Below, piece after piece: positions 1 through 48,108 of a stretch of 48,108 bases of DNA (positions are counted from its first letter, which is position 1; each line of letters starts with the position of its first letter). Both the position numbers and the translations under genes were made by a program. Source of the stretch: Alphaproteobacteria bacterium. GTDB lineage: Bacteria > Pseudomonadota > Alphaproteobacteria > Acetobacterales > Acetobacteraceae. Below the pieces are notes generated by a model, which did no database searches, had not been told where the DNA came from, and worked only from the letters and a program-made list of their open reading frames with translations. Location of the stretch: assembly GCA_016869735.1 (NCBI GenBank), contig VGDL01000026.1, positions 1 through 48,108 on the forward strand, written 5' to 3'.

Positions 1-2
1 AT

Positions 3-56
3 GGTCTGGATGAGGCCGCCATTCTGGATGCCTGCGCCCAGGCGTTGGTTTCTTGA
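3..56 (+). CDS. 3' end of an unidentified CDS (partial)
   Basis: The first 56 bases read as the last 17 codons of a gene that starts before the window: GLDEAAILDACAQALVS, then TGA at 54-56. The peptide looks like an amphipathic helix (Leu/Ala/Asp pattern), as expected at a protein C-terminus, and codon use matches the neighbours. It is too short to assign to a family. The frame choice rests only on its coding-like composition. Confidence 0.45.
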   Translation, partial: GLDEAAILDACAQALVS

Positions 57-78
57 AATTGTTTTGAAACAACCGCCC

Positions 79-107
79 TTGGAAAGCGCTGAGGCATAGG
101 CTAAAGG
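79..107 (+). promoter_or_regulatory. Candidate sigma70-type promoter for tRNA-Leu
   Basis: TTGGAA at 79-84 and TAAAGG at 102-107 are separated by 17 nt and lie about 29 nt before the tRNA 5' end. The stretch between the -10-like box and the tRNA is GC-rich, as is common for stable RNA promoters. A short palindrome (TTGTTT-TG-AAACAA) lies just upstream. The boxes are imperfect, so this is only a candidate. Confidence 0.35.
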
Positions 108-135
108 CCACCCGCTGACCGCGGCGCCCTTCGGT

Positions 136-220
136 GCGGGCGTGGTGGAATTGGTAGACACGCCGGATTTAGGTTCCGGTGGCGCAAGCCTTGGGGGTTC
201 GAGTCCCTTCGCCCGCACCA
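136..220 (+). tRNA. tRNA-Leu (anticodon UAG)
   Basis: The 85-nt sequence folds as a class II tRNA. Its acceptor stem is GCGGGCG/CGCCCGC, the D-arm carries TGGTAGA, and the anticodon stem CCGGA/TCCGG encloses the loop TTTAGGT with anticodon TAG. A variable arm follows, then the T-loop GGTTCGAGTCC, discriminator A and an encoded CCA at 218-220. It reads CUA and, by wobble, other CUN leucine codons. It lies about 50 nt upstream of the trigger factor gene. Confidence 0.97.
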
Positions 221-271
221 AAGCGCCGCCGGTGTCTTTTGTTTCTCTAGCTTGGGATGGACGATCCTCCG

Positions 272-2122
272 ATGCAGGTTAATGAGCTCGCGTATGAAGG
301 TTTGAAGCGCGCCTATTCCGTGACGCTTCCGGCAGGCGATATCGCCTCCAGCCGCGAAAAGCGCCTTGCGGAAATCGCCAAGACGGTTTCGCTCCCTGGC
401 TTTCGCCCGGGCAAGGTGCCGCTTTCCATTGTGCGTCAGCGCTATGGGACCGCCGTCATGGGCGAAGTGCTCGAAGAATCCGTGAATGATGCGCAGCGCA
501 AGCTGGTCAGCGATCGCGGCCTGAAGCCCGCGCTGCAGCCTAAAATCGAAGTGACGAATTTCGCCGAAGGCGCCGATCTTGAATTCCGCATGGAATTGGA
601 AGTGTTGCCGGATGTGCCGATGCCTGATTTCTCGGGCATCGAGTTGGAACGCCTGCGCGCCGAACCCGCCGATGAGGAAGTCCAGAAAGTTCTGGAAACG
701 CTCGCGACCCGGAATGGCGAATTGACGGATGTGGCTGAAGCCCGCCCCGCCACGAAGGGCGAGGTGATGGTGTGCGATTTCGCTGGTTCTGTGGTGCCGG
801 ATTTGCTGACCAATGGCCCGGCGCTTGGTGCCGTGCCTGGCATCCCTGGTCAGGCGCCGCGCGGTTGGGAAATTGGGCTTTCCGGCGGCTTGAAGTCTGA
901 AATCGCCGCCATCGGCACGGAAGAAGCGCTGCCCTATTTCGACCTTCGCATCAGCGGCAGCGGGACCGAAGCCGGCTGGGTGCAGGTATTCATGGAAGGG
1001 GCGAAGGGCATTGCCGCTGCGCCAGGGGCAACGCATAGCCTCATGGTCAGCACCAAACTAGCTGGCGGCAGCCTGCCGGAAGGCGCCCAGGGCAAGCTCG
1101 GCTTCAATTTCTACAGCCTGGGCCAGGACAGCGTTGACTTCCTGGATATGCAGCGCGAAGGCTTTGATGTGACGGCCGGGCGCAGCACGCTTGCTTTCAC
1201 CTTCCCTGATCAGGCGGAAATCGGCGCCTGCCGGCCCTTTATCTATTTGCATGGCATGGCAGCGGGTGCGGCGGTGGAATTCACGCTGCGGATCGGCCCG
1301 GCGCGGTTGATCGCGGGCACGGAAGAACCCGCCCTTGCCCCCTTCGCGGGTGGGTCGGCCACCGATATGCCGATTGAAGTCGGCGGCCCCGGCTTCATTC
1401 CAGGCTTTACCGAGCAGATGGAAGGGCTTTCCGTGGGCGATAGCCGCGATATCCAGGTGGTGTTTCCGCTGGATTACGGCTCGGCCGAATTGGCGGGCAA
1501 GCGCGCGGTCTTCTCCATTACGGCGAAGAAGCTGCAGCAGCGCGTGCCGCGCGCCATTGATGATGAATTGGCGAAGACGGTCGGGCAGAATGATCTGGCT
1601 GGCTTACAGGCCCAGGTGAAGGAAGGCTTGCAGCGCGAATATGATGGCATGGCGCGCATGCGCCTGAAGCGCGCCCTTTTGGACAAGCTTGCTGATCAGG
1701 CGAGCTTCCCAGTGCCGGAAGGCATGGTGGATGGTGAATTCAGCCAAATCTGGCAGCGCGTGGAAGCCGATTTGAAGGCCGGGCGGCTTGATGCCGATGA
1801 TGCCGGCAAGGATGAGGCGACGCTGCGCGACGAATATCGCGGTATCGCCCAGCGGCGCATCCGGCTTGGCCTGCTGCTGTCCGAGATTGGCCGCAGCAAC
1901 AATATCCAGGTCACACCGGATGAGCTGAGCCGTGCGCTTCGCCAGGAGGCGTCGCGCTACCGTGGCCAGGAACAGCAGGTGATCGAATTCTTCCGCAAGA
2001 ATCCGGAAGCGATGGAAAACCTCCGCGCCCCGATTTTTGAGGAAAAGGTCGTGGATTTCATCCTGGAACTGGCCAAGGTGGCCGAGCGCCAGGTGAAGCC
2101 TGAGGAATTATCGGAAGCCTGA
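272..2122 (+). CDS. tig: Trigger factor with large insertion in PPIase domain
   Basis: Ribosome-associated chaperone that receives nascent chains at the exit tunnel. The N-terminal ribosome-binding domain carries the signature GFRPGKVP at residues 43-50. The FKBP-type PPIase domain begins near residue 162 (KGEVMVCDFAGSVV) and resumes near 358 with FIPGFTEQMEG and FPLDYGSAELAGKRAVF. The C-terminal SurA-like chaperone domain fills about 420-616. Usual length is 430-450 residues; this one has 616 because about 180 residues (roughly 175-357, nt 794-1342) interrupt the PPIase domain in frame. That insert is rich in beta-like segments (PYFDLRISG, VEFTLRIGPARLI) and resembles carbohydrate-binding-like modules of phage tail proteins; this resemblance is inference. 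I chose ATG 272 over ATG 257 because family members begin MQV-. The usual clpP-clpX genes do not follow. Confidence 0.95.
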   Translation: MQVNELAYEGLKRAYSVTLPAGDIASSREKRLAEIAKTVSLPGFRPGKVPLSIVRQRYGTAVMGEVLEESVNDAQRKLVSDRGLKPALQPKIEVTNFAEGADLEFRMELEVLPDVPMPDFSGIELERLRAEPADEEVQKVLETLATRNGELTDVAEARPATKGEVMVCDFAGSVVPDLLTNGPALGAVPGIPGQAPRGWEIGLSGGLKSEIAAIGTEEALPYFDLRISGSGTEAGWVQVFMEGAKGIAAAPGATHSLMVSTKLAGGSLPEGAQGKLGFNFYSLGQDSVDFLDMQREGFDVTAGRSTLAFTFPDQAEIGACRPFIYLHGMAAGAAVEFTLRIGPARLIAGTEEPALAPFAGGSATDMPIEVGGPGFIPGFTEQMEGLSVGDSRDIQVVFPLDYGSAELAGKRAVFSITAKKLQQRVPRAIDDELAKTVGQNDLAGLQAQVKEGLQREYDGMARMRLKRALLDKLADQASFPVPEGMVDGEFSQIWQRVEADLKAGRLDADDAGKDEATLRDEYRGIAQRRIRLGLLLSEIGRSNNIQVTPDELSRALRQEASRYRGQEQQVIEFFRKNPEAMENLRAPIFEEKVVDFILELAKVAERQVKPEELSEA

Positions 2123-2144
2123 TTGGGATATCCCAGAGGGCTGG

Positions 2145-2177
2145 AAAGGGCAGGGGGCAACCTCTGCCCTTTTTTTG
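2145..2177 (+). terminator. Rho-independent terminator of tig
   Basis: A stem of AAAGGGCAGGGG/CCTCTGCCCTTT (about 12 bp with one G-U pair) closes on a GCAA tetraloop and runs into seven or more T residues from 2170. It starts 22 nt after the tig stop codon and is a textbook intrinsic terminator. Confidence 0.92.
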
Positions 2178-2308
2178 TTCACGCGCCGCTCCGCCGATTT
2201 TTGTCGGGAAATGAAAGGGGTGGCTTGCAGGAAGGCCGAGCCTCGCATAGGTAGGGTTCAAAGAGGCTTGGCGGTATCAACTGCTGTAAGAAGGGGGGCG
2301 TGGTTCGG

Positions 2309-3085
2309 GTGTCTGACACCATCCTTGAAACGGAAGGGCTTACCAAGGAATTCCGGGGCTTCGTCGCGGTCAGCGACGTGAACCTCAGTGTTCGCCGGGG
2401 CACCATCCATGGCTTGATCGGCCCGAACGGCGCCGGCAAGACCACTTGCTTCAATATGCTGACGAAATTTCTGCCGCCCACCCGTGGCGCCATTCGCTAT
2501 GATGGTCGCGACATTACGGGGATGAAGGCAGCTGAGGTGGCGCGCCTTGGCCTGGTGCGGAGCTTTCAGATCTCCGCCGTGTTTCCGCATCTGACCGTGC
2601 TTGAAAATGTGCGCGTGGCTCTGCAGCGCGCGCGTGGCGGTTCCTTCGATTTCTGGCGTTCCGATTCGGTGCTGCGCAAGTTTGATGCGCGGGCCGAGGA
2701 ATTGCTGGCGGATGTGGGTCTCACGGAATGGATGCACCTGACCGCGGGTGAATTGCCCTATGGTCGCAAGCGCGCGCTTGAAATCGCAACCACGCTTGCG
2801 CTTGATCCGGTGATGATGCTGCTGGATGAACCAACCGCCGGCATGGCGCATGATGATGTGGACCGGGTTGTGGCGCTGGTGAAGCGCGTCTCGGTCGGCC
2901 GCACCATTCTGCTGGTGGAACATAACCTTCGCGTTGTGCAGGGGCTTTGCGATACCATCACCGTGCTCGCGCGCGGCAGCGTGTTGGCGGAAGGTGATTA
3001 CGCAGCCGTGTCGCGCAACCCGGATGTGGTGGCGGCCTATCTTGGCACCGATGCGTCAACCGAAGCGGAGCCGGCCCATGGCTGA
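2309..3085 (+). CDS. livG: Branched-chain amino acid-type ABC transporter ATPase (LivG-like)
   Basis: Cytoplasmic ATPase of a HAAT-family importer. Walker A is GPNGAGKTT (about residue 38-46), the signature region is LPYGRKRALEIA, and Walker B is MMLLDEPTAG, in the slightly divergent form typical of LivG rather than of other ABC ATPases. GTG 2300 and GTG 2309 are both in frame. I prefer 2309 (MSDTILETEGL) because the G-rich Shine-Dalgarno run at 2291-2298 then has a normal spacing. It is the first gene of the liv cluster and overlaps the next ATPase by 8 nt, so the two are probably translationally coupled. The transported substrate is not fixed by sequence; amino acids, amides or urea-like compounds are possible. 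Confidence 0.92.
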   Translation: MSDTILETEGLTKEFRGFVAVSDVNLSVRRGTIHGLIGPNGAGKTTCFNMLTKFLPPTRGAIRYDGRDITGMKAAEVARLGLVRSFQISAVFPHLTVLENVRVALQRARGGSFDFWRSDSVLRKFDARAEELLADVGLTEWMHLTAGELPYGRKRALEIATTLALDPVMMLLDEPTAGMAHDDVDRVVALVKRVSVGRTILLVEHNLRVVQGLCDTITVLARGSVLAEGDYAAVSRNPDVVAAYLGTDASTEAEPAHG

Positions 3086-3821
3086 TGTGATGACCGCCCC
3101 AGCGGGCGCCAAGGCCAGCACTGGCGCCTTGATGGAAATTAGCGGGCTTGAGGCATGGTATGGCGAAAGCCATGTCCTGCACGGCGTGGATATTGATATC
3201 CGCGAAGGCGAAGTGGTGACGCTGCTTGGCCGCAATGGTGCGGGCAAGACCTCCACGCTCCGATCCGTCATGGGCCTGGTGCCGCGCCGCAGCGGTTCGA
3301 TCAAGTATGAGGGCAAGGAATTCGTCAATGCGCGCCCGGATGTGATTGCGCGCGCCGGCATTGCCTATTGCCCTGAGGAGCGCGGGATTTTCGCCTCGCT
3401 CGACGTGACCGAAAACCTGCTGCTGCCACCCATGGTGCGCCCCGGTGGGCTGCCCTTGGATGAAATCTACACGCTGTTTCCGAATTTGAAGGAAAGGGCG
3501 CGCAGCCAAGGCACCAAGCTTTCCGGCGGTGAGCAGCAGATGCTCGCCATTGCGCGCATCCTTCGCACGGGCGCGCGGTTTTTGCTGTTGGATGAGCCTT
3601 CGGAAGGCCTGGCGCCGGTGATCGTGCAGCAAATCGGGCGCACGATCCGTGAATTGAAGAAGCGCGGCTTCACCGTGCTGCTGGTCGAACAGAATTTCCG
3701 TTTCGCGCAAACCGTCGCGGATCGGCATTACGTCATGGAACATGGCCGCGTGGTGGATATGGTCGCGAATGAAGACCTGAATGCATCACTCGATCGGTTG
3801 CATCAATATCTTGGGGTCTAA
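3078..3821 (+). CDS. livF: Branched-chain amino acid-type ABC transporter ATPase (LivF-like)
   Basis: Second ATPase of the importer, 247 residues, partner of the preceding LivG. It has Walker A GRNGAGKT, signature LSGGEQQMLAIAR and Walker B FLLLDEPSEGLAP; the EGLAP extension is characteristic of LivF. An upstream-extended reading from 2934 is possible, but ATG 3078 gives the usual LivF length and an 8-nt overlap with livG. The first 18 residues (to about GALMEISGLEAWYG) are a longer leader than most LivF proteins have. About 138 nt separate it from the binding-protein gene. Confidence 0.93.
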   Translation: MADVMTAPAGAKASTGALMEISGLEAWYGESHVLHGVDIDIREGEVVTLLGRNGAGKTSTLRSVMGLVPRRSGSIKYEGKEFVNARPDVIARAGIAYCPEERGIFASLDVTENLLLPPMVRPGGLPLDEIYTLFPNLKERARSQGTKLSGGEQQMLAIARILRTGARFLLLDEPSEGLAPVIVQQIGRTIRELKKRGFTVLLVEQNFRFAQTVADRHYVMEHGRVVDMVANEDLNASLDRLHQYLGV

Positions 3822-3838
3822 GATGCCTATTCGTGGGA

Positions 3839-3870
3839 TATGTTCGCTAAGCATCCATTTTGCGAACATA
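3839..3870. promoter_or_regulatory. Inverted repeat between livF and the binding-protein gene
   Basis: A perfect 9-bp inverted repeat, TATGTTCGC and GCGAACATA, is separated by 14 nt and starts 17 nt after the livF stop. No T-run follows, so it is either an operator for the downstream gene or an mRNA hairpin. A TTGACT box at 3920-3925, without a convincing -10, lies downstream. Confidence 0.4.
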
Positions 3871-3959
3871 AACCACGTTATGGTTTGCCCGCACTTACCC
3901 AAAAGTCAGGTGATCTTGCTTGACTTGGAAATGCTCTAGCACATCAGCAGGAGGACGTT

Positions 3960-5186
3960 ATGCAACTCTCTCGTCGTAATATGCTTGCCGGAGCGGCCGC
4001 CACAGGCGCCCTGCCGCTCTCTCTTGCCCGCGCGCAGGCGGCGAATACCGTGCGTATCGGTGTCATGACCGATATGTCGGGCATGTATCGCGACAATACG
4101 GGGCCGACTTCGGTGGCCGCCGCGCGCGAATCCGCTGCCGAATTCGGCGCCAGCCATGGCTTCCGGGTGGAGGTGATCGAGGCGGATCACCAGAACCGTC
4201 CGGATGTCGGCGTGAATCTGGCGCGGCAATGGTATGATCAGGGCGTGGACCTGATCATGGATGTGCCGACATCTTCAGTGGGGCTCGCCGTTTCGGGTGT
4301 CGCACGGGAAAAGAACAAGTCCTATATCTGCGTGGGTTCCGCAACCGCGGATCTGACCGGCGCGCAATGCAGCCCGAATACGATCCACTGGGCCTATGAT
4401 ACTTACATGTTGGCGCGCTCCACTGGTGGCGCGACCGTGCGCGCGGGTGGGGATACCTGGTTCTTCATCACGGCTGATTATGCCTTCGGCCATGCGCTGG
4501 AACGCGATACCTCGAATTTCGTGCGCAGCGCCGGTGGGCGCGTTGTCGGGCAGGTGCGCACGCCCTTCCCGGGCACCACGGATTTCTCCTCCTTCCTCGT
4601 GCAGGCGCAGGCTTCCCGCGCGAAGATAATCGGGCTTGCGAATGCCGGGGCGGATACGCAGAATTGCGTGAAGCAGGCGGCGGAATTTGGCCTTACGCGG
4701 CGCGGCATCAAGCTTGCCTCGCTGTTGCTGTTCGTGAATGACGTGCATGGGCTTGGGCTGCAGACGGCACAGGGGCTCGTTTGCACCGAAAGCTTCTATT
4801 GGGACATGAATGACAAGACCCGCGCCTGGACCCAGCGCATGCTGCGGCGCATTCCCACCAACTACCCGAACATGATCCATGCCGGTTGCTATTCCGGTGC
4901 GCTGCACTTCCTGAAGACCGTGGCGGCGATGGGCGTGCCCGCTGCCAAGGCCTCGGGCCTTGATCTGGTTAATAGGATGAAGGCGCAGCCTTCCGATGAT
5001 GATCTGTTTGGCAAGGCAACGATCCGAGCGGATGGCCGTCGCATCATTCCCTCATACCTGTTTGAGGTGAAGACGCCCGCCGAAAGCACGAAGCCCTGGG
5101 ATTACTACAAGCTGCTGCAAACGACGCCCGCCGAAGAGGCCTTCCGCCCAATCGGTGAAGGTGGCTGTGCGCTGGTTCGGTCGTAA
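3960..5186 (+). CDS. Liv-type ABC transporter substrate-binding protein
   Basis: Periplasmic receptor of the liv cluster (Peripla_BP_6, leucine-binding fold), 408 residues. The N-terminus has a Tat-like SRRNMLAG motif, a hydrophobic stretch and a likely cleavage after LARAQA. The mature protein starts NTVRIGVMTDMSGMYRDNTG, the first beta strand and ligand loop of this family. A strong Shine-Dalgarno AGGAGGA lies at 3949-3955, 4 nt before the ATG. A close paralogue lies at 20288-21526; blocks such as ITADYAFGHALERDT and FPGTTDFSSFLVQAQASRAK are almost identical. Such divergent HAAT receptors often bind amides, urea or aromatic acids rather than leucine, so the ligand is unknown. Confidence 0.9.
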   Translation: MQLSRRNMLAGAAATGALPLSLARAQAANTVRIGVMTDMSGMYRDNTGPTSVAAARESAAEFGASHGFRVEVIEADHQNRPDVGVNLARQWYDQGVDLIMDVPTSSVGLAVSGVAREKNKSYICVGSATADLTGAQCSPNTIHWAYDTYMLARSTGGATVRAGGDTWFFITADYAFGHALERDTSNFVRSAGGRVVGQVRTPFPGTTDFSSFLVQAQASRAKIIGLANAGADTQNCVKQAAEFGLTRRGIKLASLLLFVNDVHGLGLQTAQGLVCTESFYWDMNDKTRAWTQRMLRRIPTNYPNMIHAGCYSGALHFLKTVAAMGVPAAKASGLDLVNRMKAQPSDDDLFGKATIRADGRRIIPSYLFEVKTPAESTKPWDYYKLLQTTPAEEAFRPIGEGGCALVRS

Positions 5187-5209
5187 TTGTTTTTGTTGAG
5201 CGCCACTTC

Positions 5210-5247
5210 GCACCCCATGCCTGGCTACTGCCAGCGCATGTCGGTGC
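5210..5247 (+). other. Intercistronic hairpin between binding protein and permease genes
   Basis: CATGCCTGGC (5216-5225) pairs with GCCAGCGCATG (5230-5240) with one bulged C and a TACT loop. Outside this, GCACC (5210-5214) pairs with GGTGC (5243-5247). No T-run follows. Such hairpins between a binding protein and its permeases can stabilise the upstream message and lower permease expression; that role here is inference. Confidence 0.5.
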
Positions 5248-5267
5248 CCTGAGGGAAACATCACCGC

Positions 5268-6152
5268 ATGGATGAGATATTCGGCATACCGGCGCCGCTG
5301 CTCTTTGGACAGCTTCTGCTCGGACTGATCAATGGCGCCTTTTACGCGATGCTGTCACTCGGCCTCGCGGTGATTTTCGGGCTGCTCAACATCATCAACT
5401 TCTCGCATGGCGCCCAATTCATGATGGGCGCCTTCGTGGCCTGGATGCTGCTGCATTACCTTGGCATCGGCTATTGGTGGGCGCTGATCCTCTCGCCTTT
5501 GCTGGTGGGGCTGACCGGCGTCATCCTTGAACGAACGATGATATGTAGGCTCTACAAGCTCGATCATTTGTATGGGCTGCTGCTGACCTTTGGCATATCC
5601 CTGATCATTGAAGGGATTTTCCGAAATCAATACGGCTCCTCCGGCATGCCCTATCGCATTCCGACGCAGCTTTCCGGCGCCTGGGATCTCGGTTTCATGT
5701 TCATGCCGGTCTATCGCGGCTGGGTCGTGGTGTTCGCGCTTTTCACCTGCATCACGACTTGGCTGGTCATCGAAAAGACGCGGCTTGGCGCCTATCTGCG
5801 CGCGGCGACGGAAAACGCGCCGCTGGTGCAGGCCTTTGGCGTGAATGTGCCGCGCATGATTACGCTGACCTATGGGGCGGGTGTGGCACTCGCTGCGCTG
5901 GCCGGCGTGCTTGCCGCGCCGATCTATTCGGTGAACCCGCAAATGGGCACCAATTTGATCATCGTCGTGTTTGCCGTGGTGGTGATCGGGGGGATGGGGT
6001 CCATCCTGGGTTCCGTGCTGACCGGCTTCGGGCTTGGCATTGTTGAAGGTCTGACCAAGGTTTTCTACCCGGAAGCCTCAGCGACCGTCATCTTCATCAT
6101 CATGGTTATCGTCTTGCTGGCGCGTCCTGCCGGCCTTTTCGGGAGGGCTTGA
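5268..6152 (+). CDS. livH: Branched-chain amino acid-type ABC permease (LivH-like)
   Basis: Inner-membrane permease, 294 residues with about eight hydrophobic helices. The N-terminal motif LLLGLINGAFYAMLSLGLAV, followed by IFGLLNIINFSHGAQFMMGA, is diagnostic of LivH. VFAVVVIGGMGSILGS near the C-terminus matches the conserved cytoplasmic-loop region that contacts the ATPase. It is followed after 3 nt by livM, so the two half-channels are co-translated. It should form a heterodimeric channel with LivM. Confidence 0.94.
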   Translation: MDEIFGIPAPLLFGQLLLGLINGAFYAMLSLGLAVIFGLLNIINFSHGAQFMMGAFVAWMLLHYLGIGYWWALILSPLLVGLTGVILERTMICRLYKLDHLYGLLLTFGISLIIEGIFRNQYGSSGMPYRIPTQLSGAWDLGFMFMPVYRGWVVVFALFTCITTWLVIEKTRLGAYLRAATENAPLVQAFGVNVPRMITLTYGAGVALAALAGVLAAPIYSVNPQMGTNLIIVVFAVVVIGGMGSILGSVLTGFGLGIVEGLTKVFYPEASATVIFIIMVIVLLARPAGLFGRA

Positions 6153-6155
6153 TCC

Positions 6156-7142
6156 ATGGCCGGTCAATCCATGACAAGCAGCGCGGTGCCGGCGGGACCG
6201 CAGGAAGAAATCTTCGGCTTCACCAAGGCGCAATTCGTGGCCCTTTTGGTGATGTTCGCGGCCTTGGTGGTGGCACCTTTCTTCCTCTATCCCGTCTTCC
6301 TGATGAAGCTGCTCTGCTTCGCGATTTTTGCCTGCGCCTTCAACCTGCTGATTGGTTATGTCGGGCTGACTTCCTTCGGCCATGCTGCCTATTTCGGCAT
6401 TGGCGGCTATATCGCCGCGCATAGCGCCAAGGTTTGGGGCCTGACGCCGGAGCTTTCCATCATCATCGGCGCCCTTTTGGCCGGCGTGCAGGGGGCGATT
6501 TTCGGTTGGCTCGCCATTCGTCGCCAGGGCATCTACTTCGCCATGATCACCCTGGCGCTGGCGCAGATGATCTACTTCTTCTGTCTGCAAGCGCCCTTCA
6601 CCGGCGGTGAGGATGGCATTCAGGCGGTGCCGCGTGGGCATCTGTTTGGCTTCATCTCTCTCGCTCCCGATATGACCATGTATTGGTTCGTCGCAGCGGT
6701 TTTTGTGGCTTGCTTCCTGCTGATCCATCGCATTGTGCATTCGCCTTTCGGTCAGGTGCTGAAGGCCATTCGTGAAAATGAACCGCGCACCACATCGCTC
6801 GGCTATCGGACGGATGATTATAAGCTGGTGGCGTTCATCCTGTCCGCGACGCTGGCCGGTGTTGCGGGCGGCACGAAGTCGCTGGTCTTTGGCATTGCGA
6901 CGCTGACGGATGTGCATTGGTCCATGTCGGGTGAAGTGCTGCTGATGACGCTGGTGGGCGGGCTTGGCACGGTGTTTGGCCCGATGATCGGTGCCGCAGT
7001 GATTGTCGCCATGCAGAACTACCTGGCCGAAATGGGCGCCTGGGTCACGGTGATCCAGGGTGTCATCTTCATCGCCTGCGTGCTCGCCTTCCGCCGCGGC
7101 ATTGTGGGGGAAATTGGCAATCTGCTGCGTGTGCGCCTGTAA
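6156..7142 (+). CDS. livM: Branched-chain amino acid-type ABC permease (LivM-like)
   Basis: Second permease, 328 residues, with the LivM signature GYVGLTSFGHAAYFGIGGY after two N-terminal hydrophobic helices and the ATPase-contact motif LLMTLVGGLGTVFGPMIGAA toward the end. The first 25 residues are hydrophilic (MAGQSMTSSAVPAGPQEE), a cytoplasmic tail of the kind seen in many alphaproteobacterial LivM proteins. ATG 6156 lies 3 nt after the livH stop; the upstream GGGAGGGCTTGATCC supplies the ribosome-binding site. It is the last gene of the liv cluster, with a strong terminator downstream. Confidence 0.94.
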   Translation: MAGQSMTSSAVPAGPQEEIFGFTKAQFVALLVMFAALVVAPFFLYPVFLMKLLCFAIFACAFNLLIGYVGLTSFGHAAYFGIGGYIAAHSAKVWGLTPELSIIIGALLAGVQGAIFGWLAIRRQGIYFAMITLALAQMIYFFCLQAPFTGGEDGIQAVPRGHLFGFISLAPDMTMYWFVAAVFVACFLLIHRIVHSPFGQVLKAIRENEPRTTSLGYRTDDYKLVAFILSATLAGVAGGTKSLVFGIATLTDVHWSMSGEVLLMTLVGGLGTVFGPMIGAAVIVAMQNYLAEMGAWVTVIQGVIFIACVLAFRRGIVGEIGNLLRVRL

Positions 7143-7167
7143 GACGCCGCGACGCTTCTGAAACAGG

Positions 7168-7207
7168 GCGCCTCTGCTGCGGTTCGCGGCAGGGGCGCTT
7201 TGCTTTT
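7168..7207 (+). terminator. Terminator of the liv operon
   Basis: GCGCCTCTGCTGC (7168-7180) pairs over 13 bp, including two G-U wobbles, with GCGGCAGGGGCGC (7186-7198) around a GGTTC loop, followed by TTTGCTTTT. Confidence 0.88.
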
Positions 7208-7324
7208 GGGCAGGCTGCATCATGGCCCCGGCGTGCTGCGTCAGGTCAGGGCTTGCGAAAGAACCGCTTTGGGGGTTTTTAGAAGCGTGATGAAACCGCC
7301 CATCTCAGCCAGAGGGATTTGCCA

Positions 7325-8314
7325 GTGACCGCGCCGGTGCTGGACGTGTCCGGGCTCAGCCTTGGCTTTCGCCAGGATGGGCGCATGCTGTCCATTCTGG
7401 ATGGCATTTCCTTTCGCGCCGAAGCGGGCAAGACGCTCGCGATTGTGGGCGAAAGCGGCTGCGGCAAATCGGTGGCGTCTTTGGCCATTATGGGGCTGCT
7501 GCCGGAAAACGCGGCGGTGACAGGTAGTGCCAGGCTGATGGGGCGGGAATTGATCGGCCTGCCGGCAGAAGATCGCCGGGCCTTGCGCGGCGCCGAAATG
7601 GCGATGATTTTCCAGGAACCCATGACCAGCCTGAACCCGGCCTTCACTGCCGGTGAACAGGTGGCGGAAGCGCTGCGCCTGCATCAAAAACTTGACCGCG
7701 ACGCGGCCTTCAAGGCGGCGGTCGCGATGCTGGAGAAAGTGCGCATCCCCGATGCGGCGCGACGCGCGCGACAATACCCGCATCAGCTCTCGGGCGGTAT
7801 GCGCCAGCGCGTGATGATCGCGATTGCACTCGCCTGCCGGCCCAAGCTGCTGATTGCGGATGAACCAACCACGGCGCTTGATGTGACGGTGCAGGCACAA
7901 ATCCTGGCCCTGCTGGATGATCTGAAGCGGGAGACTGGCACGGCAGTGATCCTAATCACGCATGATCTGGGGGTGGTCGCAGATCATGCCGATGATGTTG
8001 TGGTGATGTATGCCGGGCGCGTGGCGGAACAGGCGCGGGCGGCTGATCTTTTTGCGCGACCGGAACATCCCTATACTGTTGGCCTGCAGGGCGCCGCACC
8101 TGCGGCAGGGGTGCGTGGCGAAAGGCTCGCCAGCATTGAAGGCACCGTGCCGGATTTGCGCGCGCCGCCGCCTGGCTGCCGCTTTGCACCGCGCTGCCCC
8201 TTTGCCATTGCAGGCTGCGCTGAAGGCGCGCCGCCCTTGGCCGAGGTTGCGCCCGGCCATTTCAGCGCCTGCCTGCGCGCGCCGCTCGATGCCATGCTGG
8301 GGGCGGCGGCATGA
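7325..8314 (+). CDS. Peptide/opine ABC transporter ATPase (DppD-like)
   Basis: First ATPase of a peptide-type (PepT family) importer, 329 residues. Walker A is GESGCGKS, signature [16 protein letters not shown], Walker [14 protein letters not shown] and H-loop ITHDLGVV. The C-terminal oligopeptide-transport extension carries the Cys pattern [15 protein letters not shown] chose GTG 7325, with AGAGGG at 7311-7316 correctly spaced; an in-frame TTG at 7319 is the alternative. It overlaps the next ATPase by 4 nt (ATGA). Gene order D-F-A-B-C is less common than A-B-C-D-F. Substrate (di/oligopeptide, glutathione-like or opine) cannot be told from the ATPase. Confidence 0.92.
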
Positions 8315-9372
8315 CGGCCTTGTTGGAACTCCGCGATGTTGTGAAGCATTTCCCGGTGCGCGATGCGCTCGGCCGGCGCGCCGGTGCGGTGCATGCGGTG
8401 GATGGCGTTTCACTGGCTGTTGCGGAAGGCGAGGTGCTGGCGATTGTCGGCGAAAGCGGCTGCGGTAAATCCACACTCGGGCGTGTGATGCTGCGCTTGA
8501 TTGAACCCGATAGCGGTTCGGTACGATTTGCCGGTGAGGATCTTGCCAGCCTTTCGCCGGCCGCCTTGCGCGCGCGCAGGCGGGATATGCAGATCATTTT
8601 CCAGGACCCTTTCGGCAGCCTTGATCCGCGCATGACGGTGGCGCAGGCGATTGCGGAGCCGCTTCGGCTGCATCGCGTTGTGCCGCGCGCCGAGGAAGCA
8701 GCGCGCGTTGCCGAATTGCTCCGCCGTGTTGGCTTGCGGCCGGAAAATGCCGGGCGCTGGCCGCATGAATTCTCGGGCGGGCAGCGCCAACGCATCGCGA
8801 TTGCGCGCGCGCTTGCCAGCAATCCGCGCCTCATTATCGGGGATGAGCCTGTCAGCGCTTTGGATGTTTCCGTGCAGGCACAGGTGATCAATCTGCTGCG
8901 TGATCTGATCCGCGATTTGCGCCTGACCTTTGTTTTGGTGAGCCATGATCTTGGCGTGGTGCGCCATGTCGCAGACCGCGTTGCGGTCATGTATCTTGGC
9001 CGCCTTGTGGAAGAAGGCCCGGCTGAGCACGTGCTGGGCGCGCCGCGCCATCCCTATACGCGCGCGCTGGTGGCCGCCATGCCGGGCGCGCAGACCAAAA
9101 CGCCGCCCTTGGAAGGCGATGTGCCGAGCCCGATCGCGCCACCCTCTGGCTGTCGCTTTCATACGCGTTGCGCTTACGCCACCGAACAATGCCGCGCGGA
9201 GACGCCGCGGCTTGAAGGTGCCGCCCACGCGGTCGCCTGCCATTTTGCCGCAAGCCTGCCCGCACCCGTTGAGCGTAGTGCAGCCCTTGGCGGCGGCGAA
9301 AGATTGGCGCGGCTGCAAGGTTTTTTCCGGGGCAATGCCCCGTCACCAATCGGGATGGGAGATTACGCATGA
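8311..9372 (+). CDS. Peptide/opine ABC transporter ATPase (DppF-like)
   Basis: Second ATPase, 353 residues, pairing with the preceding one. It has Walker [14 protein letters not shown]-loop MQIIFQDPFGSLDPRM, signature [16 protein letters not shown], Walker [17 protein letters not shown] and H-loop LVSHDLGVVRHVA. The C-terminal Cys cluster is CRFHTRCAYATEQC. The tail of about 40 residues after this cluster (from about ASLPAPVERSA) is longer than usual and contains no recognised motif. ATGA overlaps join it to both neighbours. Confidence 0.93.
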   Translation: MTALLELRDVVKHFPVRDALGRRAGAVHAVDGVSLAVAEGEVLAIVGESGCGKSTLGRVMLRLIEPDSGSVRFAGEDLASLSPAALRARRRDMQIIFQDPFGSLDPRMTVAQAIAEPLRLHRVVPRAEEAARVAELLRRVGLRPENAGRWPHEFSGGQRQRIAIARALASNPRLIIGDEPVSALDVSVQAQVINLLRDLIRDLRLTFVLVSHDLGVVRHVADRVAVMYLGRLVEEGPAEHVLGAPRHPYTRALVAAMPGAQTKTPPLEGDVPSPIAPPSGCRFHTRCAYATEQCRAETPRLEGAAHAVACHFAASLPAPVERSAALGGGERLARLQGFFRGNAPSPIGMGDYA

Positions 9373-10883
9373 AAACAATGATCCGTGCGGCGCTTGCCGC
9401 TTTTGGGGTGCTCGCTGTCGCAGCAGCACCTGCCAGCGCGCAGCATTTGCGCATTGCGCTGAAGGAAGACCCCGATATTCTGGACCCGACGCTGTCGCGC
9501 ACTTTCGTCGGGCGCATTGTCTATGCGGCGCTCTGCGATAAGTTGTTTGACATCAATGAAAAACTCGAAATAGTGCCGCAACTGGCAACCGGCCATCGCT
9601 GGGAAGACCCGCGCAGCCTGATCATCACCTTGCGCGAAGGGGTGCGCTTTCACGACAATGAAGTGATGGATGCGGAAGCGGTGCGCTATTCGCTGCTGCG
9701 GCATCTGACCTTGCAGGGCAGTTTCCGCCGCAGCGAAATCGCCGATATGGAAAGCGTCGAGGTTATTGACCCGAAGACCATCCGCATTCGCCTGAAGGGA
9801 CCATCGGCTTCCTTCCTTGCGGCCCTGACGGATCGCGCAGGCATGCCGGTCAGCCCCAAGGCAGCAGAAGCACTGGGGCGCAATTTTGGCACGCGCCCGG
9901 TCTGCACCGGCCCCTTCCGGTTCGTGGAGCGTGTCGCGCAGGAACGTATCGTTGGTGAACGGTTCCCGGAATATTGGGACGCGCGGAATATCCATCTGGC
10001 GCGCGTGACCTATCTGCCGATTCCGGACAATACGGTGCGGCTTGCGAACCTCCAATCCGGCGCGGTGGAATTCGCCGAACGGATGGAACCGGATGACATC
10101 AAGACCATCCAACGCAGCCGCAATCTGCGCGCCGTTGCGGTGGATGAACTCGGCTATCAAAGCATCAGCATCAATGTTGGCAATGGAGAACGCGCCAATA
10201 CGCCCTTTGGGCGAGATGCGCGCATACGCCGTGCCTTTGAACTGGCGATTGATCGCACCGCGGTAAACCAGGTGGTCTATGAGGGCATGTATGTGCCAAC
10301 CCGCCAGCCCTTCCCACCGGCGAGCCCATTCCATGTGCGTGATTTCCCACCCACCGCGCGTGATTTGCCGCGTGCTCAGGCGCTGCTGCGCGAAGCGGGT
10401 GCCACCCTGCCCATCACGGTTGAAATGACCGTGCCGAATAATCCTGATCTGCGTCAGGTCGGTGAAGTCATTCAGGCCATGGTGAAGGAAGCGGGTTTTG
10501 ATCTGCGTCTCCGCGCCATGGAATTCGCTTCTTCCTTGCAGGCCGCCGCGCGGGGTGAGTTTGAAACCTATCTGGTCGGCTGGTCCGGCCGCACCGATCC
10601 GGATGGCAATATCTTCAGCTTCAGCCGCACTGGTGGCGGGCAGAATGATGGCCGCTATTCCAATGCGGAAGTGGATAAGCTGTTGGATGAAGCGCGCACG
10701 GAATTGGATGTAGCCAAGCGCCAGGCGCTCTACGCCCGCGCCGCACGCATCGCCTTTGGGGAGGATTTACACCGCATCTATCTTTGGCACCGCAAGAATA
10801 TCATGGCGCATAGCGCGCGGCTTTCCGGCTATCGGCCCATCGCGGATGGGCTGGTGCGGCTGCAAGGCGTGCGGTTGCAATAG
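9369..10883 (+). CDS. Peptide-type ABC transporter substrate-binding protein (SBP_bac_5)
   Basis: Periplasmic receptor, 504 residues. It has a Sec signal peptide (MKTMIRAALAAFGVLAVAAA, cleavage after ASA) and a mature start QHLRIALKEDPDILDPTLSR, typical of cluster C/family 5 receptors. Conserved landmarks are LREGVRFHDNEVMDAEAVRY and the domain-II segment RRAFELAIDRTAVNQVVYEG. The ATG overlaps the upstream ATPase stop (ATGA), an arrangement that couples receptor translation to the ATPases; receptors more often lead their operons. The substrate is unknown. Confidence 0.92.
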   Translation: MKTMIRAALAAFGVLAVAAAPASAQHLRIALKEDPDILDPTLSRTFVGRIVYAALCDKLFDINEKLEIVPQLATGHRWEDPRSLIITLREGVRFHDNEVMDAEAVRYSLLRHLTLQGSFRRSEIADMESVEVIDPKTIRIRLKGPSASFLAALTDRAGMPVSPKAAEALGRNFGTRPVCTGPFRFVERVAQERIVGERFPEYWDARNIHLARVTYLPIPDNTVRLANLQSGAVEFAERMEPDDIKTIQRSRNLRAVAVDELGYQSISINVGNGERANTPFGRDARIRRAFELAIDRTAVNQVVYEGMYVPTRQPFPPASPFHVRDFPPTARDLPRAQALLREAGATLPITVEMTVPNNPDLRQVGEVIQAMVKEAGFDLRLRAMEFASSLQAAARGEFETYLVGWSGRTDPDGNIFSFSRTGGGQNDGRYSNAEVDKLLDEARTELDVAKRQALYARAARIAFGEDLHRIYLWHRKNIMAHSARLSGYRPIADGLVRLQGVRLQ

Positions 10884-10888
10884 CCGCC

Positions 10889-11836
10889 ATGTGGGTCTGG
10901 CTTCTCCGGCGGATTGGGCAGGTACTGCCGACGCTATTCATCCTCTCGATCCTGATCTTCGGGTTGCAGCAATTGATGCCCGGCGATCCGGCGCTGATCC
11001 TGGCAGGGGAAGAACGCGGCGACCCGCAAGTGCTGGCGCAAATCCGCGCGGAACTCAGGCTGGATCGGCCGATCCATGAACAATACCTCTATTGGATCGG
11101 CAATGTGCTGACGGGTGATTTCGGCTTTTCCTGGCGTATCAGAATGCCGGTCAGTCAGCTTATTTTGGACAAGTTGCCGGTTACCGCGCAGCTTGCCGCC
11201 ATGTCCTTCATTATTGCGGTGCTGATTGGTGTGCCGGCGGGCATTCTTTCCGCCGTCAAGCGCGATCAGCCGGCGGATTGGGCGGCGAATGCTGTCGCGT
11301 TGTTTGGCATTTCGACGCCGAATTTCTGGCTTGGCATTATGATGATCCTGTTTTTCAGTGTGGAGCTGGGTTGGCTGCCGCCATCCGGTTACGTCCCACT
11401 GACCGAGGATTTCTGGCAATCCATCGCGACAACCATCATGCCGGCCTTTGTGCTCGGCACCGGCGTTGCTTCCGTGCTGATGCGCCATACGCGTGCGGCG
11501 ATGCTGACAGCGCTATCGCAGGATTATGTGCGCACGGCGCGAGCCAAGGGGCTACGCGAACGCATGGTGGTCTGGAAGCACGCGCTGCGCAACGCGCTGA
11601 TCCCCGTGGTGACCTTGGGCGCGATTGAATTTGGCCGGCTGCTGGCCGGAGCGGTACTCACCGAACAGGTCTTCACCATTCCGGGCTTTGGCAAGCTGAT
11701 TGTGGATGCGGTGTTCAACCGGGATTACCCGGTGGTGCAGGGTGTTGTGCTGGCAACTGCGCTGATTTTCGTGCTGCTCTCACTGGTGGCTGATCTGCTT
11801 TATATGGCGATCAATCCAAGGCTGCGTCAGGCATGA
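10889..11836 (+). CDS. Peptide-type ABC permease (DppB-like)
   Basis: Inner-membrane permease of 315 residues with six predicted helices. The N-terminus LLRRIGQVLPTLFILSILIF and the periplasmic segment MPGDPA are typical of DppB/OppB. The EAA loop toward the end reads AKGLRERMVVWKHALRNALIP. It follows the receptor gene after 5 nt and overlaps the next permease by 4 nt. Confidence 0.94.
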   Translation: MWVWLLRRIGQVLPTLFILSILIFGLQQLMPGDPALILAGEERGDPQVLAQIRAELRLDRPIHEQYLYWIGNVLTGDFGFSWRIRMPVSQLILDKLPVTAQLAAMSFIIAVLIGVPAGILSAVKRDQPADWAANAVALFGISTPNFWLGIMMILFFSVELGWLPPSGYVPLTEDFWQSIATTIMPAFVLGTGVASVLMRHTRAAMLTALSQDYVRTARAKGLRERMVVWKHALRNALIPVVTLGAIEFGRLLAGAVLTEQVFTIPGFGKLIVDAVFNRDYPVVQGVVLATALIFVLLSLVADLLYMAINPRLRQA

Positions 11837-12702
11837 ATGCGCCGGCCATCACCATGGGCGAAAGCCCCGCGCGCCGTGCGCTGAAGCGCTTCTTTCGCCA
11901 CAAGCTGGCGGTGTTTGGCCTGGTGGTGGTGGTGGCCTTTGTGCTGATTGCGCTGCTCGCCCCCTTCATCGCGCCCTATGATCCGCTGCAAACAAGCTGG
12001 ACCCGCATCCGCAAGCCGCCATCGGCTGAGCATTGGTTCGGCACGGATGAGAACGGGCGCGATGTGCTGTCCCGCGTCATTTGGGGCGCGCGGGCTTCGC
12101 TGATGGCGGGCGTGATTTCCGTGCTTGGCGCGTTGTTCATTGGTGTGCCGCTGGGCTTGCTCGCCGGGTTGATCGGTGGCTGGGTGGATGGGCTGATATC
12201 GCGCGTGGCGGATGCCATGCTCTCCGTCCCGTTTCTCATTCTGGCGATTGCGCTGGCGGCCTTTCTGGGACCGGCCTTGGAGAACGCCATGCTGGCGATT
12301 GCCATTACCGCATCGCCGGTTTTCGTGCGGCTGGCGCGCGGCATGGCGCTTGATGCAAAATCCACCGATTGGGTGGAAGCGGCACGAGCGCTTGGCAATC
12401 CGCCCTGGCGCATCGGGCTTTTCCATGTGCTGCCCAATATCATCCCGCCCTTGCTGGTGCAGGCAAGCCTTGCGATTGCAGAAGCAATCATCGCCGAGGC
12501 ATCGCTTTCCTTCCTGGGGCTTGGGCAGCAGCCACCGGCGCCTTCCTGGGGGTCCATGCTGAATAGCGCGCAACGGTTTTTGACTCAGGCGCCCTGGCTT
12601 TCCATCATGCCTGGGCTCGCGATTTTTGTGGTCGTGCTGGCCTTCAATCTGGTGGGCGATGGGCTGCGCGATGCCTTGGACCCAAGGGCGGATCGGAAGT
12701 GA
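11833..12702 (+). CDS. Peptide-type ABC permease (DppC-like)
   Basis: Second permease, 289 residues. It has the DppC N-terminal single helix and the periplasmic signature HWFGTDENGRDVLSRVIWGA. The EAA loop reads EAARALGNPPWRIGLFHVLP, and the C-terminal motif is SFLGLGQQPPAPSWGSML. It starts with an ATGA overlap and ends with a 1-nt (or 4-nt) overlap with the phosphatase gene, placing that enzyme in the same transcript. Confidence 0.94.
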   Translation: MNAPAITMGESPARRALKRFFRHKLAVFGLVVVVAFVLIALLAPFIAPYDPLQTSWTRIRKPPSAEHWFGTDENGRDVLSRVIWGARASLMAGVISVLGALFIGVPLGLLAGLIGGWVDGLISRVADAMLSVPFLILAIALAAFLGPALENAMLAIAITASPVFVRLARGMALDAKSTDWVEAARALGNPPWRIGLFHVLPNIIPPLLVQASLAIAEAIIAEASLSFLGLGQQPPAPSWGSMLNSAQRFLTQAPWLSIMPGLAIFVVVLAFNLVGDGLRDALDPRADRK

Positions 12703-13415
12703 TGGAAATACGCGGCGCACCTGGGCATTTGCCGCGCGGACGGCGCCTTTATGCCATTGGCGATATTCATGGCACGCTGCCGCAGCTTCGTGATCTGCAC
12801 GCGCAAATCGCCGAGGATTTGCGCCGCCGCCCCGTGGCTTCGGCCATGCTGATCCATTTGGGTGATTACGTGGATAAGGGGCCAGACTCACGCGGCGTGG
12901 TGGATTACCTTTCGGAACGCGATCCCATTCCTGGCCTGCCCACGCTCCATCTGATGGGTAATCATGAGGAAACCATGCTGGGCGCGCTTGCGGGTGATGG
13001 CGCCGCGGCATCGGATTGGTTGTGGGGCGGGGGCAGGGCGACGCTCGATTCCTGGGGTGTTGCGCCCGATGCACCGCGTGAGACCTGGCCCGAGGCGATT
13101 GCCCCGCATCAGCGCCGCTTCCTGCGCGATTTGGCGCTGTGGCATGAGGAAGGCGGCTATCTGTTCGTCCATGCCGGCATTCGCCCAGGGGTGGCGCTGG
13201 AAGATCAGTCGCGTGAGGATTTGCTCCGCATCCGGCATGATTTTCTGAATAGCCCGCGCGATCATGGGCATGTGGTGGTGCATGGGCATACGGCCGGCTT
13301 CATGCCGGTGGTGCGGGAAAACCGCATTTGCATTGATACCGCCGCCTGGTCCGGCGGGGGGCTGACGGCGGTGATGCTGGAAGGCGAAAGCCTCGCGTTT
13401 TTGCAGGCGAAGTAG
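12702..13415 (+). CDS. Calcineurin-like metallophosphatase (PrpA/ApaH-type)
   Basis: Cytoplasmic phosphoesterase of the PPP-like branch, 237 residues. All metal-binding motifs are present in order: GDIHG (about 20), GDYVDKGPDSRGVV (about 51), GNHEE (about 87), HAGIRPG (about 153) and HGHT (about 190). Family members hydrolyse phosphoprotein Ser/Thr/Tyr or diadenosine polyphosphates. Start is ATG 12702 or GTG 12699 (4-nt overlap). It is the last gene of the peptide transporter operon, which suggests coexpression with uptake. Whether it acts on the imported compound, a signalling nucleotide or a protein cannot be decided. Confidence 0.88.
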   Translation: MEIRGAPGHLPRGRRLYAIGDIHGTLPQLRDLHAQIAEDLRRRPVASAMLIHLGDYVDKGPDSRGVVDYLSERDPIPGLPTLHLMGNHEETMLGALAGDGAAASDWLWGGGRATLDSWGVAPDAPRETWPEAIAPHQRRFLRDLALWHEEGGYLFVHAGIRPGVALEDQSREDLLRIRHDFLNSPRDHGHVVVHGHTAGFMPVVRENRICIDTAAWSGGGLTAVMLEGESLAFLQAK

Positions 13416-13418
13416 CGC

Positions 13419-14348
13419 CTATTCGCGCGCCTTCCTCTTATGCCCCAACACCCCCATCAACCGCCGATCCCGCCAGGCTGAACGCTCACCAATCTTCTCC
13501 AAGGGCAGCGCTGCGCGGCGTTCTGCCGTCACGCGCGCAACTGTTGCTTCATCATACAAAAACGGCGTCTGTTCTTCCGTAATGCCGCCCATCAGCCCAC
13601 CGAACCGCGCGGCGTAATCCGCAACCCCGCCCGGCGCGTTCAAATCAATCGTCTCGAACGGCCCCATGAAGGACCAGCGGAGCCCAAGCCCATCCTTCAC
13701 GCAGGCATCCACATCCTCAACACTCATCACGCCATCGCGCACCAGGCGGAAGGCTTCGGCAACCAGCGCCGCTTGCAGCCGGTTCAGTACAAAGCCGCGG
13801 GTTTCCTTCATCGCGGTCACCGGCACCTGACCGACACGCGCCATCAAGGCACGCGTGCGTGCCACCACTTCCGGCGCGGTCCAGGGCGCGCCCACCAATT
13901 CCACGAGCGGGACCAGATAAGGCGGGTTCACCGGATGCGCGACCAGGCAGCGCGCGCGCCCCGCCAGCCCCTCGGTAAAGGCGCTGGCTGGAATGCCGGA
14001 GGTGGAGGAAGCCAGCACCACATCTGGCCCACATAGCGCATCAAGACGCGCGAAAATCTCGCGCTTTGGCTCCACGCGCTCGGGTCCGTTTTCCTGCACA
14101 TGCGCGGCACCCGCGATACATTCTTCCATGCTGGCGGCAGCGCTGATGCGGGCCGCGATGACCGCTGGCGTTTCGGTGATCAGCCCGGCATCCGCCAAAT
14201 CCTGCAAGCTTTGCCCGATCAGGCCGAGCGCGGTTTCAGAAACCCCCGCCACCGGGTCCCAAATCCGCACGCTATGGCCGGCGCGGGAGAAAACCATGGC
14301 CCAGGCACGGCCAATCAGCCCGGCCCCGATGATGGCGATTTGCTCCAT
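13419..14348 (-). CDS. 3-hydroxyacyl-CoA dehydrogenase family (lambda-crystallin-like)
   Basis: NAD-dependent dehydrogenase of 309 residues. The Rossmann motif IAIIGAGLIGRAWAMVFSRAG is at the N-terminus, and HVQENGPERVEPKREIFARL and LASSTSGIPASAF follow. HPVNPPYLVPLVELV carries the catalytic His-Pro-x-Asn of the 3-hydroxyacyl-CoA dehydrogenase fold. The single-domain length and this pattern fit the CRYL1/L-gulonate or L-carnitine dehydrogenase branch better than fatty-acid FadB. A GGGGGAAG Shine-Dalgarno precedes ATG 14348; a longer reading to 14525 lacks support. It is convergent with the phosphatase gene (stops 3 nt apart) and divergent from the xpaC-telA set. Confidence 0.88.
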   Translation of the reverse strand: MEQIAIIGAGLIGRAWAMVFSRAGHSVRIWDPVAGVSETALGLIGQSLQDLADAGLITETPAVIAARISAAASMEECIAGAAHVQENGPERVEPKREIFARLDALCGPDVVLASSTSGIPASAFTEGLAGRARCLVAHPVNPPYLVPLVELVGAPWTAPEVVARTRALMARVGQVPVTAMKETRGFVLNRLQAALVAEAFRLVRDGVMSVEDVDACVKDGLGLRWSFMGPFETIDLNAPGGVADYAARFGGLMGGITEEQTPFLYDEATVARVTAERRAALPLEKIGERSAWRDRRLMGVLGHKRKARE

Positions 14349-14409
14349 GGTGTAACTTCCCCCTTTGCCGGTCTTGATAGGGCCGGGCACAAAGGCGATG
14401 TAACGCCGC

Positions 14410-14568
14410 GTGAGCCAAAACCGCAACGCGCCTTTGCCGGCGCCACCGACCCCAACCCTACCTGTGGGCCTGAAGCGTTGGCTTGGCTTCATGCTGCTGG
14501 GCGGCACCATGGCCTTGGCGGGCATGCTCGCGCTGTGGCGCGCGGTTGCTTCGGTGCTTCCGTTGTGA
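14410..14568 (+). CDS. Small membrane protein upstream of xpaC (52 aa)
   Basis: GTG 14410 opens a 52-residue frame ending in TGA at 14566-14568, which overlaps the GTG start of the XpaC-like gene by 4 nt (GTGA). The predicted protein has a Pro-rich cytoplasmic start (NRNAPLPAPPTPTLP), then KRWLGF and one hydrophobic helix of about 20 residues (FMLLGGTMALAGMLALW). The overlap style equals that of real operon pairs here, and the intergenic space toward the divergent gene is otherwise only 61 nt. The Shine-Dalgarno is weak (AAAGGCGA). No family recognised. Confidence 0.5.
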   Translation: MSQNRNAPLPAPPTPTLPVGLKRWLGFMLLGGTMALAGMLALWRAVASVLPL

Positions 14569-15275
14569 ATAGTTTTTGGCGCCTTTGGCTACTGCCGATG
14601 ATGGGTCTCGCGCTGATACCCGCCACGCTCTTCAACCTGTTTGCAATGCGCCAGACAGCGCTGATCGGCTGCCTGCTCGGCATTGGCCTTCCCTTCATCG
14701 CCGCGCGCGTGATGAAGCGCGCTAGGCGCGGCGACGCCAAGCGTGCCGCCGTGCTCATGGGCGTGGCGGCGGGCCTCGCGACCGGGCTTGGCGCCGGGGC
14801 AGGGCCGATCATTGGGGCATTGTTCGCGCTCGGCGCCTGGGGCGGCACGCGGCTGCTTTATGCCGAAATCCCGGAAGCGGCCCCGCCCGCACCGCCGCCA
14901 CCACCACCTTCTGGCCCGCTGGCGGATGCGCGCATCAGGCTTGCCGGCATTCAAGCCCTTGCCTTGCGCGGCCGTGAAGCGCGGCTTTTGCCGGTGGCGC
15001 GGGTCATTGGCCAGGTGCTGGATGATCTGGAAGCGCGGCCCGAGCGTATCCCCCGCGCGCGCCGCTTCCTTGCCGTGCATCTGGATGGGTTGGAACGCAT
15101 CGCGACACGGCTTGAAGCCGGCGCGGCACCACCGCTCGCCTTGGGCGCGCTGCTGCGTGATCTTGAGGCCGCTGCACGGCGCTTGCGCGAAGATCTCCGC
15201 GCCGAGGAGAGCGCTGCACTCGATATCCAAGTGAAAGTTTTGGCCGATAGGCTGCGCGAGGAAGGCTATTCATGA
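14565..15275 (+). CDS. XpaC-like membrane protein (5-bromo-4-chloroindolyl phosphate hydrolysis family)
   Basis: Protein of 236 residues. Two N-terminal hydrophobic segments (WRLWLLPMMGLALIPATLF, ALIGCLLGIGLPFIAARVM) and a Gly/Ala-rich third (VAAGLATGLGAGAGPIIGAL) precede a Pro-rich hinge (APPAPPPPPPSG) and a helical cytoplasmic tail of about 125 residues. This topology and the direct partnership with a telA-family gene fit the XpaC family, which has no proven biochemical activity. Start GTG 14565 overlaps the preceding small ORF by 4 nt. The gene ends overlapping telA by 4 nt (ATGA). A longer reading from 14100 lies antisense to the dehydrogenase and is not credible. Confidence 0.72.
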   Translation: MNSFWRLWLLPMMGLALIPATLFNLFAMRQTALIGCLLGIGLPFIAARVMKRARRGDAKRAAVLMGVAAGLATGLGAGAGPIIGALFALGAWGGTRLLYAEIPEAAPPAPPPPPPSGPLADARIRLAGIQALALRGREARLLPVARVIGQVLDDLEARPERIPRARRFLAVHLDGLERIATRLEAGAAPPLALGALLRDLEAAARRLREDLRAEESAALDIQVKVLADRLREEGYS

Positions 15276-16333
15276 GCGACATTATCGTGACCCCTGAGGA
15301 ACGCCGGGCCGAGGTTGAACGCCTCGCCGCGCAGCTTGATGTGACGGACCCGGCCGCGGTGCTCCGCTTCGGGCAGGAAGCGCAGACCCGCGCCTCGGCG
15401 GCAGCCGATGCCATGCTGGAAGGGGCGAAGAATCGCGAAGCGGGGGAGGCTGGGCAGACGCTTGGCAACTTGTTGACCGCGCTGCGCGGCTTTGACGTTT
15501 CGGGCCTTGCCGAAAAGCCAGGCTTCTTTGCGCGCATGTTCAATAAGGCGGGCGCTGAGGCTGCGCAGGTGGTCAGCCGCTATGAGGGGTTGAAGGATCA
15601 GGTGGAGGCGATAGGCGACAAGCTGGACGCGCATCGCACGCGGCTTTTGGAAGATGTCGAAAAGCTTGAACGCCTTTATGGCGCCACGCTTGATTGGTTC
15701 CATGGTCTTGGTGATCACATCGCCGCTGGCGCGATTGTGCTGAACAACACCGATACCGTCGCCATTCCGGAAGCCGAAGCCAAGGCGACGTCAGGTGATA
15801 TGTTGGCCGCGCAAAAGCTGCGTGATTTGCGTGCCGCGCGCGATGAGCTTGACCGGCGCATTCACGATCTGCGCCTCACGCGGCAGGTCGCGATGCAAGC
15901 GCTGCCTTCCATCCGGCTCATTCAAGAAAATGATAAGGCCTTAGCAGCGAAGATCCAATCCGTGGTGGCCAATACCGTGCCGCTGTGGCGCCAGCAGCTT
16001 GCGCAAGCACTCGCCATTCAGCGCATGCGCGATGCGGGGCAGACGCTGAAGCAGGCCAATGACCTGACCAATCAATTGCTGACCGCGAATGCGGAGCGGC
16101 TACGCCAGGGCAATGCCGAAGCGCGGAATGAGATTGAGCGCGGCGTTTTCGATCTGGGTGCGGTAAAGCAGGCCAATGCCCTGCTGGTCGCCACCATTGA
16201 AGACAGCCTAACCATCGCCGAACGCGCGCGTTTGCAGCGCGCCGGTGCGGCGGTGGAATTGGACAAGGCGGAAGCCGAAATCCGCCGCGCGCTGATGGCC
16301 TCCAAGGCACAAGCGCCCAGCCCCCGCACCTAA
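15272..16333 (+). CDS. TelA/KlaA-family toxic anion resistance protein
   Basis: Cytoplasmic, mostly alpha-helical protein of 353 residues, close to the usual TelA length. The long coiled-coil core includes YEGLKDQVEAIGDKLDAHRT and LEDVEKLERLYGATLDWFHG. The conserved C-terminal half has LPSIRLIQENDKALAAKIQS, TVPLWRQQLAQALAIQRMRD and TLKQANDLTNQLLTANAERL. Plasmid TelA was named for tellurite resistance; chromosomal members are tied to envelope stress and have unknown mechanism. It is coupled to xpaC and, through it, to the small membrane ORF. It ends 22 nt before a Bug receptor gene that has its own AGGAG site. Confidence 0.88.
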   Translation: MSDIIVTPEERRAEVERLAAQLDVTDPAAVLRFGQEAQTRASAAADAMLEGAKNREAGEAGQTLGNLLTALRGFDVSGLAEKPGFFARMFNKAGAEAAQVVSRYEGLKDQVEAIGDKLDAHRTRLLEDVEKLERLYGATLDWFHGLGDHIAAGAIVLNNTDTVAIPEAEAKATSGDMLAAQKLRDLRAARDELDRRIHDLRLTRQVAMQALPSIRLIQENDKALAAKIQSVVANTVPLWRQQLAQALAIQRMRDAGQTLKQANDLTNQLLTANAERLRQGNAEARNEIERGVFDLGAVKQANALLVATIEDSLTIAERARLQRAGAAVELDKAEAEIRRALMASKAQAPSPRT

Positions 16334-16355
16334 AAAACAACAGGAGAAGCTTCAG

Positions 16356-17327
16356 ATGATCAGCAAACGCGCCATCCTGGCCGGCGTGCCGGCCTTGCTT
16401 GCGGCACCGCAAATCGCACGCGCCCAAGGCACCTGGCCCAATGGCCCGATCCGCATCGTGGTTCCTTTTCCACCGGGCGGTTCCACTGATGCGTTGGCGC
16501 GGCTGCTGCAGCCGCATTTCCAAGCGGAATTTGGCGTACCCTTCATTGTGGAAAATCGCGGCGGCGCATCAGGCTCACTTGGCACCGCGCAGGTCGCGCG
16601 CGCAGCACCAGATGGCAATACCTGGCTCATTGTTTTTGATACGCACGCGGTCAATCCATCGCTTATTTCGAATATGGGCTTTGATACGGAGAAGGATTTA
16701 ACCTCACTTCTGCTGTTCGGCACCGCGCCCATGGTGCTGACAGCGCATCGCACACGCCCCTATCGCAGCTTTGCCGAAATTGTTGCCGCGGCCAAGGCGC
16801 GGCCCGAAACGCTCACCTATGGGACCATCGGCAATGGCAGCCTCGCGCATCTGACCATGGAACTCGTGCAACGCGCGGGCGGCTTCAAGCTTGTGCATGT
16901 GCCCTATCGCGGCGGTGGGCCGCTTGCGGTTGCGGCAGCGGCGGGGGAGGTGGATTTGCCCATCGCGACCCGTCCCGCGCTTGGTGTGCATATTGATGCC
17001 GGCACGCTGGTGCCTCTGGCGCAAACCGGCGCCACGCGCAGCCCCAGCATTCCGGATGTGCCCAGCCTGACCGAACTTGGCATCACGGGCATTGATTCCC
17101 GCGCCTTCTGGGGCTTCCTTGGCCCCGCGCGCCTGCCGGCGGCAATCAAGACCCGCATGGAAGCCGCCATTCGCAAGGCTTTGGATGTGCCGGAACTGCG
17201 CCAGCGCATCCTTGGCCTTGGCATAGACCTCAACCCGCAGGGAGAGGCCGCCTTTACGCAGTTCCTATCTGCCCAGATCGCCACCTGGGGCCGTGTCGTG
17301 CGGGAGAATAACATCCGACCGGACTGA
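16356..17327 (+). CDS. Bug-family tripartite tricarboxylate receptor
   Basis: Periplasmic solute receptor (TctC/Bug), 323 residues. Signal peptide MISKRAILAGVPALLAAPQI ends ARAQ; the mature start GTWPNGPIRIVVPFPPGGST is the family hallmark. The second loop VENRGGASGSLGTAQVARAAPDG binds the carboxylate end of the ligand. HVPYRGGGPLAVAAAAGEVD is the domain-II counterpart. An AGGAG site lies 11 nt upstream. No TctA or TctB membrane subunits occur in the window, so it must work with a channel elsewhere or act as a sensor. Two further Bug genes are at 42263 and 45681. Confidence 0.92.
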   Translation: MISKRAILAGVPALLAAPQIARAQGTWPNGPIRIVVPFPPGGSTDALARLLQPHFQAEFGVPFIVENRGGASGSLGTAQVARAAPDGNTWLIVFDTHAVNPSLISNMGFDTEKDLTSLLLFGTAPMVLTAHRTRPYRSFAEIVAAAKARPETLTYGTIGNGSLAHLTMELVQRAGGFKLVHVPYRGGGPLAVAAAAGEVDLPIATRPALGVHIDAGTLVPLAQTGATRSPSIPDVPSLTELGITGIDSRAFWGFLGPARLPAAIKTRMEAAIRKALDVPELRQRILGLGIDLNPQGEAAFTQFLSAQIATWGRVVRENNIRPD

Positions 17328-17397
17328 AAACACCGCTTGACCAGCGGCGCAGGGCTTGTTCCCATGGCGTCAACGCCAAGAAATGAGGAAGTCTGCC

Positions 17398-18465
17398 ATG
17401 CGCGCCTGGGCCGTTGTCGAAGCCGGAAAGCCGCTTCAGGAAATTTCTATCCCAACGCCTGAACCCACGGGCCAGCAGGTGCTGCTCGAAATTACTCATG
17501 CCGGCGTCTGCCATTCAGATCTGCATATCTGGGAAGGCGGCTATGATCTTGGTTCGCGTGGCTATCTGAAGCTTTCCGATCGCGGGGTGAAGCTGCCGCT
17601 TGCCATGGGGCATGAAATCGTGGGCCGCGTCTTGAAATGGGGGCCAGAAGCCAATGGCGCGGGCCTCAAGGTCGGTGACCATATGGTGGTCTTTCCTTGG
17701 GTTGGCTGCGGCACCTGTGACTCCTGCCGGGCGGATGAGGATAATATGTGCCTCTCGCCCAAAAGCCTCGGCGTTTATCAGCATGGTGGCTATGCGACCC
17801 ATGTGCTGGCGCCGGAACCGCGGCATTTGGTGCCGGTGGGCAACCTCGATCCCGCCCTTGCTGCGACCTATGCCTGTTCCGGTATTACGGTGTTCAGCGC
17901 CATCAATAAGGTCATGCCGATGCCGGCAGATGAGCCCATTGTGCTGATCGGCGCCGGCGGGCTTGGCTTGAACGCCATTGCGGTGCTGAAGGCCAAAGGG
18001 CATCGGCGGATCGTGGTGGTGGATGTCAGCGCAGCCAAGTTGGAAGCCGCCAAGCGGGAAGGGGCCACCGATATTGTCCAGGGCGGCGATGCTGAAACCG
18101 CCAAGCGCATCATGGATGCCTGTGGCGGTCCGGTGCGCGCCATTATCGACCTGGTGAACGGGACCGAGACAGCGCGGAGCGCCTTTGATGCGCTGCGGAA
18201 GGGCGGCAAGCTGGTGCAGGTGGGGCTTTTCGGCGGCGAATTGGCCGTGCCGCTACCGGTCATGCCGATGCGCGCGCTCACGATTCAAGGGTCTTATGTG
18301 GGCAATGTGAAGGAGTTACGGGAATTGATGGGTATCGCCCAGAAGGGAGGTCTGCCGGGTATTCCGATCACGCAGATGCCTCTTAATCAGGCTGATACGG
18401 CACTCAATCGGTTGCATGCGGGGAAAGTCACTGGGCGTATCGTGCTGACTGCCGAGGGGTTGTGA
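17398..18465 (+). CDS. Zinc-dependent alcohol dehydrogenase (MDR family)
   Basis: Cytoplasmic MDR enzyme of 355 residues. Catalytic zinc ligands are Cys38 in GVCHSD and GHE (AMGHEIVG). The structural zinc loop is CGTCDSCRADEDNMC. The cofactor-binding Rossmann motif is IGAGGLGLNAIAVLK with VVVDVS, an Asp after the second strand that favours NAD over NADP. I took ATG 17398, preceded by TGAGGAAG; a start at 17356 would add 14 residues that do not resemble the family. A short palindrome (TGGCGT-CA-ACGCCA, 17365-17378) sits 20 nt upstream and could be an operator. Substrate unknown. Confidence 0.92.
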   Translation: MRAWAVVEAGKPLQEISIPTPEPTGQQVLLEITHAGVCHSDLHIWEGGYDLGSRGYLKLSDRGVKLPLAMGHEIVGRVLKWGPEANGAGLKVGDHMVVFPWVGCGTCDSCRADEDNMCLSPKSLGVYQHGGYATHVLAPEPRHLVPVGNLDPALAATYACSGITVFSAINKVMPMPADEPIVLIGAGGLGLNAIAVLKAKGHRRIVVVDVSAAKLEAAKREGATDIVQGGDAETAKRIMDACGGPVRAIIDLVNGTETARSAFDALRKGGKLVQVGLFGGELAVPLPVMPMRALTIQGSYVGNVKELRELMGIAQKGGLPGIPITQMPLNQADTALNRLHAGKVTGRIVLTAEGL

Positions 18466-18541
18466 GAGAGGACTAAACTAAAAGTTGAAAAATTCTTCAA
18501 AATATTCAATCCTTTGCCTCTCAAGTATTGGAGCCAACCCT

Positions 18542-19135
18542 GTGCAAGACATTGCCCCCCTGCGAGATTTCGTTCGCGGTATGACCGCCTTGGCTGATTC
18601 TGGGGCGAATGAGGCGCGTTTTCTGAACGAAGCGCCGAACCTGCTGCGCAGGCTTGTGCTTTCCGACAATTGGCTGCCGGCAGACTACACGGCGCCCACG
18701 GATACCTATCGCCAATTATTGCTGCATTGCGATCCGCAGGAGCGTTTTTCGGTGGTGTGTTTTGTCTGGGGGCCGGGCCAAAAAACGCCCGTGCATAACC
18801 ACACTGTTTGGGGCCTGGTTGGCGTGCATCAAGGTGAGGAGATTTCCACCGAAATGGTCGCGGACCCGAATGGCGGGCCGATGCGCCCCGGGCGCGTTGA
18901 TCGTGCCAAGCGCGGCGATGTGGTTGTTTTGAGCAGCGAGAGCTACGATACGCATCGTGTTGAAAACGCAGTGGAAGGGCGCACCAGCATCAGCATCCAT
19001 GTCTATGGTGCCAATATCGGCGCGGTGAAGCGTGCGATGTTCAATGCTGATACCAGCCAGCCCGAATATTTCATCTCCGGCTATGACAACAATAGCGTGC
19101 CAAATCTTTGGGATTTGAGTCGTACGCCCAATTAA
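18542..19135 (+). CDS. Thiol dioxygenase, 3-mercaptopropionate dioxygenase-like
   Basis: Cupin non-heme iron enzyme, 197 residues with the preferred GTG start, close to bacterial thiol dioxygenases (about 200). Iron ligands are His85 and His87 (VHNHTVWG) and His138 (DTHRV); the second-shell Tyr lies in SIHVYGA. The substrate-carboxylate position falls in YRQLLLH, where Gln58 points to a Gln-type enzyme (3-mercaptopropionate) rather than the Arg-type cysteine dioxygenase; this assignment is tentative. GGAG at 18530-18533 favours GTG 18542 over TTG 18485. The preceding 76 nt are unusually AT-rich and contain TTGAA/TTCAA arms. Confidence 0.85.
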   Translation: MQDIAPLRDFVRGMTALADSGANEARFLNEAPNLLRRLVLSDNWLPADYTAPTDTYRQLLLHCDPQERFSVVCFVWGPGQKTPVHNHTVWGLVGVHQGEEISTEMVADPNGGPMRPGRVDRAKRGDVVVLSSESYDTHRVENAVEGRTSISIHVYGANIGAVKRAMFNADTSQPEYFISGYDNNSVPNLWDLSRTPN

Positions 19136-19139
19136 AACC

Positions 19140-19167
19140 TGCCTCTTGCGCGCTTGCGCATGAGGCA
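19140..19167 (+). terminator. Candidate hairpin terminator after the thiol dioxygenase
   Basis: TGCCTC (19140-19145) pairs with GAGGCA (19162-19167), and the inner GCGC/GCGC stem closes on GCTT with one mismatch between the two stems. There is no T-run, so it may be a weak or Rho-assisted terminator. It overlaps an ATG at 19167, which argues for the later start of the next gene. Confidence 0.45.
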
Positions 19168-19202
19168 TGATGCTGCCTGCGTTCATGCAGGGACCACTCG
19201 CC

Positions 19203-20192
19203 ATGGCTGACAGCATTCCCGTACTCGACCTTGCCCCCTTGCGCGCTGGCGCGCCCGGCGCGCTCGACAAGTTAGGGGAAGAATTGCGCCACGCCTTTAC
19301 CGAGGTAGGTTTTTACTTCGTGCGCAATCACGGCATTTCGGAAGCGCTGCTTGATCAAACCTTTGCCGAGGCCGCGCGCTTTCACGCGCAGCCCCTGGAA
19401 GCCAAGCTCGCGCTCAAGATCAATGAGCACAATATCGGCTATATGCCGATGCGCGGTGCGACCACGCGTGTGAATGCGGTGGGTGATGTGGCGCTGCCCA
19501 ATGCCAATGAAGCGGTGTTCTTCAAGCGCGACCTGCCCGCTGATCACCCTGACGTGGTGGGGAAGGTGCGCTTTCGTGGGGCCAATCAATGGCCGGATTT
19601 GCCGGGGTTCCGCGCCGATATCCTGAAAGCCTGCGCGGCCTTTGAAGGGCTTGGGCTTTCGCTATTGCCAATCTATGCCCGCGCGCTTGGCTTGCCGGCT
19701 GATTATTTCTCGCCCTTTTTTCAGGAGCCGATGTTCACGCTGCGCATGTCGCATTACCCGCCTCAGGAACCAACCGCGCCCGAGAATGAATTCGGCATCG
19801 CGCCGCATATGGATACAAGCTTCATGACCATTCTGGCGCAGAACAAGGTGCCGGGGCTTTCGCTGCGCTTGCCGGATGGGCAGTGGTTGGATGCGCCGGC
19901 ACCTGAAGGCGCGCTGTTGATCAATGGCGGGATGATGCTCAGGCGCTGGACCGATAACCGCTTTCTGGCAACCCCGCATCGCGTGATCAATCGTTCTGGC
20001 CGCGAACGCTATGCGATTCCCTTTTTCATGGATGCGAATTACCGCGCTGTCATGAATCCAATTACGGCTGATGGTGTCCAAGGCCGTATGGAACCCATCA
20101 CTTATCCTGATTTCATGACGGGTTATCAGCGCGCCAATTTCCACCATGCTGCGGAAAAATCCGAAGAAAAAGTGCAGTTGCAAGGCGCCTGA
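19203..20192 (+). CDS. 2-oxoglutarate/Fe(II)-dependent oxygenase (isopenicillin N synthase-like)
   Basis: Cytoplasmic oxygenase of 329 residues. The N-terminal DIOX_N segment runs from IPVLDLAPLRAG through GFYFVRNHGIS. The double-stranded beta-helix core has the iron ligands His-x-Asp in APHMDTSFMTIL and the distal His in ATPHRVIN. The 2-oxoglutarate/substrate Arg lies in the RSGRERYAIPFF block (R-x-S-like position). The family includes ethylene-forming, gibberellin and many unassigned oxygenases, so the substrate is unknown. I chose ATG 19203 (MADSIPVLD); the upstream ATG 19167 sits in a hairpin. The thiol dioxygenase next door is also iron-dependent. Confidence 0.88.
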   Translation: MADSIPVLDLAPLRAGAPGALDKLGEELRHAFTEVGFYFVRNHGISEALLDQTFAEAARFHAQPLEAKLALKINEHNIGYMPMRGATTRVNAVGDVALPNANEAVFFKRDLPADHPDVVGKVRFRGANQWPDLPGFRADILKACAAFEGLGLSLLPIYARALGLPADYFSPFFQEPMFTLRMSHYPPQEPTAPENEFGIAPHMDTSFMTILAQNKVPGLSLRLPDGQWLDAPAPEGALLINGGMMLRRWTDNRFLATPHRVINRSGRERYAIPFFMDANYRAVMNPITADGVQGRMEPITYPDFMTGYQRANFHHAAEKSEEKVQLQGA

Positions 20193-20287
20193 AACCTTGC
20201 CTTGACCCAGGGGGCTTTACCTTCCCCCCAGATGGCGTAGCCTTCGCATGGCCGCAAAGGCTTCGAACCGTTTTGGGAGGAAAATTC

Positions 20288-21526
20288 ATGCAAGTAACAC
20301 GTCGTGCGGCCCTTGCGGCCGGCGCGGGCATTGGCACCGGCATTGGTGGCCTGCCCTGGCAGAGTGCTAAGGCACAAGCTGCGAATACCATCAAGATGGC
20401 GCTGCTCTGCGATTTCTCCGGCACCTATCGCGATGTCTCCGGCCCCACCTCTCTTGCCTGCGTGCGTCAGGCGGCGGCGGAGATGGCCAATCGCGGCTTC
20501 AATATTGAAGTGCTGTTTGGCGATAACCAGAATCGCCCGGATGTCGGTTCAAACCTCACGCGGCAATGGATTGATCGCGAAGGTGTTGATCTGATCATTG
20601 ATGGTGGCGCTTCATCCGTGGCGCTCGCGGTGGCGGATATTGTTCGCGAAAAGAACAAGGTGTTCATGAGCACCTCAACCGCGACCTCGGATCTGACCGG
20701 GCGTGCGTGCACCCCCAATACCGTCCATTGGACTTATGATACCTATATGCTCGCGAAATCCACTGGCGGTGCCACCGTGAAGGCGGGTGGGGATAGCTGG
20801 TTTTTTATCACGGCTGACTACGCCTTCGGCCATGCTTTGGAACGCGATACGGCGAATTTCGTCCGTAATGCGGGCGGGCGGGTTCTGGGCCAGGTGCGCA
20901 CACCTTTCCCCGGCACCACTGATTTCTCGTCCTTCCTGGTGCAGGCGCAAGCTTCGCGCGCCAAGGTGATTGGGCTTGCCAATGCGGGCGGGGATACCAT
21001 CAATTGCATCAAGCAGGCCGCAGAATTCGGCATCACACGGCGCGGGACAAAACTCGCGAGCCTTCTGATGTTCTTGCCCGATGTGCATGCACTTGGTTTG
21101 CAGACAGCCCAAGGTCTGGTCTGCACCGAAACCTTCTATTGGGATTTGAATGACCGCACGCGCGCCTTCTCGGCCCGGGTGCGCCCCAATATCGGGCAAA
21201 ACGCGCTTTGTATGAACCATGCAGGCTCCTATGCGGCACCGCTGCATTACCTGAAAACAGTCGCGGATATGGGCGTGGCTGCGGCCAAGCAGAGCGGCGC
21301 GGCAACGGTTGCGCGTATGAAGGCCATTCCTTGCGATGATGATTGCTTTGGCCCCGGCAGCATCCGCCCCGATGGCCGCAAGCTGCACCCAGCCTATTTG
21401 TTCGAGGTGAAGAAGCCCGAAGAGAGCAAGGGCGCATTCGACTACTATAAGCTGCTGCAAACAACATCCCGCGAAGACTCCTTCCGACCGCTCAATGAAG
21501 GCGGGTGCAGCCTAGTCCGTAGCTAA
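20288..21526 (+). CDS. Orphan Liv-type substrate-binding protein (paralogue of 3960-5186)
   Basis: Periplasmic receptor of 412 residues with an N-terminal TRRAALAAG motif (weak Tat signal) and cleavage near AKAQA. It aligns along its whole length with the receptor at 3960. Shared blocks include NTVHWTYDTYMLAKSTGGAT, WFFITADYAFGHALERDT and the ending EGGCSLVRS; by eye, identity is about 70%. A strong GGGAGGAAAA site precedes ATG 20288. No ATPase or permease genes adjoin it, so it probably feeds the liv transporter at 2.3-7.1 kb with a different ligand, or a distant one. Confidence 0.9.
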   Translation: MQVTRRAALAAGAGIGTGIGGLPWQSAKAQAANTIKMALLCDFSGTYRDVSGPTSLACVRQAAAEMANRGFNIEVLFGDNQNRPDVGSNLTRQWIDREGVDLIIDGGASSVALAVADIVREKNKVFMSTSTATSDLTGRACTPNTVHWTYDTYMLAKSTGGATVKAGGDSWFFITADYAFGHALERDTANFVRNAGGRVLGQVRTPFPGTTDFSSFLVQAQASRAKVIGLANAGGDTINCIKQAAEFGITRRGTKLASLLMFLPDVHALGLQTAQGLVCTETFYWDLNDRTRAFSARVRPNIGQNALCMNHAGSYAAPLHYLKTVADMGVAAAKQSGAATVARMKAIPCDDDCFGPGSIRPDGRKLHPAYLFEVKKPEESKGAFDYYKLLQTTSREDSFRPLNEGGCSLVRS

Positions 21527-21535
21527 GGATCGAAG

Positions 21536-21566
21536 GGCGCGGCGGGCTAACACAACCCGCCGCGCC
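21536..21566. terminator. Bidirectional terminator between binding protein and gtrA
   Basis: An 11-bp perfect stem GGCGCGGCGGG (21536-21546) and CCCGCCGCGCC (21556-21566) with a 9-nt loop lies between two convergent genes. Its right arm touches the stop codon of the minus-strand gene. T-rich sequence (TAGTTCTT) follows on the + side. Confidence 0.8.
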
Positions 21567-22015
21567 TAGTTCTTGGCGCGAAACACCAGACGGCGCGACA
21601 GCACGAAATTCCCGAACATCCCGGCAATTGCCCCCGCCGCCACGCCAAGCACCGGATGCGCTGCCACCATCGGCACAAAGGCGATCAGCGCGGCATAGGT
21701 GCCGTAATTCATCGCAAAACCTACCAGATTAACCACCAGAAACAGCGCCCATTGCTGATGCGCCGGGCCAGCGCCGCGTCCGCGAAATGTCCATGCCCGA
21801 TTGAGCGCCCAGGTCGTGGTCGCCGCCACCAGGTAGGAGACAGCACGCCCGCCATAAAGCCCAAGCCCGAGCGTCAGCCCGGCATAAAGCACCGCGGTAT
21901 CCACCACGAAACCGATGGTGCCCACCACACCAAAGCGCAGAAATTCCATCGCCAGCTTGAAGCGGGCGGGGCCAAGCCAATCCTGGAAACGCGTGATGGT
22001 TTCAGATAACGCCAT
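21566..22015 (-). CDS. GtrA-family membrane protein
   Basis: Small integral membrane protein of 149 residues with four hydrophobic helices. The first contains FLRFGVVGTIGFVVDTAVLY, the GtrA hallmark, and the second SYLVAATTTWALNRAWTFRG. The C-terminus LSRRLVFRAKN also matches the family. GtrA proteins are thought to flip undecaprenyl-linked sugars, or to assist polysaccharide export, usually beside a glycosyltransferase; none is visible here. It is divergent from the hydroxyacid dehydrogenase gene, with 110 nt between the starts. Confidence 0.88.
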   Translation of the reverse strand: MALSETITRFQDWLGPARFKLAMEFLRFGVVGTIGFVVDTAVLYAGLTLGLGLYGGRAVSYLVAATTTWALNRAWTFRGRGAGPAHQQWALFLVVNLVGFAMNYGTYAALIAFVPMVAAHPVLGVAAGAIAGMFGNFVLSRRLVFRAKN

Positions 22016-22125
22016 GCGCGCCTGTTAAGCAGGAAAGCGGTGCGGCGCAAACCGTCATGGCCTTGGCTCGGCTCAGGCGCTATTCAGGCGCTCCAGCAAA
22101 TCGAGCTTGCAGGGGGAGGGCGCCA

Positions 22126-22983
22126 ATGGTCGCGGTAATTGGTCTCGGCAATATGGGCATGGCCATGCTCAAGCGGCTTCTGGAGACGGGCCACCAACCC
22201 CGCGCCTGGGATCTGGACCCCGGCAAGCGCGCAGCGGCGCAGCAGGCCGGAGCCTTGATCGGTGCAGACCTGGCCGGCAGTGTCGCGGACATGACAATCT
22301 TTTCCCTGCCGCATGATGCCGCAGTGGCTGAGGTGCTGAAGCACGCATTACCCGCCTTGCCTCAGGGCGCGGTGATCATTGACACCTCCACCCTTTCGCC
22401 AAGCGCCGTGCGCGGTTTTGCGGAACAGGCCACAGCGCGCGGCGTTTTTTATCTTGATGCGCCGGTCTCGGGCGGCCCAGCCGGCGCGGCGGCGGGCAGC
22501 ATGGCCATGATGGTGGGCGGCGATGCCGCTGCCTTGGAACGCGCCACACCCGTGCTTCAACACTTGACCGCGCGGCTTTTGCACATCGGGCCATCCGGCG
22601 CGGGGCAGGTGGCAAAGCTTGTGAACAACCTGCTGGTCGCAGCCCATTTGGTGACAGCTGCTGAGGCGCTGCGCCTTGGCGCCGCTGCCGGGGTTGCGCC
22701 GGAAGCGCTTTTGCCGGTGTTGAATGGCGCGTCTGGCCGTTCCGCGGTGACCGAGGTGAATTGGCCGCGCTGGATCATCCCCGGCAGCTTTGACTCAGGC
22801 TTCAGCGCCGGGCTGATGCGCAAGGATGTGGGCCTGGCGCTGGAATTGGCGCGGGAATTGGACGTGCCGCTGGAAGCCACGGGCCGCGCCGCTGCGCTGT
22901 GGCAGGAAATGCGTGAAGCCGTGCCAGACGCGGCTGATTTCAACCGGCTTTCAGCTGCGCTTTTTGAAGGAGCCAAGCCATGA
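22126..22983 (+). CDS. Beta-hydroxyacid dehydrogenase (3-hydroxyisobutyrate dehydrogenase family)
   Basis: NAD(P)-dependent enzyme of 285 residues. The Rossmann motif VIGLGNMGMAMLKRLLETGH carries GLGNMG. The substrate motif LDAPVSGGPAGAAAGSMAMM (DAPVSGG) and the catalytic Lys in GAGQVAKLVNNLL are both present. The preferred ATG 22126 has AGGGGGAGGG just upstream; the ORF extends farther to 22057 without family similarity. A 4-nt overlap links it to the aldehyde dehydrogenase, which suggests sequential oxidation of a hydroxyacid and an aldehyde in one pathway (for example 3-hydroxyisobutyrate or tartronate-type metabolism). Exact substrate not determined. Confidence 0.9.
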   Translation: MVAVIGLGNMGMAMLKRLLETGHQPRAWDLDPGKRAAAQQAGALIGADLAGSVADMTIFSLPHDAAVAEVLKHALPALPQGAVIIDTSTLSPSAVRGFAEQATARGVFYLDAPVSGGPAGAAAGSMAMMVGGDAAALERATPVLQHLTARLLHIGPSGAGQVAKLVNNLLVAAHLVTAAEALRLGAAAGVAPEALLPVLNGASGRSAVTEVNWPRWIIPGSFDSGFSAGLMRKDVGLALELARELDVPLEATGRAAALWQEMREAVPDAADFNRLSAALFEGAKP

Positions 22984-24500
22984 CACCCTTCAGCGCTAAA
23001 GCAGTACTTGCCGAAGAACTTGCCGCGCTTTTGTGTGGGCGCGTGGGGAGCCTTGTGGATGGCGAGATCATTGCCGGAGATGGCACCACCATCACCTTGC
23101 AAGACCCTACAACTGGTGCGGCGCTGCTTGAATATCACAGCGCTGGTTCTGGCCTTGTCGCGCAAGCGACCAGCAGCGCCGCCCGCGCGCAGGGCGTTTG
23201 GCTGGCTTTGAGTGGCGCCGAGCGTGGCCGCCGGCTTTGGGCCATCGCGCCCTTGCTGCGGCAATATGCGGAGAACCTCGCGCGGTTGGAATCTGCGCAA
23301 ACCGGCAAGCCCTTGCGCGATACGCGCGCCGAAGTCGCGCGTGTGGCGGAGATGGCTGAATATTGGGCCGGGTGGTGCGACAAGATCGAAGGCCGCATCA
23401 TTCCTGTACCGTCCGGCCATACCGTTATGGTAAAACGCGAGGCGCTTGGCGTTGTGTTGGCGATCACGCCCTGGAATGCGCCGATCTTCACCGCCGGCTG
23501 GAATGTCTTTCCCGCACTTGCTGCGGGCAATGCCGTGGTGCTGAAGCCATCGGAATTCACGCCGCTGACATCGCTCGCGCTTGGGCTGCTCGCGGAACAG
23601 GCCGGGTTGCCGCGCGGCTTGTTTCAGGTGATCGCCGGGCCAGGGCAGGTGACGGGTGCCGCTTTGCTCGCCGCCCCTGAAATCGCGAAGGTGGTTTTTG
23701 TCGGCGGTGTCGCGGCTGGGCGCGCCGTTGCAACAGCCGCCGCTGCGCGCGGCTTGCCCTGCTTGCTCGAACTCGGTGGCAAAAGTGCGAATATTGTTTT
23801 CGACGATGCCGATTTCGCCAGCGCCATCCAGGGCGCGCAGCAGGCGATTTATGCTGGCAGCGGGCAATCCTGTGTCGCTGGTTCGCGGCTTTTGGTGCAA
23901 CGCAGCCTGCATGATCGTTTTGTCGCGGCCCTTGCCGAAGCACAGCAGCGCATTCGGCTTGGCGATCCCTTGGATGCGGCGACCGAGATGGGGCCTGTCG
24001 CCAACGCGCGGCAATTCGCCCATGTCCGGGAATTGCTAGCGGATGGTGCTGCCTCGGGCGCTGCTGTCATGGCGGCGGCCACCCCGGCCGCGCTGCCCTC
24101 GGGCGGTTTTTGGGTGCCGCCCACCTTGCTCGCCGGGCTTTCCAATGAAGCGCGCCCGGCACGGGAGGAAATCTTCGGCCCCGTCGTCGCCGCCATCCCG
24201 TTCGAGGATGAGGATGAAGCCATTACCCTGGCCAACGACACGCCTTTTGGCCTGGCTGGCGCTGTTTGGACGCGTGATCTTGGCCGGGCGCATCGCGTAG
24301 CGACCAGGGTGAGGGCAGGGACCTTCTGGGTGAATGGCTATCGCACCATTCACGTTTCCGTGCCCTTTGGCGGCTTTGGCGCCTCAGGCCATGGCCGCTC
24401 CTCGGGGCAGGAGGTTTTGACCGAACTGACGCAAAGCAAGGCAATCTGGATAGATACTGCCCCCGAACCGGCCTTGGGCTTCGGCCATAGGCCGGGCTGA
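22980..24500 (+). CDS. NAD(P)-dependent aldehyde dehydrogenase
   Basis: ALDH-superfamily enzyme of 506 residues. The catalytic set is complete: oxyanion Asn in ITPWNAPIF, general-base Glu in LELGGKSANIVFDDAD and nucleophile Cys in GSGQSCVAGSR. The cofactor-binding segment is VVLKPSEFTPLTSLALGLLA, and EEIFGPVVAAIPFEDEDEAI is typical of the C-terminal half. ATG 22980 overlaps the stop of the hydroxyacid dehydrogenase (ATGA). Related to betaine aldehyde/gamma-aminobutyraldehyde-type dehydrogenases, but substrate class cannot be set by eye. Confidence 0.93.
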   Translation: MTPFSAKAVLAEELAALLCGRVGSLVDGEIIAGDGTTITLQDPTTGAALLEYHSAGSGLVAQATSSAARAQGVWLALSGAERGRRLWAIAPLLRQYAENLARLESAQTGKPLRDTRAEVARVAEMAEYWAGWCDKIEGRIIPVPSGHTVMVKREALGVVLAITPWNAPIFTAGWNVFPALAAGNAVVLKPSEFTPLTSLALGLLAEQAGLPRGLFQVIAGPGQVTGAALLAAPEIAKVVFVGGVAAGRAVATAAAARGLPCLLELGGKSANIVFDDADFASAIQGAQQAIYAGSGQSCVAGSRLLVQRSLHDRFVAALAEAQQRIRLGDPLDAATEMGPVANARQFAHVRELLADGAASGAAVMAAATPAALPSGGFWVPPTLLAGLSNEARPAREEIFGPVVAAIPFEDEDEAITLANDTPFGLAGAVWTRDLGRAHRVATRVRAGTFWVNGYRTIHVSVPFGGFGASGHGRSSGQEVLTELTQSKAIWIDTAPEPALGFGHRPG

Positions 24501-24510
24501 GGCCAAATCG

Positions 24511-24534
24511 CGCTTGCGCCACCAGCCGCAAGCG
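24511..24534 (+). terminator. Candidate hairpin after the aldehyde dehydrogenase
   Basis: CGCTTGC (24511-24517) pairs with GCAAGCG (24528-24534) across a 10-nt loop, 11 nt after the stop. No T-run follows, so termination efficiency is doubtful. Confidence 0.4.
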
Positions 24535-24568
24535 GGTCTGATAGGCGGAACACGAAAAGGGGGCTCAC

Positions 24569-26158
24569 ATGCAACGTCGGGATGTCTTCAAACTGGGTGC
24601 CGCCGCAGCCGCAACCGCGCTGCCGTCCTTCGCCATTGCCCAGCCAGCACAGAACCGCGTACTGAAAATGGTGCCGCAGGCGAATCTCACCAGCCTCGAC
24701 CCCATTTGGACCACGGCCAATATCACCCGCAATTTCGGGCATATGGTGTTTGACTCGCTCTACGGGATGGATGCGCAATTCCGCCCGCAGCCACAAATGG
24801 CGGCTGGCCATAGCAGCGATGATGGCGGGCGGAGTGTCACCATTACGCTTCGACCGGGCCTCAAATTCCATGATGGGGAGCCCGTGCGCGCGCAGGATGT
24901 GGTGCCAAGCCTGCAACGCTGGATGAAGCGCAACCCCTTCGGCCAGAAGCTTGCGACCCTCACGGATGATATTCTGGTGGTGGATGATATGCGCATCCGC
25001 TTCCGGTTGAAAAAACCCTTCCCGCTGCTATTCCATGCGCTGGCGCAGGTTTCCAATAGCCCCGCCTTCATCATGCCAGAGCGTCTGGCCAAGACCGATC
25101 CCTTCCAGCAGGTGCGTGAGGCCATCGGCTCCGGCCCCTTCCGCTTCAAGGCCAATGAATTCAATTCCGGCAGCCTCGTGGTCTATGAGCGTTTTGCCGA
25201 TTACATCCCCGTGCCATCCGGCTCACCGAGCCTGACCGCTGGGCCGAAAATCGCACATTTTGATCGCGTGGAATGGCATATCATTGTGGATGCCGCGACT
25301 GCGTCTGCTGCTTTGCAAACCGGTGAGATTGACTGGTATGAACAGCCGCCGCCGGAGGTGCAGCAATTGCTCCGCCGCAATCGGCAGGTGGTGATCGAAG
25401 CCATTGACCCGCTGCCGCTTGGAAGCATTCTGCGCGTCAATCATTTGCACCCGCCTTTCAACAATAAGGCGCTGCGTCAGGCACTGCTGCCCGCCATCAG
25501 CCAGGAAACTTTCATGCAGGCCGCCGTGGGCACAGACCCGGCGCTGTATAACACTGGCGTTGGGCTCTTCACACCCGGTACGCCGCTGGCCAATGATGCG
25601 GGCCTAGCGCCGCTCATGGGGCCGCGCAGCATTGACCGTGCGCGGGCCCTGATGCGCGAAGCGGGCTACACGAACCAGACCATGCGGCTGATTGGCCCCA
25701 CGGATATTCTCGTGCCGGCGGCACTCACGCAGGTGGGGGCCGATCTGGTGCGCCGGCTTGGCTTCAATGCTGACATCGTCTTGAGCGATTGGGGTACCAC
25801 GGTGCAGCGCCGCACCTCGCGGGAGCCGGTGGAACGGGGTGGCTGGTCCATGCTGTTCACCTCCTTCTCATCTTTTGATTTTGCCGATCCGGCGGCGCAT
25901 TTCCCGCTGCGGGGCAATGGCACCAATGCCTGGTTCGGTTGGCCGGATATCCCGAAGCTTGAGGAATTGCGCGATGCCTGGTTTGACGCGCCGGACCTTG
26001 CCGCGCAGCAGGCCATCGCGCGGGATATGCAGACGGTGGCGATGGATGAACTGCCCTATATTCCGCTTGGTTCGTACAAATCCATGACCGCCTTGCGCGC
26101 CAATCTGACCGGGCGCGTGCCGGGTCTGGCACTTTACTGGGGCATCAGGCGGGGCTGA
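24569..26158 (+). CDS. Peptide-type ABC substrate-binding protein, first of a tandem pair
   Basis: Periplasmic family-5 receptor of 529 residues. The start MQRRDVFKLGAAAAATALPS has a twin-arginine motif (RRDVFK) and cleavage near AIAQ. Landmarks are MVPQANLTSLDPIW, TLRPGLKFHDGEPVRAQDV and the domain-II strand LGSILRVNHLHPPFNNKALR. A neighbouring gene at 26362 encodes a homologue sharing VPQAN, DPIW, LRFHDGE and RAQDV blocks; the pair looks like an old tandem duplication. AAAAGGGGG supplies the ribosome-binding site. It presumably feeds the permease complex at 28-32 kb. Confidence 0.92.
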   Translation: MQRRDVFKLGAAAAATALPSFAIAQPAQNRVLKMVPQANLTSLDPIWTTANITRNFGHMVFDSLYGMDAQFRPQPQMAAGHSSDDGGRSVTITLRPGLKFHDGEPVRAQDVVPSLQRWMKRNPFGQKLATLTDDILVVDDMRIRFRLKKPFPLLFHALAQVSNSPAFIMPERLAKTDPFQQVREAIGSGPFRFKANEFNSGSLVVYERFADYIPVPSGSPSLTAGPKIAHFDRVEWHIIVDAATASAALQTGEIDWYEQPPPEVQQLLRRNRQVVIEAIDPLPLGSILRVNHLHPPFNNKALRQALLPAISQETFMQAAVGTDPALYNTGVGLFTPGTPLANDAGLAPLMGPRSIDRARALMREAGYTNQTMRLIGPTDILVPAALTQVGADLVRRLGFNADIVLSDWGTTVQRRTSREPVERGGWSMLFTSFSSFDFADPAAHFPLRGNGTNAWFGWPDIPKLEELRDAWFDAPDLAAQQAIARDMQTVAMDELPYIPLGSYKSMTALRANLTGRVPGLALYWGIRRG

Positions 26159-26281
26159 GGGGCGGGGCCGCAAGCCCTTGATGGCATGGGCCATGCATCG
26201 CCTGTGCCAAGCCAAGGAGGCCAGCCGGTCAATGGGGCTATTTGCGCCGCACTGAAAGCAGGCTAAGCGAGACCCCTTGCG

Positions 26282-26337
26282 CTGCCCTGCCTTTTGGCAA
26301 GGCAGAGTGACTTATACCTGGGCAGACTGGGCTGCCC
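26282..26337 (+). promoter_or_regulatory. Leader with two hairpins and an alternative pairing
   Basis: CTGCCTT-TTGGC-AAGGCAG (26287-26305) and GGGCAG-ACTGGG-CTGCCC (26320-26337) form two hairpins 14 nt before the Shine-Dalgarno of the second receptor gene. The upstream CTGCCC at 26282-26287 could instead pair with GGGCAG at 26320-26325, so the two structures may be exclusive. A TTATAC box (26312-26317) lies between them. The rest of the 203-nt intergenic region shows no gene. Confidence 0.4.
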
Positions 26338-26361
26338 CGAACATGAAATGGGAGACGGGTG

Positions 26362-27966
26362 ATGGATCGTAGAAATTTCCTTAAGGCAAGCGCCGGCGTC
26401 GCAGCGCTCACGGGCACGGCTGGGGTCTCAGCCCCGGCGCTGTCTCAGGGCGCTGCCGCGCGCACGCTGCGCTTTGTGCCGCAGGCCAATCTGGCCAATT
26501 TCGACCCCATCTGGGGCACGCAGTATGTGGTGCGCAATGCCGCCTGCCTGGTGTGGGACACGCTTTATGGCTTTGACGACAAGCTGGAACCGAAGCGCCA
26601 GATGGTCGAAAGCGAGGAAGTGACCGACGGCGGCAAGACCTGGACCTTCAAGTTGCGTGAGGGTTTGCGCTTTCATGATGGTGAGGCTGTCCGCGCGCAG
26701 GATGTGGCGGCCTCGCTCAACCGTTGGGCGGTGCGCGATGGCATGGGACAGATGATCCGTGCCATCCAGGAGGAGCCTGTTTCCGCGGTTGATGATCGCA
26801 CTTTCCGGTGGCGCTTGAAGTCGCCCTACCCGAAAATGCTGGTAGCGCTGGGCAAGAACAATACGCCCATGGCCTTTATCATGCCGGAACGGCTTGCGCG
26901 GACCGATCCTTTCCAGCAGGTGAGTGAGTTTGTCGGTTCCGGGCCCATGCGCTTTGTGCGCAATGAATGGGTTCCGGGTGCCAAGGCTGTCTTCACCAAG
27001 TTCGATCAATATGTTCCGCGCAATGAGCCTGCTTCCTGGCTTGCCGGCGGCAAACGCATGAATCTGGATCGTATTGAATGGATCATCATGCCGGACCCGG
27101 CCACGGCATCAGCCGCGCTCATGAATGGTGAAATTGACTGGTGGGAAAGCCCCTTGACGGATCTGGTTCCCTCGCTGCGTCGCAACCGAAATGTTCAGGT
27201 GGATATTCAGGATCCGCTTGGCAATATCGGCGCCTTCCGGTTCAACCATCTTCACGCCCCCTTCAATGATGTGCGTGCGCGCCGCGCAGTCGCGATGGCC
27301 CTCAGCCAGGATGACTACATGCGCGCTGTTGTTGGCGATGACCGGAGCCTTTGGCAGACGCTGCCGTCCTTCTTCACACCTGGGACTCCGCTCTACACGG
27401 AAGCAGGTGGCGACATCCTCAAGGGACCGCGGAATATTGAGGCGGCGCGCCGTTTGCTCGCTGAATCCGGCTATAATGGTCAGCCGATCACCGTGCTGGT
27501 GGCGCAGGATCAGGCGCCGCTGAAGGCGATGGGGGAGGTGACCAATGCATTGCTGACCTCCATCGGCATGCGTGTGGATTTTGTTGCCACCGATTGGGGT
27601 ACGGTTGGTCAACGTCGCGCATCCAAATCCCTGCCGGGCCAGGGTGGCTGGCATATCTTCCATACGTGGCACGCCGGCGCTGACTGCACCAATCCGGCAG
27701 CCTATCTTGCCCTTCGCGCCCATGGCGATGGCGCCTGGTTTGGTTGGCCCAAGGACGATGCGGTGGAAGCCGCGCGCGATAAGTGGTTTGATGCTCCGAA
27801 CCTTGACGCAGAAAAGGCAGCCGTTGCCGAGATGAATTCCGCGGCGATGAGTCATGTCACGTATCTTCCGACAGGTTTCTACAAGGTCTTCCAGGCATGG
27901 CGACGGAATGTGTCGGGCGTGATCGGCGCGCCGATACCGTTCTTCTGGAACGTTTCCAAGTCCTGA
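26362..27966 (+). CDS. Peptide-type ABC substrate-binding protein, second of a tandem pair
   Basis: Periplasmic family-5 receptor of 534 residues. DRRNFLKAS is a near-consensus Tat motif, and cleavage is likely near APALSQG. Landmarks are FVPQANLANFDPIWGTQYVV, KLREGLRFHDGEAVRAQDVA, MPERLARTDPFQQV and FRFNHLHAPFNDVRARRAVA. ATG 26362 follows GGGAGA at the right distance; GTG 26359 is an alternative. Only 27 nt separate it from the DppB-like permease, so this is probably the main receptor of the transporter, with the upstream copy widening its substrate range (inference). Confidence 0.93.
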   Translation: MDRRNFLKASAGVAALTGTAGVSAPALSQGAAARTLRFVPQANLANFDPIWGTQYVVRNAACLVWDTLYGFDDKLEPKRQMVESEEVTDGGKTWTFKLREGLRFHDGEAVRAQDVAASLNRWAVRDGMGQMIRAIQEEPVSAVDDRTFRWRLKSPYPKMLVALGKNNTPMAFIMPERLARTDPFQQVSEFVGSGPMRFVRNEWVPGAKAVFTKFDQYVPRNEPASWLAGGKRMNLDRIEWIIMPDPATASAALMNGEIDWWESPLTDLVPSLRRNRNVQVDIQDPLGNIGAFRFNHLHAPFNDVRARRAVAMALSQDDYMRAVVGDDRSLWQTLPSFFTPGTPLYTEAGGDILKGPRNIEAARRLLAESGYNGQPITVLVAQDQAPLKAMGEVTNALLTSIGMRVDFVATDWGTVGQRRASKSLPGQGGWHIFHTWHAGADCTNPAAYLALRAHGDGAWFGWPKDDAVEAARDKWFDAPNLDAEKAAVAEMNSAAMSHVTYLPTGFYKVFQAWRRNVSGVIGAPIPFFWNVSKS

Positions 27967-27993
27967 CAGTAACAGTATAGGTAAATCGGGATC

Positions 27994-28935
27994 ATGCTCG
28001 CCTATATCGTCCGACGCGTCTTGGCCACCATTCCGGTGATGGCCTTTGTCGCGCTATTTGTCTTCAGCCTGCTCTATGTCGCGCCGGGTGATCCGGCCGC
28101 GGTCATTGCGGGCGATCAGGCGACACCTGCAGATGTGGAACGCATCCGCGCCAGCCTTGGCCTCGACCGGCCATTCTTGATCCGGTTCGGGGAATGGGTC
28201 TGGCGTATTCTTCAGGGTGATCTCGGCGTTTCGATTTTTACCAACCTGCCGGTGGCAACCATGATCCAGCAGCGTATTGAACCTACGCTGTCGCTCATGA
28301 TCATCACCCTCATCCTGGCGGTTTCGGTCGCCATCCCGATGGGGGTGATCGCCGCCTGGAAGCAGGGCACGGTGATTGACCGCACGGTGATGGGCTTTGC
28401 CGTGCTCGGCTTTTCCGTCCCCGTCTTTGTGGTCGGCTATGTGCTGGCCTATATCTTTGCGCTGGAACTCGATTGGGTGCCGGTGCAGGGATATACGCCA
28501 ATCAAGCAGGGTTTCTGGCCCTGGTTTCAAAATTTGATCCTGCCGGCCATTGCGCTGGGAACAGTCTATATTGCGCTGATCGCACGCATCACGCGCGCGA
28601 CCATGCTGGAAGTGCTGCAACAGGATTACATCCGCACTGCCCGCGCCAAGGGTGCCGGGCAGCGCAATATCCTGTTCCTGCATGCTTTGAAGAATGCCGC
28701 CGTGCCGATTGTCACCGTGATCGGGATCGGCATTGCGCTGCTGATTGGCGGCGCGGTGGTGACGGAAAGCGTCTTTGCCATTCCGGGCCTTGGGCGGCTC
28801 ACGGTTGATGCCATTCTGCGGCGAGACTACCCGGTCATTCAGGGCGTCGTGCTGCTGTTTTCCTTTGTCTATGTGCTGGTGAATCTCATGATTGACCTGC
28901 TCTATACCATTCTGGACCCGAGGATCAGATACTGA
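27994..28935 (+). CDS. Peptide-type ABC permease (DppB-like), second system
   Basis: Permease of 313 residues. N-terminus MLAYIVRRVLATIPVMAFVA and periplasmic APGDPAAVIAGDQAT are typical. The EAA loop is AKGAGQRNILFLHALKNAAV, followed by GGAVVTESVFAIPGLGRLTV. The stop shares one base with the start of the DppC-like gene (TGATG). Confidence 0.94.
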   Translation: MLAYIVRRVLATIPVMAFVALFVFSLLYVAPGDPAAVIAGDQATPADVERIRASLGLDRPFLIRFGEWVWRILQGDLGVSIFTNLPVATMIQQRIEPTLSLMIITLILAVSVAIPMGVIAAWKQGTVIDRTVMGFAVLGFSVPVFVVGYVLAYIFALELDWVPVQGYTPIKQGFWPWFQNLILPAIALGTVYIALIARITRATMLEVLQQDYIRTARAKGAGQRNILFLHALKNAAVPIVTVIGIGIALLIGGAVVTESVFAIPGLGRLTVDAILRRDYPVIQGVVLLFSFVYVLVNLMIDLLYTILDPRIRY

Positions 28936-29861
28936 TGTCCGCCTCCATCCTCGACCCCAAGGGCATCACCGCCGCGAATGTCGCGGTGGCGCCGACGCTG
29001 CCCGACATCATGCCGCCGGTCAGGGCGCGTGGCGGGTTTTTCGGCTTCATGCGGCGTAACCCGGCGATTGCCATTGGCGGATCGCTGGTCACGCTCATGG
29101 TGCTGGTCGCGATTTTTGCGCCCTTGCTGTTCACCACGGACCCGACAGCCTTGGCCCCCGCGCGGCGTACGCGTGAACCCTCGGCGATGTATTGGTTCGG
29201 TACGGATATGCTGGGCCGCGATATCTATTCGCGTGTGCTCTACGGCGCGCGGGTGTCGCTGCTGGTCGGGTTTTCGGTGGCGGTGCTGGCTTCCATCATC
29301 GGCCTGACGATTGGCATGATCTCTGGCTTCATCCGCTGGGCCGATAGCATCATCATGCGCGTGATGGATGGCATGATGTCCATCCCGCCGATCCTGCTCG
29401 CCATTGCGCTCATGGCACTGACACGCGGTTCGGTGCAGAACGTGATCATCGCCATCACCATTGCGGAAATCCCGCGCGTGTCGCGCCTGGTGCGCGGCGT
29501 GGTGCTTTCGCTCCGTGAGCAGCCCTATGTGGATGCGGCGGTGGCAGCGGGCACACGCACACCAGTGATCATTTGGCGCCATATTCTGCCGAATACACTA
29601 GCACCCATCACCGTGCAGGCTACCTATATCTGTGCGTCCGCGATGATTGTGGAAAGCATCCTGTCCTTCATCGGGGCCGGCACGCCGCCCATCATCCCAT
29701 CCTGGGGGAATATCATGGCCGAAGGCCGTGCGCTCTGGCAGGTGAAGCCCTATATCGTCTTCTTTCCCGCCATCTTTCTGTCCATCACCGTGCTTGCCGT
29801 GAACCTGCTCGGCGATGGTCTTCGGGATGCGCTCGACCCGCGCATGGCAAAGAGGCTCTGA
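28935..29861 (+). CDS. Peptide-type ABC permease (DppC-like), second system
   Basis: Permease of 308 residues. A hydrophilic N-terminal tail of about 35 residues precedes the first helix (AIGGSLVTLMVLVAIFAPLL). The signature YWFGTDMLGRDIYSRVLYGA and EAA loop AAVAAGTRTPVIIWRHILPN are present, as is the terminal SFIGAGTPPIIPSWGNIMAE block. One-base overlap with dppB; 3 nt to the next ATPase gene. Confidence 0.94.
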   Translation: MSASILDPKGITAANVAVAPTLPDIMPPVRARGGFFGFMRRNPAIAIGGSLVTLMVLVAIFAPLLFTTDPTALAPARRTREPSAMYWFGTDMLGRDIYSRVLYGARVSLLVGFSVAVLASIIGLTIGMISGFIRWADSIIMRVMDGMMSIPPILLAIALMALTRGSVQNVIIAITIAEIPRVSRLVRGVVLSLREQPYVDAAVAAGTRTPVIIWRHILPNTLAPITVQATYICASAMIVESILSFIGAGTPPIIPSWGNIMAEGRALWQVKPYIVFFPAIFLSITVLAVNLLGDGLRDALDPRMAKRL

Positions 29862-29864
29862 CCC

Positions 29865-30854
29865 ATGGCGATGCTCGAAGTTGACAATCTGCAAACCCAT
29901 TTCCGCACGCCCGATGGCATCAATCGGGCGGTGGATGGCGTTTCCTTTCATGTCGAGGCTGGCGAGACACTCGCCATTGTGGGCGAAAGTGGTTGCGGCA
30001 AATCCGTCACTGCGATGTCCATCCTGCGCCTGATCCCGGAACCGCCCGGCAAGCTTGCCGGCGCCATCCGTTTCAATGGCAAGAACCTGCTTGAACTCTC
30101 AGAACCCGCAATGCGCGACATTCGCGGCAATGAGATCAGCATGATCTTCCAGGAACCGATGACGTCACTGAACCCGGTGCTGACGGTGGGCCGCCAGATT
30201 GGCGAGACGCTGCGCCTCCATCAAGGCATGTCGGCGCAGCAGGCGGAAGACCGTGCGGTGGAGATGCTGAAGCTGGTCGGCATTCCGGAAGCCGAACGCC
30301 GCGTGAAGGAATATCCGCACCAGCTTTCGGGCGGCATGCGCCAGCGCGTGATGATTGCCATCGCACTCGCCTGCAACCCGAAGCTGCTGATTGCCGATGA
30401 ACCGACCACGGCCTTGGATGTGACCATCCAGGCGCAAATCCTCGATCTGATGCGCGACCTCAAGCATCGCGTCGGTGCCGCCATTGTGCTGATCACGCAT
30501 GACCTTGGCGTGGTGGCGGAAGTGGCTGAACGCGTCGTGGTCATGTATGCTGGGCGCAAGGTGGAAGAAGCCAAGGTCGGGCCCTTGTTCCGTAATCCGC
30601 GTCACCCCTATACCCAGGGCTTGCTGGGGTCCGTGCCGAAGCTTGGGTCTTCGCTTGATGGGACGGAAACCCGTTTGCAGGAAATCCCTGGCCTGGTGCC
30701 AAGCCTCAAGCAGAAGTTGCAAGGCTGCGTTTTTGCCAGCCGCTGCACCTATGCCACCGATCTTTGTCGCAGCGTCGCGCCGGGCCTCGAAGAAAAGGCG
30801 CCCGGCCATATCGTCGCCTGTCATTACGCCGTGAAGGAGGCCGCCGCGGCATGA
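29865..30854 (+). CDS. Peptide ABC transporter ATPase (DppD-like), second system
   Basis: ATPase of 329 residues. Walker [10 protein letters not shown]-loop [20 protein letters not shown], signature [16 protein letters not shown], Walker [14 protein letters not shown], and C-terminal Cys pattern [14 protein letters not shown]. It resembles the DppD-like gene at 7325, so the two operons are probably related copies with different gene order (D-F-A-B-C against A-A-B-C-D-F). ATGA overlap with the next gene. Confidence 0.94.
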
Positions 30855-31882
30855 GCACGCCTCTGCTCGAGGTCAATGACCTCAAGAAACATTTCCCGAT
30901 CCGCGCCGGCTTCCTGGGCGGCGTCACCGGCCATGTCTATGCGGTGGATGGCATTTCCTTTTCCATCACGAAGGGGGAGACGCTATCGCTGGTGGGTGAA
31001 TCCGGCTGCGGCAAATCCACCGTCGGCAAGGCCATTCTGCGCCTGTTCGATATTACCGGCGGGCAGGTAACCTTGGACGGCACCCGCATTGATGACATGC
31101 CGGCCAGCACCTTGCGCCCGCTACGCCGGCGCATGCAGGTGGTGTTTCAGGACCCCTATTCCTCGCTCAATCCGCGCATGCGGGTGCGCGATATCCTGGC
31201 CGAGCCGATCCGCAATTTCGGCCTGGCCAAGGATGCCGCTGACCTTGAAAAGCGCGTCGGCGATCTGATGGACCGTGTGCGCCTGCCGCGTGATGCCGTT
31301 GGGCGCTGGCCGCATGAATTCTCGGGCGGGCAGCGCCAGCGCATCGGTATCGCCCGCGCCCTCGCCGCCGAACCCGATCTGATCATATGCGATGAGGCGG
31401 TCTCGGCGCTGGATGTCTCCGTCAAGGCGCAGATCGTGAACCTGTTGCAGGATTTGCAGAAGGATCTCGGCCTCGCGTTGCTGTTCATCAGCCATGATTT
31501 GGCGATTGTGGAACACATGACGCATCGCGTGGCGGTCATGTATCTCGGCAAGATTGTGGAAGTGGCGCCGAAGCGCGAATTGTTTGCCGCACCCAAGCAC
31601 CCCTATACGGAAGCGCTGCTTTCCGCCGTGCCGGTACCCGAACCCGGCGCACAGCGTGAACGCATCATCCTGAAGGGCGATGTGCCTAGCCCGATCAACC
31701 CGCCCAAGGGCTGCCGCTTCCACACGCGCTGCCCCTATGCCTTTGATCGCTGCCGGCAGGATGAACCAGCGCTCCGCCAGACAGAGCCTGGCCATTGGTC
31801 CGCCTGCCATTTGCATGACCGCCCGGCGGCGGAAAACCCGCTGGCCGGGGCCAAGGGCGCGGCGCTGATCGCCAAGCACTGA
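30851..31882 (+). CDS. Peptide ABC transporter ATPase (DppF-like), second system
   Basis: ATPase of 343 residues, starting at ATG 30851 ([20 protein letters not shown]), which overlaps the upstream stop as ATGA; a longer reading from 30764 is an artefact. Walker [19 protein letters not shown]-loop [16 protein letters not shown], signature [16 protein letters not shown], Walker [14 protein letters not shown]. Here the usual Asp-Glu-Pro is Asp-Glu-Ala, a tolerated change. C-terminal Cys block [15 protein letters not shown] terminator follows 8 nt after the stop. Confidence 0.93.
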
Positions 31883-31890
31883 AGCGCCAT

Positions 31891-31918
31891 GCGCCCCCTT
31901 GCCCAGGGGCGCTTTCTT
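31891..31918 (+). terminator. Terminator of the second peptide transporter operon
   Basis: GCGCCCC (31891-31897) and GGGGCGC (31906-31912) form a 7-bp stem with an 8-nt loop, followed by TTTCTTC. Confidence 0.82.
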
Positions 31919-32034
31919 CGTGCATGGTTTCGCTCGGATAAGCTTGACGAAGCCCCACCGCCAAGGTGAGGCTTCGGGTCGAAACAACCCCTGGCGCAAA
32001 TGCCTGGGCAGAAACACTGATTGGGAGATGCGCT

Positions 32035-32538
32035 ATGCCGCAGGTGACACTGACCGTGAACGGTCAAACCCACACGGCCGAGGTTGAAGGCCGCACGCTT
32101 CTGGTGGAATTGCTGCGCGACAAGCTGCGCATGACCGGCACCCATGTCGGCTGCGACACCAGCCAATGCGGTGCTTGTGTGGTGCATGTGAATGGCGAAA
32201 GCGTGAAATCCTGCACAACGCTGGCCGTGATGTGCAATGGCGCGAATATCTCCACCATTGAAGGTCTCGCCGCCGCCGATGGCACGCTGCATGTGATGCA
32301 GGAAGCCTTCCGCGAATACCACGCGCTGCAATGCGGTTTCTGCACGCCGGGGATGGTCATGAGCGCGATTGACCTGGTGAACAAGCACCCGAATGGCCTC
32401 ACGGAACAGCAAATCCGTGAAGGGCTGGAAGGCAACCTCTGCCGCTGCACCGGCTATCACAATATCGTCAAGGCCATCGCGGCGGCGGCGGAAGTGATGC
32501 AGGGCAAGCGGAGCGAAATGGCGCGCGCCGCTGACTAA
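32035..32538 (+). CDS. Molybdenum hydroxylase 2Fe-2S subunit (CoxS-like)
   Basis: Small iron-sulfur subunit of a xanthine oxidase-family enzyme, 167 residues. The plant-type ferredoxin cluster uses Cys40, Cys45, Cys48 and Cys60 ([10 protein letters not shown] and SC). The second cluster, in the helical domain, uses Cys100, Cys103, Cys136 and Cys138 (CGFCTPGM and [10 protein letters not shown]). It passes electrons from the molybdenum site to FAD. GGGAG at 32023-32027 precedes ATG 32035. It is separated by 166 nt from the large subunit, unlike the tight spacing elsewhere. Confidence 0.95.
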
Positions 32539-32603
32539 AAGGGCAGGGGCATAGCGTGATCCGTATGACGTATCCCGCTGCCTCTTGCTTTGAGCGACTG
32601 ATT

Positions 32604-32620
32604 CACCGCTCCGGTGTTTT
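32604..32620 (+). terminator. Weak intrinsic terminator or attenuator between small and large subunits
   Basis: CACCG-CTC-CGGTG (32604-32616) is followed by TTTT. The stem is only 5 bp, so partial termination is more likely than complete. A TTCGAC box at 32652-32657 and AT-rich DNA just before the large-subunit gene could hold a second promoter. Confidence 0.4.
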
Positions 32621-32704
32621 CACCTTCGCGGATCAGGCGCTACCCCGCCTTTTCGACCGTAAAAAGTCGCACTTAAACAATTGGTTTGATGGGAGGCGTA
32701 AAAA

Positions 32705-35095
32705 ATGAACGTGGTCACACCGTTTGAAGGCATCGGCGCCAGCGTCCGCCGTAAGGAAGATTTCCGCTTCCTCCAGGGCCGAGGCGCCTATACGGATGAT
32801 GCGGAAAAGCCTGGGCAGCTATACGCCTGGATCCTGCGCAGCCCGCATGCCCATGCGCGCGTCAAATCCGTCGATACCACGGCGGCGGCTTCCATGCCCG
32901 GTGTGGTGGAAATCTATACCGGCGCCGATATGGCGAAGGATGGCGTGGGTGGCCTGCCTTGCGGCTGGCAAATCCACAATAAGGATGGTTCGCCCATGGC
33001 CGAACCGCTGCACCCCGTGCTGGCTCATGACAAGGTGCGCCATGTAGGCGACCCGGTGGCCGTTGCCATTGCCGCGACCCGCCAGCAGGCACGCGATGCC
33101 GCCGAAGCCGTTGTGGTTGACTATGATGTACTGCCCGCCGCCGCCACCATGGCAGCCGCGCTGAAGCCCGGCGCCGCCGCCATTCATGATGGTGTGGCAG
33201 GGAACCTTTGCTATGATTGGCACATTGGCGACAAGGCCGTTGTGGATGCTGCCTTCGCCGGCGCCGCGCATGTGGTGAAATTCGATCTGGTGAATAACCG
33301 CCTGATCCCGAATGCCATGGAACCCCGTTCTGCGCTCGGCGAGTTTGATCGCACCACGGGCGATTACACCCTCACCACCACCAGCCAGAACCCGCATGTC
33401 ATTCGCCTGCTGATGGGCGCGCATGTGCTGCATTTACCGGAATCGAAGTTGCGCGTGATCGCGCCTGATGTCGGCGGCGGTTTCGGCAGCAAGATCTATC
33501 ACTACGCCGAAGAAGCTATCGTCACCTGGTCCGCCGGCAAGCTTGGCCGCCCGGTGCGCTGGACCGCGGATCGCACAGAAAGCTTCATGTCGGACGCCCA
33601 TGGGCGCGACCATGTCTCCCACACTGAATTGGCGCTGGATGCCAATGGCAAGATCCTGGGGCTGCGCGTTTCAACCCAGGCCAATATGGGCGCTTATCTC
33701 TCCACCTTTGCGCCCTGCGTGCCGACCTATCTCTACGCGACACTTCTTGCCGGTGTGTACACCACGCCGGTGATTTATTGCGAGGTGAAGGCGGTTTTCA
33801 CCAATACCGTGCCGGTAGATGCCTATCGCGGCGCGGGCCGCCCGGAAGCAACCTTCCTGCTGGAACGCCTGATGGATGTGGCCGCGAAGCAAACCGGCAT
33901 TGATAGGGTGGAACTCCGTCGGCGGAACTTCATCCAGCCTGACCAATTCCCCTATCAAACACCGGTCGCGCTGCAATATGACAGCGGCAATTACCACGCG
34001 ACACTTGACCAAGCGATCGCATCTGCCGATTGGGCCGGTTTCCCGGCGCGTCGTGCGGAAGCCGCCAAGCGCGGTAAGCTGCGCGGCATTGGTTGCTCCA
34101 CCTATCTGGAAGCCTGCGGCATCGCGCCTTCCGCCGTGGTCGGCAGCCTTGGTGCGCGCGCCGGGCTTTATGAAGTGGGCACCATTCGCGTCCATCCAAC
34201 CGGCAGCGTCACGGTGCTGACCGGCGCGCATAGCCACGGCCAGGGGCATGAGACCACCTTCGCGCAATTGGTCGCTGACAAGCTCGGCGTGCCGGTGGCG
34301 CAGGTTGATATCGTGCATGGCGATACCGCCAAGGTGCCCTTCGGTATGGGCACCTACGGGTCACGCAGCTTGGCCGTTGGTGGCAGCGCCATGATGAAGG
34401 CGATGGATAAGATCATCGCCAAGGGTAAGCGCATTGCGGCGCATCTGATGGAAGCCTCGGTCGATGATATCGAATTTGATCGTGGCACTTTCCGCGTGGC
34501 CGGCACGGACAAGACCAAGGCGCTGGTGGATATCAGCGTTGCCGCCTATGTGCCGCATAATTACCCGATCGAGGAATTGGAACCGGGCCTCGAAGAAACC
34601 GCCTTCTATGATCCGAAGAACTTCACCTATCCGGGCGGCTGCCACATCGCGGAAGTGGAAATTGATCCGGAGACTGGCCGCGCTGCCGTGGTGAATTTCA
34701 CCGCCGTGGATGATGTGGGTCGCGTGATCAACCCGATGATCGTGGAAGGCCAGGTGCAGGGCGGCGTCGCGCAAGGGATCGGGCAGGCCTTGCTTGAAAC
34801 CTGCGTCTATGACGCGGATGGCCAGCTGCTGTCCGGTTCCATGATGGATTACACCATGCCAAGGGCGGATGATCTGCCGCCCGTTTCGGTCGCAACCCAC
34901 ACAACGCTTTGTACCCATAACCCGCTTGGGGTGAAGGGCTGCGGCGAGGTGGGGGCCATTGGCTCACCGCCTGCCGTGATCAATGCGGTGGTGGATGCGC
35001 TGTCCGATTATGGCGTGGCGCATGTCGAAATGCCGGCAACCCCGGCAAAACTCTGGCAGATCATCAATAGCGGCCGCCGCGCGGCGGCAGAATAA
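32705..35095 (+). CDS. Molybdenum hydroxylase large subunit (form II CoxL-like)
   Basis: Molybdopterin-cytosine-dinucleotide-binding catalytic subunit, 796 residues. The N-terminal hammerhead domain starts [20 protein letters not shown]. The active-site loop is AYRGAGR (residues 373-379), the form II signature, in place of the AYxCSFR loop of true CO dehydrogenases. The cofactor-binding block is [11 protein letters not shown], and the predicted catalytic Glu748 lies in [12 protein letters not shown]. This means the enzyme probably hydroxylates an aldehyde, purine or N-heterocycle and not CO. A GGGAGG site lies 9 nt upstream. No coxDEFG-type maturation genes are in the window. Confidence 0.94.
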
Positions 35096-35107
35096 GGGAC
35101 CATAGCC

Positions 35108-35899
35108 ATGTATGATTTCGCCTATCACAAGCCCACCAACCTTGCCGATGCTGCCAAGCTGCTGGCTGATCCCGATGCCAAGGCGGTCTCCGGCGGGCAT
35201 ACGCTGATCCCGGCGCTGAAGCACCGGCTGAACAAGCCATCGGCGCTGGTGGATCTTTCCGGCATTGCCGAGATGAAGGGCATCCGCCGTGAAGGCAATG
35301 CCATTGTCATCGGCGCGCTGACGCGGCATGTGGAAGTTGCCAATAGCGCGGAAGTGAAGGCAGCCATTCCGGCGCTGGCTTACATGGCATCGCATATCGG
35401 CGATGTGCAGGTGCGTAATCGCGGCACGATTGGTGGTTCGGTTTCCAACAATGACCCGGCGGCGGATTACCCGGCGGCGGTGCTCGGCCTTGGTGCCACC
35501 ATCCACACGAATAAGCGCAAGATCGCGGCGGATGATTTCTTTCAGGGCATGTTCACCACAGCCTTGGCGGCGGATGAGATTCTGGTGGCGGTGGAATTCC
35601 CGATTCCAGAGAAAGCCGGCTACGCCAAGATGAAGAACCCGGCCAGCCGCTATGTCATGGCGGGTGTTTTCATCTCCAAGGGCGCGGGCGGTGTGCGGGT
35701 TGCGGTGAATGGCGCGGGCCCCTGCGTGTTCCGTCAGGCGGATATGGAAAAGGCGCTCGCGGCCAATTGGTCCGCCAATGCGGTTGCCGGCATTGCCCAA
35801 TCCGCCGATGGCATGAATAGCGATATCCATGGAAGCGCCGAATATCGCGCCCATCTGGTGGGTGTGATGGCCAAGCGCGCCATGGCGGCGGCTGGCTGA
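35108..35899 (+). CDS. Molybdenum hydroxylase FAD subunit (CoxM-like)
   Basis: Medium subunit of 263 residues. FAD-binding motifs SGGHTLIP (residues 28-35) and TIGGSVSNNDPAADYPA (about 107-123) are intact. The C-terminal domain (from about GYAKMKNPASRYVMAGVFIS) is that of CO dehydrogenase flavoproteins. It starts 12 nt after the large subunit. Subunit order S-L-M differs from the M-S-L order of CO dehydrogenase operons. A strong terminator 26 nt downstream ends the unit. Confidence 0.94.
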   Translation: MYDFAYHKPTNLADAAKLLADPDAKAVSGGHTLIPALKHRLNKPSALVDLSGIAEMKGIRREGNAIVIGALTRHVEVANSAEVKAAIPALAYMASHIGDVQVRNRGTIGGSVSNNDPAADYPAAVLGLGATIHTNKRKIAADDFFQGMFTTALAADEILVAVEFPIPEKAGYAKMKNPASRYVMAGVFISKGAGGVRVAVNGAGPCVFRQADMEKALAANWSANAVAGIAQSADGMNSDIHGSAEYRAHLVGVMAKRAMAAAG

Positions 35900-35925
35900 A
35901 CACCTCAGCCGTTTACGCGACACGT

Positions 35926-35957
35926 AATGGCGGCCTTCGGGTCGCCATTTTCGCTTT
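35926..35957 (+). terminator. Terminator of the molybdenum hydroxylase operon
   Basis: AATGGCGGCC (35926-35935) pairs with GGTCGCCATT (35940-35949) around a TTCG tetraloop closed by C-G; one G-U pair. TTT and, after CGC, TTTT follow. Confidence 0.9.
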
Positions 35958-36027
35958 TGGGGCTTGCCTGCTGGTCCCGCACGCGCATCTGCGCCATGAT
36001 CCCGATAGAAGCGGCGGGAGGGCCTGC

Positions 36028-36432
36028 ATGGAAATTAACAACCCCGACACCATTGCCGAAGTGCGCGCAGTGTTTGACCGGTATGAAGCCGCCATCGCCG
36101 CCAATGATGCCGCGGTGCTGGATAGCTCCTTCTGGGATGATCCACGCGTGGTGCGCTACGGTATCACGGAACTGCTTTATGGGATTGAAGCGATCCGCGC
36201 CTTCCGCGCCAGCGTGAAATCCTATGCGCCGCGCGCGCAGAAGAAGATCACCATCACCAGCTTCGGGCGCGATTTCGCCACCACAAATCTGGAATTCCAG
36301 CGCCTGGATAGCGGCTTGATCGGGCGGGAGACGAAAATTATGGCGCGCATCCCAGGCCAGGGCTGGCGCATTGTCTCGGCCCATGTCTCACTCATGGCGC
36401 AAACCGATCCAGGCCGTGTCGCGAAAGGCTGA
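36028..36432 (+). CDS. HpxZ/AtzH-like protein (DUF3225, NTF2-like fold)
   Basis: Protein of 134 residues with the pattern MEINNPDTIAEVRAVFDRYE, SFWDDPRVVRYGITELLYG and IMARIPGQGWRIVSAHVSL. This matches the DUF3225/AtzH family, named from oxalurate and cyanurate breakdown, where members support an amidase or allantoin-type pathway. It has the NTF2/SnoaL-like cone fold and is probably a helper, not proven to be catalytic. GGCGGGAGGG precedes ATG 36028. It is followed after 4 nt by a DsbA-fold protein, in one operon with the oxidase at 37091. Confidence 0.85.
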   Translation: MEINNPDTIAEVRAVFDRYEAAIAANDAAVLDSSFWDDPRVVRYGITELLYGIEAIRAFRASVKSYAPRAQKKITITSFGRDFATTNLEFQRLDSGLIGRETKIMARIPGQGWRIVSAHVSLMAQTDPGRVAKG

Positions 36433-36436
36433 TGCC

Positions 36437-37087
36437 ATGGGCAAGACTGTCGAATGCTTCTATACGCTTTCCTCGCCTTGGATGTATCTGGGCGGCAAGC
36501 AATTGAACGAAATCATCAAGCGCCACGGCGCCAATCTTGTTTTGCGCCCCTATGATTTTCGCCTGGTGGTGCCGCATGCGGGGGGTATTCCACTCCGCAC
36601 CCGCCCGGAACCGCGGCAGGATTATCATGCGCTGGAACTGGATCGTTGGGCGCTGCATCTCGGCATGCCCATCAAGCTGAAACCCAAGCACTACCCGCCA
36701 TCAGATCAACGCCCGGCGGGCCATATGGTGATGGCCGCCGCCGCGCGCGGCATGGATGCCATGCGGCTTTCCCATGCGCTGCTGACCGCACTTTGGCAGG
36801 AAGATCGCGACATCGCCGACCCGCATGTTCGTGTCGCCATCGCCGAAGAACAGGGCATGCCCGGCGAAAGCCTGCACCGCGAAGAAGATAGTGCCAGCAT
36901 CCAGGCGGAGTTTGAACGCAACAACCGCGACGCTATCGCCCGCGGTGTCTTCGGCGCGCCCACCTATGTTTGCGATGACCTCTTTCTTTGGGGCCAAGAC
37001 CGGCTGTTCTTCCTGGACAAATATCTGGCCGGGGAGGCTGTGCAATCCGGCCCCGTCAAGACCATCGCCAAGACCAGGGCGCGCTGA
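36437..37087 (+). CDS. DsbA-fold thioredoxin-like protein (2-hydroxychromene-2-carboxylate isomerase family)
   Basis: Cytoplasmic thioredoxin-fold protein of 216 residues (no signal peptide). The first strand and active-site turn read ECFYTLSSPWMYLGG: a Ser pair stands where DsbA has CxxC, as in HCCA isomerase/kappa-class GST proteins that bind glutathione. The helical insert and closing motif RGVFGAPTYVCDDLFLWGQD (cis-Pro in GAPTYV, then WGQDR) match the same family. ATG 36437 lies 4 nt after the DUF3225 stop. Possible role: glutathione-dependent isomerisation in aromatic or heterocycle degradation; substrate unknown. Confidence 0.88.
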   Translation: MGKTVECFYTLSSPWMYLGGKQLNEIIKRHGANLVLRPYDFRLVVPHAGGIPLRTRPEPRQDYHALELDRWALHLGMPIKLKPKHYPPSDQRPAGHMVMAAAARGMDAMRLSHALLTALWQEDRDIADPHVRVAIAEEQGMPGESLHREEDSASIQAEFERNNRDAIARGVFGAPTYVCDDLFLWGQDRLFFLDKYLAGEAVQSGPVKTIAKTRAR

Positions 37088-37090
37088 ATC

Positions 37091-38365
37091 ATGGCGGCAA
37101 GGCATGTCGTTGTGATCGGTGCCGGCGCGGTTGGCGCGGCATCCGCGCTGGCGGCGCTCAAGGAAGGCTACCGTGTTACCATCATGGACCCGAGCGATCC
37201 GGGCGGGGAGCAGGCGGCATCTTACGGCAATGGCTGCTGGCTCAGTCCCATGTCGGTGATCCCGCCGGCGGTGCCGGGTATTTGGAAGAAGCTGCCGAAA
37301 TTCCTCTCGGACCCGCTGGGGCCGCTCGCCATTCGCTGGAGTTATCTGCCGAAAGTGGCGCCCTGGCTGATCCGATACCTCGCTTCCGGCTGGCGCTGGG
37401 GGGATGTGGCGCAAACCGCCCAGGCACTCCGCCCGCTGGTGCAGGATGCGCCCCGGCTGCACAAGGCGCTGGCCGAACAAGCCGGGGTTGGCCATCTGAT
37501 CGAAAGGCGAGGGCTGATGTATATCTACCCCTCCCGCGCGGATTTTGAGGCTGAGCGTAAAGCCTGGGAAATTCGCCACCAGGTTGGCGTGCGCTGGATT
37601 GAACTTGACGCAGATGAGCTTCGCCAGCGGGAGCCGGATCTGGATCGCCGCTATGGTTTCGGGGTTTTCGTGGATGAGGGCGGGCATTGCACCGACCCTG
37701 GCGCCTATGTCGCCGCGCTGATCGCGCTTGCCAAGGCGGAAGGCGCCAAGCTGATCCGCGACCGCGCCACCGGCTTTCGCATCGAAGCCGGCAGGCTGCG
37801 TGCCGTGACAACAGGGCAGGGGGAAGTCCCATGCGATGCCGCTGTGATTGCCGCCGGGGTGCATTCCAAGCCGCTGGCGCGCGCTGCCGGCGATGATGTG
37901 CCGCTGGAAAGTGAACGGGGCTACCACGCCGAAATCAGCATTCCGGAGGTCTCGCCCCGCCACGGGCTGATGCCATCCGATGGCAAGATGTCCATCATGC
38001 GCACCGCGCGGGGGCTGCGCTGTGCGGGGCAGGTGGAGATTGCCGGGATTGACGCCGCCCCCAATTGGCAGCGGGCGGAAATCCTGAAAAATCATCTGCT
38101 TGGCTGTTTTCCTGGCCTGCCGCGTGATCTGTCAGCGGATCGGGTGAAATTCTGGCTCGGCCATCGGCCTTCCATGCCCGATGGCATGCCCTGTCTTGGG
38201 ACTTCGCGCGCCAGCCCTGATGTTATCCACGCCTTTGGCCATGGCCATACCGGGCTTGTCGCCGCCGCCCGAACGGGAGAGGTGGTGGCGGCACTGCTGA
38301 CCGGCCGCGCCCCGTCCATTCCCATCGATGCCTTCGACTCGCGGCGTTTTCGGGCATTTTTTTAG
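37091..38365 (+). CDS. FAD-dependent D-amino acid dehydrogenase-like oxidoreductase (DadA family)
   Basis: DAO-family flavoprotein of 424 residues. The dinucleotide-binding motif VVVIGAGAVGAASALAA is at the N-terminus; SYGNGCWLSPMSVIPPA matches the DadA region SYANAG-S. The substrate domain carries ERGYHAEI, and the C-terminal FAD-binding motif is AFGHGHTGLVAAARTGEVVA. It starts 3 nt after the previous stop. DadA enzymes deaminate D-amino acids and feed electrons to the respiratory chain; related proteins oxidise sarcosine or glycine. Substrate here not known. Confidence 0.92.
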   Translation: MAARHVVVIGAGAVGAASALAALKEGYRVTIMDPSDPGGEQAASYGNGCWLSPMSVIPPAVPGIWKKLPKFLSDPLGPLAIRWSYLPKVAPWLIRYLASGWRWGDVAQTAQALRPLVQDAPRLHKALAEQAGVGHLIERRGLMYIYPSRADFEAERKAWEIRHQVGVRWIELDADELRQREPDLDRRYGFGVFVDEGGHCTDPGAYVAALIALAKAEGAKLIRDRATGFRIEAGRLRAVTTGQGEVPCDAAVIAAGVHSKPLARAAGDDVPLESERGYHAEISIPEVSPRHGLMPSDGKMSIMRTARGLRCAGQVEIAGIDAAPNWQRAEILKNHLLGCFPGLPRDLSADRVKFWLGHRPSMPDGMPCLGTSRASPDVIHAFGHGHTGLVAAARTGEVVAALLTGRAPSIPIDAFDSRRFRAFF

Positions 38366-38467
38366 GATTTCTTGCGCCTCACTAAAAATTTTTCTCGCTT
38401 TTCAGGAATTGGGATGTCATGCTGCCAAATAGCAGCGTTGCATCCCGCGCGCGGCGGTCATTTATGT

Positions 38468-39229
38468 GTGGATAGTCAAACAGTGTTTCCTGAAAACGAT
38501 CACCAGGACAGCACCGGGCCGATCGAGGTCGAGGTGAAGTGGTATAACTCCCGTAAAGGCTTCGGCTTCGTACTGGGGCCAGATGGGCAGGATGTGTTTT
38601 TTCACGCCTCTGCCTTGACCGAGGCAGGCATTGAGCCGCCCGATACTGGCGACAAGCTGGTATGCGAAATCGGGTCTGACCGGCAGGGCCGGCGCCTGAT
38701 CACGCGGATCATGCAGCTGAAGAAGGGCGAAGGCGGCGGTGAAGCCCGCCCACCGCGCCGTGAATTCGGCGGCGGTGGCGGTTTTGGGGATCGTCCCCCA
38801 CGTCGCGATTTTGGGGATCGTCCCCCGCGCCGTGATTTCGGCGGTGGCGGTGGCGGTGGCGGCTTCGGCGGCGGTGGCTTCGGTGACCGTCCCCCGCGTC
38901 GTGACTTCGGTGGCGGCGGCGGCTTTGGTGGCGGTGGTGGTTTTGGTGACCGCCCACCGCGTCGTGATTTCGGGGATCGTCCCCCGCCGCGCCGCGAATT
39001 CAGCCGTGATGACAGCGGGCCGACCTATGACATCGCCGGTACGGTCAAGTGGTTTGACCAGGTGCGCGGCTTTGGCTTCGTGACGCCGGAAGATGGTGGC
39101 CAGGATGTCTTCCTGCATTCATCGGTGCTGCAACGCGCCGGCAAGCAGGATGTGCAGCAGGGCGAAAAAGTAGCCCTTGAAGTGCGCGATGGTCAGCGCG
39201 GCCGCCAGGCCGTGAATATGAAGGACTGA
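38468..39229 (+). CDS. Double cold-shock-domain protein with Gly/Arg repeat linker
   Basis: RNA-binding protein of 253 residues with two cold-shock domains. CSD1 (about 19-85) has RNP1 KGFGFV and RNP2 DVFFHAS. CSD2 (about 187-253) has RGFGFV and QDVFLHSS. Between them lie about 100 residues of low complexity: Gly runs and GDRPPRRDFG repeats (four perfect, plus variants). Ordinary Csp proteins have one domain of about 70 residues; double-CSD proteins of about 200 residues are known in alphaproteobacteria, but with shorter linkers. Start GTG 38468 is preferred; the frame is open to ATG 38372, and GTG 38483 is possible, so the N-terminus is uncertain. A strong terminator follows. Confidence 0.9.
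   Translation: MDSQTVFPENDHQDSTGPIEVEVKWYNSRKGFGFVLGPDGQDVFFHASALTEAGIEPPDTGDKLVCEIGSDRQGRRLITRIMQLKKGEGGGEARPPRREFGGGGGFGDRPPRRDFGDRPPRRDFGGGGGGGGFGGGGFGDRPPRRDFGGGGGFGGGGGFGDRPPRRDFGDRPPPRREFSRDDSGPTYDIAGTVKWFDQVRGFGFVTPEDGGQDVFLHSSVLQRAGKQDVQQGEKVALEVRDGQRGRQAVNMKD
38729..39025 (+). repeat. In-frame Gly/Arg-rich repeats inside the cold-shock gene
   Basis: About 300 nt encode tandem units of the type GGGGFGDRPPRRDF. The DNA repeats GGCGGTGGC-like runs and GATCGTCCCCCGCG/GACCGTCCCCCGCG blocks with synonymous variation. Unit length varies, which suggests expansion and contraction by slippage or recombination. Confidence 0.85.
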
Positions 39230-39278
39230 ACCAAGCCAGATTGTGGCCCATGTGGCTGCGATGGCATGATGTGTTACG

Positions 39279-39308
39279 AAAACGAGGGGCATGTCCCCTC
39301 GTTTTTTT
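39279..39308 (+). terminator. Terminator of the cold-shock gene
   Basis: AAAACGAGGGG (39279-39289) and CCCCTCGTTTT (39295-39305) form an 11-bp stem with loop CATGT, merging into seven T residues. Confidence 0.95.
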
Positions 39309-39452
39309 GTGGATTGCCCCGGTGGGCCTATTTCTATTTTTGATTGAGAATACTGAAGACGCGGACAGTAATTTAACGGTAATTAAATAAAAAACATGGT
39401 TTTTCAATAGTTTATTTAACCGCTTTTTCATCTCCTTCTGGGAAATTTGGTT

Positions 39453-39469
39453 CGCCCGAAAAGCGGGCG
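39453..39469 (+). promoter_or_regulatory. Hairpin in the leader of the first flagellin gene
   Basis: CGCCCG (39453-39458) pairs with CGGGCG (39464-39469), loop AAAAG, 18 nt before the flagellin ATG. A second small stem, GGGA-AAA-TCCC (39477-39487), overlaps the Shine-Dalgarno AGAGGGA and abuts the ATG. Upstream, 39340-39420 is strongly AT-rich and is the likely promoter region, but I cannot assign a sigma factor. Confidence 0.5.
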
Positions 39470-39487
39470 CAGCAGAGGGAAAATCCC

Positions 39488-40321
39488 ATGAATCTGAATT
39501 CGGTTAATACCAATATTGGGGCGATGACCGCCCTTCAGTCCTTGAACAGGACCAATGACGCGCTTGCCGCGGTGCAAAAGCGCGTGTCTACAGGCTTCCG
39601 GGTTGCCGACGCCAAGGATGATGGTGGCGCCTTTGCTGTTGCCCAAAGCGTGCGCGGCGATGTCGCCGGCCTTACCGCCGCCAATGAGCAATTGGGCGGG
39701 CTGAAGGGTGTTGTTGATGTCACGCTTCAGGGTCTTGGCCAGGTCTCAAAGACCATGGTGGAACTACGCACTGTTTTGACGCGGCTTGCTGATGGCACCA
39801 TCAATGATGAGCAGCGCGATCAATATGCTCAGCAATACGGTCAGTTAAAATCACAGATCCAGATGTTCATCAGTGATGCCACGTATAATGGCCGGACCCT
39901 GCTTTCGACTGACCCTGCAGTTGGTGGTGGCGATATCGTCACAATCCGGAACGAACAAGCCACAACGATGACCCTTGCGGCATTTGATGGCGCCACGGAC
40001 TTCGTTGTGGATGACGCGCCTGCTGACGCGACCGCAGCCCAGGCGGCCATCACTGGAAATTGGACCACGGTACACCAGGCGATCAATGACGCGCTAAACC
40101 GTTTGGGTTCCGATGCGCGGTATATTGATGCGCAGATTGGCTATAACCGCGACAAGCTTGATGCCGTTGAAGGCGGGCTTGGTGCCTTGATTGACGCCGA
40201 TATCGCCAAGGAAGCCGCACGGCTTCAGGCGCTGCAGATCCGCCAGCAGCTTGGCACGCAAACCTTGTCCATTACGAATCAGGCACCGCAGGCACTGATT
40301 TCGCTGTTCGGCGGCAGGTAA
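39488..40321 (+). CDS. Flagellin, first copy
   Basis: Flagellar filament protein of 277 residues. The N-terminal D0/D1 region is clear (NSVNTNIGAMTALQSLNRTN, then VQKRVSTGFRVADAKDDGGA), as is the C-terminal region (NRLGSDARYIDAQIGYNRDK, then EAARLQALQIRQQLGTQTLS, ending SLFGGR). The middle holds only about 60 variable residues, so it is a minimal flagellin without D2/D3 domains, like Caulobacter flagellins. No signal peptide, as expected for type III export. A second flagellin gene follows after 255 nt. No flaF/flbT or other flagellar genes lie in the window. Confidence 0.95.
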   Translation: MNLNSVNTNIGAMTALQSLNRTNDALAAVQKRVSTGFRVADAKDDGGAFAVAQSVRGDVAGLTAANEQLGGLKGVVDVTLQGLGQVSKTMVELRTVLTRLADGTINDEQRDQYAQQYGQLKSQIQMFISDATYNGRTLLSTDPAVGGGDIVTIRNEQATTMTLAAFDGATDFVVDDAPADATAAQAAITGNWTTVHQAINDALNRLGSDARYIDAQIGYNRDKLDAVEGGLGALIDADIAKEAARLQALQIRQQLGTQTLSITNQAPQALISLFGGR

Positions 40322-40333
40322 GGCAGGGCTTGT

Positions 40334-40364
40334 CCAAGCCATGAGGGATCACTTTGTGGCTTGG
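40334..40364 (+). other. Inverted repeat between the flagellin genes
   Basis: CCAAGCCA (40334-40341) and TGGCTTGG (40357-40364) form a perfect 8-bp inverted repeat with a 15-nt gap, 13 nt after the first flagellin stop. There is no T-run. It could be a terminator, processing site or operator for the second gene. A sigma54-like GG-N10-GC spacing starting at 40358 overlaps it. Confidence 0.4.
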
Positions 40365-40543
40365 AGGATGCGAATAGCTGAAGCCTTGCTGCTGCTGTGT
40401 TTGGGGGCGCGGCATGAAGCTCGGCCCTTGCCTATCTGGTTGCGACGCCTTCTTCCCGAAGGATAGCGGAATGCCGTCCTGATGGAAGAGGAACGCGATC
40501 TTCTTTGCGAAAGACCATGTTTTTCCGTGCAATGCTGAACGCT

Positions 40544-40556
40544 GCCCAAAATGGGC
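40544..40556 (+). promoter_or_regulatory. Hairpin in the leader of the second flagellin gene
   Basis: GCCCA-AAA-TGGGC (40544-40556) sits 20 nt before the ATG of the second flagellin, at almost the same place as the hairpin of the first. The Shine-Dalgarno AAGGGA (40564-40569) is likewise set between hairpin and start. Hairpin sequences differ while position is kept. Confidence 0.5.
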
Positions 40557-40576
40557 GCGCGTGAAGGGAAAAACCA

Positions 40577-41425
40577 ATGAGCATGACTTCCATCAACACC
40601 AATGCGAACGCCATGATGGCGCTTCAGTCGCTCAATCGCACCAATGACGCACTTGCCCAGGTACAAAAGCGCGTCTCAACCGGTTATCGGGTTTCGGATG
40701 CGAAGGATGATGGTGGCGCCTTTGCCATCGCGCAGACCATTCGTGCCGATACCGCCACGCTCACTGCCGTCAATGAACAGATGGGCGGGATGCGTGGCCT
40801 GATTGACGTATCGCTTTCCGCGCTTGAAGAGTTTTCAAGCAGTATGATTGAAATCCGCAGTGTCCTGACCAGGCTTGCGGATGGCACAATCAATGATGAA
40901 GCGCGCAGCCAATGCAATCAGCGATATGAACAGCTGCGCACCCAGATCACCAATTTTCTGGCCGATGCTGATTTCAGCGGCCATAATCTGCTGACCGGCA
41001 CCTCGCCCGCTGATGATGTCATCGCGATGCGAAGCGAATCTGCCGATGTGGCGGATCTATACACGCTGGCGGCGCTTGGTCCTGATACGAATTTCCTGGT
41101 GGCGCCTGGCCCTTTGGCGACCGCTGCGGATGCCCAGGCCGCGCTCGCGCCAGGCGCTGGAGATTTCGACAGCATCAATAATGCGATCAATGACGCCATG
41201 AACCGCCTTGGTTCGGATGCGCGCTATGTGGATGCGCAAATCACCTACAACCGCGATAAGATCGATTCCATTGAAGGCGGGCTTGGCGCCTTGATTGATG
41301 CGGATTTGGCCAAGGAATCAGCGCGGCTTCAGGCGCTGCAAATCCACCAGCAGCTCGGCACCCAAACGCTATCCATCGCCAATCAGGCGCCGCAATTCCT
41401 GACCTCGCTCTTTGGCGGGCGGTAA
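40577..41425 (+). CDS. Flagellin, second copy
   Basis: Filament protein of 282 residues, closely similar to the first copy in the terminal D0/D1 helices (MALQSLNRTNDALAQVQKRV, then SDARYVDAQITYNRDKIDSI, then SARLQALQIHQQLGTQTLSI) and divergent in the centre (about residues 135-200). Both end SLFGGR. Multiple flagellins can be placed in different filament zones. It has its own leader, so it can be regulated apart from copy one. A stem-loop lies just after the stop. Confidence 0.95.
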   Translation: MSMTSINTNANAMMALQSLNRTNDALAQVQKRVSTGYRVSDAKDDGGAFAIAQTIRADTATLTAVNEQMGGMRGLIDVSLSALEEFSSSMIEIRSVLTRLADGTINDEARSQCNQRYEQLRTQITNFLADADFSGHNLLTGTSPADDVIAMRSESADVADLYTLAALGPDTNFLVAPGPLATAADAQAALAPGAGDFDSINNAINDAMNRLGSDARYVDAQITYNRDKIDSIEGGLGALIDADLAKESARLQALQIHQQLGTQTLSIANQAPQFLTSLFGGR

Positions 41426-41436
41426 TGCTTTGAAGT

Positions 41437-41464
41437 CCCTTGGCCGGAAACCACCGGCCAGGGG
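41437..41464. terminator. Convergent terminator hairpin after the second flagellin
   Basis: CCCTTGGCCGG (41437-41447) pairs with CCGGCCAGGGG (41454-41464) over 11 bp with one T-G wobble and loop AAACCA. It lies between convergent genes and probably serves both, although T-runs are poor. Confidence 0.7.
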
Positions 41465-41466
41465 GT

Positions 41467-42207
41467 TCAGCCAAAGCGCCGCGGCCTGATCCCGGCGTGA
41501 AACCAACTGATCATGGAATAGATATCATAGACCGGCAGGCCAAGCGCATCACGCAGCGCCGCCGCATAGGGCGGCATATTGGTGCATTCCAGGACAATGG
41601 CGCCAACATCCGGGTGCTGCGCAACCAATGCGCGTCCGGCATCCAGGATATCCTGCGTTGCCAGATCAATATCCATATCCTGGTGATCGGCGCGGATCAG
41701 AACGCGGAAAAATTCCCGCCCACCTTCCGTGCCGACACAGGGGATATCGCGCGCGACACCAACGGCATCCAGATGCGCAGGTGTCAGTGATTGCTTGCTG
41801 ACCGTAATCACACCAACGCGCTTGCCCGGGGGCAGCGTTGCCTGCACCCAGGGCACCTGCATCAGCGATGATGTCGCCACCGGCACCTGCACCGCTTCGG
41901 CCAATTCACGCTGGAACAGGGAAAGGAAGCCGCAATTGGTGGTAATCGCCTCGGCGCCCAGATGCACCAATTCCTGAGCGGCGGCGATGAAATCCGGCAA
42001 TAGCCCCTTGGCACCCAGCAGCACCACCTTTTCAGGGGTGGCGCCGGGCACCACGCGAAACAGCACTGGGAAGGGCCAGGTCTCGCCATTGCCCATATCG
42101 CCAGGGATGCGGGGAAAGCGCGCTTCCAGCATCAATATGCCAAGGGGCGCGCCATAGATGGATTTGCCGCCACGCGCGATGCGCGGCGCAGAATTTGGGC
42201 TGTTCAT
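41467..42207 (-). CDS. Aspartate/glutamate racemase-like protein
   Basis: Cytoplasmic protein of 246 residues in the Asp/Glu/hydantoin racemase superfamily. The two catalytic Cys positions are in ITTNCGFLSLFQ (about 91) and IVLECTNMPPYA (about 206), both present. The N-terminal stretch KSIYGAPLGILMLEARFPRI differs from glutamate racemase MurI and fits the uncharacterised branch, which also holds arylmalonate decarboxylase- and maleate isomerase-like enzymes. Divergent from the Bug receptor gene (55 nt between starts), so a shared regulatory region is likely. Substrate unknown. Confidence 0.85.
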   Translation of the reverse strand: MNSPNSAPRIARGGKSIYGAPLGILMLEARFPRIPGDMGNGETWPFPVLFRVVPGATPEKVVLLGAKGLLPDFIAAAQELVHLGAEAITTNCGFLSLFQRELAEAVQVPVATSSLMQVPWVQATLPPGKRVGVITVSKQSLTPAHLDAVGVARDIPCVGTEGGREFFRVLIRADHQDMDIDLATQDILDAGRALVAQHPDVGAIVLECTNMPPYAAALRDALGLPVYDIYSMISWFHAGIRPRRFG

Positions 42208-42262
42208 CTGACAAGCTTAAGCGGCTAAACTGTCGCCCAACAATCCCAAGGAGTTCCAATCC

Positions 42263-43246
42263 ATGCGCCGTAGCCTGATTGCTGCCTTGCTAGCCTCTGT
42301 CATCGCTGCCCCCGCCCTGGCCCAGGGCGATTGGCCCAACCGCCCCATCACGCTGATGGGTGGTTTCCCGAATGGGGCGGGCACGGATATCTATGCGCGG
42401 CGCCTGGCTGAACCGCTTTCCCGCGCGCTTGGCCAGCCTGTGGTGGTGGATAACCGCACCGGCGCCGGGGGCAATATCGGGTCAGATTTCGTGGCGAAAT
42501 CCCGGCCCGATGGCTATACCTTTTATTTCGGCACGGCGGGCACCCACGCCATCAATGCTGCGCTCTATAAAAACCTGCCCTTTGATGTGCAGCGGGATTT
42601 CACGCCTGTAGTGCTGCTCGGCGATGTGCCGAATGTCATGATCGTCAGCACGGATAAGCGCCCGCAATTCCAGAATTGCGGGCAGGTGCTGGCGGCGGCA
42701 CGGGCGCGGCCCCAGGCGGTGACCTTCGGGTCCACCGGCAATGGCGCCTCGACCCACCTGGCCGGGGTTCAATTCGCCATCGCGGCCAATCTTGACCTGC
42801 TGCATGTGCCCTATCGCGGGCAGCCGGGCGCCATGGCTTCATTGCTGGCCGGCGATACCGACTTGTTCTTCAACCAATCCGGCGCTGCCATGGGGCCGAT
42901 CCGTCAGGGGCAGGTAAGGCCGCTGGCGGTGATGAGCCCCGCGCGGCTTGCCGCGCTACCGGATGTACCCACGGTGGCTGAGGCCTGCGGCACAGCGCCC
43001 ATGGATACCAGCACCTGGTATGCCATTCTGGCCCCGGCGGGCCTGCCGGACCCGATCCTGCGGCGCATGAATGCTGAGGTGAATCGCATCATCGCGACCC
43101 CGGAATTCCGCAATTGGCTGGTGCAGGATCAGGCCATCACGCCCCCCGCCGCGCCCAATACGCCCGAGCAATTTCGCGAAACCATGACGCGCGATATTGT
43201 CCGCTGGGCTGAGGTGGTGCGGCGTTCCGGCGCGACCGTGGATTGA
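42263..43246 (+). CDS. Bug-family tripartite tricarboxylate receptor
   Basis: Periplasmic receptor of 327 residues with Sec signal MRRSLIAALLASVIAAPALA (cleavage before QGDWPNRP). The first ligand loop is MGGFPNGAGTDIYARRLAEP: Gly-Phe-Pro-Asn-Gly replaces the common Pro-Phe-Pro-Pro-Gly, and the Asp after Thr, used for dicarboxylates in some Bugs, is kept. Second loop VDNRTGAGGNIGSDFVAKSR; domain II YRGQPGAMASLLAGDTDLFF. AAGGAG precedes the ATG. Context (racemase, acyl-CoA dehydrogenase, CoA transferase) suggests an organic acid that is later activated to a CoA ester (inference). Confidence 0.92.
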   Translation: MRRSLIAALLASVIAAPALAQGDWPNRPITLMGGFPNGAGTDIYARRLAEPLSRALGQPVVVDNRTGAGGNIGSDFVAKSRPDGYTFYFGTAGTHAINAALYKNLPFDVQRDFTPVVLLGDVPNVMIVSTDKRPQFQNCGQVLAAARARPQAVTFGSTGNGASTHLAGVQFAIAANLDLLHVPYRGQPGAMASLLAGDTDLFFNQSGAAMGPIRQGQVRPLAVMSPARLAALPDVPTVAEACGTAPMDTSTWYAILAPAGLPDPILRRMNAEVNRIIATPEFRNWLVQDQAITPPAAPNTPEQFRETMTRDIVRWAEVVRRSGATVD

Positions 43247-43312
43247 AGCCGCCCATCATCTTGCAAGCCTGACCCGCTCGCCCTAATCCGGGCGGAAACC
43301 GGAGCAAGAACG

Positions 43313-44479
43313 ATGGACATGCACAATTCCCAGGAAGCCCATGCCGAGATTCGTGAGGAAGTGCGCAAGCTCTGCGCCCGCTTCCCTGGCGAATATTGGC
43401 GTGAACTCGATACACGCCGCGGCTACCCGAGCGAATTCGTCAAGGCTTTGACCGATGCAGGCTGGCTGGCGGCGCTGATTCCGGAAGAATATGGCGGGTC
43501 TGGCCTGCCGCTTTCGGCTGCCGCCGCAATCCTGGAAGAAATCCACGCGACAGGCTGCAATGCCGCAGCCTGCCATGCCCAAATGTACATCATGGGCACC
43601 ATTCTGAAGCATGGCAGCCCAGAACAGAAGCAGAAATACCTGCCGAAAATCGCCACCGGCGAATTGCGCCTGCAAGCCTTTGGCGTGACGGAACCGACCA
43701 GCGGCACCGATACCACCAGCCTTCGCACCTTCGCGCAGAAGCAGGGCGACAAATACATCGTGAACGGTCAGAAGATCTGGACCAGCCGGGCGGAGCATTC
43801 CGACCTGATGCTGCTGCTCGCGCGCACCACGCCGCGTGATCAGGTGGCCAAGCGCACCGATGGGCTTTCCACCTTCATCGTGGATATGAAAAAGGCGCTC
43901 GGGAACGGCCTTACGATCCGCCCGATCCGCACCATGATGAACCATAATTCCTGCGAGGTCTTCTTCGACAATATGGAAGTACCGGCGGAGAACTTGGTCG
44001 GCCAGGAAGGCAAGGGCTTCCGCTATATCCTGGATGGCATGAATGCCGAACGCCTGCTGATTTCGGCTGAGACCATCGGCGACGCCAAATGGTTCATCAA
44101 CAAGGCAGTGGATTATTCCAAGCAGCGCGTGCTGTTCGGCCGGCCCATTGGCCAGAATCAGGGCGTGCAATTCCCAATCGCCAAGGCCTATGCCCAGATG
44201 CGCGCTGCCGAAGCGCTAATCCAGAAGGGCCTTGAGAAATTCGAAGCGGGGCTCCCCTGCGGTGAGGAAGCCAATATGGGCAAGATGCTCGGCGCCGATG
44301 CGGCCTGGGCGGCGGCGGAAGCCTGCGTGCAAACCCATGGTGGCTTCGGCTTTGCCGAGGAATATGATGTGGAACGTAAATTCCGCGAAGCGCGGCTTTA
44401 TCAGGTGGCGCCGATCAGCACCAATCTTGTGCTGAGTTATGTGGGCGAGCATGTGCTCGGCATGCCGCGGTCCTACTGA
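43313..44479 (+). CDS. Acyl-CoA dehydrogenase
   Basis: FAD enzyme of 388 residues, alpha-beta-alpha fold. The FAD/substrate motif AFGVTEPTSGTDTTSLRTFA is near residue 120; the C-terminal signature QTHGGFGFAEEYDVERKFRE carries the region of the catalytic Glu (after GFGFAEE). It ends GEHVLGMPRSY. Oxidises an acyl-CoA at the alpha-beta bond and passes electrons to ETF. Its stop shares a base with the CoA-transferase start, so CoA activation and dehydrogenation are probably consecutive steps on the same acid. Confidence 0.94.
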   Translation: MDMHNSQEAHAEIREEVRKLCARFPGEYWRELDTRRGYPSEFVKALTDAGWLAALIPEEYGGSGLPLSAAAAILEEIHATGCNAAACHAQMYIMGTILKHGSPEQKQKYLPKIATGELRLQAFGVTEPTSGTDTTSLRTFAQKQGDKYIVNGQKIWTSRAEHSDLMLLLARTTPRDQVAKRTDGLSTFIVDMKKALGNGLTIRPIRTMMNHNSCEVFFDNMEVPAENLVGQEGKGFRYILDGMNAERLLISAETIGDAKWFINKAVDYSKQRVLFGRPIGQNQGVQFPIAKAYAQMRAAEALIQKGLEKFEAGLPCGEEANMGKMLGADAAWAAAEACVQTHGGFGFAEEYDVERKFREARLYQVAPISTNLVLSYVGEHVLGMPRSY

Positions 44480-45606
44480 TGGCCTCCCAGCCCTTGAAGG
44501 GCCTGTTCGTCGTTTCGATGGAACAGGCCGTCGCTGCGCCCTATTGCGCTTCGCGCCTTGCGGATGCCGGGGCGCGCGTCATCAAAATCGAAAGGCAGGA
44601 AGGCGATTTCGCCCGCGCCTATGATGCTGTCGCGAATGGGCAATCGAGCTATTTCATCTGGCTCAATCGCGGCAAGGAAAGCCTTTGCCTGGATATCAAA
44701 AAGCCGGAAGACAAGGCGCTGCTCGAAAACCTGATCGCCAAGGCGGATGTCTTCATCCAGAACCTCGCCCCCGGCGCCATGGCGCGGGCGGGTTTTGGTT
44801 CGGCTGACTTGCGCGCGCGACATCCGCGCCTGATTACCGTGGATATTTCGGGCTATGGTGAGGAAGGCGACTACGCCGCCATGAAGGCCTATGACCTTCT
44901 GGTGCAGGCGGAAAGTGGTCTGGCTTACGTCACGGGCCGCGCAGAGGGTCCTGGGCGCGTCGGGGTTTCAGCCTGCGACATTGCCTGCGGCATGCATGCC
45001 TATGCGGCGGTGCTGGAGGCGTTGATTGATCGCGGCATTACCGGCAAGGGCAAGGGCATTGCAGTCTCCTTGTTCGATGGCATGGCAGATTGGATGACGG
45101 TGCCGCTGCTGCAATATGAAGGCACCGGCCGGAACCCGCCGCGCATCGGCATGGCGCATCCTTCCATCTGCCCCTATGGCGCCTTCACCACCAAGGATGG
45201 CGCCGATGTGCTGATCGCCATTCAGAATGAACGTGAATGGGCCAGCTTCTGCACGCACTTCCTGGATGAAGCTGATCTACCGCAGCGTGAGGGCTTTCGC
45301 GTCAATAATGAACGCGTTGCTAATCGGCCCATGGTGGATGGCCATATCGGTAAGATGTTCGCGACGCTCACGCGGGAAGAATGTGCGGCCAAGTTGCGCC
45401 GCGCCAATACCGCCTTTGGCTTCATCAATGATTGCGGTGGCTTGCGCGACCATCCGGCGCTCCGGCGCGTGACGGTTGAAACCGAAAAAGGGCCGATCAA
45501 GGTGGGCGCGCCGCCGGCGAAGCTTTCTGATGGCGCGCGCAGCCTGGGTCCGGTGCCGCGGCTTGGTGAGCATTCCGCTGTCATCCGAGCTGAATTTGGT
45601 AATTAG
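44479..45606 (+). CDS. Family III CoA-transferase (CaiB/BaiF)
   Basis: CoA-transferase of 375 residues. The N-terminal motif GLFVVSMEQAVAAPYCASRLADAGARVIKIE is typical; the catalytic Asp167 lies in GVSACDIACGMHAYAAVLEA. LNRGKESLCLDIKKPEDKAL is the CoA-binding segment. Members transfer CoA between carboxylic acids (carnitine, benzylsuccinate, mesaconate and similar). Overlaps the acyl-CoA dehydrogenase stop by one base (TGATGG). Substrate unknown. Confidence 0.93.
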   Translation: MASQPLKGLFVVSMEQAVAAPYCASRLADAGARVIKIERQEGDFARAYDAVANGQSSYFIWLNRGKESLCLDIKKPEDKALLENLIAKADVFIQNLAPGAMARAGFGSADLRARHPRLITVDISGYGEEGDYAAMKAYDLLVQAESGLAYVTGRAEGPGRVGVSACDIACGMHAYAAVLEALIDRGITGKGKGIAVSLFDGMADWMTVPLLQYEGTGRNPPRIGMAHPSICPYGAFTTKDGADVLIAIQNEREWASFCTHFLDEADLPQREGFRVNNERVANRPMVDGHIGKMFATLTREECAAKLRRANTAFGFINDCGGLRDHPALRRVTVETEKGPIKVGAPPAKLSDGARSLGPVPRLGEHSAVIRAEFGN

Positions 45607-45680
45607 GCGGGGCAGGGGGCTGAAAGATGCTCCCCGCCGCGCCAAGTTTCTGTTTCTCAAGTCAATAAGGGGAGATTTCC

Positions 45681-46661
45681 ATGCAACGTCGTGATGTTCT
45701 GAGCCTGGCTGGCGCCGCAGCGCTGGCGCCTTTCGCCAAGCCCGCTTTTGCGCAGCAAACCTGGCCGAGCGGCCCGGGCCGTATTGTGGTGCCTTTCGCA
45801 GCCGGCGGCCCGACTGATGTGCCGGCCCGCCTGCTGGCGGATGAGAAATCCAAATTCCTGCCCTCACGCTTGGTGGTCGAAAACCGCACTGGCTCCGGCG
45901 TCGTGATCGGCACGGATCTGGTCAGCAAGGCGGCGAAGGATGGGCAGACCATTCTGTACACCACCATCGCCCATGCCTGCCTGCGCGCCCTGTTTGATCG
46001 CCTGCCCTTTGACCCGGTCGCGGATTTCACGCCGGCAGCCTATATCGGACAGATCCCGATGATCATGCTGGTCAATAAGGATTTTCCCGCGCGCAACTTG
46101 CCCGAATTGATTGACCTGCTGAAGAAGAACCCTGGCAAGTATGATTACGCGTCCAGCGGGAATGGCGGCGCGGTCCATTTGGCGAGTGAATTGTTCCTGC
46201 ACATGGCCGGTGGTCTGAAGTGCAATCACATCCCCTTCCGTGGTTCATCCGCAGCCATGCCGGAAGTGCTCTCCGGGCGCATCCCCATCATGCTGGATGT
46301 GGCGGCAGCCGCGCTGCCTTACATGCAGCGCGGCGATTTGCGCGCGCTTGCCATCAGCACCAAGCAGCGCACGCCCTATGCGCGTGATCTGCCAACCTTC
46401 GTTGAAGGCGGCGTCGCGGGGTATGAGGCCTATACGTGGCACATGGCGCTGGTGCCCGCCGGTACGCCAGCCGCGACGGTGCAGGCGATCAACGCCGCCT
46501 ATAACCGCGCGCTGTCGCAGGATGCGGTGAAGAACAAGCTTGCGGAAATGACGATGGAAGTCACCACCAATAGTACGCCGGAATCCGCTGCGCGCTTCCT
46601 TGCTTCGGAAATGGCGAAGTGGGAGCCGATTATTCGCGCAGCCGGCATCAAGCCGAACTGA
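45681..46661 (+). CDS. Bug-family tripartite tricarboxylate receptor
   Basis: Periplasmic receptor of 326 residues. The signal MQRRDVLSLAGAAALAPFAK has a twin Arg, and cleavage is likely after AFAQ. Mature start QTWPSGPGRIVVPFAAGGPT, second loop VENRTGSGVVIGTDLVSKAA and domain II IPFRGSSAAMPEVLSGRIPI all fit the family. Located 74 nt after the CoA-transferase; the gap has a GGCGGGG/CCCCGCC inverted repeat (45606-45638), perhaps a partial terminator. AAGGGGAG is the ribosome-binding site. It is the third Bug receptor of the window, again without TctAB. Confidence 0.92.
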   Translation: MQRRDVLSLAGAAALAPFAKPAFAQQTWPSGPGRIVVPFAAGGPTDVPARLLADEKSKFLPSRLVVENRTGSGVVIGTDLVSKAAKDGQTILYTTIAHACLRALFDRLPFDPVADFTPAAYIGQIPMIMLVNKDFPARNLPELIDLLKKNPGKYDYASSGNGGAVHLASELFLHMAGGLKCNHIPFRGSSAAMPEVLSGRIPIMLDVAAAALPYMQRGDLRALAISTKQRTPYARDLPTFVEGGVAGYEAYTWHMALVPAGTPAATVQAINAAYNRALSQDAVKNKLAEMTMEVTTNSTPESAARFLASEMAKWEPIIRAAGIKPN

Positions 46662-46663
46662 TC

Positions 46664-46696
46664 AGAAGTGGGCGGGGGTTGGCTCCCGCCCCTTCT
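46664..46696 (+). terminator. Terminator after the third Bug receptor
   Basis: AGAAG-T-GGGCGGG (46664-46676) pairs with CCCGCCC-CTTCT (46685-46696), 12 bp with one bulged T, 2 nt after the stop codon. A GCTTCTC tail follows rather than a pure T-run. Confidence 0.75.
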
Positions 46697-46721
46697 GCTT
46701 CTCAACTGAAGGGCCAAAAAC

Positions 46722-47726
46722 ATGACCAATCTACCGGCGACCATGCAATTCATTGACCATGGCGAGGGCGGCGGGCCAGAGGTTATGGCACTGGCTGAAA
46801 CCAGCCTCCCGACCCCGGCAGCGGATGAGGTGCTGATCCGCGTCATGGCAACGGGCGTCAATCGCCCGGATGTGGCGCAGCGTGAGGGCAGCTACCCGCC
46901 CCCGCCGGGCGCTTCGCCGATCATTGGCCTGGAATGCGCCGGCGAGGTGGTGGCGCTTGGCGCCGGCGTCACGCGCTACCGGATTGGGGACCGTGTTTGC
47001 GCGCTGACCAATGGCGGCGCCTATGCCGAATATTGCGCGGCGCCTGAGGCGCAGACCCTGCCCTGGCCCAAGGGGTATGATGCGCTGCACGCCGCTGCCC
47101 TGCCGGAGACCTATTTCACCGTCTGGGCCAATCTGTTCGGCCATGGGCGGCTGGTGGCGGGTGAGACGGTGCTGATCCATGGCGGTACTTCCGGCATTGG
47201 GGTGACCGCGATCCAATTGGCCAAGGCTTTCGGTACGCGGGTAATCGCCACTGCCGGCAGCGCGGCCAAATGCGCGGCTTGCCTGGAATTGGGTGCCGAT
47301 GCCGCGATTGATTATCGCGCGCAGGATTTTGCCGAGGAAGTGAAGCGCCTGACCGATGGCAAGGGCGTGGATGTGATCCTGGATATGGTGGGGGCCGATT
47401 ACTTCGCCCGGAACCTGAAAAGCCTGGCGCGTGATGGGCGCCTTGTGATCATCGCCTTCCTGGGCGGCTTCAACACGGAAGCTGATCTCCGCCCGATCAT
47501 GGTCAAGCGTCTAACCGTCACGGGCAGCACCATGCGCCCCCGCACAACGGCGGAGAAGGGAGAAATCGCGGCAGCGTTGGCGGCCAAGGTTTGGCCAATG
47601 CTGGAAGCCGGCAAGGCCGGGCCGCGTATTTTCCAAACCTTCCCCCTGGCGGAGGCTGTGGCGGCGCATCGGCTGATGGAAAGCAGCGCCCATATCGGCA
47701 AGATCATGCTGAAGGTGGCGGATTAG
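46722..47726 (+). CDS. NADPH:quinone oxidoreductase-like MDR protein (PIG3 type)
   Basis: Zinc-free MDR enzyme of 334 residues. The N-terminal domain has [20 protein letters not shown] and [11 protein letters not shown], close to PIG3/quinone oxidoreductase. There is no structural-zinc Cys loop. The cofactor motif is [20 protein letters not shown], and [13 protein letters not shown] matches the PIG3 active-site area. It probably reduces quinones or other reactive carbonyls with NADPH. A small membrane ORF follows after 9 nt. Confidence 0.93.
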
Positions 47727-47735
47727 GCGCTGTAC

Positions 47736-47921
47736 TTGTTCTATCTGCTGCTCCTGGCAGCGCTGGGCTGCGCCCTGTTGTTGTGGCGCCAGCCGCGCGG
47801 GGCGGGCAGGGCGCTGACGGCAGGGGCTGGCGTTTTGTTCCTCGCCGCCGCGCTGATGTTGTTGTTGCGGCACGGTTTTCTGCCTGGCCATGGGCCACGC
47901 CGCTGGACGACAAATGGCTGA
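47736..47921 (+). CDS. Small hypothetical membrane protein (61 aa)
   Basis: TTG 47736 opens a 61-residue frame just after the quinone oxidoreductase stop. It reads MFYLLLLAALGCALLLWRQP, a short charged loop (RGAGR), a second hydrophobic segment AGAGVLFLAAALMLLLRHGF and a polar tail. Two helices with an Arg-rich turn look like a real small membrane protein. No convincing Shine-Dalgarno and a TTG start leave doubt. No family recognised. Confidence 0.5.
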   Translation: MFYLLLLAALGCALLLWRQPRGAGRALTAGAGVLFLAAALMLLLRHGFLPGHGPRRWTTNG

Positions 47922-47932
47922 CATGACCTTGT

Positions 47933-47950
47933 AACAGAAGAACCTGTTTT
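47933..47950 (+). terminator. Weak candidate terminator
   Basis: AACAG (47933-47937) and CTGTT (47944-47948) form a short stem running into TTTT, 12 nt after the small ORF. Low stability. Confidence 0.3.
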
Positions 47951-48041
47951 CCAATTCACAACAAATAGGCTTTGGTGTGAGAGATTCGCGTCTTTGGCGA
48001 AATCACTCATGGACTAGCGCTCGGGGGCTCGCCATAACGCG

Positions 48042-48108
48042 ATGAAATCATCGCTGCATCTTCTTGTGGTCGCAATTCTTCTCTTTGGCGGCGCTTGGCC
48101 CATCACCA
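48042..48108 (+). CDS. Start of a DMT/EamA-type transporter (partial)
   Basis: ATG 48042 opens a frame that runs off the window: MKSSLHLLVVAILLFGGAWP, then IT. A hydrophobic first helix with the GGAWPIT motif is typical of the first EamA domain of drug/metabolite transporters. Only 22 codons are visible, so the call is tentative. Confidence 0.55.
   Translation, partial: MKSSLHLLVVAILLFGGAWPIT

Follow-up and report, generated by a model that had tools for sequence, protein, structure and literature searches.

The window analysed here is a stretch of 48,108 nucleotides from the genome of a member of the Acetobacteraceae (contig VGDL01000026.1), which is a draft of 131 contigs. It carries tig, the gene of trigger factor (TF), a widespread bacterial ribosome-bound chaperone whose domain layout is generally regarded as constant. 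The tig reading frame of the window codes for 621 amino acids from the ATG at position 257 or for 616 amino acids from the ATG at 272, the latter start agreeing with the relatives of the gene. The locus comprises the following features:

136 to 220, forward strand: tRNA-Leu gene, directly 5' of tig (ARAGORN)
257 to 2122, forward strand: tig, trigger factor with an inserted module (reading frame, Pfam, alignment to EcTF)
272 to 703, forward strand: ribosome-binding domain (Trigger_N) with the ribosome-docking motif GFRPGKVP (Pfam; form of the motif according to the available part of PMC11559001)
764 to 793, forward strand: first FKBP segment (VMVCDFAGSV), 5' of the insert (alignment to EcTF)
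794 to 1342, forward strand: inserted module of 183 residues, a predicted ten-stranded CBM4/16/22-like beta-sandwich akin to phage tail modules (profiles, AlphaFold, Foldseek)
1343 to 1522, forward strand: remainder of the FKBP (PPIase) domain (Pfam, alignment to EcTF)
1595 to 2068, forward strand: C-terminal chaperone domain (Trigger_C; Pfam)

By eye, the frames of some relatives also looked as though a tRNA gene lay ahead of tig. In many proteobacteria clpP and clpX are the usual neighbours of tig; the reading frames 3' of the gene in the window (2300 to 6152) resembled, by reading, an ABC transporter set of the branched-chain amino-acid type and not clpP-clpX. No phage-like reading frames were seen by eye among those read beside tig. 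A search of the 131-contig draft yielded no second TF, leaving the gene of the window as the single one found.

Both ends of the protein were intact. With Pfam, Trigger_N matched residues 6-149 with 131 bits and Trigger_C residues 447-604 with 130 bits, each over nearly the whole profile, while FKBP_C matched residues 363-422 from profile position 25 onward with 34 bits, which is above the cut-off (numbering of the 621-residue form). These matches bear out an earlier note on this DNA, according to which a module splits the PPIase domain and leaves the outer domains of TF untouched. The stretch of the docking motif reads LPGFRPGKVPL. Alignment with the TF of E. coli (EcTF, 1w26) by phmmer paired query residue 179 with EcTF 172 and query residue 362 with EcTF 176, i.e. 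EcTF residues 173-175 are replaced by the insert. It occupies residues 175-357 of the 616-residue form, that is 183 residues, or 182 by the phmmer alignment. The insertion point is the turn of the FKBP hairpin ahead of FxGG, where about three residues are displaced; it lies upstream of the pocket residues 195-233 and the flap is untouched. The available part of PMC9527764 lists E178, I195, F198, Y221 and F233 as PPIase residues of EcTF. Four of these five are retained in the window as I376, F379, Y402 and F414. E178 corresponds to A359, a position which is mostly Pro in insert-less relatives and thus not Glu there either. Taken together, the TF of the window shares with EcTF the three domains, the GFRxGxxP docking motif and four of the five listed PPIase residues, and differs from it by a foreign module of about 183 residues in place of residues 173-175.

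The tig genes of relatives were then decisive for the reality of the insert. It was present in frame and at the same place in 30 of the 30 tig loci read in Neoroseomonas (29 recognized by a sequence pattern and L058 by separate reading), which included isolates and the one-contig genome G292. The sample comprised 35 genomes, of which 34 had a Trigger_N match, four of these being outside the locus reading, and one had no match. The insert is fixed in Neoroseomonas. An assembly chimera or a mis-called frame, to which the draft state of the window genome might lend itself, has a negligible probability against these 30 loci, and an assembly artefact was thus ruled out by the relatives. In the alignment of tig from related genera the insert was patchy outside Neoroseomonas. 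One locus of that genus, L058 from a metagenome-assembled genome (G398, contig C95), has an in-frame TAG within the Trigger_N match of tig, which may stem from an error in sequencing or mean that the gene is broken.

An intein or self-splicing element was set aside, as the predicted fold was CBM-like and no intein family was matched. The earlier note had drawn a parallel with SlyD, and it holds insofar as a folded domain sits within an FKBP domain. The site is a different one. In the available part of PMC11013033 the chaperone domain of SlyD/SlpA-type FKBPs is an insert-in-flap, placed in a loop near the active site, whereas the module of the window TF sits in the earlier hairpin before FxGG. 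Its position ruled out a SlyD-like insert in the flap (80s loop), and because the insertion sites differ the comparison with SlyD is valid in kind alone. No SlyD-like protein appeared among the matches listed in the Foldseek PDB search or the profile search of PDB sequences.

As a single sequence the insert matched no family of Pfam or PHROGs up to E 10, and a search of PDB sequences gave one row with E 0.46, which we took as chance. Only profile, fold and phage or viral searches linked it to relatives. The AlphaFold model of the insert, computed from an alignment of 69 sequences, was all-beta with ten strands, a pLDDT of 92.6 and a pTM of 0.88. In Foldseek against PDB the top matches were CBM16 (E 1.4e-6), CBM4, a hyaluronan-binding module and CBM22 with E values of 1e-6 to 2e-5; over the 50 rows listed the query TM-scores were 0.24-0.56, which is low to moderate. 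The matches in BFVD, where named, included phage tail fibres, minor tail proteins and CenC-like proteins. The model of full-length TF was weak (pTM 0.38) and does not place the module relative to the cradle.

The kinship with phages was seen at the sequence level, too. A tblastn search of 50,697 phage records with the window insert gave two matches, both in Azospirillum phage Cd at gp49 (30% identity, E 4e-3, 85% covered). A module of a prophage-like protein, L016, matched the same place with 40% identity and E 5e-28. In phage Cd gp49 is annotated as a tail protein; it lies beside a tail-fibre-like gene and the endolysin follows three genes further. Four plasmids of A. brasilense carry a stretch of the same identity to the insert as gp49, annotated as hypothetical. 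Profile comparison by hhalign linked 17 TF inserts of the genus, including one second-TF insert, to 12 prophage-like modules with 99.9% probability and E 7e-31; for 11 inserts of the genera g17, g4, g64, g6 and g37 the values were 99.5% and E 5e-23. A mixed profile searched against PDB sequences gave as the best of seven rows 5e7t_B, 'Minor structural protein 5', with a weak E of 0.0035. The phage of this structure is presumably Tuc2009. A scan of viral contigs produced 338 stretches, 328 of which were confirmed as coding relatives of the prophage-like modules, and 79 loci were kept. The matches of the insert across the family outside the main TF were, among those read, either phage or prophage tail-like by eye or second TFs. 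Singly, the 12 prophage-like modules had weak family matches in PHROGs, two of them named tail protein, and one of the 12 reached CBM_4_9 with an E of 0.005, which is below the cut-off. The protein with the L016 module (L016, positions 859-2076) carries it toward its C-terminal side, and its N-terminal part resembles what we take to be a baseplate protein of the GP46 type.

Sequence comparison with gp49 and by hhalign, the predicted fold and the 328 confirmed viral stretches agree with the phage-tail or CBM-like beta-sandwich proposed in the earlier note, and the profile search and structure prediction of residues 175-357 upheld it with a confident all-beta model and matches to CBMs and phage tails. 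The same note had named as the alternative an ordinary lineage feature without likeness to phage or CBM folds; the insert does characterise the genus as a lineage, yet it resembles both. With the phage tail modules (gp49 of phage Cd; 5e7t) it has sequence-profile and fold kinship and common G, P, W, Y, D and R positions. CBM16, CBM4 and CBM22 are its best Foldseek PDB matches, although the TF insert itself has no Pfam match and its CBM likeness is one of predicted fold. Thus the insert almost certainly is a phage-tail-related module of the CBM4/16/22-like beta-sandwich class, and we consider a phage origin highly probable.

Inside TF the module has changed. Structural-looking positions (G, P, W, Y, D, R) are common to the TF inserts across genera and to the phage set. 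On the other hand, Q and E of a PQxE motif and W of a GQxW motif, which correspond to window residues 345, 347 and 255, were found in 70, 70 and 68 of 70 phage modules and in 0, 1 and 3 of 35 inserts of main TFs. The window insert does not have the PQxE end motif and carries R345 and I347 instead. Acidic residues were about doubled in TF inserts (10.8% versus 4.5% in viral and 5.3% in prophage-like modules), Ser and Thr were reduced (10.9% versus 24.0% and 19.6%) and aromatic residues amounted to 5.3% compared with 7.6% in viral modules. The phage modules thus differ from the TF inserts by near-invariant Q, E and W and by fewer acidic residues. Because the residues near-invariant in phage modules are mostly lost in TF inserts, any phage ligand function has probably gone, as judged from the sequences.

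Of 397 genomes sampled in the Acetobacteraceae, 372 had a TF match, and in at least 28, from eight genera, a single match spanned the insert. The numbers are lower bounds, because the insert was counted only where one listed match spanned it: at least 13 genomes in g1 (that of the window included), three each in g29, g64, g4 and g17, and one each in g16, g37 and g6. All insert-bearing TFs share one insertion site and the distribution is patchy. The other members read of g4, g17, g16 and g37 had no insert, and three pairs of close genomes with short core branches, G372/G396 in g4, G239/G314 in g17 and G319/G245 in g37, differ in its presence. At class level 385 genomes were sampled, 359 of which gave a match; among the matches listed, none but that from the genome of the window itself spanned the insert, and in this search a strongly diverged insert may split and escape. 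A weak further match to the insert within the window genome (G000, contig C22, 18832-18966, L033; E 0.01 over 45 residues) is probably due to chance.

Insert-less sisters often had a longer, linker-like hairpin loop, which was found in 33 of the 81 rows of a TF alignment. Such loops are variable, often end in EPFPGG and occur in mixed genera including g4, g17 and g37 (L204-L242, e.g. L232 and L221); they contrast with the short turn of g16 and the outgroups. The longer loop may have been left behind by a lost module, or it may mark the place where the module first landed.

The history of the module was analysed with trees of the TF core, from which the insert had been removed, and of the module itself. 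The core tree had 81 rows, namely 35 with insert, 33 with the longer loop and 13 with the short turn. It included 20 of 30 Neoroseomonas tigs, the ten left out being near-identical or partial, and omitted the insert-less L209 and L239. Insert presence required at least nine changes on this tree, five of them forced by strongly supported branches. With 13 second TFs added the numbers were ten and eight, respectively. A single clade of insert-bearing TFs was rejected with a p-AU of 7e-32. The module tree gave a different picture. TF modules and phage modules formed two groups separated by one change, with 37 TF and 70 phage rows as well as with 33 and 69 rows after five long-branch rows had been left out. 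The same was true when the second TFs were included (48 TF and 70 phage modules; SH-aLRT 99), the split being supported at SH-aLRT 98-99 across the three trees. All trees were quick, unrooted searches with SH-aLRT support, and two of them bring long branches together.

One group of TF modules together with many changes on the core tree can be read as one capture followed by spread and loss among TFs. Because parsimony alone favours nine gains over a single basal gain, which needs 19 losses, this reading requires spread of the module between TFs. Further, the phage modules were gathered with patterns derived from the prophage-like modules, and their forming one group is therefore partly built in. 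As the root was not inferred, the direction from phage to host was deduced from the wide viral and the narrow host distribution. With this in mind we consider a single capture of the module into TF likely, and we infer exchange as the cause of its patchiness.

The pace of change differed between lineages. Three pairs from the clade of the window had an insert dN/dS of 0.07, 0.13 and 0.20 compared with 0.06, 0.06 and 0.09 for the core; the insert is under purifying selection there. The proportions of fourfold differences at conserved residues in insert and core were 0.33/0.33, 0.23/0.21 and 0.30/0.37 for three pairs with the window, i.e. no difference. A single one of six window-clade pairs differed, L054/L061 with 0.42/0.26 (34/81 versus 36/141; p 0.016, uncorrected and from many pairwise tests).

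Pairs within g4 and g17 behaved differently. Their cores were 89-96% identical, while the inserts had 28-38% identity in five of six pairs and 59% in the sixth. The g17 pair L088/L089 had 96% identity in the core and 38% in the insert. Fourfold differences at its conserved residues were 16 of 28 in the insert versus 24 of 148 in the core (p 1.5e-5, likewise uncorrected among many tests), and the nucleotide difference per block jumped at the insert borders from 0-0.17 in the core, with 0.50 in a short last block, to 0.35-0.52 in the module. L087 of g4 showed the same pattern with L082 and with L083. It was milder, yet with an excess of fourfold change, in L040/L042 of Neoroseomonas (insert 70%, core 97%) and in L082/L083 (insert 59%, core 92%). 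In L068/L038 the insert changed fast with a dN/dS of 0.78; fourfold differences were 17% in both insert and core and thus not in excess. We conclude that outside the window's clade the module is exchanged, diverges fast or does both; a high mutation rate by itself could likewise increase the fourfold change.

The module was also met in 13 second TF-like genes that were read (L255, L256, L259, L266, L270, L280, L281, L015, L014 and L275-L278). Since these were found mostly via the module, its presence in all of them is no result. Five, in Neoroseomonas, have the docking motif or a close form of it. The eight from outside the genus comprise seven without the GFRxGxxP motif and one that is cut at the motif. 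Among nine scanned with Pfam, Trigger_N or Trigger_C was above the cut-off in seven and below in two, and FKBP_C was above the cut-off in none. Their cores cluster within the Neoroseomonas branch with a support of 99 and very long branches. For comparison, the available part of PMC11559001 reports TF homologues without the ribosome-docking motif from Myxococcus xanthus. Like several of the second TFs here these are extra copies with the docking motif lost; that text describes no inserted module in them, whereas the second TFs here carry one. Six neighbourhoods of second TFs were fetched and ten neighbouring reading frames from five of them were scanned. By raw count four of the five (L283, L284, L285 and L286) had genes for glycosyltransferase, sulfotransferase or RTX/Hint proteins: two had glycosyltransferases, one of these along with a sulfotransferase-like gene below the cut-off, one a sulfotransferase and one an RTX/Hint protein; the fifth had neither.

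We lean towards the following explanation as a whole. A CBM4/16/22-like module of phage tails would have been domesticated in TF, at a beta-hairpin tip in the PPIase domain, where it leaves the two ends of TF and the larger share of its catalytic pocket intact. It probably entered the trigger factors of the Roseomonas group of the Acetobacteraceae once. Loss, passage between trigger factors and cassette exchange at the one site would have followed, with fixation in Neoroseomonas. The module may give the PPIase head a further surface for contact with clients and thereby widen or bias the set of nascent chains that TF holds or isomerises. We put forward this role as an accessory client-contact domain, like the chaperone insert of SlyD in kind, only tentatively. 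A role in Neoroseomonas is likely because the pocket is retained, the insert is fixed and selection on it is purifying; because the module is patchy outside that genus, its dispensability is likely as well.

The main rival, next after the client-contact reading, is a tolerated decoration: the hairpin tip would be permissive and the module without a role, free to diverge or to be lost. Patchiness within genera at short core branches (G372/G396, G239/G314, G319/G245) speaks for it. The insert identities of 28-38% in five of the six g4 and g17 pairs, at 89-96% core identity, suit a dispensable part, and the longer linker-like loops of insert-less sisters (33 of 81 rows) fit in as well. Against it speak the retention of the module in all 30 Neoroseomonas loci read, its dN/dS of 0.07-0.20 in three window-clade pairs, the structural-looking positions preserved across genera and its location in the sole TF found in the window genome. 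On balance we regard decoration as rather unlikely, though a serious alternative. It is improbable that the module takes part in conflicts with phages, hampering the folding of phage tail proteins or being bent to it, with fast change and exchange as the outcome. Its nearest relatives in phage tails and the sharp edges of change at the module borders in L088/L089 (blocks of 0-0.17, the last 0.50, in the core versus 0.35-0.52 in the module; fourfold 16/28 versus 24/148, uncorrected p 1.5e-5) would suit such a conflict. In the window's clade, however, the module mostly tracks the core, with one pair of six (L054/L061) differing, and none of the reading frames read beside tig looked phage-like by eye.

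Still less probable is a lectin, i.e. a module that binds glycans as before and guides TF to glycosylated or exported clients. The best Foldseek PDB matches are carbohydrate-binding modules and by raw count some second TFs have genes for glycosyltransferase, sulfotransferase or RTX proteins in their vicinity. Yet TF works in the cytosol, the aromatic residues have fallen to 5.3% from 7.6% in viral modules, and hardly any main-TF insert keeps the W, Q or E of the phage modules. Compared with the client-contact reading, which we prefer, a wider scheme is speculative and in our view unlikely: the TFs of the Roseomonas group might use phage tail modules as a plug-in cassette for client specificity, swapped between species at the one hairpin, and a second, partly ribosome-independent TF family might have arisen with it to serve surface or secreted proteins that are beta-rich or linked to glycans.

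In the open-access literature (PMC), none of the titles and abstract openings listed described such an insert in trigger factor. It represents an unusual route from structural parts of phages into a core housekeeping protein. A phage-derived module in the PPIase head that was gained, lost or exchanged several times amounts to a natural experiment on the role of this domain, and the near strain pairs with and without it (G372/G396, G239/G314 and G319/G245) allow the choice of clients and the PPIase function to be tested directly. As a separate observation, the TF of the window (257-2119) matched phrog_26774 with E 8e-80, a family of unassigned function; a TF-like family is thus counted among phage proteins in PHROGs.
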